DNA from: Aceticella autotrophica
Lineage (GTDB): Bacteria; Bacillota; Thermoanaerobacteria; Thermoanaerobacterales; Thermoanaerobacteraceae
NCBI RefSeq assembly: GCF_017357865.1
Contig: NZ_CP060096.1
Coordinates: 1,116,001-1,180,000, forward strand
Direction of reading: 5' to 3'
Length of the DNA: 64,000 nucleotides
Shown here: positions 1 through 64,000 of the stretch, in pieces
How positions within the stretch are numbered: position 1 is the first letter of the stretch
How the letters are laid out: the number at the start of each line of letters is the position of its first letter
Made by a program: the position numbers and the translations under genes
The notes under the pieces: model-generated
The model's input: the letters and a program-made list of their open reading frames with translations, nothing else
Databases searched by the model: none
What the model was told of the DNA's origin: nothing

Positions 1-1
1 T

Positions 2-2860
2 AAGGATTATCCAACTTTAGATAAGGTATTGCCAGGATTTTTAAAATTTATATCTGGCAGTATTTTAGTTGCACACAATGCCAATTTTGATGTAACTTTT
101 GTAAAAACGAAAGCTGAAGAACTATGTTTAGAATTAAATAATCCAGTACTTGATACATTGGAATTAAGCAGACATTTGTATACCAATTTAAAAAACTATA
201 AATTAGATACAGTAGCGGAATACCTTGAAGTAAATCTAAAAAATCATCATAGAGCAATCGATGATGCTGAAGCTACAGCTGAAATATTTTTGAAAAGTAT
301 CAAAAGAATTAAAGAAAAGGGCATTTTATATGTAAAAGATATAAATGATTCATTAAAAAACACGATAGATATAAAAAAATTACCTGTGTATCATGTAATA
401 ATATTAGTTAAAAATCAAAAAGGGCTTCGTAATTTATATGAGATTGTATCTGAGTCAAATCTTAGATATTTTCATAGAAATCCCAGAATACCTAAGAGCT
501 TATTAACACAAAAGAGAGAAGGACTATTAATTGGCTCAGCATGTGAACAAGGAGAAATTTACAGGGCTATTATAGCAAATTATGATAATAATAAATTAGA
601 AAATATTGTTAATTACTATGATTATTTAGAAATACAACCAATCGGCAATAATGAATTTTTAATAGATAAAGGTGAAGTAAGAAATATTGATGAATTAAAA
701 TTAATTAATAAAAAAATATATGACATAGGTAAAAAGTATAATAAACCTGTTGCAGCAACATGTGATGTACATTTTTTAGAGCCTTGGGATGATGTAAACA
801 GAAAAATATTAATGGCAGGGAAAGGATTTAGGGATGTAGATAGACAGCCACCATTATATTTTAGAACTACGGAAGAAATGCTTGAAGAATTTGATTATCT
901 TGGAAATGATGCTGCAAAAGAGGTTGTTATTTATAATACAAATAAGATAGCTGAACTAATTGAGGAGGTAAAACCAATTCCAGATGGTACTTTTCCACCA
1001 TCAATAGATGGGGCAGAAGATGAACTTAAAAAATTGACAATGAAAAGAGCACATGAAATATATGGTGATCCCTTACCTGAAATAGTTCAAGAACGACTTG
1101 ATAGAGAATTAAATTCTATAATCACAAATGGATATGCAGTAATGTATATAATCGCACAAAAACTCGTTTCAAAATCCTTAAGTGACGGATATCTTGTTGG
1201 TTCAAGAGGGTCTGTTGGGTCATCATTTGTTGCTACAATGAGTGGTATTACAGAAGTAAATCCATTGCCTCCTCACTATATATGCCCTAATTGCAAGCAT
1301 TCAGAATTTATACTAAATGAAAAGTATGGTTCTGGGATTGATTTACCTGATAAGAATTGTCCCAATTGCAATACAAAGATGAAAAAAGATGGTCATGATA
1401 TTCCTTTTGAAGTTTTCCTTGGATTTGAAGGTGATAAAGAACCTGATATTGACTTAAATTTTTCGGGAGACTATCAAGCTATTGCACATAAATATACAGA
1501 AGAATTATTCGGCAAGGGGCATGTATTCAGAGCAGGAACTATAGGAACATTAGCAGACAAAACTGCTTTTGGCTTTGTTAAAAAATATTTAGATGAAAGG
1601 AATCTTGTTGTACACAATGCCGAAATAAAGAGATTAATTATGGGTTGTTCAGGTGTAAAAAGAACAACAGGACAACATCCAGGTGGTGTTATGGTTGTGC
1701 CAAAAGACAGAAGCATATATGAATTTACACCTATACAGCATCCTGCCGATTCACAGGACTCAGATATAATTACAACTCATTTTGATTATCATTCAATAAG
1801 CGGCAGATTGTTAAAGCTTGATATACTGGGGCATGATGACCCTACAGTTATAAAAATGCTTGAAGAGCTTACAGGATTAAATGCACAGGAAATACCACTT
1901 GATGATAAAGAAACCATGAGTTTATTTACAAGTGTTGATGTTCTACGTATAAAGCCTGAAGATATAAATTGTCCTGTTGGAACATTGGGATTACCTGAAT
2001 TTGGTACAAGGTTTGTAAGGCAAATGCTGTTGGAAACAAAACCGACAACTTTTGCTGAATTAGTAAGAATAAGCGGCTTATCACATGGTACTGATGTATG
2101 GCTTAACAATGCACAGGATTTAATAAAAGAAGGGATTGCAACACTTAAAGAAGTTATTTCAACAAGAGATGACATAATGTTATATTTATTGAACAAGAAT
2201 ATGGAAAAAAAACTGTCATTTAAAATAATGGAGAACGTTCGTAAAGGCAAAGGTTTAATGGATGAAGAAATACAGGAAATGCAGAAACACAATGTACCGG
2301 AATGGTTTATTGAATCCTGTAAAAAAATAAAGTATATGTTTCCTAAAGCACATGCTGTAGCATATGTTATTATGGCTTTTAGAATAGCATATTTTAAAGT
2401 ACATTACCCTGAAGCCTTTTATGCAACATATTTTACTGTTAGAGCAGATGAATTCAACCTTGATTTAATGAATTCTCTTGAAAACATTAAAAATAATATT
2501 AAAATTTTAGAATCTAAAGGTAATAATGCAACTGCAAAAGAAAAAGGGCAGCTTACAATACTTGAAATTGCATTAGAAATGTATTTACGTGGTATTAAGT
2601 TTACCGATGTTAACCTTTATAAATCAGATGCCTTAAAATTTTTAATTACAAAAGATGGAATATTGCCACCATTGACTTCATTGGAAGGTATAGGAAAACA
2701 AGCAGCAAAAGTTATAGCTGAAGAAAGAAATAACGGGATTTTTGTTTCTGTCGAAGATTTAAGAACAAGAACAAAGATAAGTAAAAATGTTATTGAGATT
2801 TTGAAAAATCATGGATGTCTTAATAATATACCTGAATCAAATCAGTTAAGTTTATTTTAA
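2..2860 (+). CDS. polC: DNA polymerase III PolC-type alpha subunit, 3' part (partial)
   Basis: Replicative polymerase of Firmicutes. The reading frame is open to the window edge, so the N-terminal OB/PHP part lies upstream. What is visible starts inside the 3'-5' proofreading exonuclease: the HNANFD motif, then an [10 protein letters not shown] stretch typical of DEDDh exonucleases. Next come the rest of the PHP region and the polymerase palm with the catalytic [12 protein letters not shown] motif. A CPNC...CPNC zinc-binding pair sits just before the palm, a PolC hallmark. Later [14 protein letters not shown] and [10 protein letters not shown] blocks and a C-terminal helix-hairpin-helix-like [13 protein letters not shown] segment agree with PolC. 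It stands directly upstream of the rimP operon, as in Bacillus and many clostridia. Identification is secure; only the start is missing. Confidence 0.97.
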
Positions 2861-2862
2861 TC

Positions 2863-2891
2863 TTGCATTGCAAAAACATGTATGTTATAAT
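2863..2891 (+). promoter_or_regulatory. Sigma-A promoter of the rimP-nusA-infB operon
   Basis: TTGCAT (2863-2868), a 17-nt spacer and a perfect TATAAT (2886-2891) lie just after the polC stop. The transcript would start near 2898, giving a leader of about 75 nt before rimP that contains the hairpin at 2924-2943. Confidence 0.7.
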
Positions 2892-2923
2892 GGGTATGGT
2901 AAAATAGAATTTATGCTGAGATT

Positions 2924-2943
2924 AGAGTGGGCGATCCCACTCT
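2924..2943 (+). promoter_or_regulatory. Leader hairpin upstream of rimP
   Basis: AGAGTGGG (2924-2931) pairs perfectly with CCCACTCT (2936-2943) around a CGAT loop and is followed by a short U-rich stretch. It falls between the operon promoter and the rimP ribosome-binding site. It could be an attenuator, an mRNA-stabilising 5' hairpin, or a protein-binding site; the sequence does not decide between these. Confidence 0.55.
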
Positions 2944-2973
2944 TTCATATTTATATAAAGGATGGTATTTATT

Positions 2974-3429
2974 ATGTCAAAAATAGAAGAAATAACCCGG
3001 GATATCGTAATGCCAGTAATAATCCAAAATAAATATGAGCTGGTAGATGTTGAATATAAAAAAGAAGGTAGTAACTGGTATTTAAGAGTTTATATAGATA
3101 AGGATGGCGGAGTTTCTCTTGATGATTGCCAGCTTGTAAGTGAATATTTAAGCAGTAAACTTGACGAAATTGATCCATTGCAAAACAGTTATATACTTGA
3201 AGTTTCATCGCCTGGTATAGATCGTCCTCTAAAAAGTGCAAGAGACTTTGAAAAGTTTAAAGGATATTTAGTTGAAATATCATTATTTACTGCGATTGAC
3301 AAAAAAAAGAAATTTGTGGGCGAACTTATGGGATTGTTTGATGATAAAATTTTAATATTAGAAAATGGAATTCAACGAGAATTCAATATTAAAGATGTTA
3401 GTTTAATAAAACCGGTAATTAAATTTTAA
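2974..3429 (+). CDS. rimP: Ribosome maturation factor RimP
   Basis: Needed for maturation of the 30S subunit. The 151-residue protein has the usual two-domain layout: an N-terminal alpha/beta domain with VDVEYKKEGSNWYLRVYID and the SSPGIDRPL block, then a C-terminal SH3-like barrel. I place the start at the ATG at 2974 (MSKIEEIT) because the AAGGATGG ribosome-binding site at about 2958-2965 suits it; a longer frame from the ATG at 2962 would begin inside that site. It is the first gene of a long operon continuing into nusA. Confidence 0.93.
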   Translation: MSKIEEITRDIVMPVIIQNKYELVDVEYKKEGSNWYLRVYIDKDGGVSLDDCQLVSEYLSSKLDEIDPLQNSYILEVSSPGIDRPLKSARDFEKFKGYLVEISLFTAIDKKKKFVGELMGLFDDKILILENGIQREFNIKDVSLIKPVIKF

Positions 3430-3447
3430 TAGTAAGGAGGGATTAAA

Positions 3448-4485
3448 TTGAATAGCGAATTTATAGAAGCATTAAATCAAATATGTAAAAACAAAGGGAT
3501 AGCTCCTGATATAATGTTTGAAGCAATTGAGGCAGCCCTCGTTTCTGCATATAAAAAAAATTATGGCACATCACAAAATGTAAAAGTTACTATGGATCAT
3601 GAAACAGGTGATGTCAGGGTTTTTGCTCAAAAGGTTGTAGTCGATAATGTATATAATAACTTGTTAGAGATAAGCTTTGAGGATGCATTAAAAATCAATA
3701 AGAAATATCAAATAGGAGATATAATAGATATTGAAGTAACTCCTAAAATATTTGGGAGAATAGCTGCCCAAAATGCAAAACAGGTAGTTATTCAGAGAAT
3801 AAGGGAAGCAGAACGAAATATCATATATGAAGATTTCCTTCGTAAGGAATCAGAAGTTGTAACAGGAATTGTTGAAAGAATTGAAAAGAAAAATGTTTTA
3901 ATAGATCTGGGTAAAACAGAGGCAACTCTAATTCCCAATGAGCAGATTCCTAATGAAACTTATAATCATGGTGATAGAATAAAGGTCTATATAGTTGAAG
4001 TTAAAAAGACAACAAAGGGACCTCAGATTTTAATATCAAGGTCACATCCTGGACTTGTAAAGAGATTGTTTGAAATTGAGGTGCCGGAGATACAGCAAGG
4101 TATAGTTGAAATCAGAAGTATATCCAGAGAAGCCGGTTCAAGAACAAAAATGGCTGTTTTTACAAAAGATCCAAATATCGATCCGGTAGGTTCATGTGTT
4201 GGGTACAAAGGGACAAGAGTTCAGGCTGTTGTAAATGAGTTAAGAGGTGAAAAAATAGATATAGTAAAATGGAGTTCAAAGCCTCAGGAATTTATTGTAA
4301 ATGCATTAAGCCCAGCAAAAGTTATTAATATAGAAATTGACGAAAAGGAAAAGATTGCAAAAGTTATTGTTCCGGATTATCAGCTTTCTTTAGCAATAGG
4401 AAAAGAAGGGCAAAACGTCAGGCTTGCAGCAAAATTAACTGGATGGAAAATTGATATAAAAAGTGAATCTATGGTTGAAGGTTAA
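3448..4485 (+). CDS. nusA: Transcription termination/antitermination protein NusA
   Basis: RNA polymerase-binding factor for pausing, termination and antitermination. Residues 1-125 form the RNAP-binding N-terminal domain, followed by an S1 domain (about 130-200; TGIVERIEKKNVLIDLGKTEA) and two KH domains (VGYKGTRVQAVVNEL and AIGKEGQNVRLAAKL). The length of 345 is normal for Gram-positive NusA, which lacks the C-terminal acidic repeats of E. coli. The start is TTG, supported by AAGGAGG at 3434-3440 with a 7-nt spacer. It follows rimP by 18 nt and is co-transcribed with rnpM. Confidence 0.96.
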   Translation: MNSEFIEALNQICKNKGIAPDIMFEAIEAALVSAYKKNYGTSQNVKVTMDHETGDVRVFAQKVVVDNVYNNLLEISFEDALKINKKYQIGDIIDIEVTPKIFGRIAAQNAKQVVIQRIREAERNIIYEDFLRKESEVVTGIVERIEKKNVLIDLGKTEATLIPNEQIPNETYNHGDRIKVYIVEVKKTTKGPQILISRSHPGLVKRLFEIEVPEIQQGIVEIRSISREAGSRTKMAVFTKDPNIDPVGSCVGYKGTRVQAVVNELRGEKIDIVKWSSKPQEFIVNALSPAKVINIEIDEKEKIAKVIVPDYQLSLAIGKEGQNVRLAAKLTGWKIDIKSESMVEG

Positions 4486-4499
4486 TAGAGGTGGTTTAT

Positions 4500-4769
4500 A
4501 TGAAAACAAAGAAAGTACCTTTAAGAATGTGCCTTGGATGTCAACAAATGAAACCTAAAAGAGATCTTATAAGGATTGTAAAAAGAGCTAAAGACAATGG
4601 GGTTCAGGTTGATTTTACAGGGAAAATTTCTGGCCGGGGTTGTTATATATGTAAAAACATCGATTGCCTTGAGAAAGCAATAAAAACTAAACGTATAGAA
4701 AAATCCTTGGAGTGTAAGGTACCTGATGATTTAATAGAGGTTTTAAGAAAAGAGGTTATTGATGAATAA
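4500..4769 (+). CDS. rnpM: YlxR family RNA-binding protein (RnpM)
   Basis: Small YlxR-fold protein of 89 residues with the conserved MCLGCQQMKPKRDLIRIV opening and GRISGRG-like ISGRGCYIC segment. The B. subtilis homologue (YlxR/RnpM) has been described as a modulator of RNase P. The ATG at 4500 is preferred over the in-frame GTG at 4491 because AGAGGTGG is spaced correctly for the former. It sits between nusA and an L7Ae-family gene as in most Firmicutes, and its 3' end overlaps the next gene by 8 nt, suggesting translational coupling. Confidence 0.92.
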   Translation: MKTKKVPLRMCLGCQQMKPKRDLIRIVKRAKDNGVQVDFTGKISGRGCYICKNIDCLEKAIKTKRIEKSLECKVPDDLIEVLRKEVIDE

Positions 4770-5085
4770 CAAATTTTATTCCTTGTTGGGAATCAGCAAA
4801 AAATCTGCAAACATGTCAAATGGAAGTTTTGCTGTAGAAAAAAGTATAAAAAGTGGTCTTGCATATTTGGTAATAATTGCAGATGATGCAGCTAAAAATA
4901 CAGCGGAGAAATTTAAAAATCTTTGCGAATCCAAAAAAATACCTTTATTAATACAAGGTAAAAAAGAATTGATTGGTAGAAGTATTGGGAAAAATGATAC
5001 TTCAGTTGTAAGTATTAATGACTTAAATCTATCAAATGAAATATTAAATATAATAAAGAAGTTACAAAATGATGGAGGTGAATAA
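4762..5085 (+). CDS. L7Ae/L30e-family ribosomal-type RNA-binding protein (YlxQ-like)
   Basis: A 107-residue protein of the L7Ae/L30e/Gadd45 fold, related to B. subtilis YlxQ (RplGA), which binds kink-turn RNA. It shows [25 protein letters not shown] and [18 protein letters not shown], the usual strand-helix pattern. The start ATG at 4762 has AGAGG about 6 nt upstream, within the end of rnpM. It ends 1 nt before the infB start, inside infB's ribosome-binding region, so the genes are tightly coupled. The exact RNA target is unknown. Confidence 0.88.
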
Positions 5086-5086
5086 T

Positions 5087-7084
5087 ATGTCTAAAACAAG
5101 AGTATATGAATTAGCAAGGGAATTAAATTTATCAAGTAAAGACCTTATTTTAAAGCTTAATGAACTTGGTATCAAAGTTAAAAATCACATGAGTACATTG
5201 GAAGACGAAGAAGTAAACTTGATTATTGAAATTCTTACAGATAAACATGAAGTCAAAGATGATGAAAATAAAATGGAATGTATAGAGAATGGGAATGATG
5301 AAAACAATCAGGTTAAAAGTGAGGATATTAAAATAATATCTGTACCACCTTTTATTACAGTAAAAGAATTATCTGAAAAAATGAATATTAATTCATCTGA
5401 TATAATTAAAAAACTTATGTCCCGTGGGATCATGGTTACAATTAATCAACAAATTGATTATGATAATGCTGTTCAGATTGCAGAAGAATATGGTTTTTTG
5501 GTTGATAAAAAAGAAGAAGATGATGAAAATATAAATATATTGGATGAAGAAGATGATGAGAAGGATAATGAGGAGGAGTTATTACCACGCCCTCCTGTTG
5601 TAACTGTAATGGGACATGTAGATCACGGCAAAACATCACTTCTTGATGCCATAAGAAAAACAAAAGTAAGCCAACATGAAGCAGGTGGGATAACACAACA
5701 TATTGGTGCATCTGTCGTTGAAATTAACAATAAAAAAATTATTTTTCTTGATACACCGGGACATGAGGCATTTACAGCCATGAGAGCAAGAGGCGCCAGT
5801 GTTACAGATATTGCTATTCTTGTTGTGGCAGCAGATGATGGTGTAATGCCTCAGACTATTGAAGCCATTAATCATGCAAAAGCAGCCAATGTACCAATAA
5901 TTGTTGCAATAAACAAGATAGACAAACCAAATGCTAATCCTGATAGGGTAAAACAGGAATTAACAGAACATGGACTTGTCCCAGAAGATTGGGGTGGTGA
6001 TACCATATGTGTAAATGTATCTGCACACTTAAAAACCGGTATTGATACATTGCTTGAAATGGTGTTGCTTGTTGCTGAAATGCAGGAACTTAAAGCAAAT
6101 CCCAATAGAAATGCAAAAGGGGTTATTATAGAAGCACAGCTTGATAAAACCAAAGGACCAGTTGCAACTGTTCTTGTCCAAAAGGGCACTTTAAAAACCG
6201 GCGATGTTATAATTGCAGGTAGTGCCTTTGGAAAAGTAAGGGCAATGTTTGATGATAAAGGAAAGAAAATAAAAAAAGCAACTCCTTCGACACCAGTAGA
6301 AGTATTGGGGCTTTCTGATGTTCCAGAGGCAGGAGATGTACTTGTAGCATTGCAAGATGAAAAAAAAGCTCGCCTGATTGTAGAAAAAAGAAAAGAGAAA
6401 TATAGAGAATATAAGATAAAACAAAAACAAAAGATTTCTCTTGATGAATTATTTAATCAAATAAAAGAAGGAAATATTAAAGAATTAAATATAATATTAA
6501 AAGCCGATTTACAAGGGTCTGTTGAAGCTATACAACAGTCTATTGAACAGTTAAGTAATGATGAAGTTAGAATAAAGGTAATACATGGGGCTGTAGGTGC
6601 AATTACAGAAACAGATGTAATGTTTGCAGCAGCATCAAATGCCATAATAATAGGCTTTAATGTAAGACCTGACAGTAAAGCTAAATCTTTAGCCGAAAAA
6701 GAAAAAGTTGATATAAGATTATATAGGATTATATATGATGCAATTGATGACATTAAAGCAGCAATGAAGGGAATGCTTGAACCTGAATTTAAAGAGCGTG
6801 AGCTTGGTAAAGCTGAAGTAAGGGCAGTATTTAAAGTGCCTGGTGTTGGTAATGTAGCTGGTTGTTATGTACTTGAAGGTAAAATATTACGTAGTGCAGA
6901 AATAAGAATAGTCAGAAATGGAATAGTAATATATGAAGGGAAAATTGCTTCTTTAAAAAGATTCAAAGAGGATACGAAGGAAGTTTTACAGGGGTTTGAA
7001 TGTGGAATTGGGATAGAGCGATTTAACGATATAAAAGAAGGAGATGTATTAGAGGCATTTCAAATGGAAGAAATACCTCGATGA
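5087..7084 (+). CDS. infB: Translation initiation factor IF-2
   Basis: GTPase that recruits fMet-tRNA to the 30S subunit. The 665-residue protein has two IF2-N helical modules (about 1-50 and 90-140), a short acidic linker, then the G domain with GHVDHGKT (from residue 176), DTPGHEAF and NKID. EF-Tu-like domain II, domain III and the C-terminal fMet-tRNA-binding domain follow. The linker is short compared with enterobacterial IF-2, normal for Firmicutes. ATG at 5087 is preceded by GGAGGTG; an upstream in-frame ATG at 5069 lies inside the preceding gene and lacks a good site. Confidence 0.97.
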
Positions 7085-7098
7085 AAGGATGAAACAAA

Positions 7099-7458
7099 GT
7101 GCAATACAGAAGTGGTAGGTTATCTGAAGAAATAAAACGTGAGATAAGTAAAATGATTTTTGAAGAAATTAAAGACCCAAGAATAAGTCCAATGATAAGT
7201 ATCACTGATATAAATGTAACAAGAGATCTTCGTTATGCAAAAGTATTTATAAGCATATATGGAAATAATGAAGAGAAAAAAAACACCTTAGATGGTTTGA
7301 AAAGTGCCGCAGGTTTTATAAGGCGAGAATTAGGGAAAAAAATCAAAATGAGATATACACCGGAATTGATATTTGAGATAGATGATTCAATAGAATACGG
7401 TGCCCATATATCAGAGATATTAAAAAATTTAAATGATAAGGAGGATGGAAATGAGTGA
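7099..7458 (+). CDS. rbfA: 30S ribosome-binding factor RbfA
   Basis: KH-fold 30S assembly factor of 119 residues, with RLSEEIKREISKMIFEEIKDPRI, VTRDLRYAKVFISIYG and TPELIFEIDDSIEYG blocks conserved in the family. GTG start with AAAGGATG about 8 nt upstream. It lies 14 nt after infB and its final codons overlap the GTG start of nrnA (GAGTGA), the classic infB-rbfA-nrnA order. Confidence 0.95.
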   Translation: MQYRSGRLSEEIKREISKMIFEEIKDPRISPMISITDINVTRDLRYAKVFISIYGNNEEKKNTLDGLKSAAGFIRRELGKKIKMRYTPELIFEIDDSIEYGAHISEILKNLNDKEDGNE

Positions 7459-8411
7459 TTTTAAATGAGATAATCGAAAATATATTAAGTGCAAGTAATA
7501 TCATATTAGTTACACATATATCACCTGATGGTGATGCCATTGGTTGTACAATAGCAATGTATAAAGCACTAAAATTATTAAAAAAAGATGTAAAAATATT
7601 TATTGATGATGATATTCCAGATGTTTATAAATTTTTGCCTAATAGCGACAAAATAGAAAGACCATATGATAAAAATGCAGATATTATTGTTGTTATTGAT
7701 TGTGCAGACAAAGATAGAATAGGGAATGCACAGGAGCTTTTAAAGAAAGATATTATCTCGGTAAATATAGATCACCATATATCAAATACACTGTACGCAG
7801 ATATAAATTATGTTGACACAAATGCTGCTTCAGCTGCAGAAATAATTTATCAGATTATTAAATTATTGGGTATTAATTTTGACTCGGATATATCAACATG
7901 TCTTTATACTGCAATTGTAACAGATACCGGTGGATTTATGTACAACTCAACAACGGCATTTACACATGAAGTAGCAGCAGATTTGATAAACAATGGGGCT
8001 CCTGTAAGTTATATTTCGGATAAAATATTTCATAATATCACATATAATAAAATAAAACTAATCGGGAGAGCCTTAGATAGCTTAAAATTGTATAAAAATG
8101 GTAAAATTGCATGCCTTGAGATAACAAAAAAGGATTTAGATGAGACAAATTCTAAAGTTTCCGACATAGAGAATATAGTAAATTATGGTAGAGATATTAA
8201 CGGTGTTGAAGTTGCCATACTACTTGTTGAAAAAGATGATGAAATAAAAGTAAGCTTAAGGTCAAAGGAAAAAGTTGATGTAAATAAAATTGCCCAAATA
8301 TTCGGTGGAGGTGGACATATAAGGGCTTCCGGCTGTTCTCTCAAAAATAGTTTAGAAGAAGCAAAGATTCAAATTTTAAATAAAATAAAGGATATTATTA
8401 ATGAGGGATAA
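7455..8411 (+). CDS. nrnA: DHH/DHHA1 bifunctional oligoribonuclease / pAp phosphatase NrnA
   Basis: Degrades short RNA oligonucleotides (nanoRNA) and dephosphorylates 3'-phosphoadenosine 5'-phosphate. Metal-binding motifs are visible in order: SPDGDAIG near the N terminus, VIDCAD, IDHH (D106-H108), and TDTGGF. A C-terminal DHHA1 domain ends with GGGGHIRASGC. Length 318 is typical. The start is GTG, 4 nt inside rbfA, with AAGGAGGATGG upstream. Assignment as NrnA rather than RecJ rests on length and the rbfA-truB context. Confidence 0.92.
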   Translation: MILNEIIENILSASNIILVTHISPDGDAIGCTIAMYKALKLLKKDVKIFIDDDIPDVYKFLPNSDKIERPYDKNADIIVVIDCADKDRIGNAQELLKKDIISVNIDHHISNTLYADINYVDTNAASAAEIIYQIIKLLGINFDSDISTCLYTAIVTDTGGFMYNSTTAFTHEVAADLINNGAPVSYISDKIFHNITYNKIKLIGRALDSLKLYKNGKIACLEITKKDLDETNSKVSDIENIVNYGRDINGVEVAILLVEKDDEIKVSLRSKEKVDVNKIAQIFGGGGHIRASGCSLKNSLEEAKIQILNKIKDIINEG

Positions 8412-8413
8412 AA

Positions 8414-9283
8414 TTGAATGGATTTTTAAATATATTAAAACCACCTGGTATGACATCTCATGATGTTGTCAATTTTGTAAGGAAACACCTTCATATAAAA
8501 AAAGTTGGTCATCTTGGAACATTAGATCCTGGCGCAGCAGGTGTATTACCAATATGTATTGGTAAAGCAACGAAATTATCAAATTATATGTTGGAACATA
8601 AAAAAAGTTACAGGGCAGAAATTACATTTGGATTTTCAACAGATACCCTTGATAAATATGGGAATATTTTACATGTTACTAAAGTGCGTAATTTAAATGA
8701 AAATGAGCTTATTAACGTAATTAATAGTTTTAGAGGCGATATTAAGCAGATTCCACCTATGTATTCTGCCAAAAAAGTAAAGGGTAAGAAATTATATGAA
8801 TATGCTAAAGAAGGCAAAATCATAGAAAGAAATGAAATTGATATAACCATTTACGATATCAAAATTGTTTCCTATGTAAATTTATACAGATTAATGCTTG
8901 ATATTGAATGCTCTAAAGGAACATATATAAGAACGTTGGTTTATGATATCTGTAAAAAGTTATCAATGGCAGGATACATGTCTTTGCTTATAAGAACAGC
9001 TGTAGGACCTTTCAAAATTGAGGATTCTATTACAATAGAAGAAATAAAAAATAAAAATTTCAAACTGATAGATATTGATAGTGTGCTTGATATGCCATTA
9101 ATTTTTCTCAATGATGTTGATTCCTATAAAATTAAGCATGGACAGATAATAATGAATAAATATAATATTAATAACTTACCAAATGTGAAATTGTATGATA
9201 ATAATAAAAATTTAATAGGCATTGGTAGAGTTAATGATAATAAAATATCTATTGAAAGATTATTGGTTGGAGTTGAGGAGTAA
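8414..9283 (+). CDS. truB: tRNA pseudouridine(55) synthase TruB
   Basis: Makes pseudouridine 55 in the T loop of tRNAs. The N-terminal KPPGMTSHDVV and GHLGTLDPGAAGVLP motifs are present; D38 is the catalytic aspartate. The AEITFGFSTDTLD and SKGTYIRTLVYDI blocks confirm the family. 289 residues, TTG start with GAGGG 6 nt upstream, 2 nt after nrnA and followed directly by ribF. Confidence 0.95.
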   Translation: MNGFLNILKPPGMTSHDVVNFVRKHLHIKKVGHLGTLDPGAAGVLPICIGKATKLSNYMLEHKKSYRAEITFGFSTDTLDKYGNILHVTKVRNLNENELINVINSFRGDIKQIPPMYSAKKVKGKKLYEYAKEGKIIERNEIDITIYDIKIVSYVNLYRLMLDIECSKGTYIRTLVYDICKKLSMAGYMSLLIRTAVGPFKIEDSITIEEIKNKNFKLIDIDSVLDMPLIFLNDVDSYKIKHGQIIMNKYNINNLPNVKLYDNNKNLIGIGRVNDNKISIERLLVGVEE

Positions 9284-10216
9284 TTGGAGATAATAGATGA
9301 AAATAATATTTATACTAACAGTGAATATAAAGCAGTAGCACTTGGTAATTTTGATGGAATACATTTAGGGCATCAAGCATTACTTAATAATACCGTCAAA
9401 TTAGCGAAAAATAACCATATTGCAAGTGCTGTATTTACATTCAGACAGCATACAATGGAAATCATTAATCCTGAAAAAATGCCATTTTTATTAATTACGC
9501 TAAAGAAAAAAATAAAAATGTTATCACAATTTGATCTTGACTATTGTATATTATTTAATTTCACAAAAGAATATTCCAAAATGCAGCCAGAGGATTTTAT
9601 TAAAAATGTTCTGGTTGATAAATTAAAAATGAAAATAGCAATAGTAGGTGAAAATTATAGATTTGGTTATAATGCAAGTGGAGATGTAAAGTTTTTAAAA
9701 GAAGCATCCATAAAATATGGATATAATGTTAACGTAATTAAACATATCAAAATTAATGATAAAACAGTTAGCAGCAGTTATATACGTAATTTAATAAAAT
9801 TAGGGGAAATTGAAGAAGCAAATAAATGTCTTGGTCATTATTTCAGTCTCGAAGGTTATGTAACAGAAGGAGAAAAAATAGGTAGAGAACTTGGATTTCC
9901 AACTGCAAATATCAAAATAGATGAAAATATAATAATACCAAACTCTGGTGTATATTTAACGAGAATAAAAATAACAGATAATTATTTCATCGGGGTAACA
10001 AATGTCGGTTTTAATCCAACATTTAAAAATAGGGATTTTTCTATAGAAACATTTATATTAAATTTTAATGGTAATATTTATGGAAAATTTATAGAAATCG
10101 AATTTATAAAAAAAATTAGGGATGAAATAAAATTTAAAAATATTGAGGATTTAATACAACAGATCAATAATGATGTTGTATATGCACAAAATTATAAAAA
10201 TATTTTACAAGAATAA
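9284..10216 (+). CDS. ribF: Bifunctional riboflavin kinase / FAD synthetase RibF
   Basis: Converts riboflavin to FMN and FMN to FAD. The N-terminal nucleotidyltransferase domain shows ALGNFDGIHLGHQALL and VGENYRFG; the C-terminal kinase domain shows GRELGFPTANI and YLTRI...GVTNVGFNPTF. Length 310 is standard. It begins with TTG directly after the truB stop, with GAGGAG only 3 nt upstream; no better in-frame start exists before the conserved GNFDG motif, and coupling to truB may help initiation. Confidence 0.94.
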   Translation: MEIIDENNIYTNSEYKAVALGNFDGIHLGHQALLNNTVKLAKNNHIASAVFTFRQHTMEIINPEKMPFLLITLKKKIKMLSQFDLDYCILFNFTKEYSKMQPEDFIKNVLVDKLKMKIAIVGENYRFGYNASGDVKFLKEASIKYGYNVNVIKHIKINDKTVSSSYIRNLIKLGEIEEANKCLGHYFSLEGYVTEGEKIGRELGFPTANIKIDENIIIPNSGVYLTRIKITDNYFIGVTNVGFNPTFKNRDFSIETFILNFNGNIYGKFIEIEFIKKIRDEIKFKNIEDLIQQINNDVVYAQNYKNILQE

Positions 10217-10231
10217 CTTTGTATGATAAAA

Positions 10232-10320
10232 TATAATGTATGGTTACCTTTTGCTTTGATTTTCGTTCTCCGGCGGTATCAAAGCTTATAGGCGTATACA
10301 AAAATTATGGAGGTGAAAAA
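10232..10320 (+). promoter_or_regulatory. rpsO leader with long-range hairpin
   Basis: A TATAAT at 10232-10237 (no clear -35 element) may start a separate rpsO transcript. The leader holds GCTTTGAT (10253-10260) and its perfect complement ATCAAAGC (10278-10285) around a pyrimidine-rich loop, 35 nt before the ATG. S15 represses its own mRNA through leader structures in several bacteria, so this is a candidate S15 autoregulatory site; the inference rests on position and pairing only. Confidence 0.45.
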
Positions 10321-10587
10321 ATGTTAAACAAAGAAAGAAAGAGTGAAATAATTAATCAAAATAAAGTTCATGAAAAAGATACTGGCTCACCTGAAGTACA
10401 GATTGCATTACTTACCGAAAGAATAAATACTTTAAATGAACATTTAAAAGTCCATAAAAAGGATCATCATTCCAGAAGAGGACTATTAAAGATGGTTGGT
10501 CAAAGAAGAGGATTATTGAACTATCTCATGAAAAAAGATATTGACAGGTACCGTGCCATCATTGATAAATTGGATTTAAGAAAATAG
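10321..10587 (+). CDS. rpsO: 30S ribosomal protein S15
   Basis: Primary 16S-binding protein of 88 residues. The [17 protein letters not shown] and [22 protein letters not shown] blocks are diagnostic. ATG at 10321 follows GGAGGTG; the longer open frame upstream is leader sequence. It precedes pnp, the conserved rpsO-pnp arrangement. Confidence 0.97.
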
Positions 10588-10611
10588 AGCGGGTTACCTC
10601 GCTCTATTTTA
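10586..10611 (+). terminator. Hairpin between rpsO and pnp
   Basis: AGAGCG pairs with CGCTCT (10586-10605) with inner GG/CC pairs, followed by ATTTTAAA. It overlaps the rpsO stop. It may be a partial terminator or a processing hairpin controlling pnp. Confidence 0.5.
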
Positions 10612-10665
10612 AATGTATTAAAGCCCTTATTTATGAAAAATACTAAAGAGTGAAAGGAGGATACT

Positions 10666-12765
10666 ATGGAAAAAAATTTTGAAATGGAATTAGGAGGGAA
10701 AAAATTAATTATCCAAACAGGCAAATTAGCACAACTTGCAAATGGGAGTGTTCTTGTTAAATGTGAAGATACGGTAGTATTGGTAACTGCTTGTGCCTCG
10801 AAAGAGCCGAGAGAGGGTATTGATTTTTTCCCGCTTAGTGTTGATTATGAAGAAAGATTATATTCAGTAGGTAAAATACCTGGGGGTTTTATAAAAAGAG
10901 AAGGGAAACCAACTGAAAAGGCTATACTGACTTCGAGACTTATTGATAGACCTTTAAGACCTTTATTTCCACATGGATATAGAAATGATGTTCAGGTTAT
11001 TGCAACAGTTCTTTCAGTCAGCTCAGATGTACAACCTGAAATAATTGCAATGATTGGTTCATCTGCAGCATTATCAATTTCAGATATACCATTTAATGGA
11101 CCTACAGGTTCGGTATCTGTTGCAATGGTAGATAATAAATTTATTATAAATCCGGATCTAAAGACAAGAGAAAAAAGTACTCTGCATCTGACTGTTTCAG
11201 GGACAAAAGATGCCATAATGATGGTTGAAGCAGGTGCAGATGAAGTACCTGAAGATGTAATGCTGGATGCAATCATGTATGCACATGAATATATAAAAAA
11301 GATTGTTTCTTTTATAGAAGATATAGTGAGAGAAGTCGGAATTCCCAAGAGGGAAGTAATATTGCATAAGATAGATGCTGATATTGAAAACAATGTTAGA
11401 GAATTTGCGACAAAAAAGATATATAATGCATTAAGAACAGAAGAAAAAAAAGAAAGAAATGATAATATAGACAAGGTTGAAGAGGAAGTATTGGAACATT
11501 TCAAGGAAGAGTATCCAAATAATTTAACAGATATCGATGAAATATTATACATTATTACAAAAGAGCAAATGAGAAAAATGATAACAGAAGAAAAAATAAG
11601 GGTAGATGGTAGAGGACTTGATGATATACGTCCAATTACATGTGAAATAAATGTTTTACCAAGAACCCATGGCTCTGCAATCTTCACACGTGGACAAACA
11701 CAGGTTATGACTGTAGCAACTTTAGGACCACTGGGTGATATCCAAATACTTGATGGACTTGGTGATGAAGAATCAAAAAGATATATGCACCATTATAATT
11801 TTCCACCTTTTAGTGTAGGTGAAACAAGGCCTTTAAGAGGACCTGGCAGAAGAGAAATTGGACACGGAGCATTAGCAGAAAGGGCACTCGAACCCATGAT
11901 ACCATCTGAAGATGAATTTCCTTATACAATCAGATTAGTATCGGAAGTATTAAGTTCTAATGGCTCTACGTCACAAGCCAGTGTTTGCGGAAGTACTTTG
12001 GCTTTGATGGATGCAGGTGTACCAATAAAATCTCCAGTAGCAGGTATAGCAATGGGTCTTATTAAAGAAGGCGATACGGTTTCTGTATTGACAGATATTC
12101 AAGGAATCGAGGATTTCTTAGGCGATATGGATTTTAAGGTTGCAGGAACAGAAAAAGGTATAACGGCAATACAGATGGATATTAAGATATCCGGAATTGA
12201 TCGGGAAATTCTCTCAACTGCACTTCAAAAAGCGAGAAAAGGAAGATTATTTATATTAAACAAAATATTAGAAACTATTAAAGAACCTAAAAAAGAATTA
12301 TCACCATATGCACCACGAATAATCAGATTGAATGTTGATCCTGATAAAATTAGAGAAATAATAGGTGCAGGTGGAAAAACTATAAATAAGATAATTGCTG
12401 ATACAGGTGTTAAAATAGATATAGAAGATGATGGTACAGTTTTTATATCTTCGTCAGATTTAAAAGCCAGTGAAAAAGCAAAAAGAATAATTGAAACTAT
12501 TACAAAAGAAATAAAAGTAGGTACTATCTATCTTGGCAAAATTGTTAAAATAGTTTCATTTGGTGCGTTTGTCGAATTAGCACCTGGGAAAGAGGGACTT
12601 CTTCATATATCTAAACTATCCAAAAAGCATGTAAATAAAGTTGAGGATGTTGTAAATTTAGGAGATGAAATCCTTGTAGAAGTAACAGAGGTAGATAAAC
12701 AAGGTCGTATATATCTATCAAGAAAAGATATATTATCAGAAGAGGATAAAAAAGAAAAAGAATAA
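10666..12765 (+). CDS. pnp: Polyribonucleotide nucleotidyltransferase (PNPase)
   Basis: Phosphorolytic 3'-5' exoribonuclease. 699 residues with two RNase PH domains separated by a helical linker (about 210-320), a KH domain ([20 protein letters not shown]) and a C-terminal S1 domain ([20 protein letters not shown]). [18 protein letters not shown] and [13 protein letters not shown] mark the active RNase PH core. ATG preceded by GGAGG. Together with RNase Y further on it forms the core of Firmicute mRNA decay. Confidence 0.97.
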
Positions 12766-12778
12766 TTAGATTGTTATT

Positions 12779-12850
12779 TTATATGAAAGAATAATCAAGG
12801 TATAATGTTAAAAATTGTATTTAACAATCATTATATCTTTTTTCATATAA
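12779..12850 (+). terminator. Rho-independent terminator after pnp
   Basis: GGTATAATG pairs with CATTATATC and a T6 run follows; the flanking TTATATGAAA and TTTCATATAA extend the pairing. It closes the translation operon. Confidence 0.7.
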
Positions 12851-12931
12851 ATTTTTTATTGGATATGTGTAATATATTTAAACACCATATGAATAAAATT
12901 AAGTATGAAATATAAGATTGGTGGTGTTAAT

Positions 12932-13636
12932 ATGAAAATATATTATATAAAGTATCCTAAAAAATCATTCATATTTATTATCATTATTATAGCAATAATC
13001 TTATTCTTGTGCTTTTTAATAAATAGATCAATTACTACTTTTAATACTAATGAGCCTATTTATAAGGGAAATACTGATGAAAAGAAGATTGCGTTTGCAT
13101 GCAATGTGGCATGGGGAAATGAATTTATACCACAGATGTTAAAAATATTTAAAGAAAATAATATTAATATAACATTTTTTTTTGAGGGGCAATGGGCCGA
13201 AAAGAATCCTAAAATAGTTAAAGAAATCGCTGAGGCTGGTCATGAAATAGGAAGCCATGGATATACACATGTAAAATATACTCAGTGGGATAAAGAGAAA
13301 TATTCTGAGGATATAAAAAAATCATGTGAATTACTAAGGGAAATAACTGGGGTAAAACCGACGCTTTTTGCACCGCCGTATGGTGATTTCAATAATGAAG
13401 TTATAAAAACGGCAGAAAGTTTAGGATATAAAGTAATACTTTGGAGTATTGATACAATCGATTGGAATAATCCCAGTGTTGAAAATATTGTGAATAGAGT
13501 TGTAAATAAGAGCCATAATGGTGCAATTGTCTTAATGCATCCAACAAAAGGTACTGTTGAAGCATTGCCAATAATAATAAAAGAACTTAAATCAAAAGGT
13601 TATACAATTACAAATGTAACTAATGTCTTAAAATAA
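12932..13636 (+). CDS. NodB-type polysaccharide deacetylase-like protein with altered catalytic motif
   Basis: Membrane-anchored protein of 234 residues: a lysine-rich N terminus, one transmembrane helix (about 13-30), then a carbohydrate esterase 4 (NodB) domain. The metal-binding HEIGSHGYTH motif and the late GAIVLMH and DTIDW motifs are present. In motif 1, where TFDD is expected, the protein reads ACNVAWGN: the catalytic aspartate is Asn58. In motif 3 the usual arginine before PPYG is alanine. B. subtilis has a related gene (ylxY) at the same place after pnp. I choose ATG 12932 (GGTGGTG upstream). Enzymatic activity on peptidoglycan is uncertain; a structural or sporulation role is possible. 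Confidence 0.75.
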   Translation: MKIYYIKYPKKSFIFIIIIIAIILFLCFLINRSITTFNTNEPIYKGNTDEKKIAFACNVAWGNEFIPQMLKIFKENNINITFFFEGQWAEKNPKIVKEIAEAGHEIGSHGYTHVKYTQWDKEKYSEDIKKSCELLREITGVKPTLFAPPYGDFNNEVIKTAESLGYKVILWSIDTIDWNNPSVENIVNRVVNKSHNGAIVLMHPTKGTVEALPIIIKELKSKGYTITNVTNVLK

Positions 13637-13690
13637 TAGATAAAATATTCTTAAAGTTAAGTTAATAATGATAGAATTAGGGTGATAAAA

Positions 13691-14143
13691 ATGGGAAACA
13701 ACTTGCTGCTAAAAATAAAGAAAACAAAAGATGCTATTGATTTGCCATTACCACAATACATGAGTACTGGTGCAGCTGGTATGGATTTATTTGCAAATGT
13801 GCATGAAAGTATAAATATAAAACCTTCTGAAATTAAATTAATTCCGACGGGTATTCAAATTCAATTGCCATCAGGATATGAGGCGCAAATACGTCCAAGA
13901 AGCGGGCTTGCACTTAATTATGGAATTACCTTGCTTAATACTCCCGGAACGATTGACTCAGATTATAGGGGTGAAATTAAATTAATCCTTATAAATTTTG
14001 GCAGTAAAGATTTTACAGTAAAAAGAGGACAAAGAATTGCTCAGATGATTATAAATAAAATAGAATTGCCTCAAATTATCGAGGTTATTGAACTTAATGA
14101 AACAGACAGGGGTCCCTCTGGTTTTGGTCATACTGGATTATAA
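13691..14143 (+). CDS. dut: dUTP diphosphatase
   Basis: Hydrolyses dUTP to dUMP, keeping uracil out of DNA. All five trimeric dUTPase motifs are visible: [37 protein letters not shown] and a C-terminal [10 protein letters not shown] (usual form RGxGGFGSTG). 150 residues; ATG 13691 follows AGGGTG, preferred to the GTG at 13682. Followed 11 nt later by a YlmC-type gene. Confidence 0.95.
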
Positions 14144-14154
14144 AGGGTGATAAT

Positions 14155-14391
14155 ATGAGATTAAGTGAATTTGGCAATAAAGAAATTGTTAATTTAAATG
14201 ACGGAAGAAGATTGGGGCTTATGGAAGATTCAGATTTAATAATAGATGAAAATACTGGGAAAATCAAATCTATTATTGTCTATGAAATAAAAGGTTCAAT
14301 TTTTAGAAATAAGATGGAAAATATAGAAATTCCTTGGGATGCGATTAAAAAAATAGGTAATGATATGATAATTGTTGAAGTCAAAATATAA
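14155..14391 (+). CDS. YlmC/YmxH family PRC-barrel protein
   Basis: A 78-residue PRC-barrel-like protein (MRLSEFGNKEIVNLNDGRRLGLMEDSDLIID, IPWDAIKKIGNDMIIVEV). Members of this family occur only in spore-formers and relatives, and B. subtilis ymxH lies near dapG as here. Function is not established. Start ATG has GGGTG upstream. Confidence 0.82.
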   Translation: MRLSEFGNKEIVNLNDGRRLGLMEDSDLIIDENTGKIKSIIVYEIKGSIFRNKMENIEIPWDAIKKIGNDMIIVEVKI

Positions 14392-14472
14392 AGAAAATCA
14401 AAAATATCTTTTTTTTATTACTTTAATAAAGTATAATAAAAGTTAATATATAATTAATGGAAGGGTGAGATT

Positions 14473-15669
14473 GTGAATATCTTAGTACAAAAGTTTGGTG
14501 GTACATCAGTAGCAACTAACGAAAGAAGGAACATGGCTGTATCAAAGGTTATAAATGCAATAGAACAGGGATATTCCCCTGTTGTTGTAGTATCAGCCAT
14601 AGGAAGAAATGGTGATCCGTATGCGACAGATACTATGATTAATTTTGCTAAATCTATAAACAATGATATTCCAAAAAGGGAAATGGATATCCTGATGTCT
14701 TGTTGCGAAATTATTTCCAGCGTAATTTTTACAAATACGCTTATAAGTAAGGGTTATAAAGCCAAAGCCTTTACTGGAGGTCAAGCTGGTATAATTACAA
14801 ATAGTAATTTTGGTAATGCTGACATTATTAGAGTAGAATCTAATCATTTGATGGATGCTGTAAATCAAAATATAATTCCCGTAGTAGCCGGATTTCAAGG
14901 AATAACTGTTGATGGTGAAATAACAACCTTAGGAAGAGGTGGTAGCGATATATCTGCTGTACTTCTCGGCGAAGCTTTAAAAGCATATGCTGTCGAAATT
15001 TATACAGATGTAGATGGTATTATGACTGCAGATCCTCGTATTGTGTCTAATGCAAATATATTGAAAAAAATAAGCTATAATGAAGTATTTCAACTTGCAG
15101 AGCAGGGCGCTAAGGTAATACATCCACGTGCAGTGGAGATAGCCATGAGAGGAAATGTACCTTTAATAATCAAAAATACCATGACAGATAGTCAAGGAAC
15201 AATAATAACACAATATAACGATGCATATAACAATATATATAATGCTGATAAACTTGTCACAGGAATAGCAAATTTGAATAATAGAGTACAAATAGTATTA
15301 AACATGGCAAATGATGAAAATAATATATTTGAAAAAATAGCCGAAAATAAAATTAGTATTGATTTAATAAACATATTTCCTGATAAAAAGGTTTTTACAA
15401 TATCAGAGCAAGACTTACAAAAGTTAGAGGAATTATTGGAAAAATATAAAATTGATTATACTATAAAGGAAAACTGCAGCAAGGTATCAATAGTAGGCAA
15501 TAGAATACGTGGTGTTCCAGGGGTTATGTCAAAAATTATTAAAATATTATCAGATAATGACATTGAAATATATCAAACAGCGGACTCATATGATACGATA
15601 TCATGCCTTATAAGTCAAGACAAAACTGAAAAAGCAATCAGGGCTTTACATGATGAATTTAAGCTTTAA
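14473..15669 (+). CDS. dapG: Aspartate kinase
   Basis: First step of the aspartate pathway to lysine, diaminopimelate and dipicolinate. The N-terminal amino-acid-kinase domain shows VQKFGGTSVA, GRGGSDISAVLLGEAL and EIYTDVDGIMTADPR; two ACT domains form the C terminus (about 265-398). 398 residues, GTG start with GGAAGGGTG upstream. Position between a YlmC-type gene and tepA matches dapG in B. subtilis. A TATAAT at 14432-14437 could serve it but lacks a good -35 hexamer. No lysine riboswitch structure was recognised upstream. Confidence 0.93.
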   Translation: MNILVQKFGGTSVATNERRNMAVSKVINAIEQGYSPVVVVSAIGRNGDPYATDTMINFAKSINNDIPKREMDILMSCCEIISSVIFTNTLISKGYKAKAFTGGQAGIITNSNFGNADIIRVESNHLMDAVNQNIIPVVAGFQGITVDGEITTLGRGGSDISAVLLGEALKAYAVEIYTDVDGIMTADPRIVSNANILKKISYNEVFQLAEQGAKVIHPRAVEIAMRGNVPLIIKNTMTDSQGTIITQYNDAYNNIYNADKLVTGIANLNNRVQIVLNMANDENNIFEKIAENKISIDLINIFPDKKVFTISEQDLQKLEELLEKYKIDYTIKENCSKVSIVGNRIRGVPGVMSKIIKILSDNDIEIYQTADSYDTISCLISQDKTEKAIRALHDEFKL

Positions 15670-15680
15670 AATTTATAATT

Positions 15681-15704
15681 AACGCATATTATGCGTTTTT
15701 TTTT
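15681..15704 (+). terminator. Terminator after dapG
   Basis: AACGCA, a TATTA loop, TGCGTT and a run of T residues, 12 nt after the dapG stop. Confidence 0.85.
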
Positions 15705-15735
15705 TAATAATATAAATATACGGGAGCGTGATAAA

Positions 15736-16437
15736 ATGAGTTCAATTAAAAATGCAGATACTACACCGCAAGAGATTCCTCAAATACAACAGAATATACA
15801 AAATTTTGGGCAAACAAATATACCGAATTTTGAGAGTAATATACATTGTCTTACAATAATAGGACAGATTGAAGGGCATCTTATATTACCACCTCAAAAT
15901 AAAACTACTAAATATGAACATATAATTCCTCAGCTTGTTGCAATAGAAGAAAATCCTCAAATAAAGGGATTGTTAATATTGTTAAATACAGTTGGGGGTG
16001 ATGTTGAAGCAGGGCTTGCCATATCTGAAATGATTGCAAGTCTATCAAAGCCAACAGTTTCAATTGTATTAGGAGGAGGACACAGCATTGGAGTACCGCT
16101 TGCAGTTTCATCAAATTATTCTTTTATAGTTCCAAGTGCTACAATGACGGTTCATCCAATCAGAATGACCGGTCTTGTAATTGGAGTTCCTCAAACATTT
16201 GAATATTTTAATAAAATGCAGGATAGAATTGTTGAATTTGTAATTAGAAATTCAAAAATAAAAAGAGAAATATTTTTAGACCTTATGCTGAAAATAGGTG
16301 AACTTGCTAATGATGTTGGTACAATACTTATTGGGAAAGAAGCAGTAGAATATGGATTAATAGATGAAATTGGGGGTGTATCTGAGGCACTAAAAAAATT
16401 ACAAGAACTTATCAAAAAAAATGAAGGTGGTATATAA
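15736..16437 (+). CDS. tepA: ClpP-family serine protease, TepA type
   Basis: ClpP-fold protein of 233 residues related to B. subtilis TepA/YmfB (translocation-enhancing; a protease linked to degradation of spore proteins). The nucleophile Ser117 lies in [11 protein letters not shown] and His140 in TVHPIRM. An N-terminal extension rich in Gln/Asn (residues 1-35) precedes the fold, as in TepA but not ClpP. ATG at 15736 follows GGGAGCG; the longer frame upstream runs into the dapG terminator. Its stop overlaps the next start (TAATG). Confidence 0.88.
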
Positions 16438-16652
16438 TGTTATATACAGTGATTCCCTATGAATTAATTTTTGAAAAGAGGGATGATATTAATAATAATT
16501 ATTTTGAAACGGTGATAGAAAATAAACATTTACTGCTTGAGGAAATTTCCAAAAACTGTTTTAAAATTATAAGATTATATTCGACTAATCCATGTGATTA
16601 TTTAGATATTAAATTTAACCCTGGAACTATTATAAATACACGGTTTATATAA
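16437..16652 (+). CDS. YlzJ-like small protein
   Basis: A 71-residue protein beginning [14 protein letters not shown], the signature of the YlzJ-like family found between tepA and spoIIIE in spore-formers. It contains STNPCDYLD and a basic tail. Start codon shares its A with the tepA stop. Function unknown. Confidence 0.8.
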   Translation: MLYTVIPYELIFEKRDDINNNYFETVIENKHLLLEEISKNCFKIIRLYSTNPCDYLDIKFNPGTIINTRFI

Positions 16653-16664
16653 ATTATGATATAA

Positions 16665-16694
16665 TAGATGTGTAAAACACATCTATTTTTATTT
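16665..16694 (+). terminator. Terminator after the ylzJ-like gene
   Basis: Perfect 9-bp stem TAGATGTGT/ACACATCTA with an AAA loop, followed by TTTTTATTT. Confidence 0.88.
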
Positions 16695-16747
16695 ACGAAT
16701 AGAGGAATTTTAATGAATATGTAGAATAAATTATAAGGTGATGAATT

Positions 16748-18865
16748 ATGAAATCAAAGAGGGAAGATATATACAAAAATGAAATTATTGGAATTATATT
16801 TTGCGTTATTGCTATTTTATCTATATTAAGTCTTTATACAAAATCTACAGGTATTTTAGGGTATAATATTTCCATACTATTAAAAGGGTTATTTGGTATT
16901 GGTGCATATGTTGTTTCTTTATTGATATTAGTTTTTGCTTTTTTATTTCTTTTTAAGAAAAGTGATTTTTTAAAAACCAAAAAGGTTATTTCGCTTTTAA
17001 TAATATTTTTATGTTTTATAAGTATTGATCATTTATATTATTTTAATAATGTAATATCAATTAGAGATTATATTGCAGAGGCTTATAAAAATGGGATTAA
17101 AAATATTGGTGGAGGTATGATTGCAAGTATTATTCTTTATGTTCTTTTAAAATTAATCGGAATTATAGGTACTTTATTATTTTTGAGTGCTTCATTAATT
17201 ATATGTTCAATAATTATTACAGATATTTCATTTGTAAATTCAATAAAAATGCTTTTAGCTTTAATAAAAAATAAAATTAATAACAAAAAAATAATAGTCG
17301 ATGATTTTGAAAAAACAATTGCTGAGGTAACTATAACAAAAGAAAATCAAGATTGCAATGATTTAGAAGAAAATAATATTGAAATCGTACAGCCTATACT
17401 GGAAGAAAAAGTCAAATCGAATAATCAGAAACCGGATATGGTTCCTGCTAATAAAAATAACGGGAATTATAATTTTCCGCCATTAACACTTTTAAAAGAC
17501 GGTAATCAAAGGCAGAAGATTAATAATAACATTATTATTGAAAATGTAAAAAAACTTGAGCAGACATTATTAAATTTTGGAATTGAGGCAAAAGTTATTC
17601 AAGTTACTCGAGGACCAGCGATTACAAGATTTGAACTCCAGCCTAATCCAGGTATTAAAGTAAGTAGAATAGTAAGTTTAACTGATGACATATCCTTGAG
17701 TTTGGCTGCACCGTCTGTAAGAATTGAAGCACCAATACCAGGGAAATCTGCCATTGGTTTGGAAGTCCCAAATGACAAAATATCGATAGTAACATTAAAA
17801 GAAGTTATTGACACAAATAAATTTAAAAATCATAAATCTGACTTATCCATTGCACTTGGAAAAGATATTGCAGGGAATGTTATTGTTACAGATTTAGCAA
17901 AAATGCCTCACTTATTAATTGCAGGTGCTACAGGTTCTGGGAAAAGTGTATGTATAAATACTTTGATTATAAGTTTATTATACAAAGCATTGCCAGATAA
18001 AGTTAAAATGATATTAATTGATCCAAAGGTAGTTGAGCTTAATATTTATAATGGGATTCCACATTTATTAACACCAGTTGTTACAGATCCTAAAAAAGCT
18101 GCAGGTGTACTTAACTGGGCAGTTCAAGAAATGACAAATAGATATAAAATGTTCGCAGATATAAATGTAAGAGATATAGAAGGTTACAACAGAATTAATA
18201 AAGAAAATCACATGTCTAAAATAGTTATAATAATTGATGAATTATCTGACCTAATGATGGTATCCCCTTCCGAAGTAGAAGAATATATATGCAGATTAGC
18301 ACAAATGGCAAGAGCAGCAGGTATTTACCTTGTTATTGCAACACAGAGACCTTCTGTTGATGTTATAACGGGTGTAATTAAAGCAAATATACCATCTCGA
18401 ATATCCTTTGCTGTAACATCACAAATTGATTCAAGAACAATCTTAGATATGGCAGGGGCAGAGAAATTACTTGGCAAAGGAGATATGCTGTTTTATCCAA
18501 TAGGCGAAGCAAAACCCTTAAGAGTGCAGGGGGCTTTTATTTCAGATAAAGAGGTAGAAGATGTGGTAAATTTCCTTAAGTTACAAGCACAACCTGAATA
18601 TACCGAAATAAATGTTGAAACAAAATTTGAAACAATTAAGTCAATAGGAGAAGATGAATTAATTAAGGATGCAATTGCAGTTATTCTTGATACAGGGCAG
18701 GCTTCAATATCAATGCTGCAGAGAAGGTTAAGAATAGGTTATGCAAGAGCAGCAAGAATAATTGATCAAATGGAAGAAAAAGGAATAATAAGCGGCTATG
18801 ATGGTTCTAAGCCACGTCAGATTTTACTAACTGAAGATGAAATTAAAAAGATTATCAATGATTAA
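16748..18865 (+). CDS. DNA translocase FtsK/SpoIIIE
   Basis: Septal DNA pump for chromosome segregation at division or into the forespore. 705 residues: four N-terminal transmembrane helices (within about 10-170), a Lys/Asn-rich linker, then the RecA-like motor with Walker A GATGSGKS (393-400) and Walker [11 protein letters not shown], and a C-terminal gamma winged helix ([19 protein letters not shown]) that reads oriented DNA motifs. The place after tepA and ylzJ is that of spoIIIE in B. subtilis. Sequence alone does not separate vegetative FtsK from SpoIIIE use. Confidence 0.95.
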
Positions 18866-18870
18866 ATTTA

Positions 18871-18899
18871 TTTACAATATATTTCACATGTTATATACT
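18871..18899 (+). promoter_or_regulatory. Promoter for rimO-pgsA-cinA
   Basis: TTTACA (18871-18876), 17 nt, TATACT (18894-18899), placing the start of transcription about 20 nt before the rimO ATG. Confidence 0.65.
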
Positions 18900-18924
18900 T
18901 GGAAATAGAGAGAAAGGGATTTGT

Positions 18925-20235
18925 ATGGATAATGTTGGTATTATTTCACTTGGTTGTGCAAAAAATACTGTGGATTCAGAAAAAATGATCGGTTTATTAA
19001 GTAAAAAAGGATATAAAATTGTTAATAATGAAAATGATGCAGATATAATTATAATAAATACCTGTGGATTTATAGAAAGTGCAAAGAGAGAATCCATAGA
19101 AACGATAATAGAAATAGGAAAACTTAAAGCCAAAAGATTAAAAATACTTATAGCAACTGGTTGTCTATCTGAAAGATACAAAGATGAATTGTTAAAAGAA
19201 TTACCTGAACTTGATGCAGTAATTGGTACAGGAGATTTTCCGCAGATTATTAATGTTATTGAGAAGGTTAAAATGGGCAATAAAGTTCTTGAATATGGAA
19301 AGGCTAATATCCTGGATGATTCTAATTTGCCAAGGGTGTTAAGTACACCTGGATATTATGGATATTTGAAAATAGCTGAAGGCTGTAATAATAAATGTAC
19401 CTATTGTATAATACCTAAATTAAGAGGTCATTACAGGAGTACAAAAATTGAAAATATTGTATCTGAAGCCGAATCAATGGTTTCAAATGGTGTTAAAGAG
19501 TTAATCTTAATAGCTCAAGATACAACTAAATATGGTATTGATTTATATGGAAAATTAATGCTTCCATTACTTTTAAAAAGATTATCAGAGATAGATAATT
19601 TAAAATGGATTAGAATACTTTATGCATATCCTGATAGCATTACAAATGAATTGATCGAGGAAATAAAAACAAATGATAAGATAGTTAAATATTTAGATAT
19701 ACCATTGCAGCATTCAAATGACAATGTTTTAAAGAGGATGAAAAGAAATACCAGAAGAAAAAATATTGAGGATATTATTTTTAAATTAAGAAATATTCCA
19801 GGTATGATAATAAGAACAACGTTTATAGTTGGATTTCCCAGTGAAACCGAAGAAGAATACGAGGATTTGAAAAACTTTATTGCTGAAAAAGAATTTGATC
19901 GATTAGGTGTTTTTACTTATTCTCGTGAAGAAGATACAGAAGCATATGATATGCAGCCGCAGATTAAGGAAAGTATAAAACTTAAAAGATATAAGGAAAT
20001 AATGAATCTTCAAAAGAAAATATCTTTTAATAAAAATCAAAAAAATATTGGTAGAAAGCTTGAAGTAATTATAGAAGGATATAAAAATAATTTTTATTAT
20101 GGACGTAGTTATATGGATGCGCCTGAAATTGATGATACTGTATTTATAAAAACAAATAAAAAATTAAAGATAGGAGAGTTTGTATCAGTACTGATAAAGG
20201 ATGCATTTGAATACGATTTGTTAGGGGAATTATAA
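18925..20235 (+). CDS. rimO: Ribosomal protein S12 methylthiotransferase RimO
   Basis: Radical-SAM methylthiotransferase that modifies an aspartate of S12. The N-terminal domain holds the auxiliary-cluster cysteines in [18 protein letters not shown] and ATGCLSERY; the radical-SAM motif is C154-x3-C158-x2-C161 ([13 protein letters not shown]); a TRAM domain ends the protein. 436 residues, ATG with AAAGGG upstream. The stop overlaps the pgsA start by 1 nt. Confidence 0.94.
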
Positions 20236-20774
20236 TGAATTTAGCAAATAAAATTACTATTACAAGGCTTCTAATGATTCCGATTTTTATAATTATTTTA
20301 TTATCGGATTTAAATTGTAAAAATATACTTTCAGCTGTTTTTTTTGCTTTAGCATCATTAACGGATAAACTTGACGGATATGTTGCACGTAAATATAATC
20401 AGATAACAAGCCTCGGCAAATTTATGGATCCTTTAGTTGACAAAGTAATGGTATCCTCAGCACTTATTGCACTGATACAACTTGGAAGAATTGAAAGTTG
20501 GATTGTTATTATAATTTTGGCGAGGGAATTCATTGTCACCGGTTTAAGAACAGTGGCAGCAAATAAAGGGATTGTTATTGCAGCAAATATTTACGGCAAA
20601 TATAAAACTACCTTTCAGATAATCGCTGTAATATTATTAATGCTTAATAATTACCCTTTTAGTCTTATAAACTTTCCTTTATCTACTATTATGGTTTATT
20701 TAGCCCTAATTACAACAGTTTTTTCTGGTATTGATTATATAATAAAATCTAAGGATTTTATATTTGAAAAATAG
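20235..20774 (+). CDS. pgsA: CDP-diacylglycerol--glycerol-3-phosphate 3-phosphatidyltransferase
   Basis: Makes phosphatidylglycerol phosphate at the membrane. The CDP-alcohol phosphotransferase motif is complete: DKLDGYVAR, eight residues, G, then MDPLVDKV. 179 residues with about five hydrophobic segments. Translationally coupled to rimO and followed by cinA, an order common in Firmicutes. Confidence 0.95.
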   Translation: MNLANKITITRLLMIPIFIIILLSDLNCKNILSAVFFALASLTDKLDGYVARKYNQITSLGKFMDPLVDKVMVSSALIALIQLGRIESWIVIIILAREFIVTGLRTVAANKGIVIAANIYGKYKTTFQIIAVILLMLNNYPFSLINFPLSTIMVYLALITTVFSGIDYIIKSKDFIFEK

Positions 20775-20787
20775 GAGATGTTAAAAA

Positions 20788-22032
20788 ATGAAATCTGAAA
20801 TAATTTCTGTAGGAACAGAACTTCTTCTTGGACAGATAGTAAATACTAATGCAAAATATATTTCTTTAAAACTGTCTACAATTGGAATAGATGTGTTTTT
20901 TCAAACGAATGTTGGGGATAATCCCAAAAGACTGAAAGAATGTTTAGAGATTGCCGTAAAGCGTTCCGATATTATTATTTTAACCGGAGGACTCGGACCA
21001 ACAATGGATGACCTGACAAAAGAAACTGTTGCAGAATTTTTTGATTTGCCATTGATTGAAGATACTGATTCTAAACTTTCAATAGAGAATTATTTTAATA
21101 AATCCAATAGAAAAATGACAGCAAATAATTATAAACAGGCACTTTTCCCTGAGGGCTCAAAAATATTGCCAAATGAAATAGGGACAGCACCCGGTTGTAT
21201 TTTTAAAAAAAATAGTAAAATAATTATAATACTTCCAGGTCCTCCCTCTGAATTAATTCCCATGTTTGATAATTATGTTTACCCATATTTAAAAAACATG
21301 AGTGATAAAATAATCGTATCTAAGGTTATAAAAATATTTGGCATAGGTGAATCTAAAGTTGAAGATATGGTAAATGATTTATTAATATCATCAAATCCAA
21401 CTGTAGCTCCATTAATCAGCGATGGAATAGTTACATTAAGAATAACAGCTAAATCTGATAATAAAGAAGAAGCAGAAAATATGATAGCAAAAATTGAAGA
21501 AAAGATAAAAGACGTAATAGGAGATTATATTTTTGGTTCAGATGATGAAACAATGGAATATGTTATTTTTAACTTATTAAGAGAAAGAAATTTGACCTTA
21601 ACCACAGCAGAATCTTGTACAGGTGGATTATTATCAAAAATGATAACAGATATACCAGGTTCATCGGAAATATTTAAATATGGTTTTGTTACGTATAGCA
21701 ATGAAGCTAAGCACAAAATGCTTGGTGTTTCAAAACAAACACTTGAAAAATATGGTGCAGTCAGCATCGAAACAGCTAAAGAAATGGCTGTTAATGCAAA
21801 AGAAATAGCCAATGCTGATTATGGTGTTTCAATAACAGGAATTGCTGGTCCTGATGGTGGAACGGAAAAAAAGCCCGTAGGGCTTGTATATATAGGTCTA
21901 TCATATAACAATGAATTTTATGTAAGAAAAACCCTAACAATGGGAGTTAGACAAAGGATAAGATTAATTTCCGCATTAAATGCTATGGATATGATTAGGA
22001 GACATATTTTAAAATTAAAAATTGACTTATAA
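20788..22032 (+). CDS. cinA: Competence/damage-inducible protein CinA
   Basis: Two domains: an N-terminal MoCF-like domain (GTELLLGQIVNTN, TGGLGPTMDDLT) and a C-terminal CinA domain (TTAESCTGGLLSKMITDIPGSS, ITGIAGPDGGT), the latter known for nicotinamide-nucleotide amidase activity. 414 residues. The recA promoter's -35 element overlaps its last codons, so cinA and recA can be read together or apart, as in many Gram-positives. Confidence 0.94.
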   Translation: MKSEIISVGTELLLGQIVNTNAKYISLKLSTIGIDVFFQTNVGDNPKRLKECLEIAVKRSDIIILTGGLGPTMDDLTKETVAEFFDLPLIEDTDSKLSIENYFNKSNRKMTANNYKQALFPEGSKILPNEIGTAPGCIFKKNSKIIIILPGPPSELIPMFDNYVYPYLKNMSDKIIVSKVIKIFGIGESKVEDMVNDLLISSNPTVAPLISDGIVTLRITAKSDNKEEAENMIAKIEEKIKDVIGDYIFGSDDETMEYVIFNLLRERNLTLTTAESCTGGLLSKMITDIPGSSEIFKYGFVTYSNEAKHKMLGVSKQTLEKYGAVSIETAKEMAVNAKEIANADYGVSITGIAGPDGGTEKKPVGLVYIGLSYNNEFYVRKTLTMGVRQRIRLISALNAMDMIRRHILKLKIDL

Positions 22033-22072
22033 ATTATCATAATATATAATAAATTATAAGCACATATGTTTT
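22022..22072 (+). promoter_or_regulatory. recA promoter with LexA-like operator
   Basis: TTGACT (22022-22027), 17 nt, perfect TATAAT (22045-22050). The 14-mer AGCACATATGTTTT at 22059-22072 covers the expected start point and matches 10 of 14 positions of the Gram-positive SOS box CGAACATATGTTCG, keeping the central ACATATGTT. This suggests LexA control of recA; no lexA gene lies in the window. Confidence 0.65.
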
Positions 22073-22092
22073 TGAGGTCGGGAGGAGAAAAA

Positions 22093-23121
22093 ATGATAGA
22101 GAAACAAAAGGCCCTTGATATGGCAATAAACCAAATTGAAAGACAATTCGGAAAAGGTTCCATAATGAAACTTGGTGATAATAGCAGGTTAAATGTTGAG
22201 GTGATTTCTTCCGGTTCAATAGACCTCGATATTGCACTAGGGGTTGGCGGTATTCCCCGCGGAAGAATCATAGAAATATTTGGACCGGAATCCTCAGGTA
22301 AGACAACAATTGCTTTACATATATTGGCAGAAGCGCAAAAGATTGGTGGGACAGGTGCGTTTATAGATGCTGAGCATGCACTTGACCCTACTTATGCAAA
22401 AAAATTAGGTGTCAATATAGATAATTTATTGGTTTCACAGCCAGATACTGGTGAACAGGCATTGGAGATTGCAGAAGCACTTGTAAGAAGTGGTGCTGTC
22501 GATGTTATAGTAGTTGATTCTGTTGCCGCATTGGTTCCAAAAGCCGAAATAGATGGAGAAATGGGTGATGCACATGTTGGCTTGCAAGCAAGGCTTATGT
22601 CTCAAGCCTTGAGGAAGTTATCAGGTGTGATAAGCAAATCAAAATGTATTGTTGTATTTATTAATCAATTAAGGGAAAAAGTTGGAATTATGTTTGGCAA
22701 TCCTGAGACAACACCTGGAGGTAGAGCATTAAAATTTTATTCCACAATTAGATTAGATGTCAGGAAAATTGAATCATTGAAACAAGGAAATGATGTTGTC
22801 GGGAATAGGACGAGAGTAAAGGTAGTAAAAAATAAAGTAGCTCCACCGTTTAAACAGGCAGAATTTGATATAATGTATGGTGAAGGTATTTCAAAAGAAG
22901 GAAGTATTTTGGATTTGGCGGTCAGTATAAACGCAGTAGAAAAAAGTGGAGCATGGTATTCATATAATGAAGTTAGACTGGGGCAAGGAAGAGAAAATGC
23001 CAAACAATATTTAAAAGAAAATAAAGAACTTTTAGCAGAATTAGAGAATAAAATAAGGGAAAATTTTAACCTTGTGCACAATGATGTTAAGATTGAAAAT
23101 GCAGATGTATCAACAAAATAA
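22093..23121 (+). CDS. recA: Recombinase RecA
   Basis: Homologous recombination and SOS co-protease. Walker [10 protein letters not shown] from residue 64, [12 protein letters not shown] (Walker B), [10 protein letters not shown] and the [16 protein letters not shown] block are all intact. 342 residues. I take the ATG at 22093 ([10 protein letters not shown]), which has GGGAGGA upstream; the ATG at 22066 lies inside the LexA-like box and has no site. A terminator follows directly. Confidence 0.97.
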
Positions 23122-23146
23122 CCCCACAAAAGGGGTTCTTTTCTTA
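23120..23146 (+). terminator. Terminator after recA
   Basis: AACCCC (23120-23125) pairs with GGGGTT (23132-23137) around ACAAAA, then CTTTTCTT. Partial read-through into recX would give the low RecX:RecA ratio seen in other bacteria. Confidence 0.82.
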
Positions 23147-23183
23147 ATTGACTAAATAAACTTTGATAAAAGTGGTGTATTAA

Positions 23184-23786
23184 ATGTATATAACAATGAT
23201 AGAAAAGCAAAAGAAAAATAATAAGAGGTTTAATATTTATATCGATAATAAATATGTGTTTTCTGCATCATATGAGGAATTAAATTTTTTAGATTTAAAA
23301 GAAGGTAAAGAAATAGATGATGAACACTATAATTACTATTTAAACTATCTTCTTAAAAGAAAAGCTGAAAATACAGCAGTTCAATTTCTTTCATATAAGA
23401 TGAGGACAGAAAAGGAATTACAAGAAAAACTAAAATCTAAGGATTTTCCTGATGACATTATAAATGATATTATTTTTAAATTTAAGGAACTAAAATATAT
23501 AGATGATAGATATTATGCAGAATTATACATTGAAGAAAAAAAAGAACAATTACATAGTAAGTACAGAATATTTTCCGAATTAAAGGTGAAAGGAATAGAT
23601 ACAATAATAATCTCTGATGTACTTGAAGATAAATATCCTGATGAATTGGAAATTATAAAGAGAATTTTATATAAAAAGCGTAAAACTTCAAAAGACATTG
23701 TTAAAATAAAAGCTTATTTATATAGAAATGGCTTTAAGATTGATGATATAAATAAAGCCTTGAAATTGGAGGAACTTAAATCATAG
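23184..23786 (+). CDS. recX: Regulatory protein RecX
   Basis: Modulator of RecA filaments. 200 residues built of three-helix repeats: YLLKRKAENTAVQFLSYKMRTEKEL, LKYIDDRYYAELYIEEK and the C-terminal DIVKIKAYLYRNGFKIDDINKAL. The start has only a moderate site (AGTGGTG). It lies 62 nt after recA behind the terminator, and its stop codon touches the left end of an IS607-type element. Confidence 0.88.
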   Translation: MYITMIEKQKKNNKRFNIYIDNKYVFSASYEELNFLDLKEGKEIDDEHYNYYLNYLLKRKAENTAVQFLSYKMRTEKELQEKLKSKDFPDDIINDIIFKFKELKYIDDRYYAELYIEEKKEQLHSKYRIFSELKVKGIDTIIISDVLEDKYPDELEIIKRILYKKRKTSKDIVKIKAYLYRNGFKIDDINKALKLEELKS

Positions 23787-23821
23787 GAGGTAAGCAACAG
23801 CTACCTTATTTCCAACAAATC

Positions 23822-23850
23822 TTGATAAAACATAATAAATATAATATAAT
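23822..23850 (+). promoter_or_regulatory. Promoter of IS607 tnpA
   Basis: TTGATA (23822-23827), 17 nt, TATAAT (23845-23850). Only 6 nt separate the -10 element from the tnpA ATG, so the mRNA would be leaderless or nearly so. Confidence 0.6.
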
Positions 23851-23856
23851 GAAGGT

Positions 23857-24507
23857 ATGGAATTATTAACTATAAGCAAAGCAGCAAAGAAAATAGGTGT
23901 CCATCCCAACAGCCTGCGCAACTGGGAAAAGCAAGGTTTAATCAAGCCTGTCCGTTTGCCAAGTGGTCAGCGCCGATACTCCATAGACGAACTCAATAAG
24001 CTTTTGCAATCCGGACAGATAAACACTGGGCAGGAAGACGTTGTTTTATATGCCCGGGTATCCACCAAAAAGCAGGCAGATGCCGGCAATTTAAACAGAC
24101 AACTGGAAAGACTGAGACAATATGCTGATGAATCAAATTACCGTGTCGTTGCCGAGTTCACCGACGTAGCCAGTGGCTTAAATCAGAAGCGCCGTGGATT
24201 GACAAATGTATTCAAGCTGGCTGAACGTGGTGAATACAAGAAGCTTATCATCGAATATCCCGACCGACTGACACGATTTGGGTATTCGTACATCGAACGG
24301 CATTTGCATTACTGTGTGGTGGAAGTAATCGCTATAGCCGAGAAAGAGCCAGAAGACGCACAATCCGAGCTGGTCAGGGACTTATTGGCGATAATCACGT
24401 CTTTTTCAGCTAAGCTGTATGGCACCAGAGGAGGTAAGAAGATAAGGCAGGGTTTCCGGGAACTGATAACGGAGGTGAAGCCAGATGAAGAAAAGGAAAA
24501 AGAATAA
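23857..24507 (+). CDS. tnpA: IS607 family serine recombinase TnpA
   Basis: Site-specific recombinase that moves the element. Residues 1-50 form a MerR-type helix-turn-helix (LTISKAAKKIGVHPNSLRNWEKQGLI, then PSGQRRYS); the small serine-recombinase domain follows with YARVSTKKQ, Ser69 being the nucleophile, and EYPDRLTRFG. Length 216 is normal for IS607 TnpA. The C terminus overlaps tnpB by 23 nt. All catalytic motifs look intact, so the element may be mobile. Confidence 0.93.
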   Translation: MELLTISKAAKKIGVHPNSLRNWEKQGLIKPVRLPSGQRRYSIDELNKLLQSGQINTGQEDVVLYARVSTKKQADAGNLNRQLERLRQYADESNYRVVAEFTDVASGLNQKRRGLTNVFKLAERGEYKKLIIEYPDRLTRFGYSYIERHLHYCVVEVIAIAEKEPEDAQSELVRDLLAIITSFSAKLYGTRGGKKIRQGFRELITEVKPDEEKEKE

Positions 24508-26179
24508 TTCATACAGCCCTGACGATAATAAAAACACCGTCTGCGGTGAACCGGAAATCTACCCTGCCTTCCGCTCAAAAAAGTGGAGCCGTGGGATGGA
24601 GGACCCGCTAAATACCGAGATGAGGTTGTTCTGCTCTTGTACTCGCTGGGCATTCAACCGGCTGCAAGAAGATAAATCACGTGAAAAACTAAAAAAAGAA
24701 GGTCAGCAGGTATTTGGCTTAAACGTACGATACTGTGATGATGCCATACTGAAAGCCAAAGCCATAATCGAATCTCAAAAAGAGCTTTTAAAAATGGAAA
24801 AAGAAGAAACAAAAACAAAACTGACCCGTGCGAAGAAGAAACTCAGTTGGGCAGAAAAAACCTTAGATAAAGCTGTTGAAAAAAACGATTCAGAAAAAAT
24901 CAAAAAATTAAAGCGCACTGTACACGGTCGCAAAGCCAGGGTGAAAAAACTATCTGATAAACTCGATGAGTTAAAGGTTCACGAAGACAATGGCACCATA
25001 CCTACAGTAGTCTTTGGTGGTCATTCTTTGTGGAAGAAAGTTTGCAAAGGCAGGATTCCGATAGAAGAATGGAAACAGGCACGTCAAGACAGGTTATATT
25101 CCCGCGGAGACAAGACCAAAGGCGGTAATCCAAACATCAAGATAAGCGAGTATAACGGAGAATTCTTTTTATCAGTAACCATTTCTCACCTGTCTGAGCA
25201 AAAAGGCACGGATAAAAAAGATAGACCAATAATGACCAGAGCGCCCCGTGTAGAAGGCAGGCTGTGGCTGCCGGATAAATACCGTTCAAAGGTATATGAA
25301 TTACTTTTATCCCGTGCACCTTATACAGTAGAACTTATCAAAGGCAAGGATGACAGGTACAGGGCACATATCAGTTTCGACTTAATACCGCCTGATTTGA
25401 CAACCAATCCCGACTACGGATATTTAGGTATGGATACCAACCCTGACGGTATAGCGCTTGCCAATGTCGGTTGCACCGGTCAACCAGAACCATGGGCAAA
25501 GAATTTTAACGTACCATACCCAAAAGCCCTGCACAAATTTGACGGTGAATTTCAGATAAAGATACATCCAAATGGTTTTCTTTATATCAAGATACCAGAA
25601 CTATCTTACAGTTCTGGATACCGGCGTACTTACTTAGTCGGTGTGTTAGCCAAGATAGTAGTAGACATTGCTAAAGCCTTGGGTAAACCCATAGCCTTAG
25701 AAAAGCTGGACTTCGGGAAAGACCATCTAAATACCAACAAAAAATTCAACCGCATGGCAGCCAATTTCCCTTTTAAAAAGATGGTCGAAGCTGTCATACG
25801 CAGGGCTTTCAAAGAAGGAGTAGGTGTAAAGCAGGTATGGCCAGCGCACACGTCAACCATAGGTTACTGGAAGTACAAAAAGAAGTACGGCATAATAATA
25901 CACCATGCCGCAGCATTGGTGATAGCCCGTCGTGCACTGAATTACAAAGAACATATAACAAAAGAATTAAAACAGAAAGTTCAAGTCTTTAAAGAGAAGC
26001 TGAATCAAAAGGCAAATTCCTTGCCTGGGGAAGGAAGAGGGATGACCCGAAAGGTGAAGCAGATGTTCAAGAAACTGGACGGAAAGATTCTTAATTTTAA
26101 CGGTTTAACCCGTTTCAAACAGGAATCATTTTATTCCGTCTGGCATGACTTGAAGATTCTTGCTTTATCAAGTAGGTGA
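24485..26179 (+). CDS. tnpB: TnpB, RNA-guided nuclease-type protein of the IS607 element
   Basis: A 564-residue TnpB homologue. An N-terminal coiled, Lys-rich region (about 80-165) is longer than in the compact TnpB of IS605. RuvC-I is GMDTNPDG (D317) and RuvC-II is LEKLDF (E406). At RuvC-III, where an acidic residue normally precedes the alanine-rich helix, it reads I471-I-H-H-A-A-A-LVIARR, with no Asp. The CxxC...CxxC zinc finger usual between RuvC-II and III is also absent. ATG with GGAGGTG inside tnpA. It may belong to a clade with a rearranged active site or be inactive as a nuclease. Confidence 0.88.
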   Translation: MKKRKKNNSYSPDDNKNTVCGEPEIYPAFRSKKWSRGMEDPLNTEMRLFCSCTRWAFNRLQEDKSREKLKKEGQQVFGLNVRYCDDAILKAKAIIESQKELLKMEKEETKTKLTRAKKKLSWAEKTLDKAVEKNDSEKIKKLKRTVHGRKARVKKLSDKLDELKVHEDNGTIPTVVFGGHSLWKKVCKGRIPIEEWKQARQDRLYSRGDKTKGGNPNIKISEYNGEFFLSVTISHLSEQKGTDKKDRPIMTRAPRVEGRLWLPDKYRSKVYELLLSRAPYTVELIKGKDDRYRAHISFDLIPPDLTTNPDYGYLGMDTNPDGIALANVGCTGQPEPWAKNFNVPYPKALHKFDGEFQIKIHPNGFLYIKIPELSYSSGYRRTYLVGVLAKIVVDIAKALGKPIALEKLDFGKDHLNTNKKFNRMAANFPFKKMVEAVIRRAFKEGVGVKQVWPAHTSTIGYWKYKKKYGIIIHHAAALVIARRALNYKEHITKELKQKVQVFKEKLNQKANSLPGEGRGMTRKVKQMFKKLDGKILNFNGLTRFKQESFYSVWHDLKILALSSR

Positions 26180-26425
26180 CCCCGTTTAGCCGGAGTACGG
26201 AAACAACCGGTAAGTCTAATCTAACAGATTGCGGGAGGCAGACTACAGTCTCGCTTAACGGTCAACGCAAGACGGAAACCCTTATGGTTTTCCATATGAC
26301 CGTGTTTTGCGCCCGTAAAGCGCTGTTCTCCCGTCCGGGTGGGACTCCCAGGACTGAGATCTCCCTGTCACCCCAGAGAAAAATTTATCAAGGAGGTGTA
26401 AAACCTGGTCATGGGGAGGTCGGGT
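26180..26425 (+). ncRNA. Candidate omegaRNA/reRNA and right end of the IS607 element
   Basis: No convincing gene lies here, though a 107-codon frame is open. The stretch is GC-rich and full of local pairings: AGTCTAATCT with AGATT...AGACT, GGAAACC with GGTTTTCC, and CGCAAGACGG with CCGTGTTTTGCG, plus GGGTGGGACTCCC. TnpB proteins use an RNA made from the 3' end of tnpB and the element's right end, with the guide running past the end; this stretch sits exactly there. The class is inferred from position and folding only. Confidence 0.55.
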
Positions 26426-26460
26426 TTACAAAAGTTAATTATTGTTATGTAAACTTTTTT
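26424..26460 (+). terminator. Terminator-like hairpin just before nurA
   Basis: GTTTACA (26424-26430) pairs with TGTAAAC (26448-26454), followed by T6 (26455-26460). It ends 17 nt before the nurA start, so it may stop IS607 transcripts or act as an attenuator for the nurA operon. Confidence 0.5.
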
Positions 26461-26477
26461 GAACCAGGGGAATTGAA

Positions 26478-27644
26478 TTGCTTAACAGAAGTAAATTGAT
26501 GCCAATGATTTATGAACTTGTCAACAATGATAAAAATTTTTTAAATAATATTAAAAAGTATCTCCATAATGCTTTTGAAGAATATAAGAAAATTCAGGGA
26601 AACGAAGAAGAACTAATAAAAAAGATCAAAGATAGTAATACATCCTGGTTAACTGCAATACCGATAGAAAATTTTAGCTCCATAAAACCGCTTCCTTCTG
26701 TACCTGTAAACTATTCTGTTCTTGCGGTAGATGGTTCACAAATAATGCCGGATCATCATGAAATAAGAATATGTTATTTAATCAATATAGGATATGTCAT
26801 ATTAAGTTATGGTCAAAATTCTTATGCAACAATGAATAGTATTCCAACATTATTTTATAAAGAAGAAGAACTTTATAAAGATACAAATGGTTATAAAACA
26901 TTTATAACTCAAAAAGACCTTTCGTTCAAAAGAACTATAATGGAATATAATAAGATATTTGAATGTATCTCTGAACTTGATAAAGATATATCAATGGCAT
27001 TTATTGATGGAACTTTAATCGAATGGATGGTACAAGGAGATGAAAATGAATCTATTATTATCAGCAGTATATTAAAAACTTTTAATAAGGCAAAAGAACT
27101 TAATATACCATTAGTGGGATATTTAAGTTCTCCTAAAAGCAATGATTTTATAAATATGCTTAGGGTTTGTATATGCCCTTCAAAGGCAGTAAATTGTAAT
27201 ACATGCAGTTATCTTAAATCCGGTAATAATCTTCCATGTAACAAGATAAGCAAGATAAATGATTCGGATTTGTTTTCCATAATATTGAAAGATGGAGAAC
27301 GCTCTCCAATGTTTTTAAGCACGTCCCATATATTGGAAAGATATGGGGAGCATAAAATTGCATTTTTCTACATGAATACCGGAAGCGAAATATCAAGAAT
27401 TGAAATCCCTTTTTGGGTTACAGAAAAAAGTGAACTTGTAGATTTCATACATGCCGCATGTTACGACCAGGCAAAAAAAGGAAAGGGATATCCCATATCG
27501 CTGCAGGAAGCTCATGAGCAGGCAGTTGTATCAGGAAATGATAGAGAAATGTTTTATAATATGCTTTCTAATATATGCGTAAAAAATGGGATTAAGATGT
27601 CGAGGTCTTATAAATCCCAGAGGAAGAGGAGTGGTATTTTGTGA
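26478..27644 (+). CDS. nurA: NurA-domain nuclease
   Basis: A 388-residue protein with the NurA fold, a 5'-3' nuclease that works with the HerA translocase in DNA end resection. Active-site aspartates are visible in LAVDGSQIMPD and AFIDGTLIEW, with a late HAACYDQAKKGKGYPISLQEAHEQAVV block typical of NurA. Two cysteine pairs (CICPSKAVNCNTCSYL) lie in the middle. TTG start with AGGGGAA upstream; an in-frame ATG at 26499 is an alternative. Its last codons overlap the next gene (GTGA), the start of a coupled operon. Confidence 0.83.
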   Translation: MLNRSKLMPMIYELVNNDKNFLNNIKKYLHNAFEEYKKIQGNEEELIKKIKDSNTSWLTAIPIENFSSIKPLPSVPVNYSVLAVDGSQIMPDHHEIRICYLINIGYVILSYGQNSYATMNSIPTLFYKEEELYKDTNGYKTFITQKDLSFKRTIMEYNKIFECISELDKDISMAFIDGTLIEWMVQGDENESIIISSILKTFNKAKELNIPLVGYLSSPKSNDFINMLRVCICPSKAVNCNTCSYLKSGNNLPCNKISKINDSDLFSIILKDGERSPMFLSTSHILERYGEHKIAFFYMNTGSEISRIEIPFWVTEKSELVDFIHAACYDQAKKGKGYPISLQEAHEQAVVSGNDREMFYNMLSNICVKNGIKMSRSYKSQRKRSGIL

Positions 27645-28210
27645 AGCATATAGGTGAAATTATTGAAACAAATACAAAGATGTTCGAATGCCAGTCTGTA
27701 AAACTTGATGAAAGTCCGGATTTTGGTGGATTTGTAAAAGTTATCTCAAATGATATGACGATTTATGGTATAGTTTTTAATATTTGTACAATGAGTGAAG
27801 ATATTACACGAAAACCAGTTGCGTTTGGATTAACTGAAGAAGAATTACGTAGGCAACAACCTCAAATATTTGAATTGATGCATACATATTTCAAAGTATT
27901 GATAATCGGTTATAAAAAAGAAGGTTACAGAGGTATTTTGCCACCAAGACCTGCAAAAATACATTCATTTGTGTATGATTGTGAAAGGGAGGATTTAATA
28001 GATATATCTAAAGACCTTAATTTTTTAAAAAACATTTTAAATGGGCAAACAGGTATTGAAGAAGAATTAGTGGCATCGGTTATTCGTAATTTATCAAAAG
28101 TAGTTCTTGAAAAGGATTGTTACATGATAACAGTAGGTAAAGAACTTATAAGGCTTTTAAAAAATGATTTTGACAGGTTTCTAACAATAAAAAGGATGTG
28201 TAAGATATGA
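27641..28210 (+). CDS. Uncharacterised protein of the NurA-HerA operon
   Basis: 189 residues, no family recognised with confidence. The N-terminal part (HIGEIIETNTKMFECQSVKLDESPDFGGFVKV) looks like a small beta-barrel comparable to the HAS-barrel at the start of HerA; the C-terminal half is helical (DLNFLKNILN...VASVIRNLSKVV...LIRLLKNDFDRFLTIKRM). It overlaps nurA by 4 nt and herA by 4 nt (ATGA), so its product is made in step with both. A role as an adaptor between nuclease and translocase is a guess from context. Confidence 0.75.
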   Translation: MKHIGEIIETNTKMFECQSVKLDESPDFGGFVKVISNDMTIYGIVFNICTMSEDITRKPVAFGLTEEELRRQQPQIFELMHTYFKVLIIGYKKEGYRGILPPRPAKIHSFVYDCEREDLIDISKDLNFLKNILNGQTGIEEELVASVIRNLSKVVLEKDCYMITVGKELIRLLKNDFDRFLTIKRMCKI

Positions 28211-29805
28211 AAGGTAATCTGTTTAGAGGTTCTATAACATCAGGATTGGAAATCAAATTATCAGATGGAAATATAATCGAAGATGTGAAAGTTGGAAATT
28301 TTGTTGTAATTCAAGGGAAAAAAAATAAATATTTATGTATGGTAACAGATATTAAATTTGAGGCTTTAAATCCACAGATGCTTATAAATGGCATAAATAT
28401 TGAAGATGATATAGATGAAAAGATAATAGATGGTACAGGAGTATATGGTGTTATAACATTATCACCAATGATACAGGTTGATGGAGAGGGAAATGCTATT
28501 TCTGTAAAATCTATTCCTGCATATGGTTCATTAGCTCAGGATGCAAATGCTGAAGATATATATAATGTATTTGGGATACCTTCAGAAGAAAATTTATACA
28601 TTGGAACACCCCCGGAGATGGACATACCAATTTGTATTAATTTAAAAAAATTGGTGGAACGTAGTACAGGAGTATTTGGAAGAGCCGGTACAGGTAAAAC
28701 ATATCTAACAAGGCTTTTATTAGCTGGTCTTGTAAAATCTAAGTGTGCTGTTAATTTAGTTTTTGATGCACATAATGAATATGGTTATGAAGCCAAAAGA
28801 GAAGGGGGTTCAAAGGTAAAAGGCTTAAAACAACTATTTGGGAGTCAGGTAGCGATATTTACACTTGACAGAGAATCGTCACTTCGAAGGGAAGTACCTG
28901 TAGATGGGGTTCTAAATATTGCATATAATCAAATAACACCTGATGATATAATGCTGTTAAATTCTATGCTGAACTTGAATAATACAGCACTTGAAAGTAT
29001 CTATCAAATGATGAAGGCAGAAAAAAACGATTGGCTTTATAAGTTTATCAAAATGGATTCATCGGAAATTGAAGAATATGCTGAAGAAATAGGTGCAAAT
29101 GGAAATTCACTTCAAGCGTTAAAAAGAAAGCTGGAACGATTAACAAGACTTCCTTTTTTAAAACATATTGTTCCATCTGACTGTGTTAAACAAATAATGG
29201 ACTTTTTACAAAAAGGCATAAATGTTGTCATTGAATTCGGCAATGTATCTACGCTTGGTTATATGCTTGTTGCAAACATAATTACAAGGCATATTCATGA
29301 AATGTATGTAAAGGCATCTGAAAAATCCATAGCAAATGACAGTAAAGAACCAACACCCCTTGTAATAACAATTGAAGAAGCCCATAGGTTTCTTGACCCA
29401 TCAATTTCAAGAGAAACAACTATGGGTGAAATAGCAAGAGAAATGCGTAAATATAATGTTACATTATTAATTGTAGATCAACGTACTTCTCAAATAGATT
29501 CTGAAGTATTATCACAGATAGGCACAAAGATTACCTGTAGGCTTGAAGATGATAATGATATAAATTCGTTTTTATCAGGTGTAAATAATGCAACAAAATT
29601 GAGAAATGTACTTGCAAGTCTCGATCAAAAACAGCAGGCTTTGATTTTGGGTCATGCGGTTCCTATGCCTGTTGTTATAAAAACAAGAAATTATGATCAA
29701 AATTTTTATAACGATGTATCAACATTTTCAGAAGATGATTTTATTAATAAGCCTTTTTTAAAGCTTTTAGAAGAAGAAAAAGTCGATGAACTATTTCCAG
29801 ATTAG
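28207..29805 (+). CDS. herA: HerA-type DNA translocase ATPase
   Basis: Hexameric FtsK/HerA-superfamily ATPase of 532 residues. An N-terminal HAS-barrel (1-90) precedes the motor with Walker A GRAGTGKTYL (G158-T165), Walker B VITIEEAHRFL and the late DQRTSQIDSEVLSQIGTKITCRL motif with its arginine finger candidates. In archaea and Deinococcus, HerA partners NurA and Mre11-Rad50; the neighbours here are the same set. ATG overlaps the preceding stop. Confidence 0.88.
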   Translation: MKGNLFRGSITSGLEIKLSDGNIIEDVKVGNFVVIQGKKNKYLCMVTDIKFEALNPQMLINGINIEDDIDEKIIDGTGVYGVITLSPMIQVDGEGNAISVKSIPAYGSLAQDANAEDIYNVFGIPSEENLYIGTPPEMDIPICINLKKLVERSTGVFGRAGTGKTYLTRLLLAGLVKSKCAVNLVFDAHNEYGYEAKREGGSKVKGLKQLFGSQVAIFTLDRESSLRREVPVDGVLNIAYNQITPDDIMLLNSMLNLNNTALESIYQMMKAEKNDWLYKFIKMDSSEIEEYAEEIGANGNSLQALKRKLERLTRLPFLKHIVPSDCVKQIMDFLQKGINVVIEFGNVSTLGYMLVANIITRHIHEMYVKASEKSIANDSKEPTPLVITIEEAHRFLDPSISRETTMGEIAREMRKYNVTLLIVDQRTSQIDSEVLSQIGTKITCRLEDDNDINSFLSGVNNATKLRNVLASLDQKQQALILGHAVPMPVVIKTRNYDQNFYNDVSTFSEDDFINKPFLKLLEEEKVDELFPD

Positions 29806-29822
29806 AAAGGTGGTAAAATTCC

Positions 29823-31037
29823 ATGATAAATATAGCACATGCAGCGGATATACACATTGGCATTGAAAATTATGGTATAATTGACAAGGATACTGGATTT
29901 AATACAAGATTAATTGATTTTTTAAAATCTCTTGATAGATTTGTAGTATATGCCTCGGAAAATTGTGATATTGCTGTTATTTCGGGAGATATGTATAAAA
30001 CAAGGGAACCTAATCCAACACATCAAAGGGAACTTGCTAAAAGGATAAAAAAATTATCTGAAAAAATCCCTGTCGTTATTAATAACGGTAACCATGATCA
30101 ACCTAATTCAGATACTAAAGCAAGAGCATTTGATTTATATAAGATATTAAAAGTTCCCAATGTTTATATAGCAAATAAGCCAGATATATTTTTGATTAAT
30201 ACAAAGAATGGACCATTGCAAATTGCGTGCTTGCCCTATTTCCCTAAAAATTTATTGCTTAAATTTGAAGAAAATAGAAATTTATCAATAGATGAAATTA
30301 ATTCAAAAATGATAGAAAAAATAAATAATCTTGTAAGTATTTTGACGAACCAACTTGACTCAGAAATTCCAGCCATATTGTCAGCACACCTATCTGTTAC
30401 AGGTGCAATAACAAGCAGTGAAAAAAATATTATGATTGGGGATGAAGTCATTATACCAGTAAGCATACTTGCAAGACCCCAATATAAATATATTGCCCTT
30501 GGACATATTCATAAATACCAAGTTATATGGGATAAACCATTAACAGTATATAGTGGAAGTATTGAAAGAATAGATTTTGGCGAAGAGAAAGATGAAAAGG
30601 GATTTTGCCATGTAATAATTGATAGGGATAATGTATCACATAAATTCATTAATCTTCATGCAAGACCTTTTAAAACAATTAAGATAGAGGTTGAAGGAGA
30701 AGATCCAACCCAAAAAATAATAGATAGAATAAAACATATAGAGTTAGATGACAGCATTGTCAGGCTTATCTTGAAAATCACAAAGGATGCTGACAGAAAA
30801 ATACGATATAGGGAAATCAATAAGTTAATGATAGAAAAGTGCTATTACTTTGTAGGTATAAATAAAGATATAGATTCTGATAAAAGTGCTTTAAGAAATC
30901 CTGAAGTTACTGAACAACTTAACCCCATAGATGCACTTGAAAAATACTTTTTATCAATTGAACTTGATGTAGATAAAAGTGAATTAATCAAAAGGGCGAA
31001 TATTTTGTTTAATGAACTTAAAGAAGAGGTGAATTAA
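29823..31037 (+). CDS. SbcD/Mre11-type exonuclease subunit
   Basis: Calcineurin-like metallophosphoesterase of 404 residues with the five Mre11 motifs: HAADIHIG, ISGDMYK, NNGNHDQP, SAHLSV and LGHIHK. The C-terminal part (about 290-404) would bind the SbcC coiled coil. 17 nt after herA, AGAAAGGTGG upstream. It forms the nuclease half of the SbcCD/Mre11-Rad50 complex with the next gene. Confidence 0.88.
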   Translation: MINIAHAADIHIGIENYGIIDKDTGFNTRLIDFLKSLDRFVVYASENCDIAVISGDMYKTREPNPTHQRELAKRIKKLSEKIPVVINNGNHDQPNSDTKARAFDLYKILKVPNVYIANKPDIFLINTKNGPLQIACLPYFPKNLLLKFEENRNLSIDEINSKMIEKINNLVSILTNQLDSEIPAILSAHLSVTGAITSSEKNIMIGDEVIIPVSILARPQYKYIALGHIHKYQVIWDKPLTVYSGSIERIDFGEEKDEKGFCHVIIDRDNVSHKFINLHARPFKTIKIEVEGEDPTQKIIDRIKHIELDDSIVRLILKITKDADRKIRYREINKLMIEKCYYFVGINKDIDSDKSALRNPEVTEQLNPIDALEKYFLSIELDVDKSELIKRANILFNELKEEVN

Positions 31038-31040
31038 CAA

Positions 31041-33602
31041 TTGATTCCTTTAAATTTAAAATTGAAAAATTTTATGTCATACTCTGATAATGAAAGCCTT
31101 GATTTTACTAAATTTCATGTTGCGGCTATAGTTGGAGAAAATGGAAATGGAAAATCATCTTTATGGGATGCAATAACATGGTGTATATGGGGAAGAGCCA
31201 GAGGACTTGATGCGGCAGGAAGAGGTGCTGATGACCTTATAAGAATTGGCGCTGATGAAATGGAAGTAGAATTTACTTTTAGAATAGAAAATACAAAATA
31301 TCGAATTTTGCGCAAGAAAAAAAGAAATTCATCATCTATTCTTGAATTTAATATCATTACTAATGATGAAACATTTAAATCATTGACACAGGAAAAGATT
31401 ATTGATACTGAAAAAAAAATAAAAAATACTATAATGCTGGATTATGATACATTTATAGCATCGTCATTTATGCCTCAAAATAAAGATGGTTTTTTTTCAG
31501 AAGTTGAACCAACAAAAAGGAAGGAAATTTTTTCAGAAATTCTTGGGCTTGATATCTATAATAAATTACAAATAAAAGCGAGAGAAAAGAGAATTGAATA
31601 TGAACAAAAGCTTGTTATAATAGATGAACAATTAAAAATGTATTCAAGGGATATAGAAGATAAAAAAGATATCATTAAAAGGAAAGAGGAAAATGAAGAA
31701 TTATCCTTCAAAAAACAACTTATTTTAAATGAATTAAATAAACGCTTAGAAGTACTGCTTGAAAAGAAAAAAGAAATGGATGAAGTAATTTTAAAGATAA
31801 AAGAGTTTTATGATAGAATTGAAAGAGATAAAAAAATAATTAGTGAATATAAAGAAATGCTTTTGGATATCGAGAATAAGAGGAAAGAATTGAAGGACAT
31901 ATTAAATAACGAAGACAATATAATTAAGGGATTTAATAATTTTATGGAAATTCAAAATAAACTAAAAAATCTTGATGGCAAATATATATATTTTAATGAA
32001 TTGGAAAAATCAAAAACGGAAATTCAAAATAAGATTAATTCTATAAAAAAAGAGAAGGAAATGGAACTTAAAAATTTAATCTCTCGTTATAATGAATATT
32101 TAGAAGAACTTGATAAATTAAATAATCATGAGATAGAATTAAAAGAACTTATTAAGAAAATGCCTGATTTCGACAATCTTGAAAATCAATTTAAACAAAT
32201 CGATGAAAAAATCATTGTTTTAAATACCAAATTGGTTGAAAATACAACTATAATTTCAACTTACAATAAAAAAATTAAAGAATTGAATGAAAACTATAAT
32301 AAGATACTAAATACTGGTGCGATATGTCCTACATGTCATACAGCACTTAATGCTGAAAAAAAAGAATTACTTTTAAATGGATTTAAAGAAGAAGAAAAAG
32401 ATTATAAAATACAAATATTTACTAAGAAAAAAGAAAACGAAAAATTAGTTAGAGAAATAAATATGCTTAAAAATAATAAAGATAATATAAATAATTTACT
32501 TTTACAGAAAAACGAATTTCTTGTTAGGATTAATACATTAAAAAATAAATTATCTGAAAGAGAATTTAAAATTAATAAAATTAAGGAATTACGTGAAAGA
32601 ATAGAAAAATTAAATGATATAATCAATACTGAAAATTATGCAATTAATGAAAAAGAAGAGCTTTCATTAATCCAGACAGAAATAACCAAATTAAATTTTT
32701 CATTTGAAAATTATAAATTAGTCAAGTTGAAATATGATAAATATAAAAAATATGAAAAACTGATGGAACAATTAAATATTTCAAAACAAACTATTGTTAC
32801 CTATGATAAAACATGTGAAACATATATAAAAAATATTAAAATTTATGAAGAAAATTTAGAAAAAGACAAAAAAACTATGGAATTTTTAAAAAAACAGAGT
32901 AAGGATTATGATATGTTAATAGAAGATATAAACAAATTAAAAATTGAAATTAAAAATGAAAATAAAGATTTCCTTAACATTAATATTAATCTATCTACTT
33001 TAACAGAAAAAATAAATAATATAAACACCATTGAAGACAAAATAAATCTTTTAAAAAAAGACAGAGAAAAAAATGCTATGGAAAGACATTATTATGAAAT
33101 ATTAGAATATTCATTTGGCAAAAAAGGTATACAGGCATTAATAATTGAAAATGCAATACCAGAATTAGAAGATATAGCAAATAATATTTTATCAAAACTT
33201 TCAGATGGCAAGATGTACTTAAATTTAATAACACAGAAGATAAATAAAAATGGTTCTGTATTGGAAACTTTAAATATCGAAATATCAGATGATGTTGGTA
33301 CAAGAAAATATGAATTATTCAGTGGGGGTGAAGCATTTAGAATAAATTTTGCACTTCGTATAGCACTTTCAAAATTTTTGTCAAAAAGAGCAGGAGTAAA
33401 ATTGCAAACATTAATTATTGATGAAGGCTTTGGCTCTCAGGACAAAATTGGGAGGCAAAACATTATTGATGTACTTAATCTTATTAAAGATGAATTTGAA
33501 TTAATCGTTGTAATTTCACATTTGGAAGATTTTAAAGATAGTTTTCCATATATAATTAATATTACAAAAGATGAAAATGGCTCTCATATAAATTGCTTGT
33601 GA
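31041..33602 (+). CDS. SbcC/Rad50-type ATPase
   Basis: 853-residue SMC-like ATPase. Walker A GENGNGKSS from residue 32; two very Lys/Glu/Asn-rich coiled coils; a zinc-hook CPTC at 429-432 at the turn; then the signature LFSGGEAFRINFALRIALS and Walker B TLIIDEGFGSQD. The length is close to archaeal Rad50 and shorter than E. coli SbcC (about 1050). TTG start, AGAGGTG upstream, 3 nt after the SbcD-type gene. Tethers and processes DNA ends with its partner. Confidence 0.9.
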   Translation: MIPLNLKLKNFMSYSDNESLDFTKFHVAAIVGENGNGKSSLWDAITWCIWGRARGLDAAGRGADDLIRIGADEMEVEFTFRIENTKYRILRKKKRNSSSILEFNIITNDETFKSLTQEKIIDTEKKIKNTIMLDYDTFIASSFMPQNKDGFFSEVEPTKRKEIFSEILGLDIYNKLQIKAREKRIEYEQKLVIIDEQLKMYSRDIEDKKDIIKRKEENEELSFKKQLILNELNKRLEVLLEKKKEMDEVILKIKEFYDRIERDKKIISEYKEMLLDIENKRKELKDILNNEDNIIKGFNNFMEIQNKLKNLDGKYIYFNELEKSKTEIQNKINSIKKEKEMELKNLISRYNEYLEELDKLNNHEIELKELIKKMPDFDNLENQFKQIDEKIIVLNTKLVENTTIISTYNKKIKELNENYNKILNTGAICPTCHTALNAEKKELLLNGFKEEEKDYKIQIFTKKKENEKLVREINMLKNNKDNINNLLLQKNEFLVRINTLKNKLSEREFKINKIKELRERIEKLNDIINTENYAINEKEELSLIQTEITKLNFSFENYKLVKLKYDKYKKYEKLMEQLNISKQTIVTYDKTCETYIKNIKIYEENLEKDKKTMEFLKKQSKDYDMLIEDINKLKIEIKNENKDFLNININLSTLTEKINNINTIEDKINLLKKDREKNAMERHYYEILEYSFGKKGIQALIIENAIPELEDIANNILSKLSDGKMYLNLITQKINKNGSVLETLNIEISDDVGTRKYELFSGGEAFRINFALRIALSKFLSKRAGVKLQTLIIDEGFGSQDKIGRQNIIDVLNLIKDEFELIVVISHLEDFKDSFPYIINITKDENGSHINCL

Positions 33603-33628
33603 AGTGTAAACTATAGTCATTTGTATAC

Positions 33629-33657
33629 TTGACATAATTTTGAAAGAAGTCTAAAAT
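33629..33657 (+). promoter_or_regulatory. Promoter of rny
   Basis: Perfect TTGACA (33629-33634), 17 nt, TAAAAT (33652-33657), in the gap between sbcC and rny. This separates rny from the repair operon. Confidence 0.8.
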
Positions 33658-33692
33658 AAAATAAGAAGTATCTACAAAGGAGGTGCAGGCAA

Positions 33693-35240
33693 ATTAACGT
33701 TAGTCCATTATTTATAGCAATTATTGCATTAATAGCCGTAGCAATTGGTCTTTTAATAGGGTATTTTATTAGAAAATTCATTGCTGAATCTAAAATAAAA
33801 AGTGCTGAAGATTTATCACGCACAATTTTGGAAAATGCTAAAAAAGATGGTGAAAATAAAAAAAGAGAATTGCTACTTGAAGCTAAAGAGGAACTTCACA
33901 GACAAAGGTCTGATCTTGAAAAAGAAATAAGAGACCGCAGAGGAGAACTACAAAGATTAGAAAGGCGTTTAATGCAAAGGGAAGAATCCCTTGACAGAAG
34001 AGCAGAGATAATCGAACAAAAAGATAGTTTGCTTGAAAAAAAGCAAAAAGAAATTAATGATTTGGAAAAAAAGATAAGTGAAATGCATCAAAAAGAAGTT
34101 GAAGAGTTGGAAAAAATTTCAGAATTAACAAGGGATGAAGCAAGAAATATTTTATTAGATGATGTAAGAAATGAAATCCAACATGACATTGCAATTATGA
34201 TTAAAACAATGCAGTTGAAAGCAAAGGAAGAAGCTGAGTTAAAAGCAAGAGAAATAGTTGCAACAGCTATTCAAAGATGTGCAGCTGATCATGCAGCAGA
34301 AAGTACAGTATCGGTTGTCACACTTCCTAATGATGAAATGAAAGGAAGGATCATTGGTAGAGAGGGTAGAAATATCCGGACACTTGAAACATTAACAGGA
34401 ATAGATTTGATTATTGATGATACACCTGAAGCTGTAGTTATATCTGGTTTTGATCCGATCAGAAGAGAAATAGCAAGGATAGCACTTGAAAAACTTATTG
34501 AAGATGGAAGAATCCATCCTGCAAGAATTGAAGAAATGGTTGAAAAGGCAAAAAGAGAAGTAGAAAATGTAATTATAAAGGCAGGGGAAGAGGCTACCTT
34601 TGAAATAGGTATTCATGGACTACATCCTGAGATAATTAAATTATTAGGAAGACTAAAATTCCGTACAAGTTATGGGCAGAATGTTCTTAAACATTCAATT
34701 GAAGTTGCACATTTGGCAGGACTTATGGCATATGAATTAGGTGCCGATGCAAACATTGCTAAACGTGCAGGTTTGTTACATGACCTTGGTAAAGCAGTTG
34801 ATCATGAAGTTGAAGGTCCCCATGTTATAATAGGAGCTGATTTAGCCAAAAGATATCATGAATCAGAACAGGTTATACATGCTATCATGGCACACCACAA
34901 TGATGTTGAACCGCAGACAGTTGAAGCAGTTTTGGTGCAATCTGCTGATGCAATATCAGCAGCAAGACCGGGAGCAAGACGAGAGACTCTTGAATCATAT
35001 TTAAAACGCCTTGATAAATTAGAAGGGATAGCTAATTCGTTTGAAGGTGTAGAGAAATCATTTGCAATACAGGCTGGACGTGAAATAAGAATAATAGTAA
35101 AACCTGAAATAGTCAATGATGAATCTGCTATACTATTAGCTCGTGATATAACGAAAAAAATAGAAAATGAATTAGAATATCCTGGTCAAATTAAAGTTAC
35201 AGTTATAAGAGAAACATTTGCAGTAGATTATGCAAAATAG
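33693..35240 (+). CDS. rny: Ribonuclease Y, with a probable ATT start codon
   Basis: Membrane-bound endoribonuclease that starts mRNA decay. Starting at 33693 the protein is 515 residues, the family's usual size, with the N-terminal transmembrane helix ([20 protein letters not shown]), a long charged coiled coil, a KH domain ([19 protein letters not shown]) and an HD domain with H363-D364 ([12 protein letters not shown]). AAAGGAGGTG ends 7 nt before an ATT codon. Between the in-frame stop at 33657 and a TTG at 33828 there is no ATG, GTG or TTG; the TTG start would remove the membrane anchor. ATT is therefore the likely start. Confidence 0.92.
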
Positions 35241-35272
35241 TTGTAAAAGCGTGCATATGCACGCTTTTACAA
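35241..35272 (+). terminator. Perfect 32-nt palindrome terminator after rny
   Basis: TTGTAAAAGCGTGCAT followed at once by its exact reverse complement; the stem ends in TTTT on both strands, so it could stop transcription from either side. Confidence 0.75.
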
Positions 35273-35298
35273 CATATTAATTTTTACGGAGGTAAATA

Positions 35299-36078
35299 AT
35301 GAATGTATTAATTATTGGCGATATAGTAGGCAAACCAGGTAGAAATATATTAAAGGATAGGCTTTCAGACTTGATTCATGATAATAATATAGATTTTATC
35401 ATAGCAAATGGGGAAAATGCTGCTGGCGGCAATGGTTTAACCAGGAAGATTGCAGATGAACTATTTGATCTTGGTATATCTGCTTTAACAATGGGTAATC
35501 ATGTATGGGATCAGAAAGAAATATTTAATTTTATTGATGATGAAAAAAGAATAGTAAGACCGGCTAATTATCTTGAAGGAACTCCCGGTAGAGGTTTTTC
35601 ATTACTTTCAATTAAGAATATAAAAATTGCATTATTAAATTTACAAGGAATAACCTTTATGCCTTGTAACAGGAACCCATTTTTAGTTGCCGAAAAAGAA
35701 GTAGAGTTTCTAAGGCAACATACAAAAATTATTATTGTTGATTTTCATGCTGAAGCCACATCAGAAAAAATTGCCTTAGGATATTTTTTAAACGGCAAAG
35801 TTTCTTGTGTTTTTGGAACTCATACACATGTACAAACCGCTGATGAAAAAATATTATCAGAAGGAACAGCATATATAACAGATGTAGGAATGACAGGTCC
35901 TTCTGATTCAGTCCTTGGGATAGATAAAGAATCTATAATAAAAAGGTTTACAACTTCTTTGCCTGTTAAATTTGATATTGCAAAAGGGGCTTCACAGATA
36001 AATGCTATAGTAATAAAAATTGACGAAACAACTGGAAAATGCAGTCATATTCATAGAATAAATAATAATTATATATAA
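35299..36078 (+). CDS. ymdB: YmdB-family metallophosphoesterase
   Basis: A 259-residue phosphodiesterase related to B. subtilis YmdB, which hydrolyses cyclic nucleotides and affects biofilm and motility decisions. Metal ligands are visible in IIGDIVGKPGR, ANGENAAGG, GNHVWDQKE, FHAEATSEK and GTHTHVQTAD. ATG with ACGGAGG upstream. rny-ymdB is the conserved order; in B. subtilis spoVS follows, whereas three other genes intervene here. Confidence 0.92.
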   Translation: MNVLIIGDIVGKPGRNILKDRLSDLIHDNNIDFIIANGENAAGGNGLTRKIADELFDLGISALTMGNHVWDQKEIFNFIDDEKRIVRPANYLEGTPGRGFSLLSIKNIKIALLNLQGITFMPCNRNPFLVAEKEVEFLRQHTKIIIVDFHAEATSEKIALGYFLNGKVSCVFGTHTHVQTADEKILSEGTAYITDVGMTGPSDSVLGIDKESIIKRFTTSLPVKFDIAKGASQINAIVIKIDETTGKCSHIHRINNNYI

Positions 36079-36136
36079 AATTTTCTATGATGAGAAAGTT
36101 GTTTTATATCTATATTTAATGAAGGGTGTGGTTTAA

Positions 36137-37789
36137 ATGGATAATGAAACTTTAAATAGGTATCATCTTTGGTTAAATGATCCGATGATTGCGGATGAAG
36201 ATAAAGAACTTTTAAAGAATATGAATAAAGACTTAATACAAGATGCCTTCTATAAAGATCTTGAATTCGGTACGGGTGGTTTGAGAGGTATAATGGGACT
36301 TGGAGCAAATAGAATGAATTTTTATACTGTTGGAAAGGCAACCCAAGCATTAGCAAATTATATAAATAAAACAGTTAAAGGGCAAAAAAGTATTGTAATT
36401 TCTTATGATACAAGGAATTTTTCAAAGGAATTTGCTGAAGAATCAGCAAAAATACTCGCAGCAAATGAAATAAAGGTATATTTATTTGATGACTTTAGAC
36501 CTACTCCGCTTTTGTCCTTCGCAGTAAGATTTTTGAAAGCAAGTTCAGGTATCATGATTACTGCAAGTCATAATCCACCTGAGTATAATGGATATAAGGT
36601 ATATTGGTCTAATGGTGCTCAAATAATACCTCCTCATGATGAAAGAATAATAGAAGAATATAATAATTTGAGTTTTAGTGATATTAGAAAAATAAATTTT
36701 AAAGAAGGTAAGAATAAAGGATTAATTGTAACAATAAATAATGAGATAGATTCTGCCTATTTTGAAAAGGCTTTATCATATTCTTTTGGAATTTCTTCGA
36801 AAAAATTAAAGATTGTATATACACCTCTTCATGGTACAGGTATAAAAATAGTTCCATACTTACTTGAAAAAATTGGATTTCATGTTTATATACAAAAGGA
36901 GCAGCAAATACCTGATGGTAATTTCCCAACGGTCAATTATCCAAATCCTGAATTTGATCAGGCTTTTAAATTGGCAATAAAGGATGCTGAAAAAATTGAT
37001 GCTGATATTGTTATAGCATCTGATCCTGATGCAGATAGAATGGGAATTTTTATAAAACATAATACAAGGTATATAAGAATAGATGGCAACCAAATGGGTG
37101 TATTACTTTTAAATTTTTTTTTAGAAATGTATGCTAAAAAAGGAATAAATAAAAATTTAGCTGTGATTGAATCTATTGTTTCTTCAAAATTATTTGCTAA
37201 AATAGCGAAGGCACATAACGTAGAAGTATCTGAGGTTTTAACGGGTTTTAAATGGATTTGCAATGAAGCAGATAGGTTAAGAGCAAAAGGCAAAAACGTG
37301 TTTTTTTCGTATGAAGAAAGCTATGGTTATAATATAGGGGATTTTGTATATGATAAAGATTCTGGTACTCCTATAATGATAACTTGTGAAATGGCAGCAT
37401 ATTATAAAGAGAAGGAAATGACATTGATGGATGTTTTAGATGATATTTATAAAAAATATGGCTATTATCTTGAAGAGCAACTTTCCCCTGTATATGAAGG
37501 TGAAGAAGGAGTACAAAAAATAAAAAATATAATGAAAAATTTAAGAGAAAAACCAATAGAAAACCTTGCAGGTTATAAATTAATAAAAGTTACAGATTAT
37601 TTAAATGGCTATGATAGAATACCACCTTCTGATGTTTTAAAAATGGAATTTGGTGATAAATTAATTGTTTATGTGAGACCTTCAGGAACAGAGCCTAAGA
37701 TAAAATTTTATTTTATGGTTATGAATATGAAAAGTTCTAATGCTGCTAAACAACTTTTACAAAAAGCCAAAAAAGAATTTGTAAATTAA
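36137..37789 (+). CDS. Phosphoglucomutase/phosphomannomutase
   Basis: Alpha-D-phosphohexomutase of 550 residues, similar in length to B. subtilis PgcA. Active-site serine loop TASHNPPEYNGYKVYW, metal-binding DPDADRMG, sugar-binding FSYEESYGYN and phosphate-binding RPSGTEPKIKFYF are all present. It interconverts glucose-1- and glucose-6-phosphate (or the mannose pair) for envelope precursors. ATG with GAAGGGTGTGG upstream. Which sugar is preferred cannot be told. Confidence 0.93.
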   Translation: MDNETLNRYHLWLNDPMIADEDKELLKNMNKDLIQDAFYKDLEFGTGGLRGIMGLGANRMNFYTVGKATQALANYINKTVKGQKSIVISYDTRNFSKEFAEESAKILAANEIKVYLFDDFRPTPLLSFAVRFLKASSGIMITASHNPPEYNGYKVYWSNGAQIIPPHDERIIEEYNNLSFSDIRKINFKEGKNKGLIVTINNEIDSAYFEKALSYSFGISSKKLKIVYTPLHGTGIKIVPYLLEKIGFHVYIQKEQQIPDGNFPTVNYPNPEFDQAFKLAIKDAEKIDADIVIASDPDADRMGIFIKHNTRYIRIDGNQMGVLLLNFFLEMYAKKGINKNLAVIESIVSSKLFAKIAKAHNVEVSEVLTGFKWICNEADRLRAKGKNVFFSYEESYGYNIGDFVYDKDSGTPIMITCEMAAYYKEKEMTLMDVLDDIYKKYGYYLEEQLSPVYEGEEGVQKIKNIMKNLREKPIENLAGYKLIKVTDYLNGYDRIPPSDVLKMEFGDKLIVYVRPSGTEPKIKFYFMVMNMKSSNAAKQLLQKAKKEFVN

Positions 37790-37803
37790 TTTAGTAAAAA
37801 TAA

Positions 37804-38036
37804 AATTTTAATCAAAAGATTAGAAAAAAGCTTCGTTGGTTCCGGCAAGTAACACGTCAGTTTGGATTAAAATTAATTAATATTATTCTCCAGATTATAC
37901 ATATTTTTTATTAAATTTTTCTTATGTTATAATAAAATAAGTTAAAACATTTTATGAGATGGTTCTGTGAACGAGATTGTACTTGCTGTCAGATACTGCC
38001 ATATTAATATTAATGCTCAAAAATTTTATTGGAGGG
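37804..38036 (+). other. Intergenic region upstream of dedA with unexplained structure
   Basis: Gap of 261 nt. AATTTTAATC (37804-37813) pairs with GATTAAAATT (37865-37874) around a 51-nt loop. A TATAAT at 37928-37933 (weak -35) would give a leader of about 110 nt before dedA containing GGTTCTGTGAAC and other short pairings. No known riboswitch consensus was recognised. Confidence 0.35.
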
Positions 38037-38050
38037 TAGAGTGTAGATAG

Positions 38051-38650
38051 ATGAATTTTGAGACAATAGTTAACTTATTTTCTCTACATGGTTATATTAT
38101 TCTTTTTGGTGTTTTAACTATAGAATTAATTGGTGCACCAACGCCAGGTGAAACTATTTTAACTTATTGTGGATATTTAGTATTTCGAGGTCAATTAAAC
38201 TATTTTTTAACTATAATTATTGCCACATCAGGGGTTGTTTTAGGTATAACAGCCTCATATCTTTTAGGAATACTTTTAAATGAAACGATAATAGATAAAT
38301 ATGGTAAATATATACACCTTGGATCTAAAAATTTAGAAAAGGTCAGTAACTGGTTTGACAAATACGGTAATCATTTGCTGATTTTTGCGTATTTTATTCC
38401 TGGCATAAGGCATATAACAGGCTATTTTTCAGGCATAACGAGGATATCTTTTTCAAGATTCGCGGCAAATGCTTATATTGGGGCATTAATCTGGACGACT
38501 ACATTTATTACTTTAGGAAGATTATTAGGATACAATTGGAATATAGTTCATACACATCTTAAGGACTATTTTATTATAAGTGGCATAACCCTTATAATAG
38601 GTATTTTTATTTATTACAAATATACTTTAAAAAATAAAAATACAAAATGA
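38051..38650 (+). CDS. DedA-family membrane protein
   Basis: A 199-residue membrane protein of the DedA/SNARE-associated family (VTT domain). Members such as PetA and UptA-type proteins flip phospholipids or undecaprenyl phosphate. The GAPTPGETILTYCGYL motif and AYFIPGIRHITGYFSGITRI are diagnostic; about five hydrophobic helices. The ribosome-binding site GGAGGG is 14 nt from the ATG, rather far, but a stop directly upstream leaves no other start. Confidence 0.88.
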   Translation: MNFETIVNLFSLHGYIILFGVLTIELIGAPTPGETILTYCGYLVFRGQLNYFLTIIIATSGVVLGITASYLLGILLNETIIDKYGKYIHLGSKNLEKVSNWFDKYGNHLLIFAYFIPGIRHITGYFSGITRISFSRFAANAYIGALIWTTTFITLGRLLGYNWNIVHTHLKDYFIISGITLIIGIFIYYKYTLKNKNTK

Positions 38651-38663
38651 AAAAACGCTTAAT

Positions 38664-39937
38664 TTAATTTTTTTTCATTTGTATGTTTTCTAAATCTTTA
38701 TCTTCATTTACTAATTTTAATCCTAATAAAATAGCTGCAAGTAAAAAAATCATACTAAACAAAGGAAGGATATGATAGCCAAATAAATGAGCTAAAAATC
38801 CTCCAACCAAAGACCCGATAGTTAATGCTAAGGCAGTATTTGCACTGAATAAACCCATTGCTGCACCTTTGGGAAGATTGGATTCTGCTGCTATTGCAGT
38901 ACCAGTAACAGATATTACAGGCCATGATAGTACAGTTAATATAAAAAACATTATTACAAGAAGTTTTACCCCTGTAAATTTTATATGAACTAAAATTGCC
39001 AATCCGCCTAAAGATATAATTCTCATTATAAGACCCCAGAGTAAAACTGTCTGATCATTATATTTTGTTGCCAAATCACCAGATGGTACATATAGAAATA
39101 TACCCAAAGCAGCAGCTATAGCAAAAACTGTTGATGAAATAACAGGATTTATATAATAAACATTTTTCATTATTATTGGATAAAATGAAAATAAAAAAGC
39201 AGAACCCATTGTCATAATAAACCAAAGTATATTAAAAAGTATCGTGCTTTTGGAAGATTTTGATAAATGTTTTATCGTGTCTTTTATTTGCAAAAGATGA
39301 TAAGATTGGCTCATAGATGCTATAAGAGGCTGTATTTTAATATGAATATTTGAAAGGGCAGGTCTCAATTTAAATTTTCCTGAACCAGGTACTACAGGCA
39401 TTGTATGAAAAAAGGCAAGAGCTAAAAAAGGCATAAGAGCACTTACCAAAAGTGCAATTTTTAAATGTGTGACACTTAAAATTCCCGCAATAGCAAGACC
39501 TAACACCTGACCTATACCATATGTTCTTTGAAGAAATCCCACTCTTTCACTTAATTGATCAAAAAGAAAACGTTCAACAATCCAAAGGTTTGCAAGGGTA
39601 TTAGTTAAAGAAAAGCCTAATCCTGCAAAAAGACTAAATAACCCCAGTGTCCATGGATAAGGGATAAAGACAATGCCTAAAAGCGATAAGCCTATTACAA
39701 TTAGACCTACTAAAAATAACAAACGGTTCAATTTCATAAAGTCTGCTATTTTACCCCAAAGAGGGGCACTTAGCTGTCCAAATCCAAATAGTGCCATCAC
39801 TATCCCGACTCGAGTTGCTCCACTATGAGATTGAGTCCAGAGTGGAAGTAAAATAGGGATTAAGCCTGATGCTACAGCACCTAAAATTGCATATGCGCCA
39901 AACCATGGTTCAAATTTTTTTTTTTGACAGGGCTCAT
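38664..39937 (-). CDS. MFS transporter, reading frame broken at an A11 tract
   Basis: Drug-efflux-type major facilitator, about 12 helices. The best start is ATG at 39937-39935 with AGGAGTG 6 nt upstream. Four codons later an 11-A run (complement of 39915-39925) shifts the frame: read as written, translation ends after 18 residues. With 12 (or 9) A residues it continues as EPWFGAYAILGAVASGLIPILLPLW, a perfect first helix, into the frame that is open from 39800 to 38664. The gene is either inactivated, read by slippage, or mis-sequenced. It is convergent with dedA and divergent from spoVS. Confidence 0.82.
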
Positions 39938-40015
39938 ACTAATCACTCCTGTAAAATTAAATATTATTTAAGAAAATATATTGTATAATATTATTTTACT
40001 ATAATTTATTTTAAT

Positions 40016-40079
40016 AATAAATTTATTTGTACAAAATTTATAAATAAGCTATAATAAATTTTATACAAATAAATTTATT
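40016..40079. repeat. 64-nt imperfect inverted repeat between the MFS gene and spoVS
   Basis: Arms of about 30 nt (from 40016 and ending 40079) are near-perfect complements. Each arm carries the self-complementary 12-mer AATAAATTTATT (40016-40027 and 40068-40079), spaced 52 bp centre to centre. It lies in the divergent promoter region, upstream of the spoVS sigma-H promoter, and could be an operator pair or a cruciform-prone site. Confidence 0.75.
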
Positions 40080-40082
40080 TAA

Positions 40083-40111
40083 GAAGGATTTTTAATTTTT
40101 ATGTAGAATAT
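40083..40111 (+). promoter_or_regulatory. Sigma-H promoter of spoVS
   Basis: GAAGGATTT (40083-40091) and GTAGAATAT (40103-40111) separated by 11 nt match the sigma-H consensus RnAGGAWWW-N11/12-RnnGAATWW at every defined position. B. subtilis spoVS is a known sigma-H gene. Confidence 0.8.
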
Positions 40112-40149
40112 ACACTTATAGTAATTGATATAATAAAGGGGGAAAAATA

Positions 40150-40410
40150 ATGGAAGTTTTAAAAGTTTCAGCAAAATCCAATCCAAATTCCGTAGCAGGT
40201 GCACTTGCCGGTGTCTTACGTGAGCGCGGAGGAGCAGAAGTACAGGCTATAGGAGCAGGTGCCTTAAATCAAGCAATAAAAGCTGTAGCAATAGCAAGAG
40301 GATTTGTCGCACCTAGTGGCATAGATTTAATATGTATACCTGCATTTACGGACATTGAAATTGATGGTGAGGAAAGAACAGCTATTAAATTGATTGTTGA
40401 GCCAAGATAA
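40150..40410 (+). CDS. spoVS: Stage V sporulation protein S
   Basis: 86-residue Alba-like protein, among the most conserved sporulation proteins: MEVLKVSAKSNPNSVAGALAGVLRERGG, IGAGALNQAIKAVAIARGFVAPSGIDL. Acts early in sporulation and in spore coat/cortex formation. ATG with AAAGGGGG. Own sigma-H promoter and terminator make it monocistronic. Confidence 0.97.
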   Translation: MEVLKVSAKSNPNSVAGALAGVLRERGGAEVQAIGAGALNQAIKAVAIARGFVAPSGIDLICIPAFTDIEIDGEERTAIKLIVEPR

Positions 40411-40411
40411 G

Positions 40412-40437
40412 CAACCTGTTAATCCAGGTTGTTTTTA
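40412..40437 (+). terminator. Terminator after spoVS
   Basis: CAACCTG and CAGGTTG (7 bp) around TTAATC, then TTTTT. Confidence 0.9.
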
Positions 40438-40462
40438 TATAATATTATGCGGGGTGAAACTA

Positions 40463-41296
40463 ATGTTTGCAGATTTACATATACATTCAACAGCATCTGA
40501 TGGTACAAATTCTCCATCAAAAATAGTAAAACTTGCTAAGGAAAAGGGACTTAATACAATATCTTTAACAGATCATGATACCGTTGATGGTATTGAGGAG
40601 GCATTAAAAAAAGCAAATGAATTAAATATAGAAATAATTCCTGGCATTGAACTTAATTCTAATGATGGAGAGCAAGAGGTCCATATATTGGGTTATTTTA
40701 TTAATTATAAGAATAATAAATTGAAAAGTAGGTTAAAAAAAATTATTGATTCCCGAATAGTTAGGGCTAATACAATAATAGAAAAGTTAAACAATTTAAA
40801 TATTAGCATAACTATGAAGGATGTATTAGAATTTGCAAATGAAAAATTCATAGGACGTCCTCATATTGCAAGAGCAATGATTAAAAAAAATTATGTAAAA
40901 ACCGTAAAAGAGGCATTTGAAAAGTATATTGGCGAAGGTGGACCGGCATATGTTCCAAGAACATACCGTTTATATCCTCAAGATTCAATTAAATATATAA
41001 TTGAGGCAGGTGGGATACCGGTACTTGCACATCCGGTACTCCTCAAGAACAAGAACATAATAGGTAATCTTATGAATAACGGTTTAAAAGGTATTGAAGT
41101 ATATCATTCAAAACAAAGTTCTGAGGAAAGTGAATATTATTATAAATTTGCATTAGAAAATAACTTGCTAATAACTGGCGGTTCTGATTTTCATGGTATA
41201 GAAGTAGATGGAAAAGATTTATTAGGAACTATTAAATTAGATTATAAATATGTAGAGCTTCTTAAAGAATTTTTAAAAAGTATGGAAATAATTTAA
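40463..41296 (+). CDS. PHP-domain phosphoesterase (RNase AM/YciV type)
   Basis: 277 residues with the PHP metal sites DLHIHSTASDG, LTDHDTVDG, GIELNS, HILGYF, LAHPV and GGSDFHG. The insertion between strands (RPHIARAMIKKNYV...EAFEKYIGEGGPAYVP) is typical of the TrpH/YciV group, known for 3',5'-nucleoside bisphosphate phosphatase and 5'-3' RNA exonuclease activity. ATG 40463 follows GGGGTG; the longer frame begins in the spoVS terminator. Confidence 0.87.
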   Translation: MFADLHIHSTASDGTNSPSKIVKLAKEKGLNTISLTDHDTVDGIEEALKKANELNIEIIPGIELNSNDGEQEVHILGYFINYKNNKLKSRLKKIIDSRIVRANTIIEKLNNLNISITMKDVLEFANEKFIGRPHIARAMIKKNYVKTVKEAFEKYIGEGGPAYVPRTYRLYPQDSIKYIIEAGGIPVLAHPVLLKNKNIIGNLMNNGLKGIEVYHSKQSSEESEYYYKFALENNLLITGGSDFHGIEVDGKDLLGTIKLDYKYVELLKEFLKSMEII

Positions 41297-41343
41297 ATTT
41301 TACGTTAAAATATAAGTTATAAAAATATTCGGAGGTGCAATTA

Positions 41344-42534
41344 ATGAATTTATCTGAAAAAGCCATACATATTACTCCATCCCTTACACTTGAAATAACT
41401 GCTAAAGCAAATCAATTAAAATCGCAAGGGATTGATGTTATTGGATTTGGAGCTGGTGAACCGGATTTCCAAACACCGGATTATATAAAAGAAGCTGCTA
41501 TTGAGGCTATTAATAAAGGATTTACAAAATATACTGCTGCATCAGGTATGATAGAATTAAAAGAAGCAATATGCGAAAAATTACAAAAGGATAATGGATT
41601 AACTTATGACGTATCACAAATTGTTATTTCAAATGGTGCAAAACATTCAATTTATAATGCATTAACTGCAATTTTAAATCCAGGTGACGAAGTACTTATA
41701 CCATCTCCTTATTGGCTCAGTTATCCTGAAATGGTAAGACTTGCAGATGGAAAAGCAATTTTTATTGAAGGTAAAGAGGAAAATAATTTTAAAATTACAG
41801 CAAAACAATTTGAAGAATCTATTACACAAAAAACAAAGGCATTGATTTTAAACAGTCCTAATAATCCTACAGGAGCTGTTTATAAAAAAAATGAGCTAAG
41901 AAAAATTGCAGATATAGCAGAGAAACATAATATAATAATTATATCTGATGAAATCTATGAAAAACTTATATATGAAGGTAAACATGTTAGTATTGCATCA
42001 TTTAATGATAAAATAAAAGATTTAACGGTTGTTGTAAATGGTATGTCAAAAGCATATGCAATGACCGGCTGGAGAATTGGATATACTGCATCAAACAGTC
42101 AAATTGCTGCTGTAATGTCAAATATCCAAAGTCATACAACTTCAAATCCGAATTCTATAGCGCAATATGCAAGTATAGCTGCATTAAAAGGCGGTGAGGG
42201 AATAATAAAACATATGATTGATGAATTTAATAAAAGAAGAGTATTCATAGTTGATAAAATTAATAAGATTAAAGGTTTAAAATGTCTAAAGCCGGATGGA
42301 GCTTTTTATATTTTTGTAAATATCAATGAATATATTGGCAAAAATATAAATGGCAAAAATATAAAAAATTCTGTTGACTTTGCAAATGTTTTAATTGAAA
42401 ATGCGAATGTAGCAGTTATTCCGGGTTTACCATTTGGTGCTGACAATTATATAAGATTGTCATATGCTATGTCAATAGAAAATATAGATAAGGGACTAAA
42501 TAGGATTAATAATTTTTTAAATAGTATAGATTGA
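41344..42534 (+). CDS. Aspartate aminotransferase (class I PLP)
   Basis: 396-residue fold-type I aminotransferase: GFGAGEPDFQTP near the N terminus, NSPNNPTGAVY, SDEIYEKLIY, and the PLP lysine K236 in NGMSKAYAMTGWRIGY. Similar to AspB of Gram-positive thermophiles; acts in aspartate/glutamate exchange, possibly also prephenate transamination. ATG 41344 has GGAGGTG 6 nt upstream. Its stop overlaps the region feeding purB, which follows closely. Confidence 0.92.
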   Translation: MNLSEKAIHITPSLTLEITAKANQLKSQGIDVIGFGAGEPDFQTPDYIKEAAIEAINKGFTKYTAASGMIELKEAICEKLQKDNGLTYDVSQIVISNGAKHSIYNALTAILNPGDEVLIPSPYWLSYPEMVRLADGKAIFIEGKEENNFKITAKQFEESITQKTKALILNSPNNPTGAVYKKNELRKIADIAEKHNIIIISDEIYEKLIYEGKHVSIASFNDKIKDLTVVVNGMSKAYAMTGWRIGYTASNSQIAAVMSNIQSHTTSNPNSIAQYASIAALKGGEGIIKHMIDEFNKRRVFIVDKINKIKGLKCLKPDGAFYIFVNINEYIGKNINGKNIKNSVDFANVLIENANVAVIPGLPFGADNYIRLSYAMSIENIDKGLNRINNFLNSID

Positions 42535-42548
42535 ATGGGAGGAAATCG

Positions 42549-43973
42549 ATGAAGAATATATATAACAATCCATTAGTAACAAGGTACGCAAGTCATGATA
42601 TGGCGCATATTTTTTCTGATGATGAAAAATTTAAAACATGGAGAAAACTCTGGATTGCACTTGCTAAAAGCCAGAAGGAATTAGGACTTAATATTTCAGA
42701 TGAACAAATAACTGAAATGGAAGAGCATATAAATGATATAAATTATGAAGATGCGGCAAGATTTGAAAAAGAGTTAAGGCACGATGTAATGGCGCATATA
42801 CGTGCATATGGTTTACAATGTCCAAAGGCAAAACCCATAATTCATCTTGGAGCCACATCAGCATTTGTAGATGATAATACAGATATAATATTAATGGATA
42901 AAGGCTTCAAATTAATCAAGAAAAAATTAATAAAGCTTATAGAGATTTTATCTAAGTTTGCCATTAAATATAAGGATATGCCAACTTTGGGTTTTACTCA
43001 TTTTCAACCAGCACAGTTAACAACGGTAGGGAAAAGGGCAGCCTTATGGATTCAGGATCTAATTTTGGATTATAATGATTTAATATATAGACTTGACAAT
43101 ATTACTTTAAGGGGTATAAAGGGAACAACAGGTACACAAGCAAGTTTTATGGAATTATTTAATGGTGATGAAGAAAAAGTTAAGGCTTTGGATAATTTGG
43201 TAGTTAAAAAAATGGGCTATAATAAATCTTTTGATATTACTGGACAAACATATACCAGAAAATATGACTTTATGCTTTTATCTGTTTTAAGCGGGATAGC
43301 ACAAAGTGCACATAAATTTAGTAATGATTTAAGACTTTTACAACATTTAAAAGAAATAGAAGAACCATTTGAAGAAAAACAGGTTGGTTCCTCTGCTATG
43401 GCATATAAAAGAAACCCTATGAGAAGCGAAAGAATGGCTTCATTATGCCGTTATATTATCGTTACATTGCTGAATACTTCATTAACTGCTTCTGAACAAT
43501 GGTTTGAAAGAACGCTTGATGATTCAGCAAACAGGCGAATAGTCATACCAGAGATGTTTCTTGCAACAGATGCCGTTTTGAATTTATATATAAACATTGC
43601 ATCTGGATTAAAAGTTAATGAAAAAATAATTAAAAAACATGTAGTAAATGAACTGCCCTTTATGGCAACGGAAGCAATATTAATGGAGTGTGTATTAAAA
43701 GGAGGAGACAGACAGGAAATTCATGAAATTATAAGGATTCTTTCGTTAAAAGCAGCTGAAGAAGTTAAAAATGGAGAAGAAAACAAATTATTAGAATATT
43801 TTAAAAATAATGATAAGATAGGTTTATCAGATAAGGAAATAGAAAACTTAGTAAATCCAGTAAAATTTATAGGAAGGTCTATTAGCCAAGTAGAAGAATA
43901 TATCGAGGACGTTGTTAAACCTATTATAAGTAAAAATAAAGTAGAAGATATAAATATAAATATAGAAGTATAA
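42549..43973 (+). CDS. purB: Adenylosuccinate lyase
   Basis: Two steps of purine synthesis (SAICAR and adenylosuccinate cleavage). 474 residues with the fumarase/aspartase fold; HDVMAHIRA, GATSAFVDDNTD, TLGFTHFQPAQ, GTTGTQASF and the signature GSSAMAYKRNPMRSE. ATG 42549 with GGGAGGA. It is coupled to the aminotransferase (15-nt gap), which supplies aspartate, a substrate of the adenylosuccinate synthase step. Confidence 0.94.
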   Translation: MKNIYNNPLVTRYASHDMAHIFSDDEKFKTWRKLWIALAKSQKELGLNISDEQITEMEEHINDINYEDAARFEKELRHDVMAHIRAYGLQCPKAKPIIHLGATSAFVDDNTDIILMDKGFKLIKKKLIKLIEILSKFAIKYKDMPTLGFTHFQPAQLTTVGKRAALWIQDLILDYNDLIYRLDNITLRGIKGTTGTQASFMELFNGDEEKVKALDNLVVKKMGYNKSFDITGQTYTRKYDFMLLSVLSGIAQSAHKFSNDLRLLQHLKEIEEPFEEKQVGSSAMAYKRNPMRSERMASLCRYIIVTLLNTSLTASEQWFERTLDDSANRRIVIPEMFLATDAVLNLYINIASGLKVNEKIIKKHVVNELPFMATEAILMECVLKGGDRQEIHEIIRILSLKAAEEVKNGEENKLLEYFKNNDKIGLSDKEIENLVNPVKFIGRSISQVEEYIEDVVKPIISKNKVEDININIEV

Positions 43974-44045
43974 ATTTTTTAATATGCACAATTCATATCT
44001 CAATTTCATAAAATATTATAAACTGTATATTGGGATGTGATAATT

Positions 44046-44942
44046 TTGGGAATCTGGCCTATACACTTTGAAACACTAAAATTAGACAAATCATGTAAAA
44101 ATGAAAAAAAATTATTAAATGAGAATAAACCTGATATTGATTTGCAAAAGGAAGCATTAAAAGAGTTAAATTCATTAATTGGTTTAAATAAAGTCAAGCA
44201 AATAATTAATGAATTATATGCATTTGTTCAATTACAGAATAAGAGGAAGAAAGAAGGTCTTTTAACTTCTCCAATTGTATTACATATGGTATTCAAAGGA
44301 AATCCGGGAACTGGTAAAACAACAGTTGCTCGGATCCTTGGTAAATTATTCAAAAGCATTGGTATACTGAAAAAAGGACATGTAGTCGAGGTGGAAAGAG
44401 CAGACCTTGTTGGTCAATATATTGGTCATACAGCACACAGAGTTCAGGAAAATGTTAAAAAAGCACTTGATGGAATACTATTTGTAGATGAGGCATATTC
44501 ACTTGCAAGAGGAGGAGAAAAAGATTTTGGCAAAGAGGCTATAGATACCCTTGTTAAAGCAATGGAAGATAATAAAAATAACTTTATTTTGATTTTAGCT
44601 GGCTATAGAGATGAGATGGAATATTTTTTAAATACAAATCCGGGTTTAAGATCACGTTTTCCAATACAGATTGATTTTCCCGATTATACAATAGATGAGC
44701 TTTTATTGATTGCTGAATTAATGATAAAGAATAGACAGTATGTACTTACAAATACAGCAAAGAAAAAGATAATGAAAGTCCTTATTTACGATAAGGAATC
44801 AAGGGAGATGGGAAATGCTAGGCTTGTCAGAAATATTATTGAACGTGCCATACGGAAACATGCAGTTAGAATAATAAACAAGAGAACTACTACAAGAGAT
44901 GATTTGATGACAATTGATGGAATTGATATAAGAGAGGATTGA
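44046..44942 (+). CDS. spoVK: Stage V sporulation protein K (AAA+ ATPase)
   Basis: CbxX/CfqX-type AAA+ protein: N-terminal about 45 residues, then ELNSLIGLNKVKQII, Walker A GNPGTGKTTVAR, Walker B GILFVDEAYSL and the sensor/arginine region NPGLRSRFPIQIDF. Needed for spore maturation in B. subtilis. Start uncertain: TTG 44046 (MGIWPIHFE) lies 8 nt after a GGGATG-type site; GTG at 44037 is the alternative. It is 4 nt from the ynbB-like gene, the same pair seen near spoVK in Bacillus. Confidence 0.88.
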   Translation: MGIWPIHFETLKLDKSCKNEKKLLNENKPDIDLQKEALKELNSLIGLNKVKQIINELYAFVQLQNKRKKEGLLTSPIVLHMVFKGNPGTGKTTVARILGKLFKSIGILKKGHVVEVERADLVGQYIGHTAHRVQENVKKALDGILFVDEAYSLARGGEKDFGKEAIDTLVKAMEDNKNNFILILAGYRDEMEYFLNTNPGLRSRFPIQIDFPDYTIDELLLIAELMIKNRQYVLTNTAKKKIMKVLIYDKESREMGNARLVRNIIERAIRKHAVRIINKRTTTRDDLMTIDGIDIRED

Positions 44943-44946
44943 AATA

Positions 44947-46239
44947 ATGATAAACAGAAATATTTTAGCAGATGATTTTGGTATATCGCAAGATGTTATT
45001 TTTTTGTTTAAAAAAGCTGAGAATGATATAAAAACCATGTTTGACTATATTGATGAAATAGTTGAATATAATCAATATAAAGTTTTATTCAATATGCAAA
45101 AAAATAAATTAAGTGATATCCATTTTAACGGAACAACAGGTTATGGATATGATGATATTGGTAGGGATACAATTGAAAAAATATTTGCAGGTATATTTGG
45201 AGCTGAAGATGCCTTAGTAAGATCTCAAATTGTTTCTGGAACACATGCCATAGCATTATGTCTATTTTCAAATTTAAGGCCTGGAGATGAGCTTATTTTT
45301 GCCTGTGGAGAACCTTATGATACCCTTAAAGAAATAATAGGTGATAACGTTAAAAGTGAAGGTTCACTAATGGATTATGGAATATCATATAAAAAAATAT
45401 CATTACAGGGTAATGGGAAAATTGATATGGAAGCATTATTAAGTTCAATAACAAATGCTACAAAGATGGTTATGATACAACGGTCAAAGGGATATGACTA
45501 TCGACAGTCATTATTTATTAATGATATAAATGAAGCAATTATAAATATAAAGAATAGGAATAAGAATATTATTGTTTTTGTTGACAATTGTTATGGAGAA
45601 TTTACAGAGTTTAATGAACCAACAGAGGTTGGTGCGGATTTGATAGCGGGTTCTCTTATTAAAAATGCTGGTGGTGGAATTGCACCAACAGGTGGATATG
45701 TTATTGGTAAAAAAGAACTTGTGGAAAAGGCTGCTTATAAATTATATGCACCAGGAATAGGGAAGAGGGTAGGACCAACACTTGGTGTCAACAGATTGAT
45801 ATTGCAAGGATTATTTCTTGCTCCTGATATCGTTGGAAATGCATTGAAGGGTTCGATTTTAATATCAAGGGTCATGGAACTTTTAGGTTATGAAGTTTTA
45901 CCTAAGTATAACAATAAAAGAACCGATATTGTACAAGCTGTTAAATTTAATGACAAAAATGAATTAATTACATTTATACAGGGAATACAGGAAGGCTCTC
46001 CGGTTGATTCATTTGTTGCACCAGAGCCATGGGACATGCCTGGTTATGAAGATAAGGTAATAATGGCTGCAGGAGGATTTATTCAAGGGTCTTCTATTGA
46101 GCTTAGTGCAGATGCTCCAATAAGAAAGCCATATATTGCATATATTCAGGGTGGATTATCATATAGCCAAATCAAGTTGAGTATCATGATTGCTGTTAAT
46201 AACATGATAAAAAAAGGTTATGTAAAGCTAAATGTGTAA
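44947..46239 (+). CDS. YnbB-like PLP enzyme (methionine gamma-lyase / aluminium-resistance family)
   Basis: 430-residue fold-type I PLP protein of the family named after an aluminium-resistance protein. HFNGTTGYGYDDIGRDTIEKIFA, SQIVSGTHAIALCLF and the PLP lysine in GSLIKNAGGGIAPTGGYV are characteristic; C terminus IELSADAPIRKPY. True substrate is not settled; cystathionine/methionine lyase-like chemistry is inferred from the fold. ATG with GAGG upstream, coupled to spoVK. Confidence 0.88.
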   Translation: MINRNILADDFGISQDVIFLFKKAENDIKTMFDYIDEIVEYNQYKVLFNMQKNKLSDIHFNGTTGYGYDDIGRDTIEKIFAGIFGAEDALVRSQIVSGTHAIALCLFSNLRPGDELIFACGEPYDTLKEIIGDNVKSEGSLMDYGISYKKISLQGNGKIDMEALLSSITNATKMVMIQRSKGYDYRQSLFINDINEAIINIKNRNKNIIVFVDNCYGEFTEFNEPTEVGADLIAGSLIKNAGGGIAPTGGYVIGKKELVEKAAYKLYAPGIGKRVGPTLGVNRLILQGLFLAPDIVGNALKGSILISRVMELLGYEVLPKYNNKRTDIVQAVKFNDKNELITFIQGIQEGSPVDSFVAPEPWDMPGYEDKVIMAAGGFIQGSSIELSADAPIRKPYIAYIQGGLSYSQIKLSIMIAVNNMIKKGYVKLNV

Positions 46240-46400
46240 ATCAATTAAAATTTTCTTATAAAACAAACTGTTATACGCATAAAATTACTATAGAACGGCG
46301 GATCGCATAAGGATATTATGGTATATTTTTATGCATTTTTCTTTCTCGAATGGATGAAACACGCTCCGCCTAATATTCAGTATATGTTTATGACATTATA

Positions 46401-47383
46401 AAAGCTGGTTTGCTTTCAGCATTAAAACTTGGTTCGCAGTATAAAGGATGTGCTATTTTTAAAATTAAAAAATACATAAGGTTACATTATTGACGAGAAA
46501 GAGGATGCGTTTACTTCTTTCGATATTATCGTCAAGTATAAATATGAGGGATTGGAAAAAAAGTATGAGCATCATTTAAAGGGCAGGTGGAATGTCGGCG
46601 AATCGGCTGAAATAATTACACTAATTGGGAAAAATATATCCGGCAATGTTAATATTGATTTTCATATTACAGCTACAATTGAAGGCAAGCGTCCTTATTA
46701 TTATAAGGATAAAATAGAGTTTTCTTTCACTGAGAATATGTATTTTGAAGAAATAATGTTCAATAAGCGGGGTATCCAGAAGAATTTGCACGCAAACTAA
46801 AAATGGTGACATTTTATTTGAAACTGATCTGGGAACAAGTCATGTCATAAGCTCAGATACTTCGGGGTTTTGGCTGGCAAATGATGATATATTCGCAACT
46901 TGTGGAGAATATATATTTAAATTAAATGCTAATAACGGAAACATTATCTGGAAACGAAAGTAAGCGGTAATAGTGGTCGTCACCTCCCAATTGCAGATGA
47001 TTCATACATATATTACAAAAACTTTAAAAGGTTTTATCGGCTGTATTGATAGACAGAAAGGAAATATAATTTGGGGAAAAGGGATGTATGAAGGTTGCAT
47101 TGTATCACCGCCATCTTTGTATGGCAATTCTCTTTTTATTTTAGCAGATTGTTCGCTTTACCTTATTGATAAAATAAGTGGAATTATTTATCAAAGAAAG
47201 GCTGTGGGGCATTCGCCATATAGTGCTTGTTCTATATTAAGTAAAAGAGTTGTTATAGGAGGAGGAGAGCCACCGTCTAATGGAATTTTGATTTCATATT
47301 TGATTAAAGAAAATATGTTATGTCTAAACGAAATAATATCTTATTATGAAACCGGAAATTATACCGAAAATAGCAATATGTAA
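46401..47383 (+). pseudogene. Decayed beta-propeller (PQQ-like repeat) gene
   Basis: Coding-like segments continue in changing frames: KAGLLSALKLGSQYKG at about 46401, DEKEDAFTSFDIIVKYKYEG into an 82-codon frame at 46552, then NGDILFETDLG...ANNGNIIWKRK (about 46800-46962), SGRHLPIADDSYIYYKN, and GFIGCIDRQKGNIIWGKGMYEG to 47383. The repeated GNI-IW(G/K)K units are those of PQQ-type propellers. At least three frameshifts are needed to join them, so the gene is dead. A further open fragment (WMKHAPPNIQYMF) lies at about 46319-46400. Original role unknown. Confidence 0.65.
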
Positions 47384-47390
47384 ATAATAA

Positions 47391-47681
47391 TTGAAACAAG
47401 GAACAAATGGGATAAAGTCATTTTGGATTCATCTTAAATTTAAAATTAATAAATTCAATAAAGTAATTTATCAAGAAGAAGCTATGTCAAGTGGTGCAGC
47501 TATTGCCCAATTGGTAATGTCCGAATATGGAAAAGATATTAAACAAAAAGATTTTAGTGAAATGATAGATTATGTTAAACAAAAGAGTGGTTGCGATGAT
47601 GCGGATTTTCAAACATGGAGATTGATTCTTAAGATGGTATTAAGCAGTCCTGCGAAGAACTTGAAAGAGCAAGAAATATGA
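47391..47681 (+). CDS. Small hypothetical protein
   Basis: Open frame of 96 codons from a TTG without a clear ribosome-binding site; a shorter version could start at ATG 47484 (MSSGAAIAQLVMSEYGKDI). The C-terminal part (SEMIDYVKQKSGCDDADFQTWRLILKMVLSS) looks like a helical domain. No family recognised. It lies between a dead propeller gene and an ABC transporter, so it may be a fragment or a small partner of the transporter. Confidence 0.4.
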   Translation: MKQGTNGIKSFWIHLKFKINKFNKVIYQEEAMSSGAAIAQLVMSEYGKDIKQKDFSEMIDYVKQKSGCDDADFQTWRLILKMVLSSPAKNLKEQEI

Positions 47682-47822
47682 GTTAAAATTAAATCAGGGC
47701 ATAAAGTTAAATTTAAAGGAATAAATAGTAAATTGGTCACTCAATTGGTAAAATCAATAATCTGCAGTATCTTTCTAAAATATGGAAAATTGTAGAAAGG
47801 AGTAGAAAGGATATGATGGCAA

Positions 47823-49442
47823 GTGCCATATGATAAAAAAATGAATGTACTAAATATATATATAAAAGATTTGTTTAAAAAAATTGGAATTATTAAGATA
47901 CTGTTTTATTGCATGATCATGTTATTCTACTATTCACTATTTTCTTTACAGCCTTATTTTTTGCCACGAATATATGAATCCACAATTGAAGGTAAATATA
48001 AATTAAATTATATATATTTATTGTTGACATTTGTAACTTTTATGTCAACTTCGATGATGAACTATCCAAATAATTATTTTCTACAATGCATTAGGAAATA
48101 TACGAAACAATTAATTTGGGAACAAAATAAAAAAAAGAATTATTTGTATTTTATTAATAATGAAGTTGGAAATATACAAAATTTAATATCAGAAGTATCA
48201 CGCTCAGTACGTAATATACAGTATGAAGTCATACAAGTTATCATAAAATCTATTGTAATGGTTATTATTTACACAATTATATTATATAGGTACAGCATAA
48301 TTTTGTCTGCTTCGTATGCTGTATCTTATTTAATATTTTTTCTTGTGTCATGTTTACTGTCAAAAGAGAATAGAAAAAGCATAAAAGAAGTATTAAAGTC
48401 AAGTTCAAAAATTAATGCATATACAATAGATTATTATAAAAATATTGATACTATTATTACAAATAAATCTTTTGATCTAGAAAATTCGATTTATGATAAA
48501 TTGCTTGATAATGAAAAAACATCATATTATAATCTTCAGAAGAAAATTGATAATTCGCATTTATTACAACAGGTCATTTTGACAATGATAACTCTTATGC
48601 TGTTAATTATAGAATCGTATTTCAAAAAAAATTTTGTAGCTGATATATCGTTTCTTTTAATACTAATTTACTCAGCTTTTAATCTAAGTAGCTTTGGAAA
48701 AGCATTCTTGTCGCTACTTGAATATAAGGATAGAATCAAAGTTGCTTTAGAAATGCTGGAGTATGGAAAAACTGACAAAACAAGTTTACGTAATTTTAAA
48801 GAAATATCAGATAATAAAGCTCCTTGCATTCAATTGGTAAATCTGTCTTTTTCTTATAATAAAAAACCTGTAATTAAAAATATTAATATAAGCATCAACA
48901 ATAAAGATAAGATTGCAATTATAGGCAAGAATGGTTCTGGAAAATCAACATTACTTAAATTAATAGCAGGTCTTTTAACTGATTACCAAGGTGAAATAAT
49001 CTGGAATAAGAAAAGTAATCTATATTTTAACAAAATAGGTTATTATTCTCAATCTGCTAATCTCTTTGACCGTTCAATCTATGAAAATATGATTTATCCA
49101 AAGGAAAGTTATCCTATAGAAGAAGTAAAAAAATTAGTTAAGAAATTAAATTTGAATTCTTTGGTAATTAATGAGGAGGATTTATTAAACAAAACGCCGG
49201 GAGATTTCGGAGCGAAGTTTTCGGGAGGAGAAAAGCAGAAAATATTGATAGCAAGAGCTATTGTTAATAAGGCCCCAATTGTTTTATTTGATGAAATAAC
49301 AGCATCTTTAGATAAACAAACTGACACGCTCTTCACCAAAATACTGAATGAGTTCTTTGAAGATAGCATTGTAATTTGTGCAACACATAAAAAAGTTGGC
49401 ATTGAGGCATTTAATAAGGTGTATGATCTGGATGCTAAATAA
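47823..49442 (+). CDS. ABC half-transporter (permease fused to ATPase)
   Basis: 539 residues: an N-terminal membrane domain with about six helices (25-300) and a C-terminal nucleotide-binding domain with Walker A GKNGSGKST, signature FSGGEKQKI and Walker B IVLFDEITASLD. No N-terminal C39 peptidase. The layout suits an exporter of a peptide or lipid. The GTG at 47823 is poorly placed from AAAGG; ATG 47841 is possible. ATGATG just upstream opens a 5-codon peptide that overlaps the start. Its neighbours are decayed or orphan genes, so the substrate cannot be read from context. Confidence 0.82.
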   Translation: MPYDKKMNVLNIYIKDLFKKIGIIKILFYCMIMLFYYSLFSLQPYFLPRIYESTIEGKYKLNYIYLLLTFVTFMSTSMMNYPNNYFLQCIRKYTKQLIWEQNKKKNYLYFINNEVGNIQNLISEVSRSVRNIQYEVIQVIIKSIVMVIIYTIILYRYSIILSASYAVSYLIFFLVSCLLSKENRKSIKEVLKSSSKINAYTIDYYKNIDTIITNKSFDLENSIYDKLLDNEKTSYYNLQKKIDNSHLLQQVILTMITLMLLIIESYFKKNFVADISFLLILIYSAFNLSSFGKAFLSLLEYKDRIKVALEMLEYGKTDKTSLRNFKEISDNKAPCIQLVNLSFSYNKKPVIKNINISINNKDKIAIIGKNGSGKSTLLKLIAGLLTDYQGEIIWNKKSNLYFNKIGYYSQSANLFDRSIYENMIYPKESYPIEEVKKLVKKLNLNSLVINEEDLLNKTPGDFGAKFSGGEKQKILIARAIVNKAPIVLFDEITASLDKQTDTLFTKILNEFFEDSIVICATHKKVGIEAFNKVYDLDAK

Positions 49443-49540
49443 ATGTGCCGTATTTTTCTATGTATTTGTCAAATGAAAAATTTTTAGGGTAACATAAACA
49501 TAATGTACTAAAGCTGATGATGTGGTATATTTATATTATA

Positions 49541-49708
49541 ATGAAGGAACAAAAGTATTATGTGTTTGGCGATTAAGAATGGATTGCAATAATCGGGCAG
49601 AATAAGGTTATTGATACTGTATTTAAAGTTGATAGAATGAGTTATGAAGAATATATATAAAGAAGAATGGTATGAAACTTTTAGACACTGTAAAGGAGTT
49701 GAGACCTA
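49541..49708 (+). pseudogene. Remnant of a small gene
   Basis: Reading from ATG 49541: MKEQKYYVFGD, an in-frame TAA, then EWIAIIGQNKVIDTVFKVDRMSYEEYI, then, after an apparent extra TA in an ATATATAT stretch near 49652, KKNGMKLLDTVKELRPNGQ in another frame. The pieces read as one protein broken by a stop and a frameshift. No family recognised. Confidence 0.4.
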
Positions 49709-50014
49709 ATGGACAAAAAACATTTAATTAAAGGTTATGATATTTTTGTTAATGCTGAATGGGATCTTAGCACATTTGAGCATTTATATGAGTTAGAATG
49801 CAGAGATGTTATTCAGGAACATATTAATGACTTCAATAAAGCAGAAAAAGAGGAAATTAAAAAGTTGGACGAGATTCTTGTTAAGAGAGCCCTACTATTT
49901 TACAAGGCATTAAAAGGTTTTTTAGAAGCAGAGCAAAAGAATAAGCCTAAGTCTCATTGGTGGTGGTATCTTAATGAAATAGCTGACAACAAGTTGAACC
50001 CGCAGATTAATTAA
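49709..50014 (+). CDS. Small hypothetical protein
   Basis: 101 residues, acidic and aromatic (NAEWDLSTFEHLYELECRDVIQEH, ending PKSHWWWYLNEIADNKLNP). ATG preceded by AAAGGAG at about 49692-49698, spaced rather far but usable. The helical, soluble, orphan character and the decayed surroundings resemble immunity-type proteins left behind by toxin loci, but no family was recognised. Confidence 0.55.
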   Translation: MDKKHLIKGYDIFVNAEWDLSTFEHLYELECRDVIQEHINDFNKAEKEEIKKLDEILVKRALLFYKALKGFLEAEQKNKPKSHWWWYLNEIADNKLNPQIN

Positions 50015-50165
50015 AACCGCTAAGACGTGATAAGTCGAGGTGGTATTTTTATGTCTTGGAAAGGTTTAAAGTTATACCGTAAATAAAGAATTGAATATAT
50101 TAATAGATATAAAATTATAAAGTTTAAATGTTTATATATTAAAATATTTATCGGAGTATGTTGCT

Positions 50166-50630
50166 ATGGAAATACGAGAAATACTAGATTACGATAAATT
50201 CAAAGTTTTCCTCAAACCGAACTGGAGTTCTGAAATTATTGTTGTACACAGAACTGTATACAAACCAGAAGATTTAAAAGGCTTTTTTGCATATGACGAA
50301 GATCGCAATATAATAGGTATGATAGGATATATCATAAAAAATAATGGGTGTGAAATTGTAATTCTTGAAAGTTTTAAACAAAATACAGGTATTGGAACTG
50401 TTTTAATTAATAAAATTGAGGATATAGTCAAAAAAGAGGCATGCAGTAGAATATCGCTTATAACAACAAATGACAATCTTAATGCTCTTGGATTTTATCA
50501 AAAAAGGGGATTCAGGATAAAGGCTGTTTATCCTGGAGCTGTTAATGAAACAAGAATAATAAAACCTGAAATACCGCTTGCTGCAAGCAATGGAATACCC
50601 ATAAGAGATGAAATCGAACTTGAGAAGTAG
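50166..50630 (+). CDS. GNAT-family N-acetyltransferase
   Basis: 154 residues. The acetyl-CoA loop is in QNTGIGTVLINKIEDIVKKE (Q/RxxGxG/A form) and the late beta-strand in NALGFYQKRGFRIKAVYPGAV. C-terminal IPLAASNGIPIRDEIEL is typical of a Firmicute subgroup. Substrate unknown. The start ATG has only CGGAG at a distance. Confidence 0.8.
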   Translation: MEIREILDYDKFKVFLKPNWSSEIIVVHRTVYKPEDLKGFFAYDEDRNIIGMIGYIIKNNGCEIVILESFKQNTGIGTVLINKIEDIVKKEACSRISLITTNDNLNALGFYQKRGFRIKAVYPGAVNETRIIKPEIPLAASNGIPIRDEIELEK

Positions 50631-50706
50631 TATAATATAACCCAATACTTAATTAATATATTTTTTAAGCCAGTAAGAGAAAAAATAAATTAATGGGGGT
50701 ATTTAA

Positions 50707-51723
50707 ATGAACTGGAATGAAATTAGAAAAAAAGCAAGAGAAAATATGAAAGGATATTGCAGAGCTTGCAAAAGGTGTGACGGAATTGCTTGTGCAGGCG
50801 AAATTCCTGGGATGGGCGGAACAGGTACAGGACGCAGCTTTATAGCAAATATAGAAGCAATTGATAGGTGGCGCCTTGAACTTAAGACACTTCATGATAT
50901 ACAAAAACCTGATATAACATCTGAAATTTTTGGATACAAAATAAATATGCCGGTTATTGCTGCACCAATGACGGGGCTCAAAGGAAATGCGGGCGGATTT
51001 TTGACTGAAAGGGAATATGCATTAATGGCGGCTGAAGCCTGTAAAAATATTGGTACAATCTATATGTCTGGAGATGCCAATGACCCTGACATGTATCCTG
51101 TTGGGCTTGACGCGATTTTAAAAACAGGAGTAATAGGGATTCCGTTTAGTAAACCGAGAACAGTTAAGGAAATCATAGAGAAGGCAAACTTAGCAAAGAA
51201 AGCGGGAGCAATGGCTTTTGGCATTGATGTTGATGGAGCTGGTCTTATAATGATGATTAGAAGTGGGCAATTTGTAGGACCGAAATCAAAAAAAGAAATA
51301 AAAGAAATAGTAGACAATATAGATTTGTCGTTAGTTTTAAAGGGCATTATGACTGTTGAAGAAGCAGAAATTGCTGCAGATGCTGGCGCAAAGGCTATTG
51401 TCGTATCAAATCATGGCGGTCGTGTTTTAGATTTTACTATGGGAACTGCAGATGTACTGCCCGACATTGTCAAAGCTGTCGGCGACAAAATTCTGGTTTT
51501 AGTAGATGGCGGCATAAGGTCTGGTGTTGATGTCTTAAAGATGCTATCACTTGGTGCAAAGGCAGTACTTATAGGAAGACCTCTTATGGTTGCTGCGCAT
51601 GGAGGCGGCAGGGAAGCTATAGAGTTTTATCTTAAGAAGGTTGCCGATGAGTTATATCAGGCGATGATATTGACTGGATGCAAAGACTTATCAAGCACAC
51701 CTAAAGTATATAGAGCAAATTAA
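50707..51723 (+). CDS. FMN-dependent alpha-hydroxy-acid oxidising protein with N-terminal Cys cluster
   Basis: 338-residue TIM-barrel flavoprotein of the lactate oxidase/glycolate oxidase family: PVIAAPMTGLKGN, AMAFGIDVDGAG, catalytic histidine in VVSNHGGRVLD, and FMN-phosphate loops DGGIRSGVDVLK and GRPLMVAAHGGG. Residues C18, C21, C24 and C29 form CX2CX2CX4C, not part of the classical fold; it may hold an iron-sulfur cluster or zinc, fitting an anaerobe that passes electrons to something other than oxygen. ATG with GGGGG upstream; strong terminator after. Confidence 0.87.
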   Translation: MNWNEIRKKARENMKGYCRACKRCDGIACAGEIPGMGGTGTGRSFIANIEAIDRWRLELKTLHDIQKPDITSEIFGYKINMPVIAAPMTGLKGNAGGFLTEREYALMAAEACKNIGTIYMSGDANDPDMYPVGLDAILKTGVIGIPFSKPRTVKEIIEKANLAKKAGAMAFGIDVDGAGLIMMIRSGQFVGPKSKKEIKEIVDNIDLSLVLKGIMTVEEAEIAADAGAKAIVVSNHGGRVLDFTMGTADVLPDIVKAVGDKILVLVDGGIRSGVDVLKMLSLGAKAVLIGRPLMVAAHGGGREAIEFYLKKVADELYQAMILTGCKDLSSTPKVYRAN

Positions 51724-51749
51724 GGATAGAAAACATCTATCCTTAATAA
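51722..51749. terminator. Bidirectional terminator between convergent genes
   Basis: AAGGATAGA and TCTATCCTT form a perfect 9-bp stem around AAACA, followed by AATAATTTTT. It overlaps the stop codons of both flanking genes. Confidence 0.8.
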
Positions 51750-51931
51750 TTTTTGCAAAGTGCAGGCCAATCTGAAAAAGCGAGGACCAAAGGCATTATA
51801 AAATTGATTAATGGGATAAACATAAGTAAGCTATAAGCACTGCCAAAACCAGCTTTATCAAATATTTTCCACCAGATTAATACAATAAAGAAAATTAGTG
51901 CAGCATAAAACAAAAATATAAGAAGACCCAT
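51743..51931 (-). CDS. Small membrane protein (DUF5684-like)
   Basis: 62 residues with two hydrophobic helices: MGLLIFLFYAALIFFIVLIWWKIFDKAGF and SLLMFIPLINFIMPLVLAFSDWP. The WKIFDKAGF...IPLIN pattern is shared by small membrane domains found in many Firmicutes. AAGGGAGGT lies 10 nt upstream on the reverse strand. Function unknown. Confidence 0.7.
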   Translation of the reverse strand: MGLLIFLFYAALIFFIVLIWWKIFDKAGFGSAYSLLMFIPLINFIMPLVLAFSDWPALCKNY

Positions 51932-51963
51932 TATGAATGATACCTCCCTTATTATGAGTCAAA

Positions 51964-52180
51964 AGGGGACGTACCTTAATTGTCAACATTTTGATATAAT
52001 GCTTATAGTAATCCAATTGCTCCTTCAATTTACCGAATTGAAAAGCCTTCTTTCTCTTTTAGCTGTTTAATAATTTTGTTTCGCTTTGATTTTTGCGATA
52101 ATCCAATCTCCTTTGGTTCTTTGCAATCTATCAATTTTATAATTCTTTGTCGTTATAGTTTTTACCAATTTTATCATTAA
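51964..52180 (-). pseudogene. Remnant of a Y1 (REP-associated-type) transposase
   Basis: On the reverse strand, KEIGLSQKSKRNKIIKQLKEKEGFSIR (about 52112-52032) is followed by a stop where such proteins continue with QI-ERL-TGI, and then IEGAIGLL and more stops. The GFSIRQI-like helix-turn-helix end and the adjacent GGGGACGTACC sequence are typical of Y1 transposase copies in clostridia. No N-terminal domain remains. The rest of the 465-nt gap, to the rluB promoter, is AT-rich without visible features. Confidence 0.5.
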
Positions 52181-52327
52181 CTGTTTATTTTGCATTAAAA
52201 TTTATATATTACACTAAACAAAAATTATTTTGTGATCATGTATTTAAATCTAATAATAAATATATTATCTAAAATTAATTAAATATTATGAATTACATAT
52301 TATTATGGCAAAAAATACCTAAAGATA

Positions 52328-52356
52328 TTGATATAATTAAAATAAAATGTTATATT
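52328..52356 (+). promoter_or_regulatory. Promoter of rluB
   Basis: TTGATA (52328-52333), 17 nt, TATATT (52351-52356), 41 nt before the start codon. Confidence 0.5.
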
Positions 52357-52396
52357 ATTAATTATAAGACATATTAATTCTAATAGGGTGAAATAA

Positions 52397-53110
52397 ATGG
52401 AAAGACTGCAAAAATTCCTTGCTGAATGTGGAATAGGTTCAAGGAGAAAATGTGAACAATTTATAAGGGATGGGTTTGTAAAGGTAAATGGTAAAATTGT
52501 AAAAGAACTTGGAATTAAAGTAGAACCTCTTGAAGATAAAGTAGAATATAATAATAAAATTGTTACGAAATCAGAAAAATTAATTTATATTATGCTAAAT
52601 AAGCCGACGGGATATGTTACAACTGTAAAAGATCAATTTAACAGAGCTTCTGTTTTAGATCTAATTGATATTAAAGAGAGAATATATCCTGTAGGAAGGC
52701 TTGATTATAATACATCAGGTCTTCTTTTATTAACAAATGATGGTGCACTTACTTATAAATTAACACATCCTAAACATGAAGTTTTAAAAACATATATAGC
52801 TGAAATAAAAAGTATACCATCTGATATAGAATTAGAGGAATTAAGAAATGGTATAATAATTGATAATTTTAAAACTTCAAAAGCAAAGATAAAAATATTA
52901 AAGATAAAAGATAATACAAGTATTGTTGAAGTACAAATACATGAAGGGCGTAACAGACAGATAAGAAGAATGTTTGATTATATCAAACATACTGTTATTA
53001 AACTTAAAAGAGAAAAAATAGGTGAAATAGGTCTTGGAAAATTAAAAATAGGACATTGGAGATATTTAAACGATAAAGAAATAAACTATTTGAAAAAATT
53101 ATGTTTATAA
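52397..53110 (+). CDS. 23S rRNA pseudouridine synthase (RsuA/RluB family)
   Basis: 237 residues: an N-terminal S4 RNA-binding domain (LQKFLAECGIGSRRKCEQFIRDGFVKVNGKIV) and a catalytic domain with GRLDYNTSGLLLLTNDG, the aspartate being the nucleophile, and HEGRNRQIRRMFD. Closest to B. subtilis RluB (position 2633 in 23S rRNA), but RsuA/RluE/RluF cannot be excluded. ATG with AGGGTG. Confidence 0.9.
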   Translation: MERLQKFLAECGIGSRRKCEQFIRDGFVKVNGKIVKELGIKVEPLEDKVEYNNKIVTKSEKLIYIMLNKPTGYVTTVKDQFNRASVLDLIDIKERIYPVGRLDYNTSGLLLLTNDGALTYKLTHPKHEVLKTYIAEIKSIPSDIELEELRNGIIIDNFKTSKAKIKILKIKDNTSIVEVQIHEGRNRQIRRMFDYIKHTVIKLKREKIGEIGLGKLKIGHWRYLNDKEINYLKKLCL

Positions 53111-53187
53111 TTAATTCTATAAATCCAAATAAAATTAAGAGTTTAACTTTATAATAAAAAACAAATAAATCGGAGGTATAGTATAAT

Positions 53188-54021
53188 ATGGATTTGTGGT
53201 TTACAGAAAATCATGCAAATAATATTAAATATTCACTTAAAGTTAATAAAACATTGAATGTCGAAAAGACAGATTATCAGGATTTAGCTGTCATAGAAAC
53301 AGAACAATATGGTAGAATACTTGTTTTGGATGGTATTTTACAAACTACAGAAAAAGACGAATTTGTTTATCATGAGATGATAGTACATGTACCACTATTT
53401 ACACATAAAAATCCCCGTAGTGTTTTGATAGTTGGTGGTGGTGATGGTGGTGCAATAAAAGAAATATTAAAGCATAACTCTGTTGAAAGAATAGTTCTTG
53501 CAGAAATAGATAGAAAAGTAGTAGAGAATGCAAAAAAATATCTTCAGAATATTAGTTATGGGCTTGATAATGATAAAGTAGAAATTATGATTGGCGATGG
53601 AATAAAATATGTCAATGAACATAAAAATGAATTTGATATTGTAATCGTAGATTCTACAGATCCCATAGGTCCTGCAGTAGGTCTTTTTACAATTGACTTC
53701 TATAAGTCTGTTTATGAATGTTTGAAAGATGATGGTATAATTGTTGCACAAACAGAATCGCCATTTATATATGGAAATTTGATTAACAAATTAAGCAAAA
53801 TGTTTAAACAGATTTATCCTATTACAAAACCATATATATGTATAATCCCTACATATCCTGGTAGTTTATGGACATTTACAATGGGATCAAAAAAATATGA
53901 CCCTGAAAATATAGATACGAATAATATACCTAAAATTGATACAAAATATTATACACCACAAATACATAAAGCCGCTTTTATATTGCCGAAATTTGTTAAA
54001 GATATATTTGAAGAGGTGTAA
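53188..54021 (+). CDS. speE: Spermidine synthase
   Basis: Transfers aminopropyl groups from decarboxylated S-adenosylmethionine to putrescine. 277 residues with an N-terminal beta domain and the Rossmann core: [39 protein letters not shown] with CGGAGGTA. Coupled to the agmatinase gene, which makes putrescine. Confidence 0.95.
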
Positions 54022-54025
54022 TATA

Positions 54026-54892
54026 TTGATTAATAAGGATAATTTTGCAAATAATAGCAAGTATTTATGCAGCAATAATGACTATGAGAATTCTTCCATA
54101 GTCATTATTGGAGCACCAATGGATTATACAGTAAGTTTTAAACCAGGAACAAGATTCGGACCACAAGCAATAAGAGCAGCATCACTCAGCTTAGAGGCTT
54201 ACAGTGTTTATATGAACAGAAATTTACTTGACAAAAAATATTGTGATTTAGGTGATCTAACTTTACCTTTTGGTAATGTTGAAAAAAGTTTGAAAATTAT
54301 TGGTGATGCTGCTAAAGAAATTATACAAGATGATAAAAAACCTCTCTTTTTAGGAGGAGAACATTTAATAAGTGCACCAATAATAAAAGAAGTTAATAAT
54401 AAATATGGAGAAGAATTAGTAGTCTTACATTTTGATGCACATACGGATTTAAGAACAAAATATTTTGATGAGGAAAATTCTCATGCAACTGTTATAAGAA
54501 AGGCTGCAAAATTTTTGAATAATAAAAATATCTATCATTTTGGTATACGATCGGGTATTAAGGAAGAATATGAATTTGCTTGGAAAAACACCAATATGTT
54601 TTTATTCGAGGTAATTGAACCAATAAAAATGGTTTTAAATGATATCAAAAATAAGCCTATTTATATTACATTTGATATAGATGTACTTGACCCTGCCTAT
54701 GCACCTGGAACAGGAACACCAGAACCCGGCGGCATCACTTCAAAAGAGGCACTTGAAGCAATTCATATCTTGAAGGATATGAATGTTGTTGGAATGGATC
54801 TTGTAGAAGTTTCGCCTGATTATGATCATTCTGGAATAACATCTATTCTTGCAGCAAAATTAATAAGGGAAGCAATTTTATCATTTTTATAA
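54026..54892 (+). CDS. speB: Agmatinase
   Basis: Hydrolyses agmatine to putrescine and urea. 288 residues, arginase/agmatinase/ureohydrolase fold with the manganese ligands in GGEHLISAP, HFDAHTDLR and FDIDVLDPAYAPGTGTPEPGG. Best start is TTG at 54026, 7 nt after AGAGGTG; the longer frame reaching back to 53936 only overlaps speE. speE-speB is the order found in Bacillus. Confidence 0.93.
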   Translation: MINKDNFANNSKYLCSNNDYENSSIVIIGAPMDYTVSFKPGTRFGPQAIRAASLSLEAYSVYMNRNLLDKKYCDLGDLTLPFGNVEKSLKIIGDAAKEIIQDDKKPLFLGGEHLISAPIIKEVNNKYGEELVVLHFDAHTDLRTKYFDEENSHATVIRKAAKFLNNKNIYHFGIRSGIKEEYEFAWKNTNMFLFEVIEPIKMVLNDIKNKPIYITFDIDVLDPAYAPGTGTPEPGGITSKEALEAIHILKDMNVVGMDLVEVSPDYDHSGITSILAAKLIREAILSFL

Positions 54893-54914
54893 CTTTTCCA
54901 ATAGTCTTTTAAAT

Positions 54915-54938
54915 AGCCTTTTAATTTATTAAAAAGCT
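54915..54938 (+). terminator. Hairpin after speB
   Basis: AGCCTTTTAAT and ATTAAAAAGCT pair with one mismatch around TT; the T tract after it is poor. Confidence 0.4.
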
Positions 54939-54972
54939 TTATAGAAAAAACTATTTCATAAGGAGGATTTTT

Positions 54973-56367
54973 ATGCCTAAGATTAAAATAACTGAAACGG
55001 TATTAAGAGATGCACATCAATCACTTTTAGCGACAAGAATGACTACTGATGAAATGCTTCCTATAGCTGAAAAACTTGACTCTGTCGGATATCATTCAAT
55101 AGAAGCATGGGGCGGTGCTACATTTGACGCATGTATGAGATATCTTAACGAAGACCCATGGGAAAGGTTAAGAGCTTTAAAAAAGGTTTTTAAAAAAACA
55201 CCAATACAAATGCTGCTGCGGGGTCAAAATATTTTAGGGTATAAACATTATCCGGATGATATTGTTACAGAATTTATAATGAAATCAGTTGAAAATGGTA
55301 TTAGTATAATAAGAATTTTTGATGCTCTAAATGATATTAGAAATTTAGAAACATCTATCACAGCTACAAAAAAGGCAGGTGCACATGCACAGGCAGCAAT
55401 TGTCTATACAATAAGTCCTGTACATAGTATTAAACAATATTTAAAAATATCAAGAGATTTATGTGATATGGGTGCAGATTCAATTTGTATAAAAGATATG
55501 GCAGGTATTCTAACACCATACAATGCATATAACCTTATAAAATCACTAAAACAAGAAATTAATATACCTATACAACTTCATAGTCATTATACAAGTGGTA
55601 TGGCAGGTATGGCATATTTGAAAGCTATTGAAGCTGGTGTTGATATAATTGATACTGCAATATCTCCTTTGGCATTAGGAACATCTCAGCCAGCAACTGA
55701 AACAATGGTAACCGTTTTAAAAAATACTCAATATGACACTGAGCTTGACCTTAAAGTTTTATCTGAAATTGCAGAATATTTCAAAGGGATAAAGAAAAAA
55801 CATACAAAAGATAAGGATATGTCTTTATTAATGTGTATTGATACTGATGTCCTTAATTATCAAATACCGGGTGGTATGCTTTCAAATTTGATATCTCAAT
55901 TAAAACAACAAAATGCGCTGGATAAGTTTCAAGAGGTATTAAAAGAAGTACCGAGTGTAAGAAAAGACCTTGGATATCCTCCACTTGTTACACCTATGAG
56001 TCAAATAGTTGGTACACAAGCTGTATTAAATGTCATCACAGGTGAAAGATATAAAATAATTCCAAAAGAAGTAAAAGATTATGTTAAAGGTCTTTATGGA
56101 AGGTCACCTGCACAAATATCAGAAAAGTTAAAGGATAAAATTATAGGAGACGATGAAGTAATTATTGCAAGACCTACAGATTTTTTATATCCCCAACTTA
56201 AAAATATAAAAAATGAAATAAAAGAATACTATGAACAAGAAGAAGATGTTTTGTCATATGCTTTGTTTCCGCAAGTTGCAATGCGATATTTTGAATATAG
56301 AAGAGCTAAAAAATATAAAATAGACGGTTCTCTTGTAAATATGGAAGATAAAACATATCCAGTTTAA
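54973..56367 (+). CDS. Carboxyltransferase subunit (oxaloacetate decarboxylase alpha / pyruvate carboxylase B type)
   Basis: 464-residue TIM-barrel carboxyltransferase: ETVLRDAHQSLLATRM, EAWGGATFDACMRYL, LLRGQNILGYKHYPDD, ADSICIKDMAGIL, metal-binding HSHYTSGMAG and IPGGMLSNL. It ends without the biotinyl domain (no AMKM-type lysine), so a separate biotin carrier must exist elsewhere. It may belong to a sodium-pumping decarboxylase, a two-subunit pyruvate carboxylase or a transcarboxylase; the neighbourhood gives no partner. ATG with AAGGAGG. Confidence 0.9.
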   Translation: MPKIKITETVLRDAHQSLLATRMTTDEMLPIAEKLDSVGYHSIEAWGGATFDACMRYLNEDPWERLRALKKVFKKTPIQMLLRGQNILGYKHYPDDIVTEFIMKSVENGISIIRIFDALNDIRNLETSITATKKAGAHAQAAIVYTISPVHSIKQYLKISRDLCDMGADSICIKDMAGILTPYNAYNLIKSLKQEINIPIQLHSHYTSGMAGMAYLKAIEAGVDIIDTAISPLALGTSQPATETMVTVLKNTQYDTELDLKVLSEIAEYFKGIKKKHTKDKDMSLLMCIDTDVLNYQIPGGMLSNLISQLKQQNALDKFQEVLKEVPSVRKDLGYPPLVTPMSQIVGTQAVLNVITGERYKIIPKEVKDYVKGLYGRSPAQISEKLKDKIIGDDEVIIARPTDFLYPQLKNIKNEIKEYYEQEEDVLSYALFPQVAMRYFEYRRAKKYKIDGSLVNMEDKTYPV

Positions 56368-56378
56368 ATAGTAATAAT

Positions 56379-56424
56379 AAAAAACATCAGGATAAATTAT
56401 AACATTCCCTGATGTTTTTTATTT
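56379..56424 (+). terminator. Terminator after the carboxyltransferase gene
   Basis: AAAAAACATCAGG (56379-56391) pairs with CCTGATGTTTTTT (56408-56420), 13 bp. Confidence 0.88.
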
Positions 56425-56494
56425 GATTATATTTTGTAACATTATTTTTTATATGTCATAACATGTAGTAGAAAACCGAAAAGGGGGTTTTGAA

Positions 56495-57052
56495 ATGGAT
56501 GGAGAATATCTAAATCGTCATCATATACCATGTAAAACAATGTATATAGTGAAACCCGGTGATACTATGTGGTCAATAGCCAACATGTATGGCATACCTC
56601 TTGATTGCTTGATAAAAGCAAATCCGCAAATACCGAATCCAAACTTAATCTATCCGGGACAAGAAATATGCATACCGGCGTATTGCCCACCTGTTGGTCC
56701 ATGTAAAACAGTATATATAGTAAAACCCGGCGATACTATGTGGTCAATAGCCAACATGTATGGTATATCTCTTGATTGCCTGATAAAAGCAAATCCGCAA
56801 ATACCGAATCCAAACTTGATCTATCCGGGGCAACAAATATGCATACCGACACATTATCCATCTGTTGGTCCATATAAAACAGTATATATAGTAAAACCCG
56901 GCGACACTATGTGGTCAATAGCCAACATGTATGGCATACCTCTTGATTGCCTGATAAAAGCAAATCCACAAATACCAGATCCAAACTTAATCTATCCGGG
57001 GCAACAGATATATATACCAAATTATCCACCAATAGATCCACCAATTTCTTAG
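56495..57052 (+). CDS. Protein of three LysM repeats
   Basis: 185 residues: a short head (MDGEYLNRHHIPCK) and three LysM domains, each YIVKPGDTMWSIANMYGI...ANPQIPNPNLIYPGQ, with no signal peptide, no enzyme domain and proline-rich linkers. Such signal-less LysM proteins are found in spore coats and envelopes (e.g. SafA-type), which bind peptidoglycan from the mother-cell side. Upstream, AACA (56438-56441) and CATAacaT (56457-56464) resemble a mother-cell sigma (E/K) promoter. AAAAGGGGG precedes the ATG. A spore role is an inference. Confidence 0.85.
   Translation: MDGEYLNRHHIPCKTMYIVKPGDTMWSIANMYGIPLDCLIKANPQIPNPNLIYPGQEICIPAYCPPVGPCKTVYIVKPGDTMWSIANMYGISLDCLIKANPQIPNPNLIYPGQQICIPTHYPSVGPYKTVYIVKPGDTMWSIANMYGIPLDCLIKANPQIPDPNLIYPGQQIYIPNYPPIDPPIS
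56531..57030 (+). repeat. Three tandem 171-bp repeats encoding LysM domains
   Basis: Units begin at 56531, 56702 and 56873 with an exact 171-bp period (57 codons); the last is slightly shortened. The units differ at only a small number of positions, many silent, indicating recent duplication or ongoing gene conversion. Confidence 0.9.
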
Positions 57053-57061
57053 TTTAACAAG

Positions 57062-57103
57062 ATATTTATAAGATACTGGAGTTTCCTAGTATCTTATAAA
57101 TAT
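57062..57103 (+). terminator. Long hairpin after the LysM gene
   Basis: ATATTTATAAGATACT (57062-57077) and AGTATCTTATAAATAT (57088-57103): a perfect 16-bp stem with a 10-nt loop. Confidence 0.7.
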
Positions 57104-57245
57104 TATATATTTTACCAAAAGTTTAGCAGAAAGCCTCGCCATTTGTGGCGGGAGTAGCTTTTGCAACTGAAATATTCCCGCCGACAATTGTCTTTTTAAG
57201 GCTGTAACAGTATAATAAAGATAAAAGATGAAATGAGGTGGTAAT

Positions 57246-58697
57246 ATGACAAGGTCTACTACACCATCATTTATACTAACATTGAGATTAAACACACAAA
57301 AATATCAAGAAGATATTCTTAATAAAAGATTTAATATCGGAAGAATGATATATAATGCCTGTTTAAGCAGATTGTATAGAAATTGCAAATTAATGAAAGA
57401 AAGTAAAGCGTACATAAAAACATGCAAAATGCCGAAAGGTGAAGAACGTAACAACAGATTTGCAGAACTAAGAGAAAAATACAATCTAACCATAACATAT
57501 ATAGATGATTATGTATCACCGATGCAAAAGAAATTCAAGAAAAATATAGACAGTCATACAGCGCAGAAATTAGCAGAAAGAGCATTAGATGCTGTAAATA
57601 AATTAATTTATGGTAAAGCTAAGAAAATTCATTTCAAGAAATATGGCGAAGAAATATCGCTGGAAAGTAAAACAAATAAATCAGGAATCAAATACAGAGA
57701 CGGATACATAAAGTGGAATGATTTAGAAATACCTGTAACAATAAAACCAAACGATAAGTATGCACAGTTGGCAATCCAAAGCAGAGTCAAATATTGCAGG
57801 ATATTCCGTCAATATGTAAAAAACAGATACAAATATTATGTACAACTTATATTAGAAGGAATACCGCCGTTAAAAGAAAGAAAAATAGGAAAGGGTGATG
57901 TGGGATTAGATTCAGGAACACAAACCGAAAGCATAGTATCGGATAATGAGGTTAAACTTGTTGAACTTGCACCCGAAATAGATTCTATAGACAGAGAAAT
58001 AATTCGACTGCAAAGAAAACTGGAAAGAAGTAGACGTATGAATAATCCCGAAAACTATAACTCCGATGGTACAGTAAAAAAAAGGACAAAAGGAAAGTGG
58101 GAAAAAAGCAAAAACTATATTAAAAATCAAAACAAACTAAAAGACAGATACCGAAAAAGAGTAGCAGTAAAGAGGCAAAGCCTTGAGAGATTAGCAAACT
58201 ATATAATATCACTGGGAAATAAAATCAAGGTTGAAGATATGAACTACGATGCACTTTCAAAAAGAGCAAAAGAAACAACAAAAAACAGAAAAACAAAAAG
58301 GTTTAACAAGAAAAGGAGATTTGGCAAATCCATCGGAACAAAATCACCGGGAATGCTTCTTAATATAACAGACCGAAAACTCCACTACTTTGGTGAAGAA
58401 CTAATAAAGGTAGACAAAACAAAAGTCAAAGCAAGCCAATACAATCATATAACCGATACTTATGATAAAAAAGACCTTTCAGACAGATGGAACTGCTTTA
58501 ACTATAACGGCAAAGAAATAAAAGTACAGCGTGATTTATACTCAGCTTATCTTTTGCAAAACACTGAAGATAACAAAATAGACAGAAGCAAATGCATTGA
58601 AAAATTTGATAATTTTTTAAAACTTCATGATAAAGAAATAAAAAGATTAAAAAAATTAAAAGAGACAAAACAGTTGTTAGGCAGTATGGGAGTATAG
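57246..58697 (+). CDS. tnpB: TnpB, RNA-guided nuclease-type protein of an IS605-like element
   Basis: 483 residues, very basic. RuvC-I is VGLDSGTQTE (D222), RuvC-II is IKVEDMNYDAL (E330) and RuvC-III is VQRDLYSAYLL (D430), so all three acidic residues are kept. A long helical insertion with KRTKGKWEKSKNYIKNQNKLKDRYRKR lies between the first two. No CxxC zinc finger is seen. ATG with GAGGTGG upstream. It belongs to a different TnpB group from the IS607 copy in this window. Confidence 0.88.
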   Translation: MTRSTTPSFILTLRLNTQKYQEDILNKRFNIGRMIYNACLSRLYRNCKLMKESKAYIKTCKMPKGEERNNRFAELREKYNLTITYIDDYVSPMQKKFKKNIDSHTAQKLAERALDAVNKLIYGKAKKIHFKKYGEEISLESKTNKSGIKYRDGYIKWNDLEIPVTIKPNDKYAQLAIQSRVKYCRIFRQYVKNRYKYYVQLILEGIPPLKERKIGKGDVGLDSGTQTESIVSDNEVKLVELAPEIDSIDREIIRLQRKLERSRRMNNPENYNSDGTVKKRTKGKWEKSKNYIKNQNKLKDRYRKRVAVKRQSLERLANYIISLGNKIKVEDMNYDALSKRAKETTKNRKTKRFNKKRRFGKSIGTKSPGMLLNITDRKLHYFGEELIKVDKTKVKASQYNHITDTYDKKDLSDRWNCFNYNGKEIKVQRDLYSAYLLQNTEDNKIDRSKCIEKFDNFLKLHDKEIKRLKKLKETKQLLGSMGV

Positions 58698-58910
58698 AAA
58701 AAAAAGGGAATTAGAGTCATTGCCCTATGCTATCGCCAATATCTCTTAAGAGGTATAGATAGTAAAGTCTGTTGAAACAGGTCAGTGCTGGTATGTTGTA
58801 GAAGATGCAATATGCAGATTAATCTTACAACGCATCTTGAGAGTACAAGAGAAACCTTCAAGTAAACAGAACCCTCTTCACTTGTGGCGGGGAGCAGTCA
58901 GTCCTTGCTT
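58698..58910 (+). ncRNA. Candidate omegaRNA and right end of the IS605-like element
   Basis: Gene-free stretch directly after tnpB with short hairpins (CTCTTAAGAG; CTGTTGAAACAG) and the terminal TTGTGGCGGGGAG block. In TnpB systems the guide RNA comes from this position, with the guide read from flanking DNA; here that would begin near TCCTTGCTTATATATAG at about 58902. Inferred from position. Confidence 0.45.
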
Positions 58911-58986
58911 ATATATAGATTTTATATTAAAATCAAATTGATTGTAAAAGATAAAGTTTAAATTAGCTCTTGGGAGGATATCACAA

Positions 58987-59745
58987 ATGAATATTTTATT
59001 GACAAATGATGATGGGGTGAATGCATTAGGAATAAATAAATTAGCAGATTTCTTAAAAAATTATTATAATACCATTGTTGTAGCTCCTGAAAGAGAAAGA
59101 AGCGCTGTAAGTCATGCAATAACATTACATAAACCTTTAAGATTAACAAATATCCGAAAGGAAAGTAATATAGAAATATATTATGTTAATGGAACACCCT
59201 CTGATTGTATAAAATTAGCTATAGATGTGGTTTTAGACAACAAGCCGGATATAGTAATTTCGGGTATTAATTGGGGTTTAAATCTTGGAACTGATATTTT
59301 GTATTCTGGTACTGTTTCTGCTGCAATAGAAGCTGCCATAAATGGAATTCCTTCAATGGCTGTTTCACTTGAAGAAGATGCGGATTTAAATGATAAAACA
59401 ATATATATTTTCATAAAAAATTTAATTGAGGAAACAATAGAAAGGGGATTACCAAAACATACCTTATTAAATGTAAATATACCTAAAAAAATTAAAAATG
59501 ATAAAGGTATAAAAATTACATCACTTGGACTAATAAATTATGTTGAAAATTTCACAAAAAGAATTGACCCTCGTGGAAAAGAATATTATTGGATGGCTGG
59601 TAAATTATTGGATAATTATAAAGATGAAGGCAGTGATATTGTTTCAGTTAAAAATGGTTATATTTCTATAACTCCAATACATTTTGATTTAACTGAATAT
59701 ACCCTTGCTGAAAAATTGAAAAATTGGAATATAAAAATTAATTAA
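58987..59745 (+). CDS. surE: 5'-nucleotidase SurE
   Basis: Metal-dependent survival protein SurE, 252 residues: MNILLTNDDGVNALGI, VAPERERSAVSHAITLHKPLR, NGTPSDCIKLAI, SGINWGLNLGTDILYSGTVSAA. Dephosphorylates nucleoside monophosphates. ATG with TGGGAGGA. It stands alone between the IS element and an RpiR regulator. Confidence 0.95.
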   Translation: MNILLTNDDGVNALGINKLADFLKNYYNTIVVAPERERSAVSHAITLHKPLRLTNIRKESNIEIYYVNGTPSDCIKLAIDVVLDNKPDIVISGINWGLNLGTDILYSGTVSAAIEAAINGIPSMAVSLEEDADLNDKTIYIFIKNLIEETIERGLPKHTLLNVNIPKKIKNDKGIKITSLGLINYVENFTKRIDPRGKEYYWMAGKLLDNYKDEGSDIVSVKNGYISITPIHFDLTEYTLAEKLKNWNIKIN

Positions 59746-59787
59746 AAATATACGATATAATCCAATCATGACATGAAAATCGATAAC

Positions 59788-59818
59788 AAATCATTGATTT
59801 TTAGAATGATTTTTTATT
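59788..59818 (+). terminator. Terminator after surE
   Basis: AAATCATT and AATGATTT (8 bp) around GATTTTTAG, then TTTATTT. Confidence 0.75.
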
Positions 59819-59897
59819 TCTATTATACATGATATAATTATCTTAAATAACTTCAAAGATTTAAAAAATAATCTATCAATTTAAAAGGAGCTTAAGT

Positions 59898-60752
59898 ATG
59901 GATAAAAAAGAAGATTTACTAAAAAGAATACAGGATAATTATTCAACATTAAGTAAAAGCCAAAAAATAATAGCAGAATACATATTAAATTGCTATGACA
60001 AAGCAGCTTATATGACTGCTGCAAAGCTTGGTAAGAGTATCCATGTCAGCGAATCTACAGTTGTAAGATTTGCTAATACGCTTGGATATGATGGATATCC
60101 AGAATTGCAGAGTGCTCTTCAAGAATTGATTAAAAATAAACTGACGACCGTTCAGCGATTGGAAATGACTAATGAAACTGATGAAATATCAATATTAAAT
60201 AATGTACTTAAATCAGATATAGATAATATCAGAAAGACTTTAGAAGAACTTAATAAAGATTCATTTAAAAATGTAATTGGTAATATTTTCAACGCAAAAA
60301 AAATTTATATTTTAGGTTTTAGGAGTTCAACGGCAATAGCCGAATACCTTGGTTTTTACTTAAATTTAATCTTAGAAAATGTTACTGTTGTTAAACCAGG
60401 TGTTTCAGATGTATTTGAACAAATGTTAAGGGTGAATTCAAATGACCTTGTTATAGGGATAGGATTTCCGAGATACTCGAAAAGAACAATAGAAGTTTTA
60501 AAATATGCTAAATCACAGGAGGCTAAGATTGTAACAATAACTGATAGTTTAATATCACCTTTAACTTCAGTAGCTGATGAGGTTCTTATTGCTAAAAGCA
60601 ATATGTCTTCATTTGTAGACTCCATAGTTGCACCTTTAAGCCTTGTTAATGCACTTATTGTATCAGTTGGAATTAAGGAAAAAGAAAAGATAACTGATAC
60701 ATTTGAGAAATTAGAAACCATTTGGAACGAATATGGCATATATTCATCATAA
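59898..60752 (+). CDS. MurR/RpiR-family transcriptional regulator
   Basis: 284 residues: an N-terminal RpiR helix-turn-helix (LSKSQKIIAEYILNCYDKAAYMTAAKLGKSIHVSESTVVRFANTLGYDGYPELQ) and a C-terminal SIS sugar-phosphate domain (IYILGFRSSTAIAEYLGFYL, IGIGFPRYSKRTIEVLKYA). Senses a phosphosugar, but no sugar genes flank it, so the target is not apparent. ATG with AAAGGAG. Confidence 0.9.
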   Translation: MDKKEDLLKRIQDNYSTLSKSQKIIAEYILNCYDKAAYMTAAKLGKSIHVSESTVVRFANTLGYDGYPELQSALQELIKNKLTTVQRLEMTNETDEISILNNVLKSDIDNIRKTLEELNKDSFKNVIGNIFNAKKIYILGFRSSTAIAEYLGFYLNLILENVTVVKPGVSDVFEQMLRVNSNDLVIGIGFPRYSKRTIEVLKYAKSQEAKIVTITDSLISPLTSVADEVLIAKSNMSSFVDSIVAPLSLVNALIVSVGIKEKEKITDTFEKLETIWNEYGIYSS

Positions 60753-60855
60753 ATATAATAAGTATAAGAAACAAGTTAATTTAAGAAAATTAAGATCAAA
60801 AAATGAAAAATACTCATATTAAGTAATTTTTATGCAAATTATTTTGGAGGTAAAT

Positions 60856-61473
60856 ATGTCGACACGTTTATATATTGTAAGGCACGGTCAGAGCAAGTGG
60901 AATTTAGAAAGTAAAATACAAGGTTCTACTGATATAGAATTGTCAGAAGAGGGTATTAAGCAAGCTTATTCGCTTGCAAGAAGATTAAAATATGAAAAAA
61001 TAGATATAATTTATTCCAGCAACCTTTCAAGGGCTTATAAAACTGCTGAAATAATTGCAAAAGAATTTAACATCAAAGTAAATATATTACATGAACTAAG
61101 AGAAATAACCTTTGGCGTATGGGAAGGGCTCACAAATATCGAAATTGAAAATCTTTATAAAGAAAAATATCATACATGGAAAACAGATCCAACAAAAGTA
61201 GTTATAAAAAATGCTGAAACATTGAAGCAATTGCAGGATCGTATATTGAAGGGAATATATCCATTAATTGAAAAAAATAAAGATAAAAATATACTTATTA
61301 TATCACATGGCACATCAATTAAAGCATTGATATTAGGTCTATTAGGTATAGATTTGAGTTTTTATCCTAAAATAAAACAAGATAATACAGCAGTAAATAT
61401 AATAGATATAAAAGATGATGGTAAACCTGTTCTAATTTTACTAAATGATACATGCCATTTGAGGGAGCGATAA
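60856..61473 (+). CDS. Histidine phosphatase family protein
   Basis: 205 residues, phosphoglycerate-mutase-like fold: phosphohistidine motif LYIVRHGQSKWN, IYSSNLSRAYKTAEII, LREITFGVWEG and the second histidine in IISHGTSIKAL. Related to GpmB/CobC/PhoE types; substrate unknown. ATG 60856 has TGGAGG upstream; the longer frame from 60832 starts before that site. 3 nt before the flavoprotein gene. Confidence 0.9.
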   Translation: MSTRLYIVRHGQSKWNLESKIQGSTDIELSEEGIKQAYSLARRLKYEKIDIIYSSNLSRAYKTAEIIAKEFNIKVNILHELREITFGVWEGLTNIEIENLYKEKYHTWKTDPTKVVIKNAETLKQLQDRILKGIYPLIEKNKDKNILIISHGTSIKALILGLLGIDLSFYPKIKQDNTAVNIIDIKDDGKPVLILLNDTCHLRER

Positions 61474-61476
61474 TAA

Positions 61477-62694
61477 TTGAAAAAAGTCTTTGTAGTAGGT
61501 GGTGGTGCTGCAGGATTAATGGCAGCACTAAGTAGTGCAATGTCAGGAAATGATGTGACAATATTTGAAAAAAATGATAGATTAGGAAGGAAATTATTGA
61601 TAACCGGGAAGGGACGTTGTAATTTAACAAACATAGCAACAGATAATGATTTCATGGATAATATACCAGGTAATAGCAAATTTATTTTTAGTGCATTTAA
61701 TAAATTCTCTAATTTAGATTTAATTAATTTTTTAAATAATAATGGTCTTAGAACAAAAGTTGAAAGAGGAGGAAGGGTTTTCCCTGAATCTGATAAGGCT
61801 TTAGATGTTTTGAATTTTTTTATAAAAATGCTTGGAAGATACAATGTTAAAATAAATTATAATTCTGAAGTAAAAGATATAATTACAAAGGAAAATAAAA
61901 TATCAGGAATCTTAATACATAATGAGCTAAAATACTGTGATAGCGTAATTTTAGCAACAGGGGGCTTATCATATCCAGTTACTGGTAGTACAGGAGATGG
62001 ATATGACTTTGCAAAAAAATTAGGACATACGATAATAGATTTAAAACCCTCTCTTGTTCCACTTGTTACATATGAGAATACGAAGGAATTAATGGGTTTA
62101 TCATTAAAAAATATTAATGCAGGTATATATTATAAAAATAAATTGATAAAAGAAGAATTTGGTGAATTGCTTTTTACACATTTTGGACTGTCAGGACCTA
62201 TAATTTTAACACTAAGTAGATATATAAAAGATTATGTAGGTAAAGAACTTTTAATCAAAATTGATTTAAAACCAGCTTTATCAAATGACAAATTGGATAA
62301 CAGATTATTGAGGGATTTTGAAAAATATTCAAAAAGAGTATTAAAAAATTCATTAGATGATTTGCTTCCACAGACATTAATTCCCTATATAATAAAAATA
62401 TCTGAGATAGATCCAGAAAAAAAGACATCTAAGATTACTAAGGAAGAAAGGAAAAAATTAATACAGCATTTAAAACGGCTTACATTTAAAATAAAGGGAA
62501 CATTACCTATAGAAGAAGCAATAATAACAAGTGGTGGAATCTTCACAAAAGAAATAAATCCATCAACGATGGAATCTAAAATTATAAAAGGATTATTTTT
62601 TGCTGGTGAGATTATAGATGTTGACGGATTGACAGGGGGATTTAATCTGCAAATAGCCTTTTCAACAGGTTATGTTGCTGGTCTTAATTCATAA
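61477..62694 (+). CDS. NAD(P)/FAD-dependent oxidoreductase, HI0933/YhiN family
   Basis: 405-residue flavoprotein: dinucleotide fold VFVVGGGAAGLMAALSSA, GKGRCNLTNI, VILATGGLSYPVTGSTGDGYDFAKKLGH and a C-terminal GLFFAGEIIDVDGLTGGFNLQIAFSTGYVAG. Function of the family is not settled. TTG start with GGGAGCG upstream. This family often lies upstream of cmk in clostridia, as here. Confidence 0.9.
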   Translation: MKKVFVVGGGAAGLMAALSSAMSGNDVTIFEKNDRLGRKLLITGKGRCNLTNIATDNDFMDNIPGNSKFIFSAFNKFSNLDLINFLNNNGLRTKVERGGRVFPESDKALDVLNFFIKMLGRYNVKINYNSEVKDIITKENKISGILIHNELKYCDSVILATGGLSYPVTGSTGDGYDFAKKLGHTIIDLKPSLVPLVTYENTKELMGLSLKNINAGIYYKNKLIKEEFGELLFTHFGLSGPIILTLSRYIKDYVGKELLIKIDLKPALSNDKLDNRLLRDFEKYSKRVLKNSLDDLLPQTLIPYIIKISEIDPEKKTSKITKEERKKLIQHLKRLTFKIKGTLPIEEAIITSGGIFTKEINPSTMESKIIKGLFFAGEIIDVDGLTGGFNLQIAFSTGYVAGLNS

Positions 62695-62698
62695 TAAG

Positions 62699-62721
62699 TG
62701 CAGAATACTGCATTTTTTTTT
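62699..62721 (+). terminator. Terminator after the flavoprotein gene
   Basis: TGCAG-AATA-CTGCA followed by nine T residues. Confidence 0.85.
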
Positions 62722-62765
62722 ATTATACACATAAAATATAAAATAAATAAGATAGGAGGATAATC

Positions 62766-63224
62766 GTGGGTAAAAGATTAAAGAAATCAAGCCGTTTTAT
62801 TTGTTTTGAAAATTTAATAGCTTTACTTATAATAGCAGGTTTTATTACTATCATATTATTTCAAACTACAATGCTCAATAGTACTCTTAGAGTATATTTG
62901 AATTCTACAGAAAAAATCGAAGGTATAAATGTAAATACATACTTATCAAAGGAGGGAACATTAAAAATCGAGGTTATAAATGAAGAAAATGCAAATAATG
63001 CCTACATATTAGTTGATGGAGAACCTAAAGAGAATTTTACAAACAAATATATTAATATAAAAGTAAAATCCGGTCAATTAATCGAAATAGATGGAACTAA
63101 ATGTAATACGGATATGTATTTCAAAATTTCTGATATAAGCTATAATGTTATTGAACCGCAAAAGACTGCTATTATAAAAGTTGAAAAAAACATTGCCACA
63201 GTAGGAAGAGTAAGATTAAAATAA
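62766..63224 (+). CDS. Hypothetical membrane-anchored protein
   Basis: 152 residues: basic N terminus, one transmembrane helix (about 17-37), then an extracellular beta-rich domain of about 110 residues (TYLSKEGTLKIEVIN, YILVDGEPKENF, KTAIIKVEKNIATVGRVRL). GTG start with AGGAGGA. No family recognised; proteins of this layout are seen near aroH/cmk in related bacteria, but that is a recollection, not a search. Confidence 0.75.
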   Translation: MGKRLKKSSRFICFENLIALLIIAGFITIILFQTTMLNSTLRVYLNSTEKIEGINVNTYLSKEGTLKIEVINEENANNAYILVDGEPKENFTNKYINIKVKSGQLIEIDGTKCNTDMYFKISDISYNVIEPQKTAIIKVEKNIATVGRVRLK

Positions 63225-63226
63225 TA

Positions 63227-63255
63227 TTGTGATAAATTAATTTTTAATATATAAT
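63227..63255 (+). promoter_or_regulatory. Promoter of aroH-cmk
   Basis: TTGTGA (63227-63232), 17 nt, perfect TATAAT (63250-63255), about 25 nt before the start of transcription-to-start-codon leader of aroH. Confidence 0.65.
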
Positions 63256-63286
63256 ATAAAAAAGGATAGGGAAAGGAGAATGTTCT

Positions 63287-63634
63287 ATTAACGCAATTAG
63301 AGGAGCAATTACTACTGAAAATACAAAAGAGAAAATTTTTTCTGATACTGAGGAGCTGATAAAAAAGATTATCGAAGAAAATAATTTAAAAATAGATGAT
63401 ATTATTTCGATTATATTCAGCGCAACAAAGGATTTGGATGCGGCATATCCGGCTGAAGCTGTCAGAAATATTGGAATAACTACAATACCACTGATGTGCT
63501 TTCAGGAAATGAATGTAATTGGTAGCTTAAAGAAATGTATAAGAGTAATAATATATGTAAATTGTAATAACAACAGAAAAATTACACACGTATATTTAAA
63601 AGGCGCAAAAGTTTTACGTCCCGATATAATTTGA
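63287..63634 (+). CDS. aroH: Chorismate mutase AroH type, with a probable ATT start codon
   Basis: Converts chorismate to prephenate. Monofunctional AroH fold, 115 residues from 63287: NAIRGAITTEN (active-site arginine as in B. subtilis AroH), ATKDLDAAYPAEAVR, PLMCFQEM, LKKCIRVIIYV and VYLKGAKVLRPD. AGGAG ends 8 nt before an ATT codon that lines up, within one residue, with the Met of B. subtilis AroH. The nearest canonical start in frame is a TTG at 63434, which would delete a third of the enzyme. An out-of-frame ATG at 63280 opens only three codons. Confidence 0.9.
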   Translation: MNAIRGAITTENTKEKIFSDTEELIKKIIEENNLKIDDIISIIFSATKDLDAAYPAEAVRNIGITTIPLMCFQEMNVIGSLKKCIRVIIYVNCNNNRKITHVYLKGAKVLRPDII

Positions 63635-63646
63635 GGCGGTGAATAG

Positions 63647-64000
63647 ATGACTATAAAAATTGCTATTGATGGACCTGCAGGTTCTGGAAAAAGTACTGTT
63701 GCTAAAATCCTTGCTAAAAAACTAAATTTTGTATATGTAGATACAGGTGCATTATATAGAGCGATTACATATAAAATATTGAAAGAAGGTATCAATATAA
63801 ATGAGAAAAAAGCTATCCTAAATATTATTAATAACTTTGATATAACATTAAAAAGTGAAAGAATTTTTTTAGATGGCATAGATATTACTGAAGAGATACG
63901 AAAACCATATATTTCTCAGAATGTTTCACAAATATCTCAAATTCCAGAAATAAGAGAGTTTATGGTTAAATTACAAAAAGAATTGGCTAATAAAAATAAT
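63647..64000 (+). CDS. cmk: Cytidylate kinase, 5' part (partial)
   Basis: Phosphorylates CMP and dCMP. The first 118 codons lie in the window: P-loop IDGPAGSGKST (residues 7-17), VYVDTGALYRAITYK, then the NMP-binding insertion with EEIRKPYISQNVSQIS. ATG with GGCGGTG upstream. It follows aroH by 12 nt and runs off the right edge. Confidence 0.94.
   Translation, partial: MTIKIAIDGPAGSGKSTVAKILAKKLNFVYVDTGALYRAITYKILKEGININEKKAILNIINNFDITLKSERIFLDGIDITEEIRKPYISQNVSQISQIPEIREFMVKLQKELANKNN

Follow-up and report, generated by a model that had tools for sequence, protein, structure and literature searches.

HerA binds NurA through its HAS-barrel domain, and in archaea and Deinococcus the two proteins suffice for NurA-HerA activity in vitro. 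In published structures NurA sits on the HAS domain of HerA (excerpts of PMC12977600 and PMC9960219). A 2023 structural paper describes bacterial NurA-HerA as confined to few bacteria, e.g. Deinococcus-Thermus, which lack RecBCD, and in the parts of it drawn on here no third subunit is reported for D. radiodurans (PMC9960219). According to passages of PMC5448004, sbcD-sbcC follow hepA in Oceanithermus profundus, and in Thermus the nurA stop codon overlaps the herA start, so that no gene lies between them, unlike in the operon described below. The function of the pair in vivo is disputed (PMC9960219), including a role in resection: T. kodakarensis NurA-HerA cuts both strands (PMC12977600) and loss of nurA-herA in Deinococcus improved damage tolerance (PMC9960219). 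In the open-licence literature that we searched we found no third NurA-HerA subunit.

We analyzed a window of 64,000 nucleotides from Aceticella autotrophica, in which nurA-X-herA-sbcD-sbcC follow each other on the + strand between positions 26478 and 33602. Overlaps of 4 bases at nurA/X and X/herA and gaps of 17 bases (herA-sbcD) and 3 bases (sbcD-sbcC) mean that the five genes are tightly packed. The initial annotation had proposed five coupled genes of these families, and all of them were recovered with domain scores well above chance. Its comparison with the archaeal nurA-herA-mre11-rad50 set was also borne out, as all four enzyme families are linked here; the NurA and HasX/HerA folds match solved archaeal proteins. 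We refer to gene X as hasX, a name coined in this analysis.

Table 1. Features of the recA-nurA-herA region (positions within the window)
Feature	Position	Strand	Size	Remarks
recA	22066..23121	+		head of ancestral gene cluster in sister genus
recX	23184..23786	+		RecX_HTH1-3 domains
IS607-type insertion	23857..26477 (ends approximate)	+		MerR/serine recombinase, TnpB-like protein, structured 3' region
nurA	26478..27644	+	388 aa	
X (hasX)	27641..28210	+	189 aa	
herA	28207..29805	+	532 aa	
sbcD	29823..31037	+	404 aa	operon type, Mre11-like phosphoesterase
sbcC	31041..33602	+	853 aa	operon type, Rad50-like ATPase, CPxC zinc hook, compact

The operon had also been placed directly beside recA-recX. 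The link to recA holds and is lineage-specific, but it is not direct: an IS607 element of ~2.6 kb separates recX from nurA. It carries a serine transposase (23857-24507) and a TnpB-like protein (24485-26179), identified by profile search (NF033518, E=3.5e-57; guided_TnpB, 4.9e-15). The insertion is missing from every locus of the sister genus Thermoanaerobacterium, where recA-recX-nurA-hasX-herA are contiguous in 9/9 genomes with nothing between recX and nurA, and it is not part of the DNA-end-processing machine proposed below. Searching the whole window for GAACNNNNGTTC with at most one mismatch, we found no SOS-box-like site ahead of recA or the operon; altogether 15 sites matched against 10.6 expected. 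The window had no match in Rfam.

For NurA the profile search returned PF09376 with E=2e-37. Solved relatives were not significant by sequence, and the top fold matches of the AF2 model (pLDDT 91) were the solved NurA structures 2ygk, 3taz and 1zup. D85, E156 and D177 are invariant among 24 aligned rows, so that both the RNase H-like fold and the conserved acidic site expected of the nuclease of a NurA-HerA pair are found. Y338, H346 and the cysteines of a four-cysteine insert (C233, C240, C243, C254) are kept in at least 90% of these rows. HerA has a HAS-barrel of its own at the N-terminus (PF09378, E=4.6e-6) in addition to the central domain PF01935 (E=2.7e-33), and Walker A GxxGTGK and EEAH are invariant (10 rows). 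With a HAS-barrel and an FtsK-HerA motor with Walker A/B, the product is predicted from its sequence to be a hexameric-type DNA-translocating ATPase.

SbcD and SbcC show the features of an SbcCD (Mre11-Rad50) pair, i.e. phosphoesterase metal ligands on the one hand and ATPase motifs with a zinc hook on the other. SbcD scores 117.8 bits against TIGR00619 (cut-off 77.65) and its metal ligands are invariant (11 rows). SbcC matches AAA_23 (E=2.2e-24) and Rad50_zn_hook; C429, P430, C432, Walker A, the signature motif and Walker B are likewise invariant in 11 rows. While the pair thus resembles bacterial SbcCD, the operon-type SbcD forms a distinct subfamily and SbcC is compact, with 853 aa compared to 1183, and falls under the TIGR00618 cut-off. 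On an operon-type profile our SbcD reaches 636.7 bits and two members from other phyla 410-415, against 115-119 bits for the canonical SbcD of genus g2.

HasX is a standalone HAS-barrel with a C-terminal helical domain. Its score against PF09378 is 26.0 bits, barely above the cut-off of 25.2, and this model matches 18 of 30 HasX members at E<=0.1. The AF2 model (pLDDT 93) finds the HerA family throughout its best Foldseek matches. Over residues 1-155, VIA Z values were 11-14 for HerA crowns and ~10-11 for ATP synthase barrels. A profile comparison between HasX and the HAS-barrel of HerA was insignificant (probability 1.9%), as were all solved relatives by sequence; the link between the two barrels therefore rests on Pfam and on predicted structure, both of which identify the fold. 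Near-invariant positions are present in the HasX alignment (30 rows). The curated models tested give this conserved extra subunit no name beyond 'HAS-barrel'.

Conservation of the operon among relatives had been chosen beforehand as a test, and the five-gene order is kept across distant Bacillota: nurA-hasX-herA-sbcD-sbcC is intact in 7/7 regions fetched, at 23-48% hasX identity. One Tectomicrobia locus has the same order. Within 299 Bacillota genomes hasX and this type of HerA occur in the identical 11, and hasX is present in all 28 genomes of other phyla that we reached through this HerA. In 24 of these 28 hasX lies outside the herA locus, in 10 it is adjacent to nurA, and NurA itself is found in 26 and not in the other two. 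Distances for nurA, hasX and herA correlate with r=0.94-0.96 (28 loci; uncorrected for the species tree). Operon-type SbcD is present in 33 of 36 genomes, mostly unlinked, and missing in 3. Its profile is specific, with at least 532 bits in 12/299 genomes and a next best score of 193. One metagenome-assembled genome (G111) has an SbcDC pair without hasX or HerA matches.

The initial annotation had left open whether the organism uses the NurA-HerA-SbcCD route in place of AddAB or adds it. AddA (1273 bits, cut-off 707.65) and AddB (1286 bits, cut-off 903.7) are both full-length in the genome, which rules out replacement of AddAB and makes the route an additional one. The operon SbcD is the sole SbcD match in the genome and we found no second SbcCD there; near 906 kb lies a 664-aa AAA_23 ORF with no phosphoesterase among three scanned neighbours. 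The operon SbcCD seems to take the place of the sbcDC located beside addAB in the sister genus, and canonical SbcCD appears to be the component displaced in Aceticella autotrophica.

On the whole, the operon probably encodes a five-component machine for processing DNA ends that is widespread in bacteria, present here in one copy, with HasX as an accessory subunit of NurA-HerA. SbcCD (Mre11-Rad50 type) would recognise and trim blocked DNA ends, and HerA would next thread duplex DNA through its ring and feed the NurA nuclease. HasX, a lone HAS-barrel with a helical tail, would be a dedicated third subunit of this motor. HerA builds its crown and grips NurA through this same fold; HasX would most likely dock at the interface of the HerA crown and NurA as adaptor or clamp. 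RecA, whose gene comes first in the sister-genus cluster, would receive the resulting single-stranded or shortened DNA. In Aceticella autotrophica the set would work alongside AddAB and provide the only SbcCD. A physical NurA-HasX-HerA complex, the position of HasX in it and the in vivo role are what we infer here. Considerably more tentative is the idea of a pan-bacterial five-component 'resectosome'. In it HasX might assemble into a HAS ring, either alone or mixed with HerA, and adapt a motor of six-fold symmetry to the two-fold dimer of NurA. It might also couple the function of NurA-HerA to that of a dedicated SbcCD subfamily, including in genomes where the genes are scattered, as in cyanobacteria.

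An archaeal origin, as the initial annotation suggested, would agree with the same enzymes in the same linkage in the archaeal operon, with a thermophilic host (inferred from kinship) and with the patchy presence in Bacillota (11/299). The closest HerA relatives beyond the sister genus are nevertheless bacterial, mostly at 43-54% identity, and their clade includes Chloroflexota, Cyanobacteriota, Gemmatimonadota, Latescibacterota and others. The HerA tree is bacterial and largely tracks phyla; it contains no archaeal rows, which leaves room for a very ancient exchange. Solved archaeal HerA proteins match only distantly, at E about 1e-16, and the pattern of our named-genome scan may miss archaeal HerA, so that archaeal absence there is uninformative. 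The top scores of SbcD and SbcC are for bacterial-type models, and published descriptions of the archaeal set, as far as consulted, do not include hasX. The four-cysteine insert of this NurA may be a further difference. Recent horizontal import of an archaeal resection operon is thus very unlikely and was dropped as the leading reading; judged from these comparisons, import is not supported and the five-gene set is a widespread bacterial one. The suggestion of defence against foreign DNA was likewise not supported. HerA could pump foreign DNA into NurA while SbcCD senses ends; HerA relatives function in Sir2-HerA and DUF4297-HerA defence, where a HerA translocase likewise has an effector partner, matches to PADLOC HerA profiles reach 2.6e-35, a part in destroying viral DNA has been proposed for the T. 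kodakarensis complex by its authors (PMC12977600), and the operon is patchy in Bacillota. Here, in contrast, the partner is NurA and the neighbours are recA/recX and rny/ymdB, of which the housekeeping genes recA and rny are kept in 6/6 sister-genus regions. The operon is single copy, the HerA tree is phylum-structured, and HasX has no PADLOC model beyond stray weak matches. Neither hasX nor this type of HerA was found in phage, plasmid and viral-contig collections at the sensitivity and extent searched, and a plasmid DNA search with hasX-herA gave no match. We regard an anti-phage or anti-plasmid system as rather improbable.

Other readings concern HasX itself. Two-protein activity elsewhere and HerA's own HAS-barrel leave no obvious need for HasX. 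Conceivably it is a transient regulator or loader, which e.g. opens the HerA ring on DNA or blocks NurA until DNA is engaged. That hasX accompanies nurA and not herA in several genomes fits this, as does the extra C-terminal helical domain; the best fold matches, however, are to the ring-forming HAS crown, and we hold such a role to be possible but doubtful. Decay of a HerA paralogue, held in place by linkage and without a role, would explain why HasX is a HAS-barrel devoid of a motor domain, yet the gene is kept across phyla even when unlinked from herA and has near-invariant positions, which makes decay hardly credible.

Both this set and that of Deinococcus-Thermus are bacterial NurA-HerA pairs. 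The set described here occurs in many phyla, often together with AddAB-like enzymes and with the conserved extra subunit. If HasX is required, two-protein in vitro work on NurA-HerA may, for this bacterial branch, have lacked the component that governs activity or the choice of strand. In the sister genus, a divergent AddAB-like pair carries PDDEXK_1 domains. Of 44 genomes that have all or some of the system, 29 encode PDDEXK_1 within a frame of at least 800 aa and 15 lack such a frame (counted by eye), so that no fixed rule emerges.

The window covers bases 1116001-1180000 of a single-contig genome of 2,267,618 bases, and all five ORFs proposed in the initial annotation were found there on the plus strand, each in its expected place. 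By Pfam and NCBIfam their products are NurA, a HAS-barrel protein, HerA, SbcD and SbcC. The operon is almost gapless: nurA and X as well as X and herA overlap by 4 bases, and the later gaps measure 17 and 3 bases. HerA, SbcD and SbcC have all their motifs intact. NurA proteins are expected to carry the catalytic set D, E, D, Y and H; four cysteines are near-invariant in NurA of the operon type (at least 90% of 24 rows) and probably form a zinc site. The overlooked X gene, named hasX, encodes a standalone HAS-barrel barely above the Pfam cut-off and is the strong part of the initial observation. The archaeal framing was its weak part: the operon is real, conserved and bacterial.

Coordinates of the operon, its surroundings and the compared loci
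Feature	Region	Positions	Remark
nurA-hasX-herA-sbcD-sbcC	window	26478-33602	plus strand
IS607-type element	window	23857-26477	between recX and nurA; TnpB-like protein of 564 aa
Promoter-like site of the IS607 element	window	23822-23850	
Site beside addA, own genome	L060	3915-8807	murJ and other genes
Divergent AddAB-like pair, Thermoanaerobacterium	L066	3097-9523	
Distant NurA-HerA-like pair, genome G004	L069	7121-10038	
sbcD-sbcC pair, metagenome-assembled genome G111	L222	11256-15052	operon type
Cluster at 902-910 kb, own genome	L232	1685-7666	
ORF related to the TnpB-like gene	L090	14538-16151	

The AF2 model of HasX (pLDDT 93, pTM 0.87) predicts a beta-barrel with a helical insert at residues 66-79 and five C-terminal helices at 116-188. 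All 50 Foldseek matches listed for this model are HerA-family chains (TdpA included), and residues 1-155 gave VIA Z values of 11-14 against HerA-type crowns versus about 10-11 against ATP synthase barrels. No match to HasX was obtained in any of 30 members with NCBIfam, and PADLOC returned stray weak matches in a few members only. In Deinococcus radiodurans the HAS-barrel is described as holding NurA (PMC9960219), and in Thermococcus kodakarensis HerA contacts to NurA are reported for the HAS alpha1 helix and the loop preceding it (PMC12977600). The helical insert of HasX, in which a conserved EEEL..QPQI stretch is located, may by analogy be the equivalent of this alpha1 element. HasX fairly probably serves as a functional subunit in a putative NurA-HerA-SbcCD machine, whose role in vivo may lie in recombination or in defence. 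In the more recent open-licence literature searched, we found no paper naming a third NurA-HerA subunit. NurA-HerA homologues in Firmicutes and Cyanobacteria are mentioned in a review (PMC8708640), and in Oceanithermus nurA-herA is followed by sbcD-sbcC (PMC5448004). Another paper deals with BREX and makes no mention of NurA (PMC12839542).

Among 299 evenly drawn Bacillota genomes, 11 matched the HasX profile and the identical 11 matched HerA (E-value at most 1e-30), spanning 5 families and 6 genera. The initial annotation had made its proposal depend on conservation among relatives, and the five-gene order was indeed unbroken in each of L084-L090, the seven Bacillota regions retrieved from other families. 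The operon-type SbcD profile reached at least 532 bits in 12 of the 299, namely these 11 and G111 (next best 193 bits). In G111, which is 85% complete, the sbcD-sbcC pair stands alone, and profile search of this genome detected neither hasX nor herA. We further scanned named genomes for HerA, where 80 loci were listed of 562 confirmed relatives, some of these loci being cut short by contig ends. Of these 80, 25 contain hasX and 21 also nurA in the order nurA-hasX-herA. Follow-up of 28 whole genomes (24 of the 55 listed loci without hasX and 4 having hasX but no nurA) revealed hasX in all 28, NurA in 26 and adjoining nurA and hasX in 10. When 36 genomes were searched with the operon-type SbcD profile, 33 matched strongly, at 245-561 bits and with one match divided in two; of the remaining three, one had a generic 44-bit match alone, and in two none was detected.

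Over 28 loci, a set without L093 and without rows in which NurA is short, the distances of NurA, HasX and HerA correlate at 0.94-0.96, where permutations reached 0.29 at most. Being uncorrected for species relationships, the correlation shows co-inheritance only. In a HerA tree of 91 rows (quick method, midpoint root, zero archaeal rows) Cyanobacteriota form one group, Chloroflexota show two changes, and the Bacillota lineages have long branches close to the root, several long-branch joins being possibly false according to a warning of the program.

The initial annotation suggested that the NurA-HerA route is used instead of, or added to, AddAB. Addition holds and replacement does not: among 24 genomes of the order, 11 have an AddA that scores above its cut-off (our own and all 10 of another genus) and 10 have such an AddB (our own and 9 of these 10, the tenth having AddB split into three frames). 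In the latter genus no operon of this kind was found in the 10 genomes, sbcC adjoins addA in all of them, and sbcD lies beside sbcC in 9 loci compared. In our genome sbcDC is absent from the corresponding site, which other genes occupy, and the second sbcCD looked for was not found, profile search yielding a single SbcD. The operon thus supplements an AddAB-type enzyme with NurA-HerA-HasX and takes over the SbcCD role, a direction of exchange that we infer. The sister genus Thermoanaerobacterium has the operon together with the divergent AddAB-like pair, far under both cut-offs, both proteins carrying PDDEXK_1 nuclease domains.

Two of the 10 genomes without the operon have NurA, of a distant type only, adjoining a HerA-like protein in the one examined. 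Genome G004 has such a distant pair in other surroundings, where a recombinase-like ORF lies about 2 kb from it; the pair is possibly a mobile or defence module. Other families of the order (L067, L068, L070, L071) contain a four-gene set of nurA, herA (about 620 aa), an Mre11-like and a short Rad50-like gene (431-486 aa), with no hasX between nurA and herA. At 902-910 kb of our genome, genes for a ResIII/PLD-domain helicase, a 664-aa AAA_23 ATPase, a small uncharacterised protein and a sigma-70-like protein follow one another and have the appearance of a candidate defence cluster.

The operon had also been placed directly beside recA-recX. This is true of Thermoanaerobacterium, where recA-recX-nurA-hasX-herA is contiguous in 9 of 9 genomes (one with nurA in two frames) and sbcD-sbcC-rny come next in 6 of 6 regions fetched, but not of the window, in which an IS607-type element intervenes; the link is therefore ancestral yet interrupted here. 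It is specific to this lineage, since none of the seven other Bacillota regions has a recA or recX match. A ribosome-binding-like AGGGG is still present before the TTG start of nurA, and the operon could now be driven by the element's own promoter-like site. Around 300 structured bases following the TnpB-like gene resemble a guide-RNA region and abut the nurA start. At what we take to be the RuvC-III motif of both proteins, the aspartate of the related ORF aligns with a histidine in the window copy, so that its nuclease may be inactive.

Follow-up and report, generated by a model that had tools for sequence, protein, structure and literature searches.

The 64,000-nucleotide stretch of the Aceticella autotrophica genome analysed here (the window) contains a chorismate mutase gene, aroH, whose reading frame offers no canonical start codon where the protein should begin, raising the question of where its translation starts. 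The aroH frame, on the forward strand as are all window features described below, is open from position 63260 to its stop codon at 63632-63634 and is devoid of ATG, GTG and TTG until a TTG at 63434-63436. This TTG lies 49 codons past an ATT at 63287, and a protein begun at the TTG would be 49 residues shorter and lack the IRGA core. The ATT is preceded by the Shine-Dalgarno (SD) sequence AAAGGAG (63272-63278) and an 8-nt spacer, AATGTTCT (63279-63286); from 63287 onward the sequence reads ATT-AAC-GCA-ATT-AGA-GGA-GCA, with ATT-AAC occupying 63287-63292. The initial annotation had described both this arrangement and the lack of a canonical codon before the TTG correctly, and had proposed the ATT as the start. 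Read from the ATT, the coding sequence spans 63287-63634 (115 codons plus TGA), as judged by the onset of homology and by conservation in the family. Just 5' of the gene, at 63227-63255, is a promoter-like sequence matching the consensus (TTGTGA-17-TATAAT), and the leader alignment of the family shows conservation of the TATAAT-like box. No RNA structure of note was found in the aroH leader (consensus −1.8 kcal/mol).

The product is a type I chorismate mutase of the AroH family. It matches TIGR01796 with 130 bits (curated cut-off 82) over model positions 2-117 and PF07736 with 151 bits over positions 1-116, i.e. over the whole model and above the cut-off. In alignments with solved AroH structures, homology starts within one residue of the ATT, which corresponds to Ile3 of the B. 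subtilis enzyme and to residue 2 in AroH of C. thermocellum (1xho) and of Thermus (1ode). The initial annotation, which had placed the ATT at the initiator position of B. subtilis AroH, was thus one or two residues out. However, four relatives with a canonical start (L023, L025, L028, L034) have an ATG exactly at the position of the ATT, three residues before the [IV]RGA motif.

We consider it very probable that translation of aroH begins at the AUU at 63287 by means of a strong SD, and that selection maintains this weak codon, as it does in infC, the gene for initiation factor 3 (IF3). The support for this start comprises the lack of a canonical codon in all 20 genomes of the family, coding constraint from the start codon on, the SD and its spacing, and a like arrangement in infC and in rny, the gene for RNase Y.

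Start codons of aroH across the family

We compared the aroH start region in 20 genomes of the family, Aceticella autotrophica included, which represent three genera and are not independent, falling by eye into about seven lineages. The start position holds ATT in three and ATA in 17 of these genomes, and ATG, GTG and TTG are absent from it in all 20, even though ATA is a single transition away from ATG. In each genome, the frame lacks these three codons all the way from the upstream in-frame stop to the conserved core, and the next one is found 28-68 codons downstream, at a position that differs among genomes. The SD is likewise kept in all 20, at a distance to the ATT or ATA of 8 nt in 12 genomes and of 11 nt in the eight others, which belong to genus g3 and whose longer spacing counts against the reading. 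The start codon is always directly preceded by T and directly followed by AA. The non-canonical state has thus been maintained, behind a strong and properly spaced SD, over the evolution of three genera.

Four-fold synonymous sites differ at about 50-75% among the family genomes and are thus near saturation, which argues that the invariant SD, the T at −1, the AT of the start codon and the AA after it are under selection. The T contributes only weak evidence, as it is also common before sampled canonical starts (119 of 267). Purifying selection is evident in codons 2-49, upstream of the first canonical codon (pN 0.21-0.26 versus pS 0.59-0.77). Further, eight of the nine g3 genomes have an in-frame TGA two codons before the ATA, so that translation of the aroH frame cannot come from upstream. 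In these genomes the frame continues into cytidylate kinase (cmk), and the aroH-cmk junction contains neither ATG nor GTG, and a TTG in one fusion only, without an SD. Variation of the third base is by itself no proof of a start, since ATT and ATA would alternate at an internal isoleucine codon as well (isoleucine codon usage in the genome is 52% ATA, 39% ATT and 9% ATC). Conservation in 20 of 20 genomes nevertheless excludes chance and sequencing artefact.

Canonical codons in related genomes had been named at the outset as evidence that would speak against the ATT. Outside the family, aroH does start at ATG in the sister families f2 and f3, and no genome beyond the family showed the aroH arrangement when its pattern was scanned for across the class. 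Given these two observations, the simplest assumption is that the family ancestor had already lost the canonical start.

Two peculiarities of gene structure emerged from the comparison. aroH and cmk form one frame of about 330 codons in g3 (L011, L013-L019), where it opens with ATA, and in g4 (L038-L039), where it opens with ATG; in the window the two genes are separate. In genome G009 (L020, L021) aroH is split into two frames, probably by an assembly frameshift.

The out-of-frame ATG and other readings

A plain AUU start does not account for one feature of the leader, an out-of-frame ATG at 63280-63282 (ATG TTC TAT TAA), which is invariant in the 20 family genomes and always lies exactly 7 nt before the ATT or ATA. 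This conservation would be explained if AUU were the aroH start and the ATG served as a decoy or as a minimal upstream open reading frame (uORF) that lowers or regulates initiation, for instance by termination and re-initiation. In the three ATT genomes, ATG NNN TAT TAA indeed terminates on the AUU, and murA of the sister genus g3 has a comparable ATG-GGA-TGA just 5' of its own ATG. In the 17 ATA genomes, however, the ATG frame has no stop at this point and extends over 6 to at least 27 codons with no shared length, and the ATG is at a poor distance from the SD, making a decoy or uORF unlikely in our view. We also considered, and rejected, a conserved short uORF with its stop over the AUU, as this is found only in the three ATT genomes.

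The ATG could alternatively be the point where aroH translation begins, with a +1 shift to the frame of aroH in the course of the initial two or three codons, as the initial annotation had anticipated in naming a frameshift as a possible objection. The product would be an AroH with an ordinary N-terminus, and the fixed position of the ATG is matched by the extra bases in the eight g3 genomes, which sit between SD and ATG and never between ATG and ATA. Against this, the SD is only 1 nt from the ATG in 12 of the 20 genomes, which is far too close, whereas in the same genomes it is 8 nt from the ATT or ATA; sampled canonical starts peak at SD distances of 7-8 nt. At the presumed slip position the codon is not constant (TTC, CCA, TGC, CCC, CTC, TCT, TCC), with +1 re-pairing possible in only some cases, and it is followed in the zero frame by TAT, which is neither a stop nor rare. 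aroH therefore does not fit programmed +1 frameshifting, which calls for a conserved slippery codon with an A-site codon that is slow or a stop, and for a zero-frame start backed by an SD. With SD spacing and the lack of a conserved slippery sequence both disfavouring it, we regard the frameshift as highly improbable.

A start at the downstream TTG at 63434, which gene callers restricted to ATG, GTG and TTG would pick, or decay of aroH into a pseudogene, has a negligible probability, as this TTG lacks an SD, the next canonical codon is not shared among genomes and the stretch leading up to it is conserved, with the IRGA core inside. We give just as little weight to loss of the real start through an assembly error: murA and rlmN of Aceticella autotrophica look broken at homopolymers and the assembly probably contains indels, but the same aroH start region recurs in twenty separate genomes, and an assembly error is contradicted for aroH and for rny alike.

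As to the two broken genes themselves, murA (L250:15896-15960; G000:C1:735896-735960) has no in-frame start, and an ATG with a good SD is out of frame by a single base, at a GGGG; its g3 relatives have an in-frame ATG, preceded by the conserved two-codon ATG-GGA-TGA. Either an assembly indel or real recoding may underlie this. rlmN (L256, minus strand, approximately 14130-14201) is interrupted at a stretch of seven T, one short of the eight that would keep the frame, and is intact in relatives, which suggests homopolymer indels in the Aceticella autotrophica assembly.

RNase Y and other probable non-canonical starts

The initial annotation had pointed to a second gene in the window that begins with ATT-AAC. 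This gene is rny (33693-35240), and an ATT start at 33693 is the best reading for it, in keeping with a phylum-wide pattern. Its extended SD, AAAGGAGGTG (33676-33685), leaves 9 nt between GGAGG and ATT. Within the order, rny has ATT or ATA wherever the start region is readable, the ATA in f3 being less certain. Among 80 further genomes drawn across the phylum (L164-L243), the SD-supported start position offers only ATT (45), ATA (4) or ATC (4) in 53; in the remainder there is only a canonical codon (14), both kinds (11) or neither (2). As a control for an isoleucine-rich N-terminus, we tallied codons by their distance from GGAGG (n=70): the codon is ATT in 41 of 70 at 7-9 nt, versus 2-7 of 70 at each of eight further distances in frame. 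Across most of the phylum, the AUU, AUA and AUC starts of rny follow an extended SD, AGGAGGTGA, that is close to perfect. In many of these genomes, AGGAGGTGA contains the in-frame stop TGA, two codons 5' of the ATT, so that translation cannot start further upstream. RNase Y thus appears to start at AUU, sometimes at AUA or AUC, in most genomes sampled across the phylum, which is more surprising than the case of aroH.

To place these genes in the context of the genome, we surveyed start codons in about 864 kb of Aceticella autotrophica, consisting of the window and forty 20-kb stretches (approximately 38% of the genome), so that all counts are sample counts. The survey covered 365 + 299 coding frames (about 660 genes) and yielded 481 genes with a canonical start and a clear SD and four with a convincing non-canonical start (infC, rny, aroH and nikR). 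infC starts with AGGAGGTGCGTATTT-ATT-AAC, an arrangement shared by infC across the order. The IF3 sequence, suggested as another check, is that of an ordinary IF3; it is the gene's own start that is unusual. nikR reads AAGGAGG-AATTACT-CTG (L110:121-180; G000:C1:1840121-1840180), with the CTG kept in 22 of 23 genomes of the order (L140-L162) and replaced by ATA in one. It probably starts at this CTG, with less certainty than infC, rny and aroH, because at several nikR loci the SD core is also directly followed by an ATG or GTG in frame. The ratio of 481 to four indicates that non-canonical starts are a property of a few genes and not of initiation in general in Aceticella autotrophica. The earlier proposal of a real feature of initiation in this organism therefore holds insofar as chance is excluded, but the feature belongs to specific genes in this lineage. 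We did not find the 16S tail or the initiator tRNA within the sampled stretches.

Proposed mechanism and relation to known systems

In the mechanism we envisage, the strong SD would anchor the 30S subunit and set the initiator tRNA on the AUU (AUA in most relatives), and AroH would begin fMet-Asn-Ala-Ile-Arg-Gly-Ala. As IF3 discriminates against AUU and AUA, output would be a fraction of that from AUG, and the level of IF3, whose own gene starts at AUU, would set the output of aroH. For aroH, we infer initiation at AUU with fMet, low expression and IF3 dependence from sequence features; the AUU start of infC hints at shared control by IF3.

AUU or AUA starts of infC are known in E. coli, the Bacillaceae and S. 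aureus, and infC of E. coli is autoregulated. To our knowledge, conserved AUU/AUA starts have been thought to be very few, comprising infC and a handful of others. aroH resembles infC in having a conserved AUU start after a strong SD. The SD of infC is of the extended type, with complementarity over GGAGGUGA, as is that of rny; aroH has AAAGGAG followed by AATG and lacks this extension, which is typical of infC and of the S. aureus cases but not strictly defining. Unlike infC, aroH and rny encode no initiation factor, and any control by IF3 would act in trans.

In S. aureus, AUA and AUU starts have been mapped by ribosome profiling in cvfC1 (AUU), ccpN (AUA) and citZ (AUA), with about 10% of the output of AUG in poor medium and with conservation of the start for cvfC1 and ccpN (PMC13009471). 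aroH shares with these genes a weak AUU/AUA codon behind a strong SD. It differs in that other genes are involved, in that its SD is shorter (AAAGGAG, not extended) and in that its start is predicted from sequence. sigR of Streptomyces starts at GTC and is repressed by IF3 (PMC5472188); it has a non-canonical start in common with aroH, and codon, gene and phylum differ. A search of literature available without subscription yielded no earlier description of rny or aroH starting at AUU, and gave nothing decisive on extended codon-anticodon pairing. Non-AUG starts of the infC type are thus already known, and aroH is a further member.

What is added is a major endoribonuclease, RNase Y, that appears to use such a start in most of the sampled genomes of the phylum, and a metabolic enzyme, AroH, using AUU or AUA throughout a family. 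Gene callers limited to ATG, GTG and TTG would truncate both, depriving RNase Y of its membrane anchor and AroH of its first strand. It is conceivable, though we think it rather doubtful, that a start-codon regulon comprises IF3, RNase Y, NikR and AroH (or its fusion with cytidylate kinase), whose conserved AUU, AUA or CUG starts would make their synthesis vary in concert with the ratio of IF3 to ribosomes. If so, this regulon would couple mRNA decay and the supply of aromatic compounds and nucleotides to translation capacity, and its RNase Y part would hold across most of the phylum. These genes make it possible to test the idea that cells retain weak start codons as a means of setting or coordinating expression.
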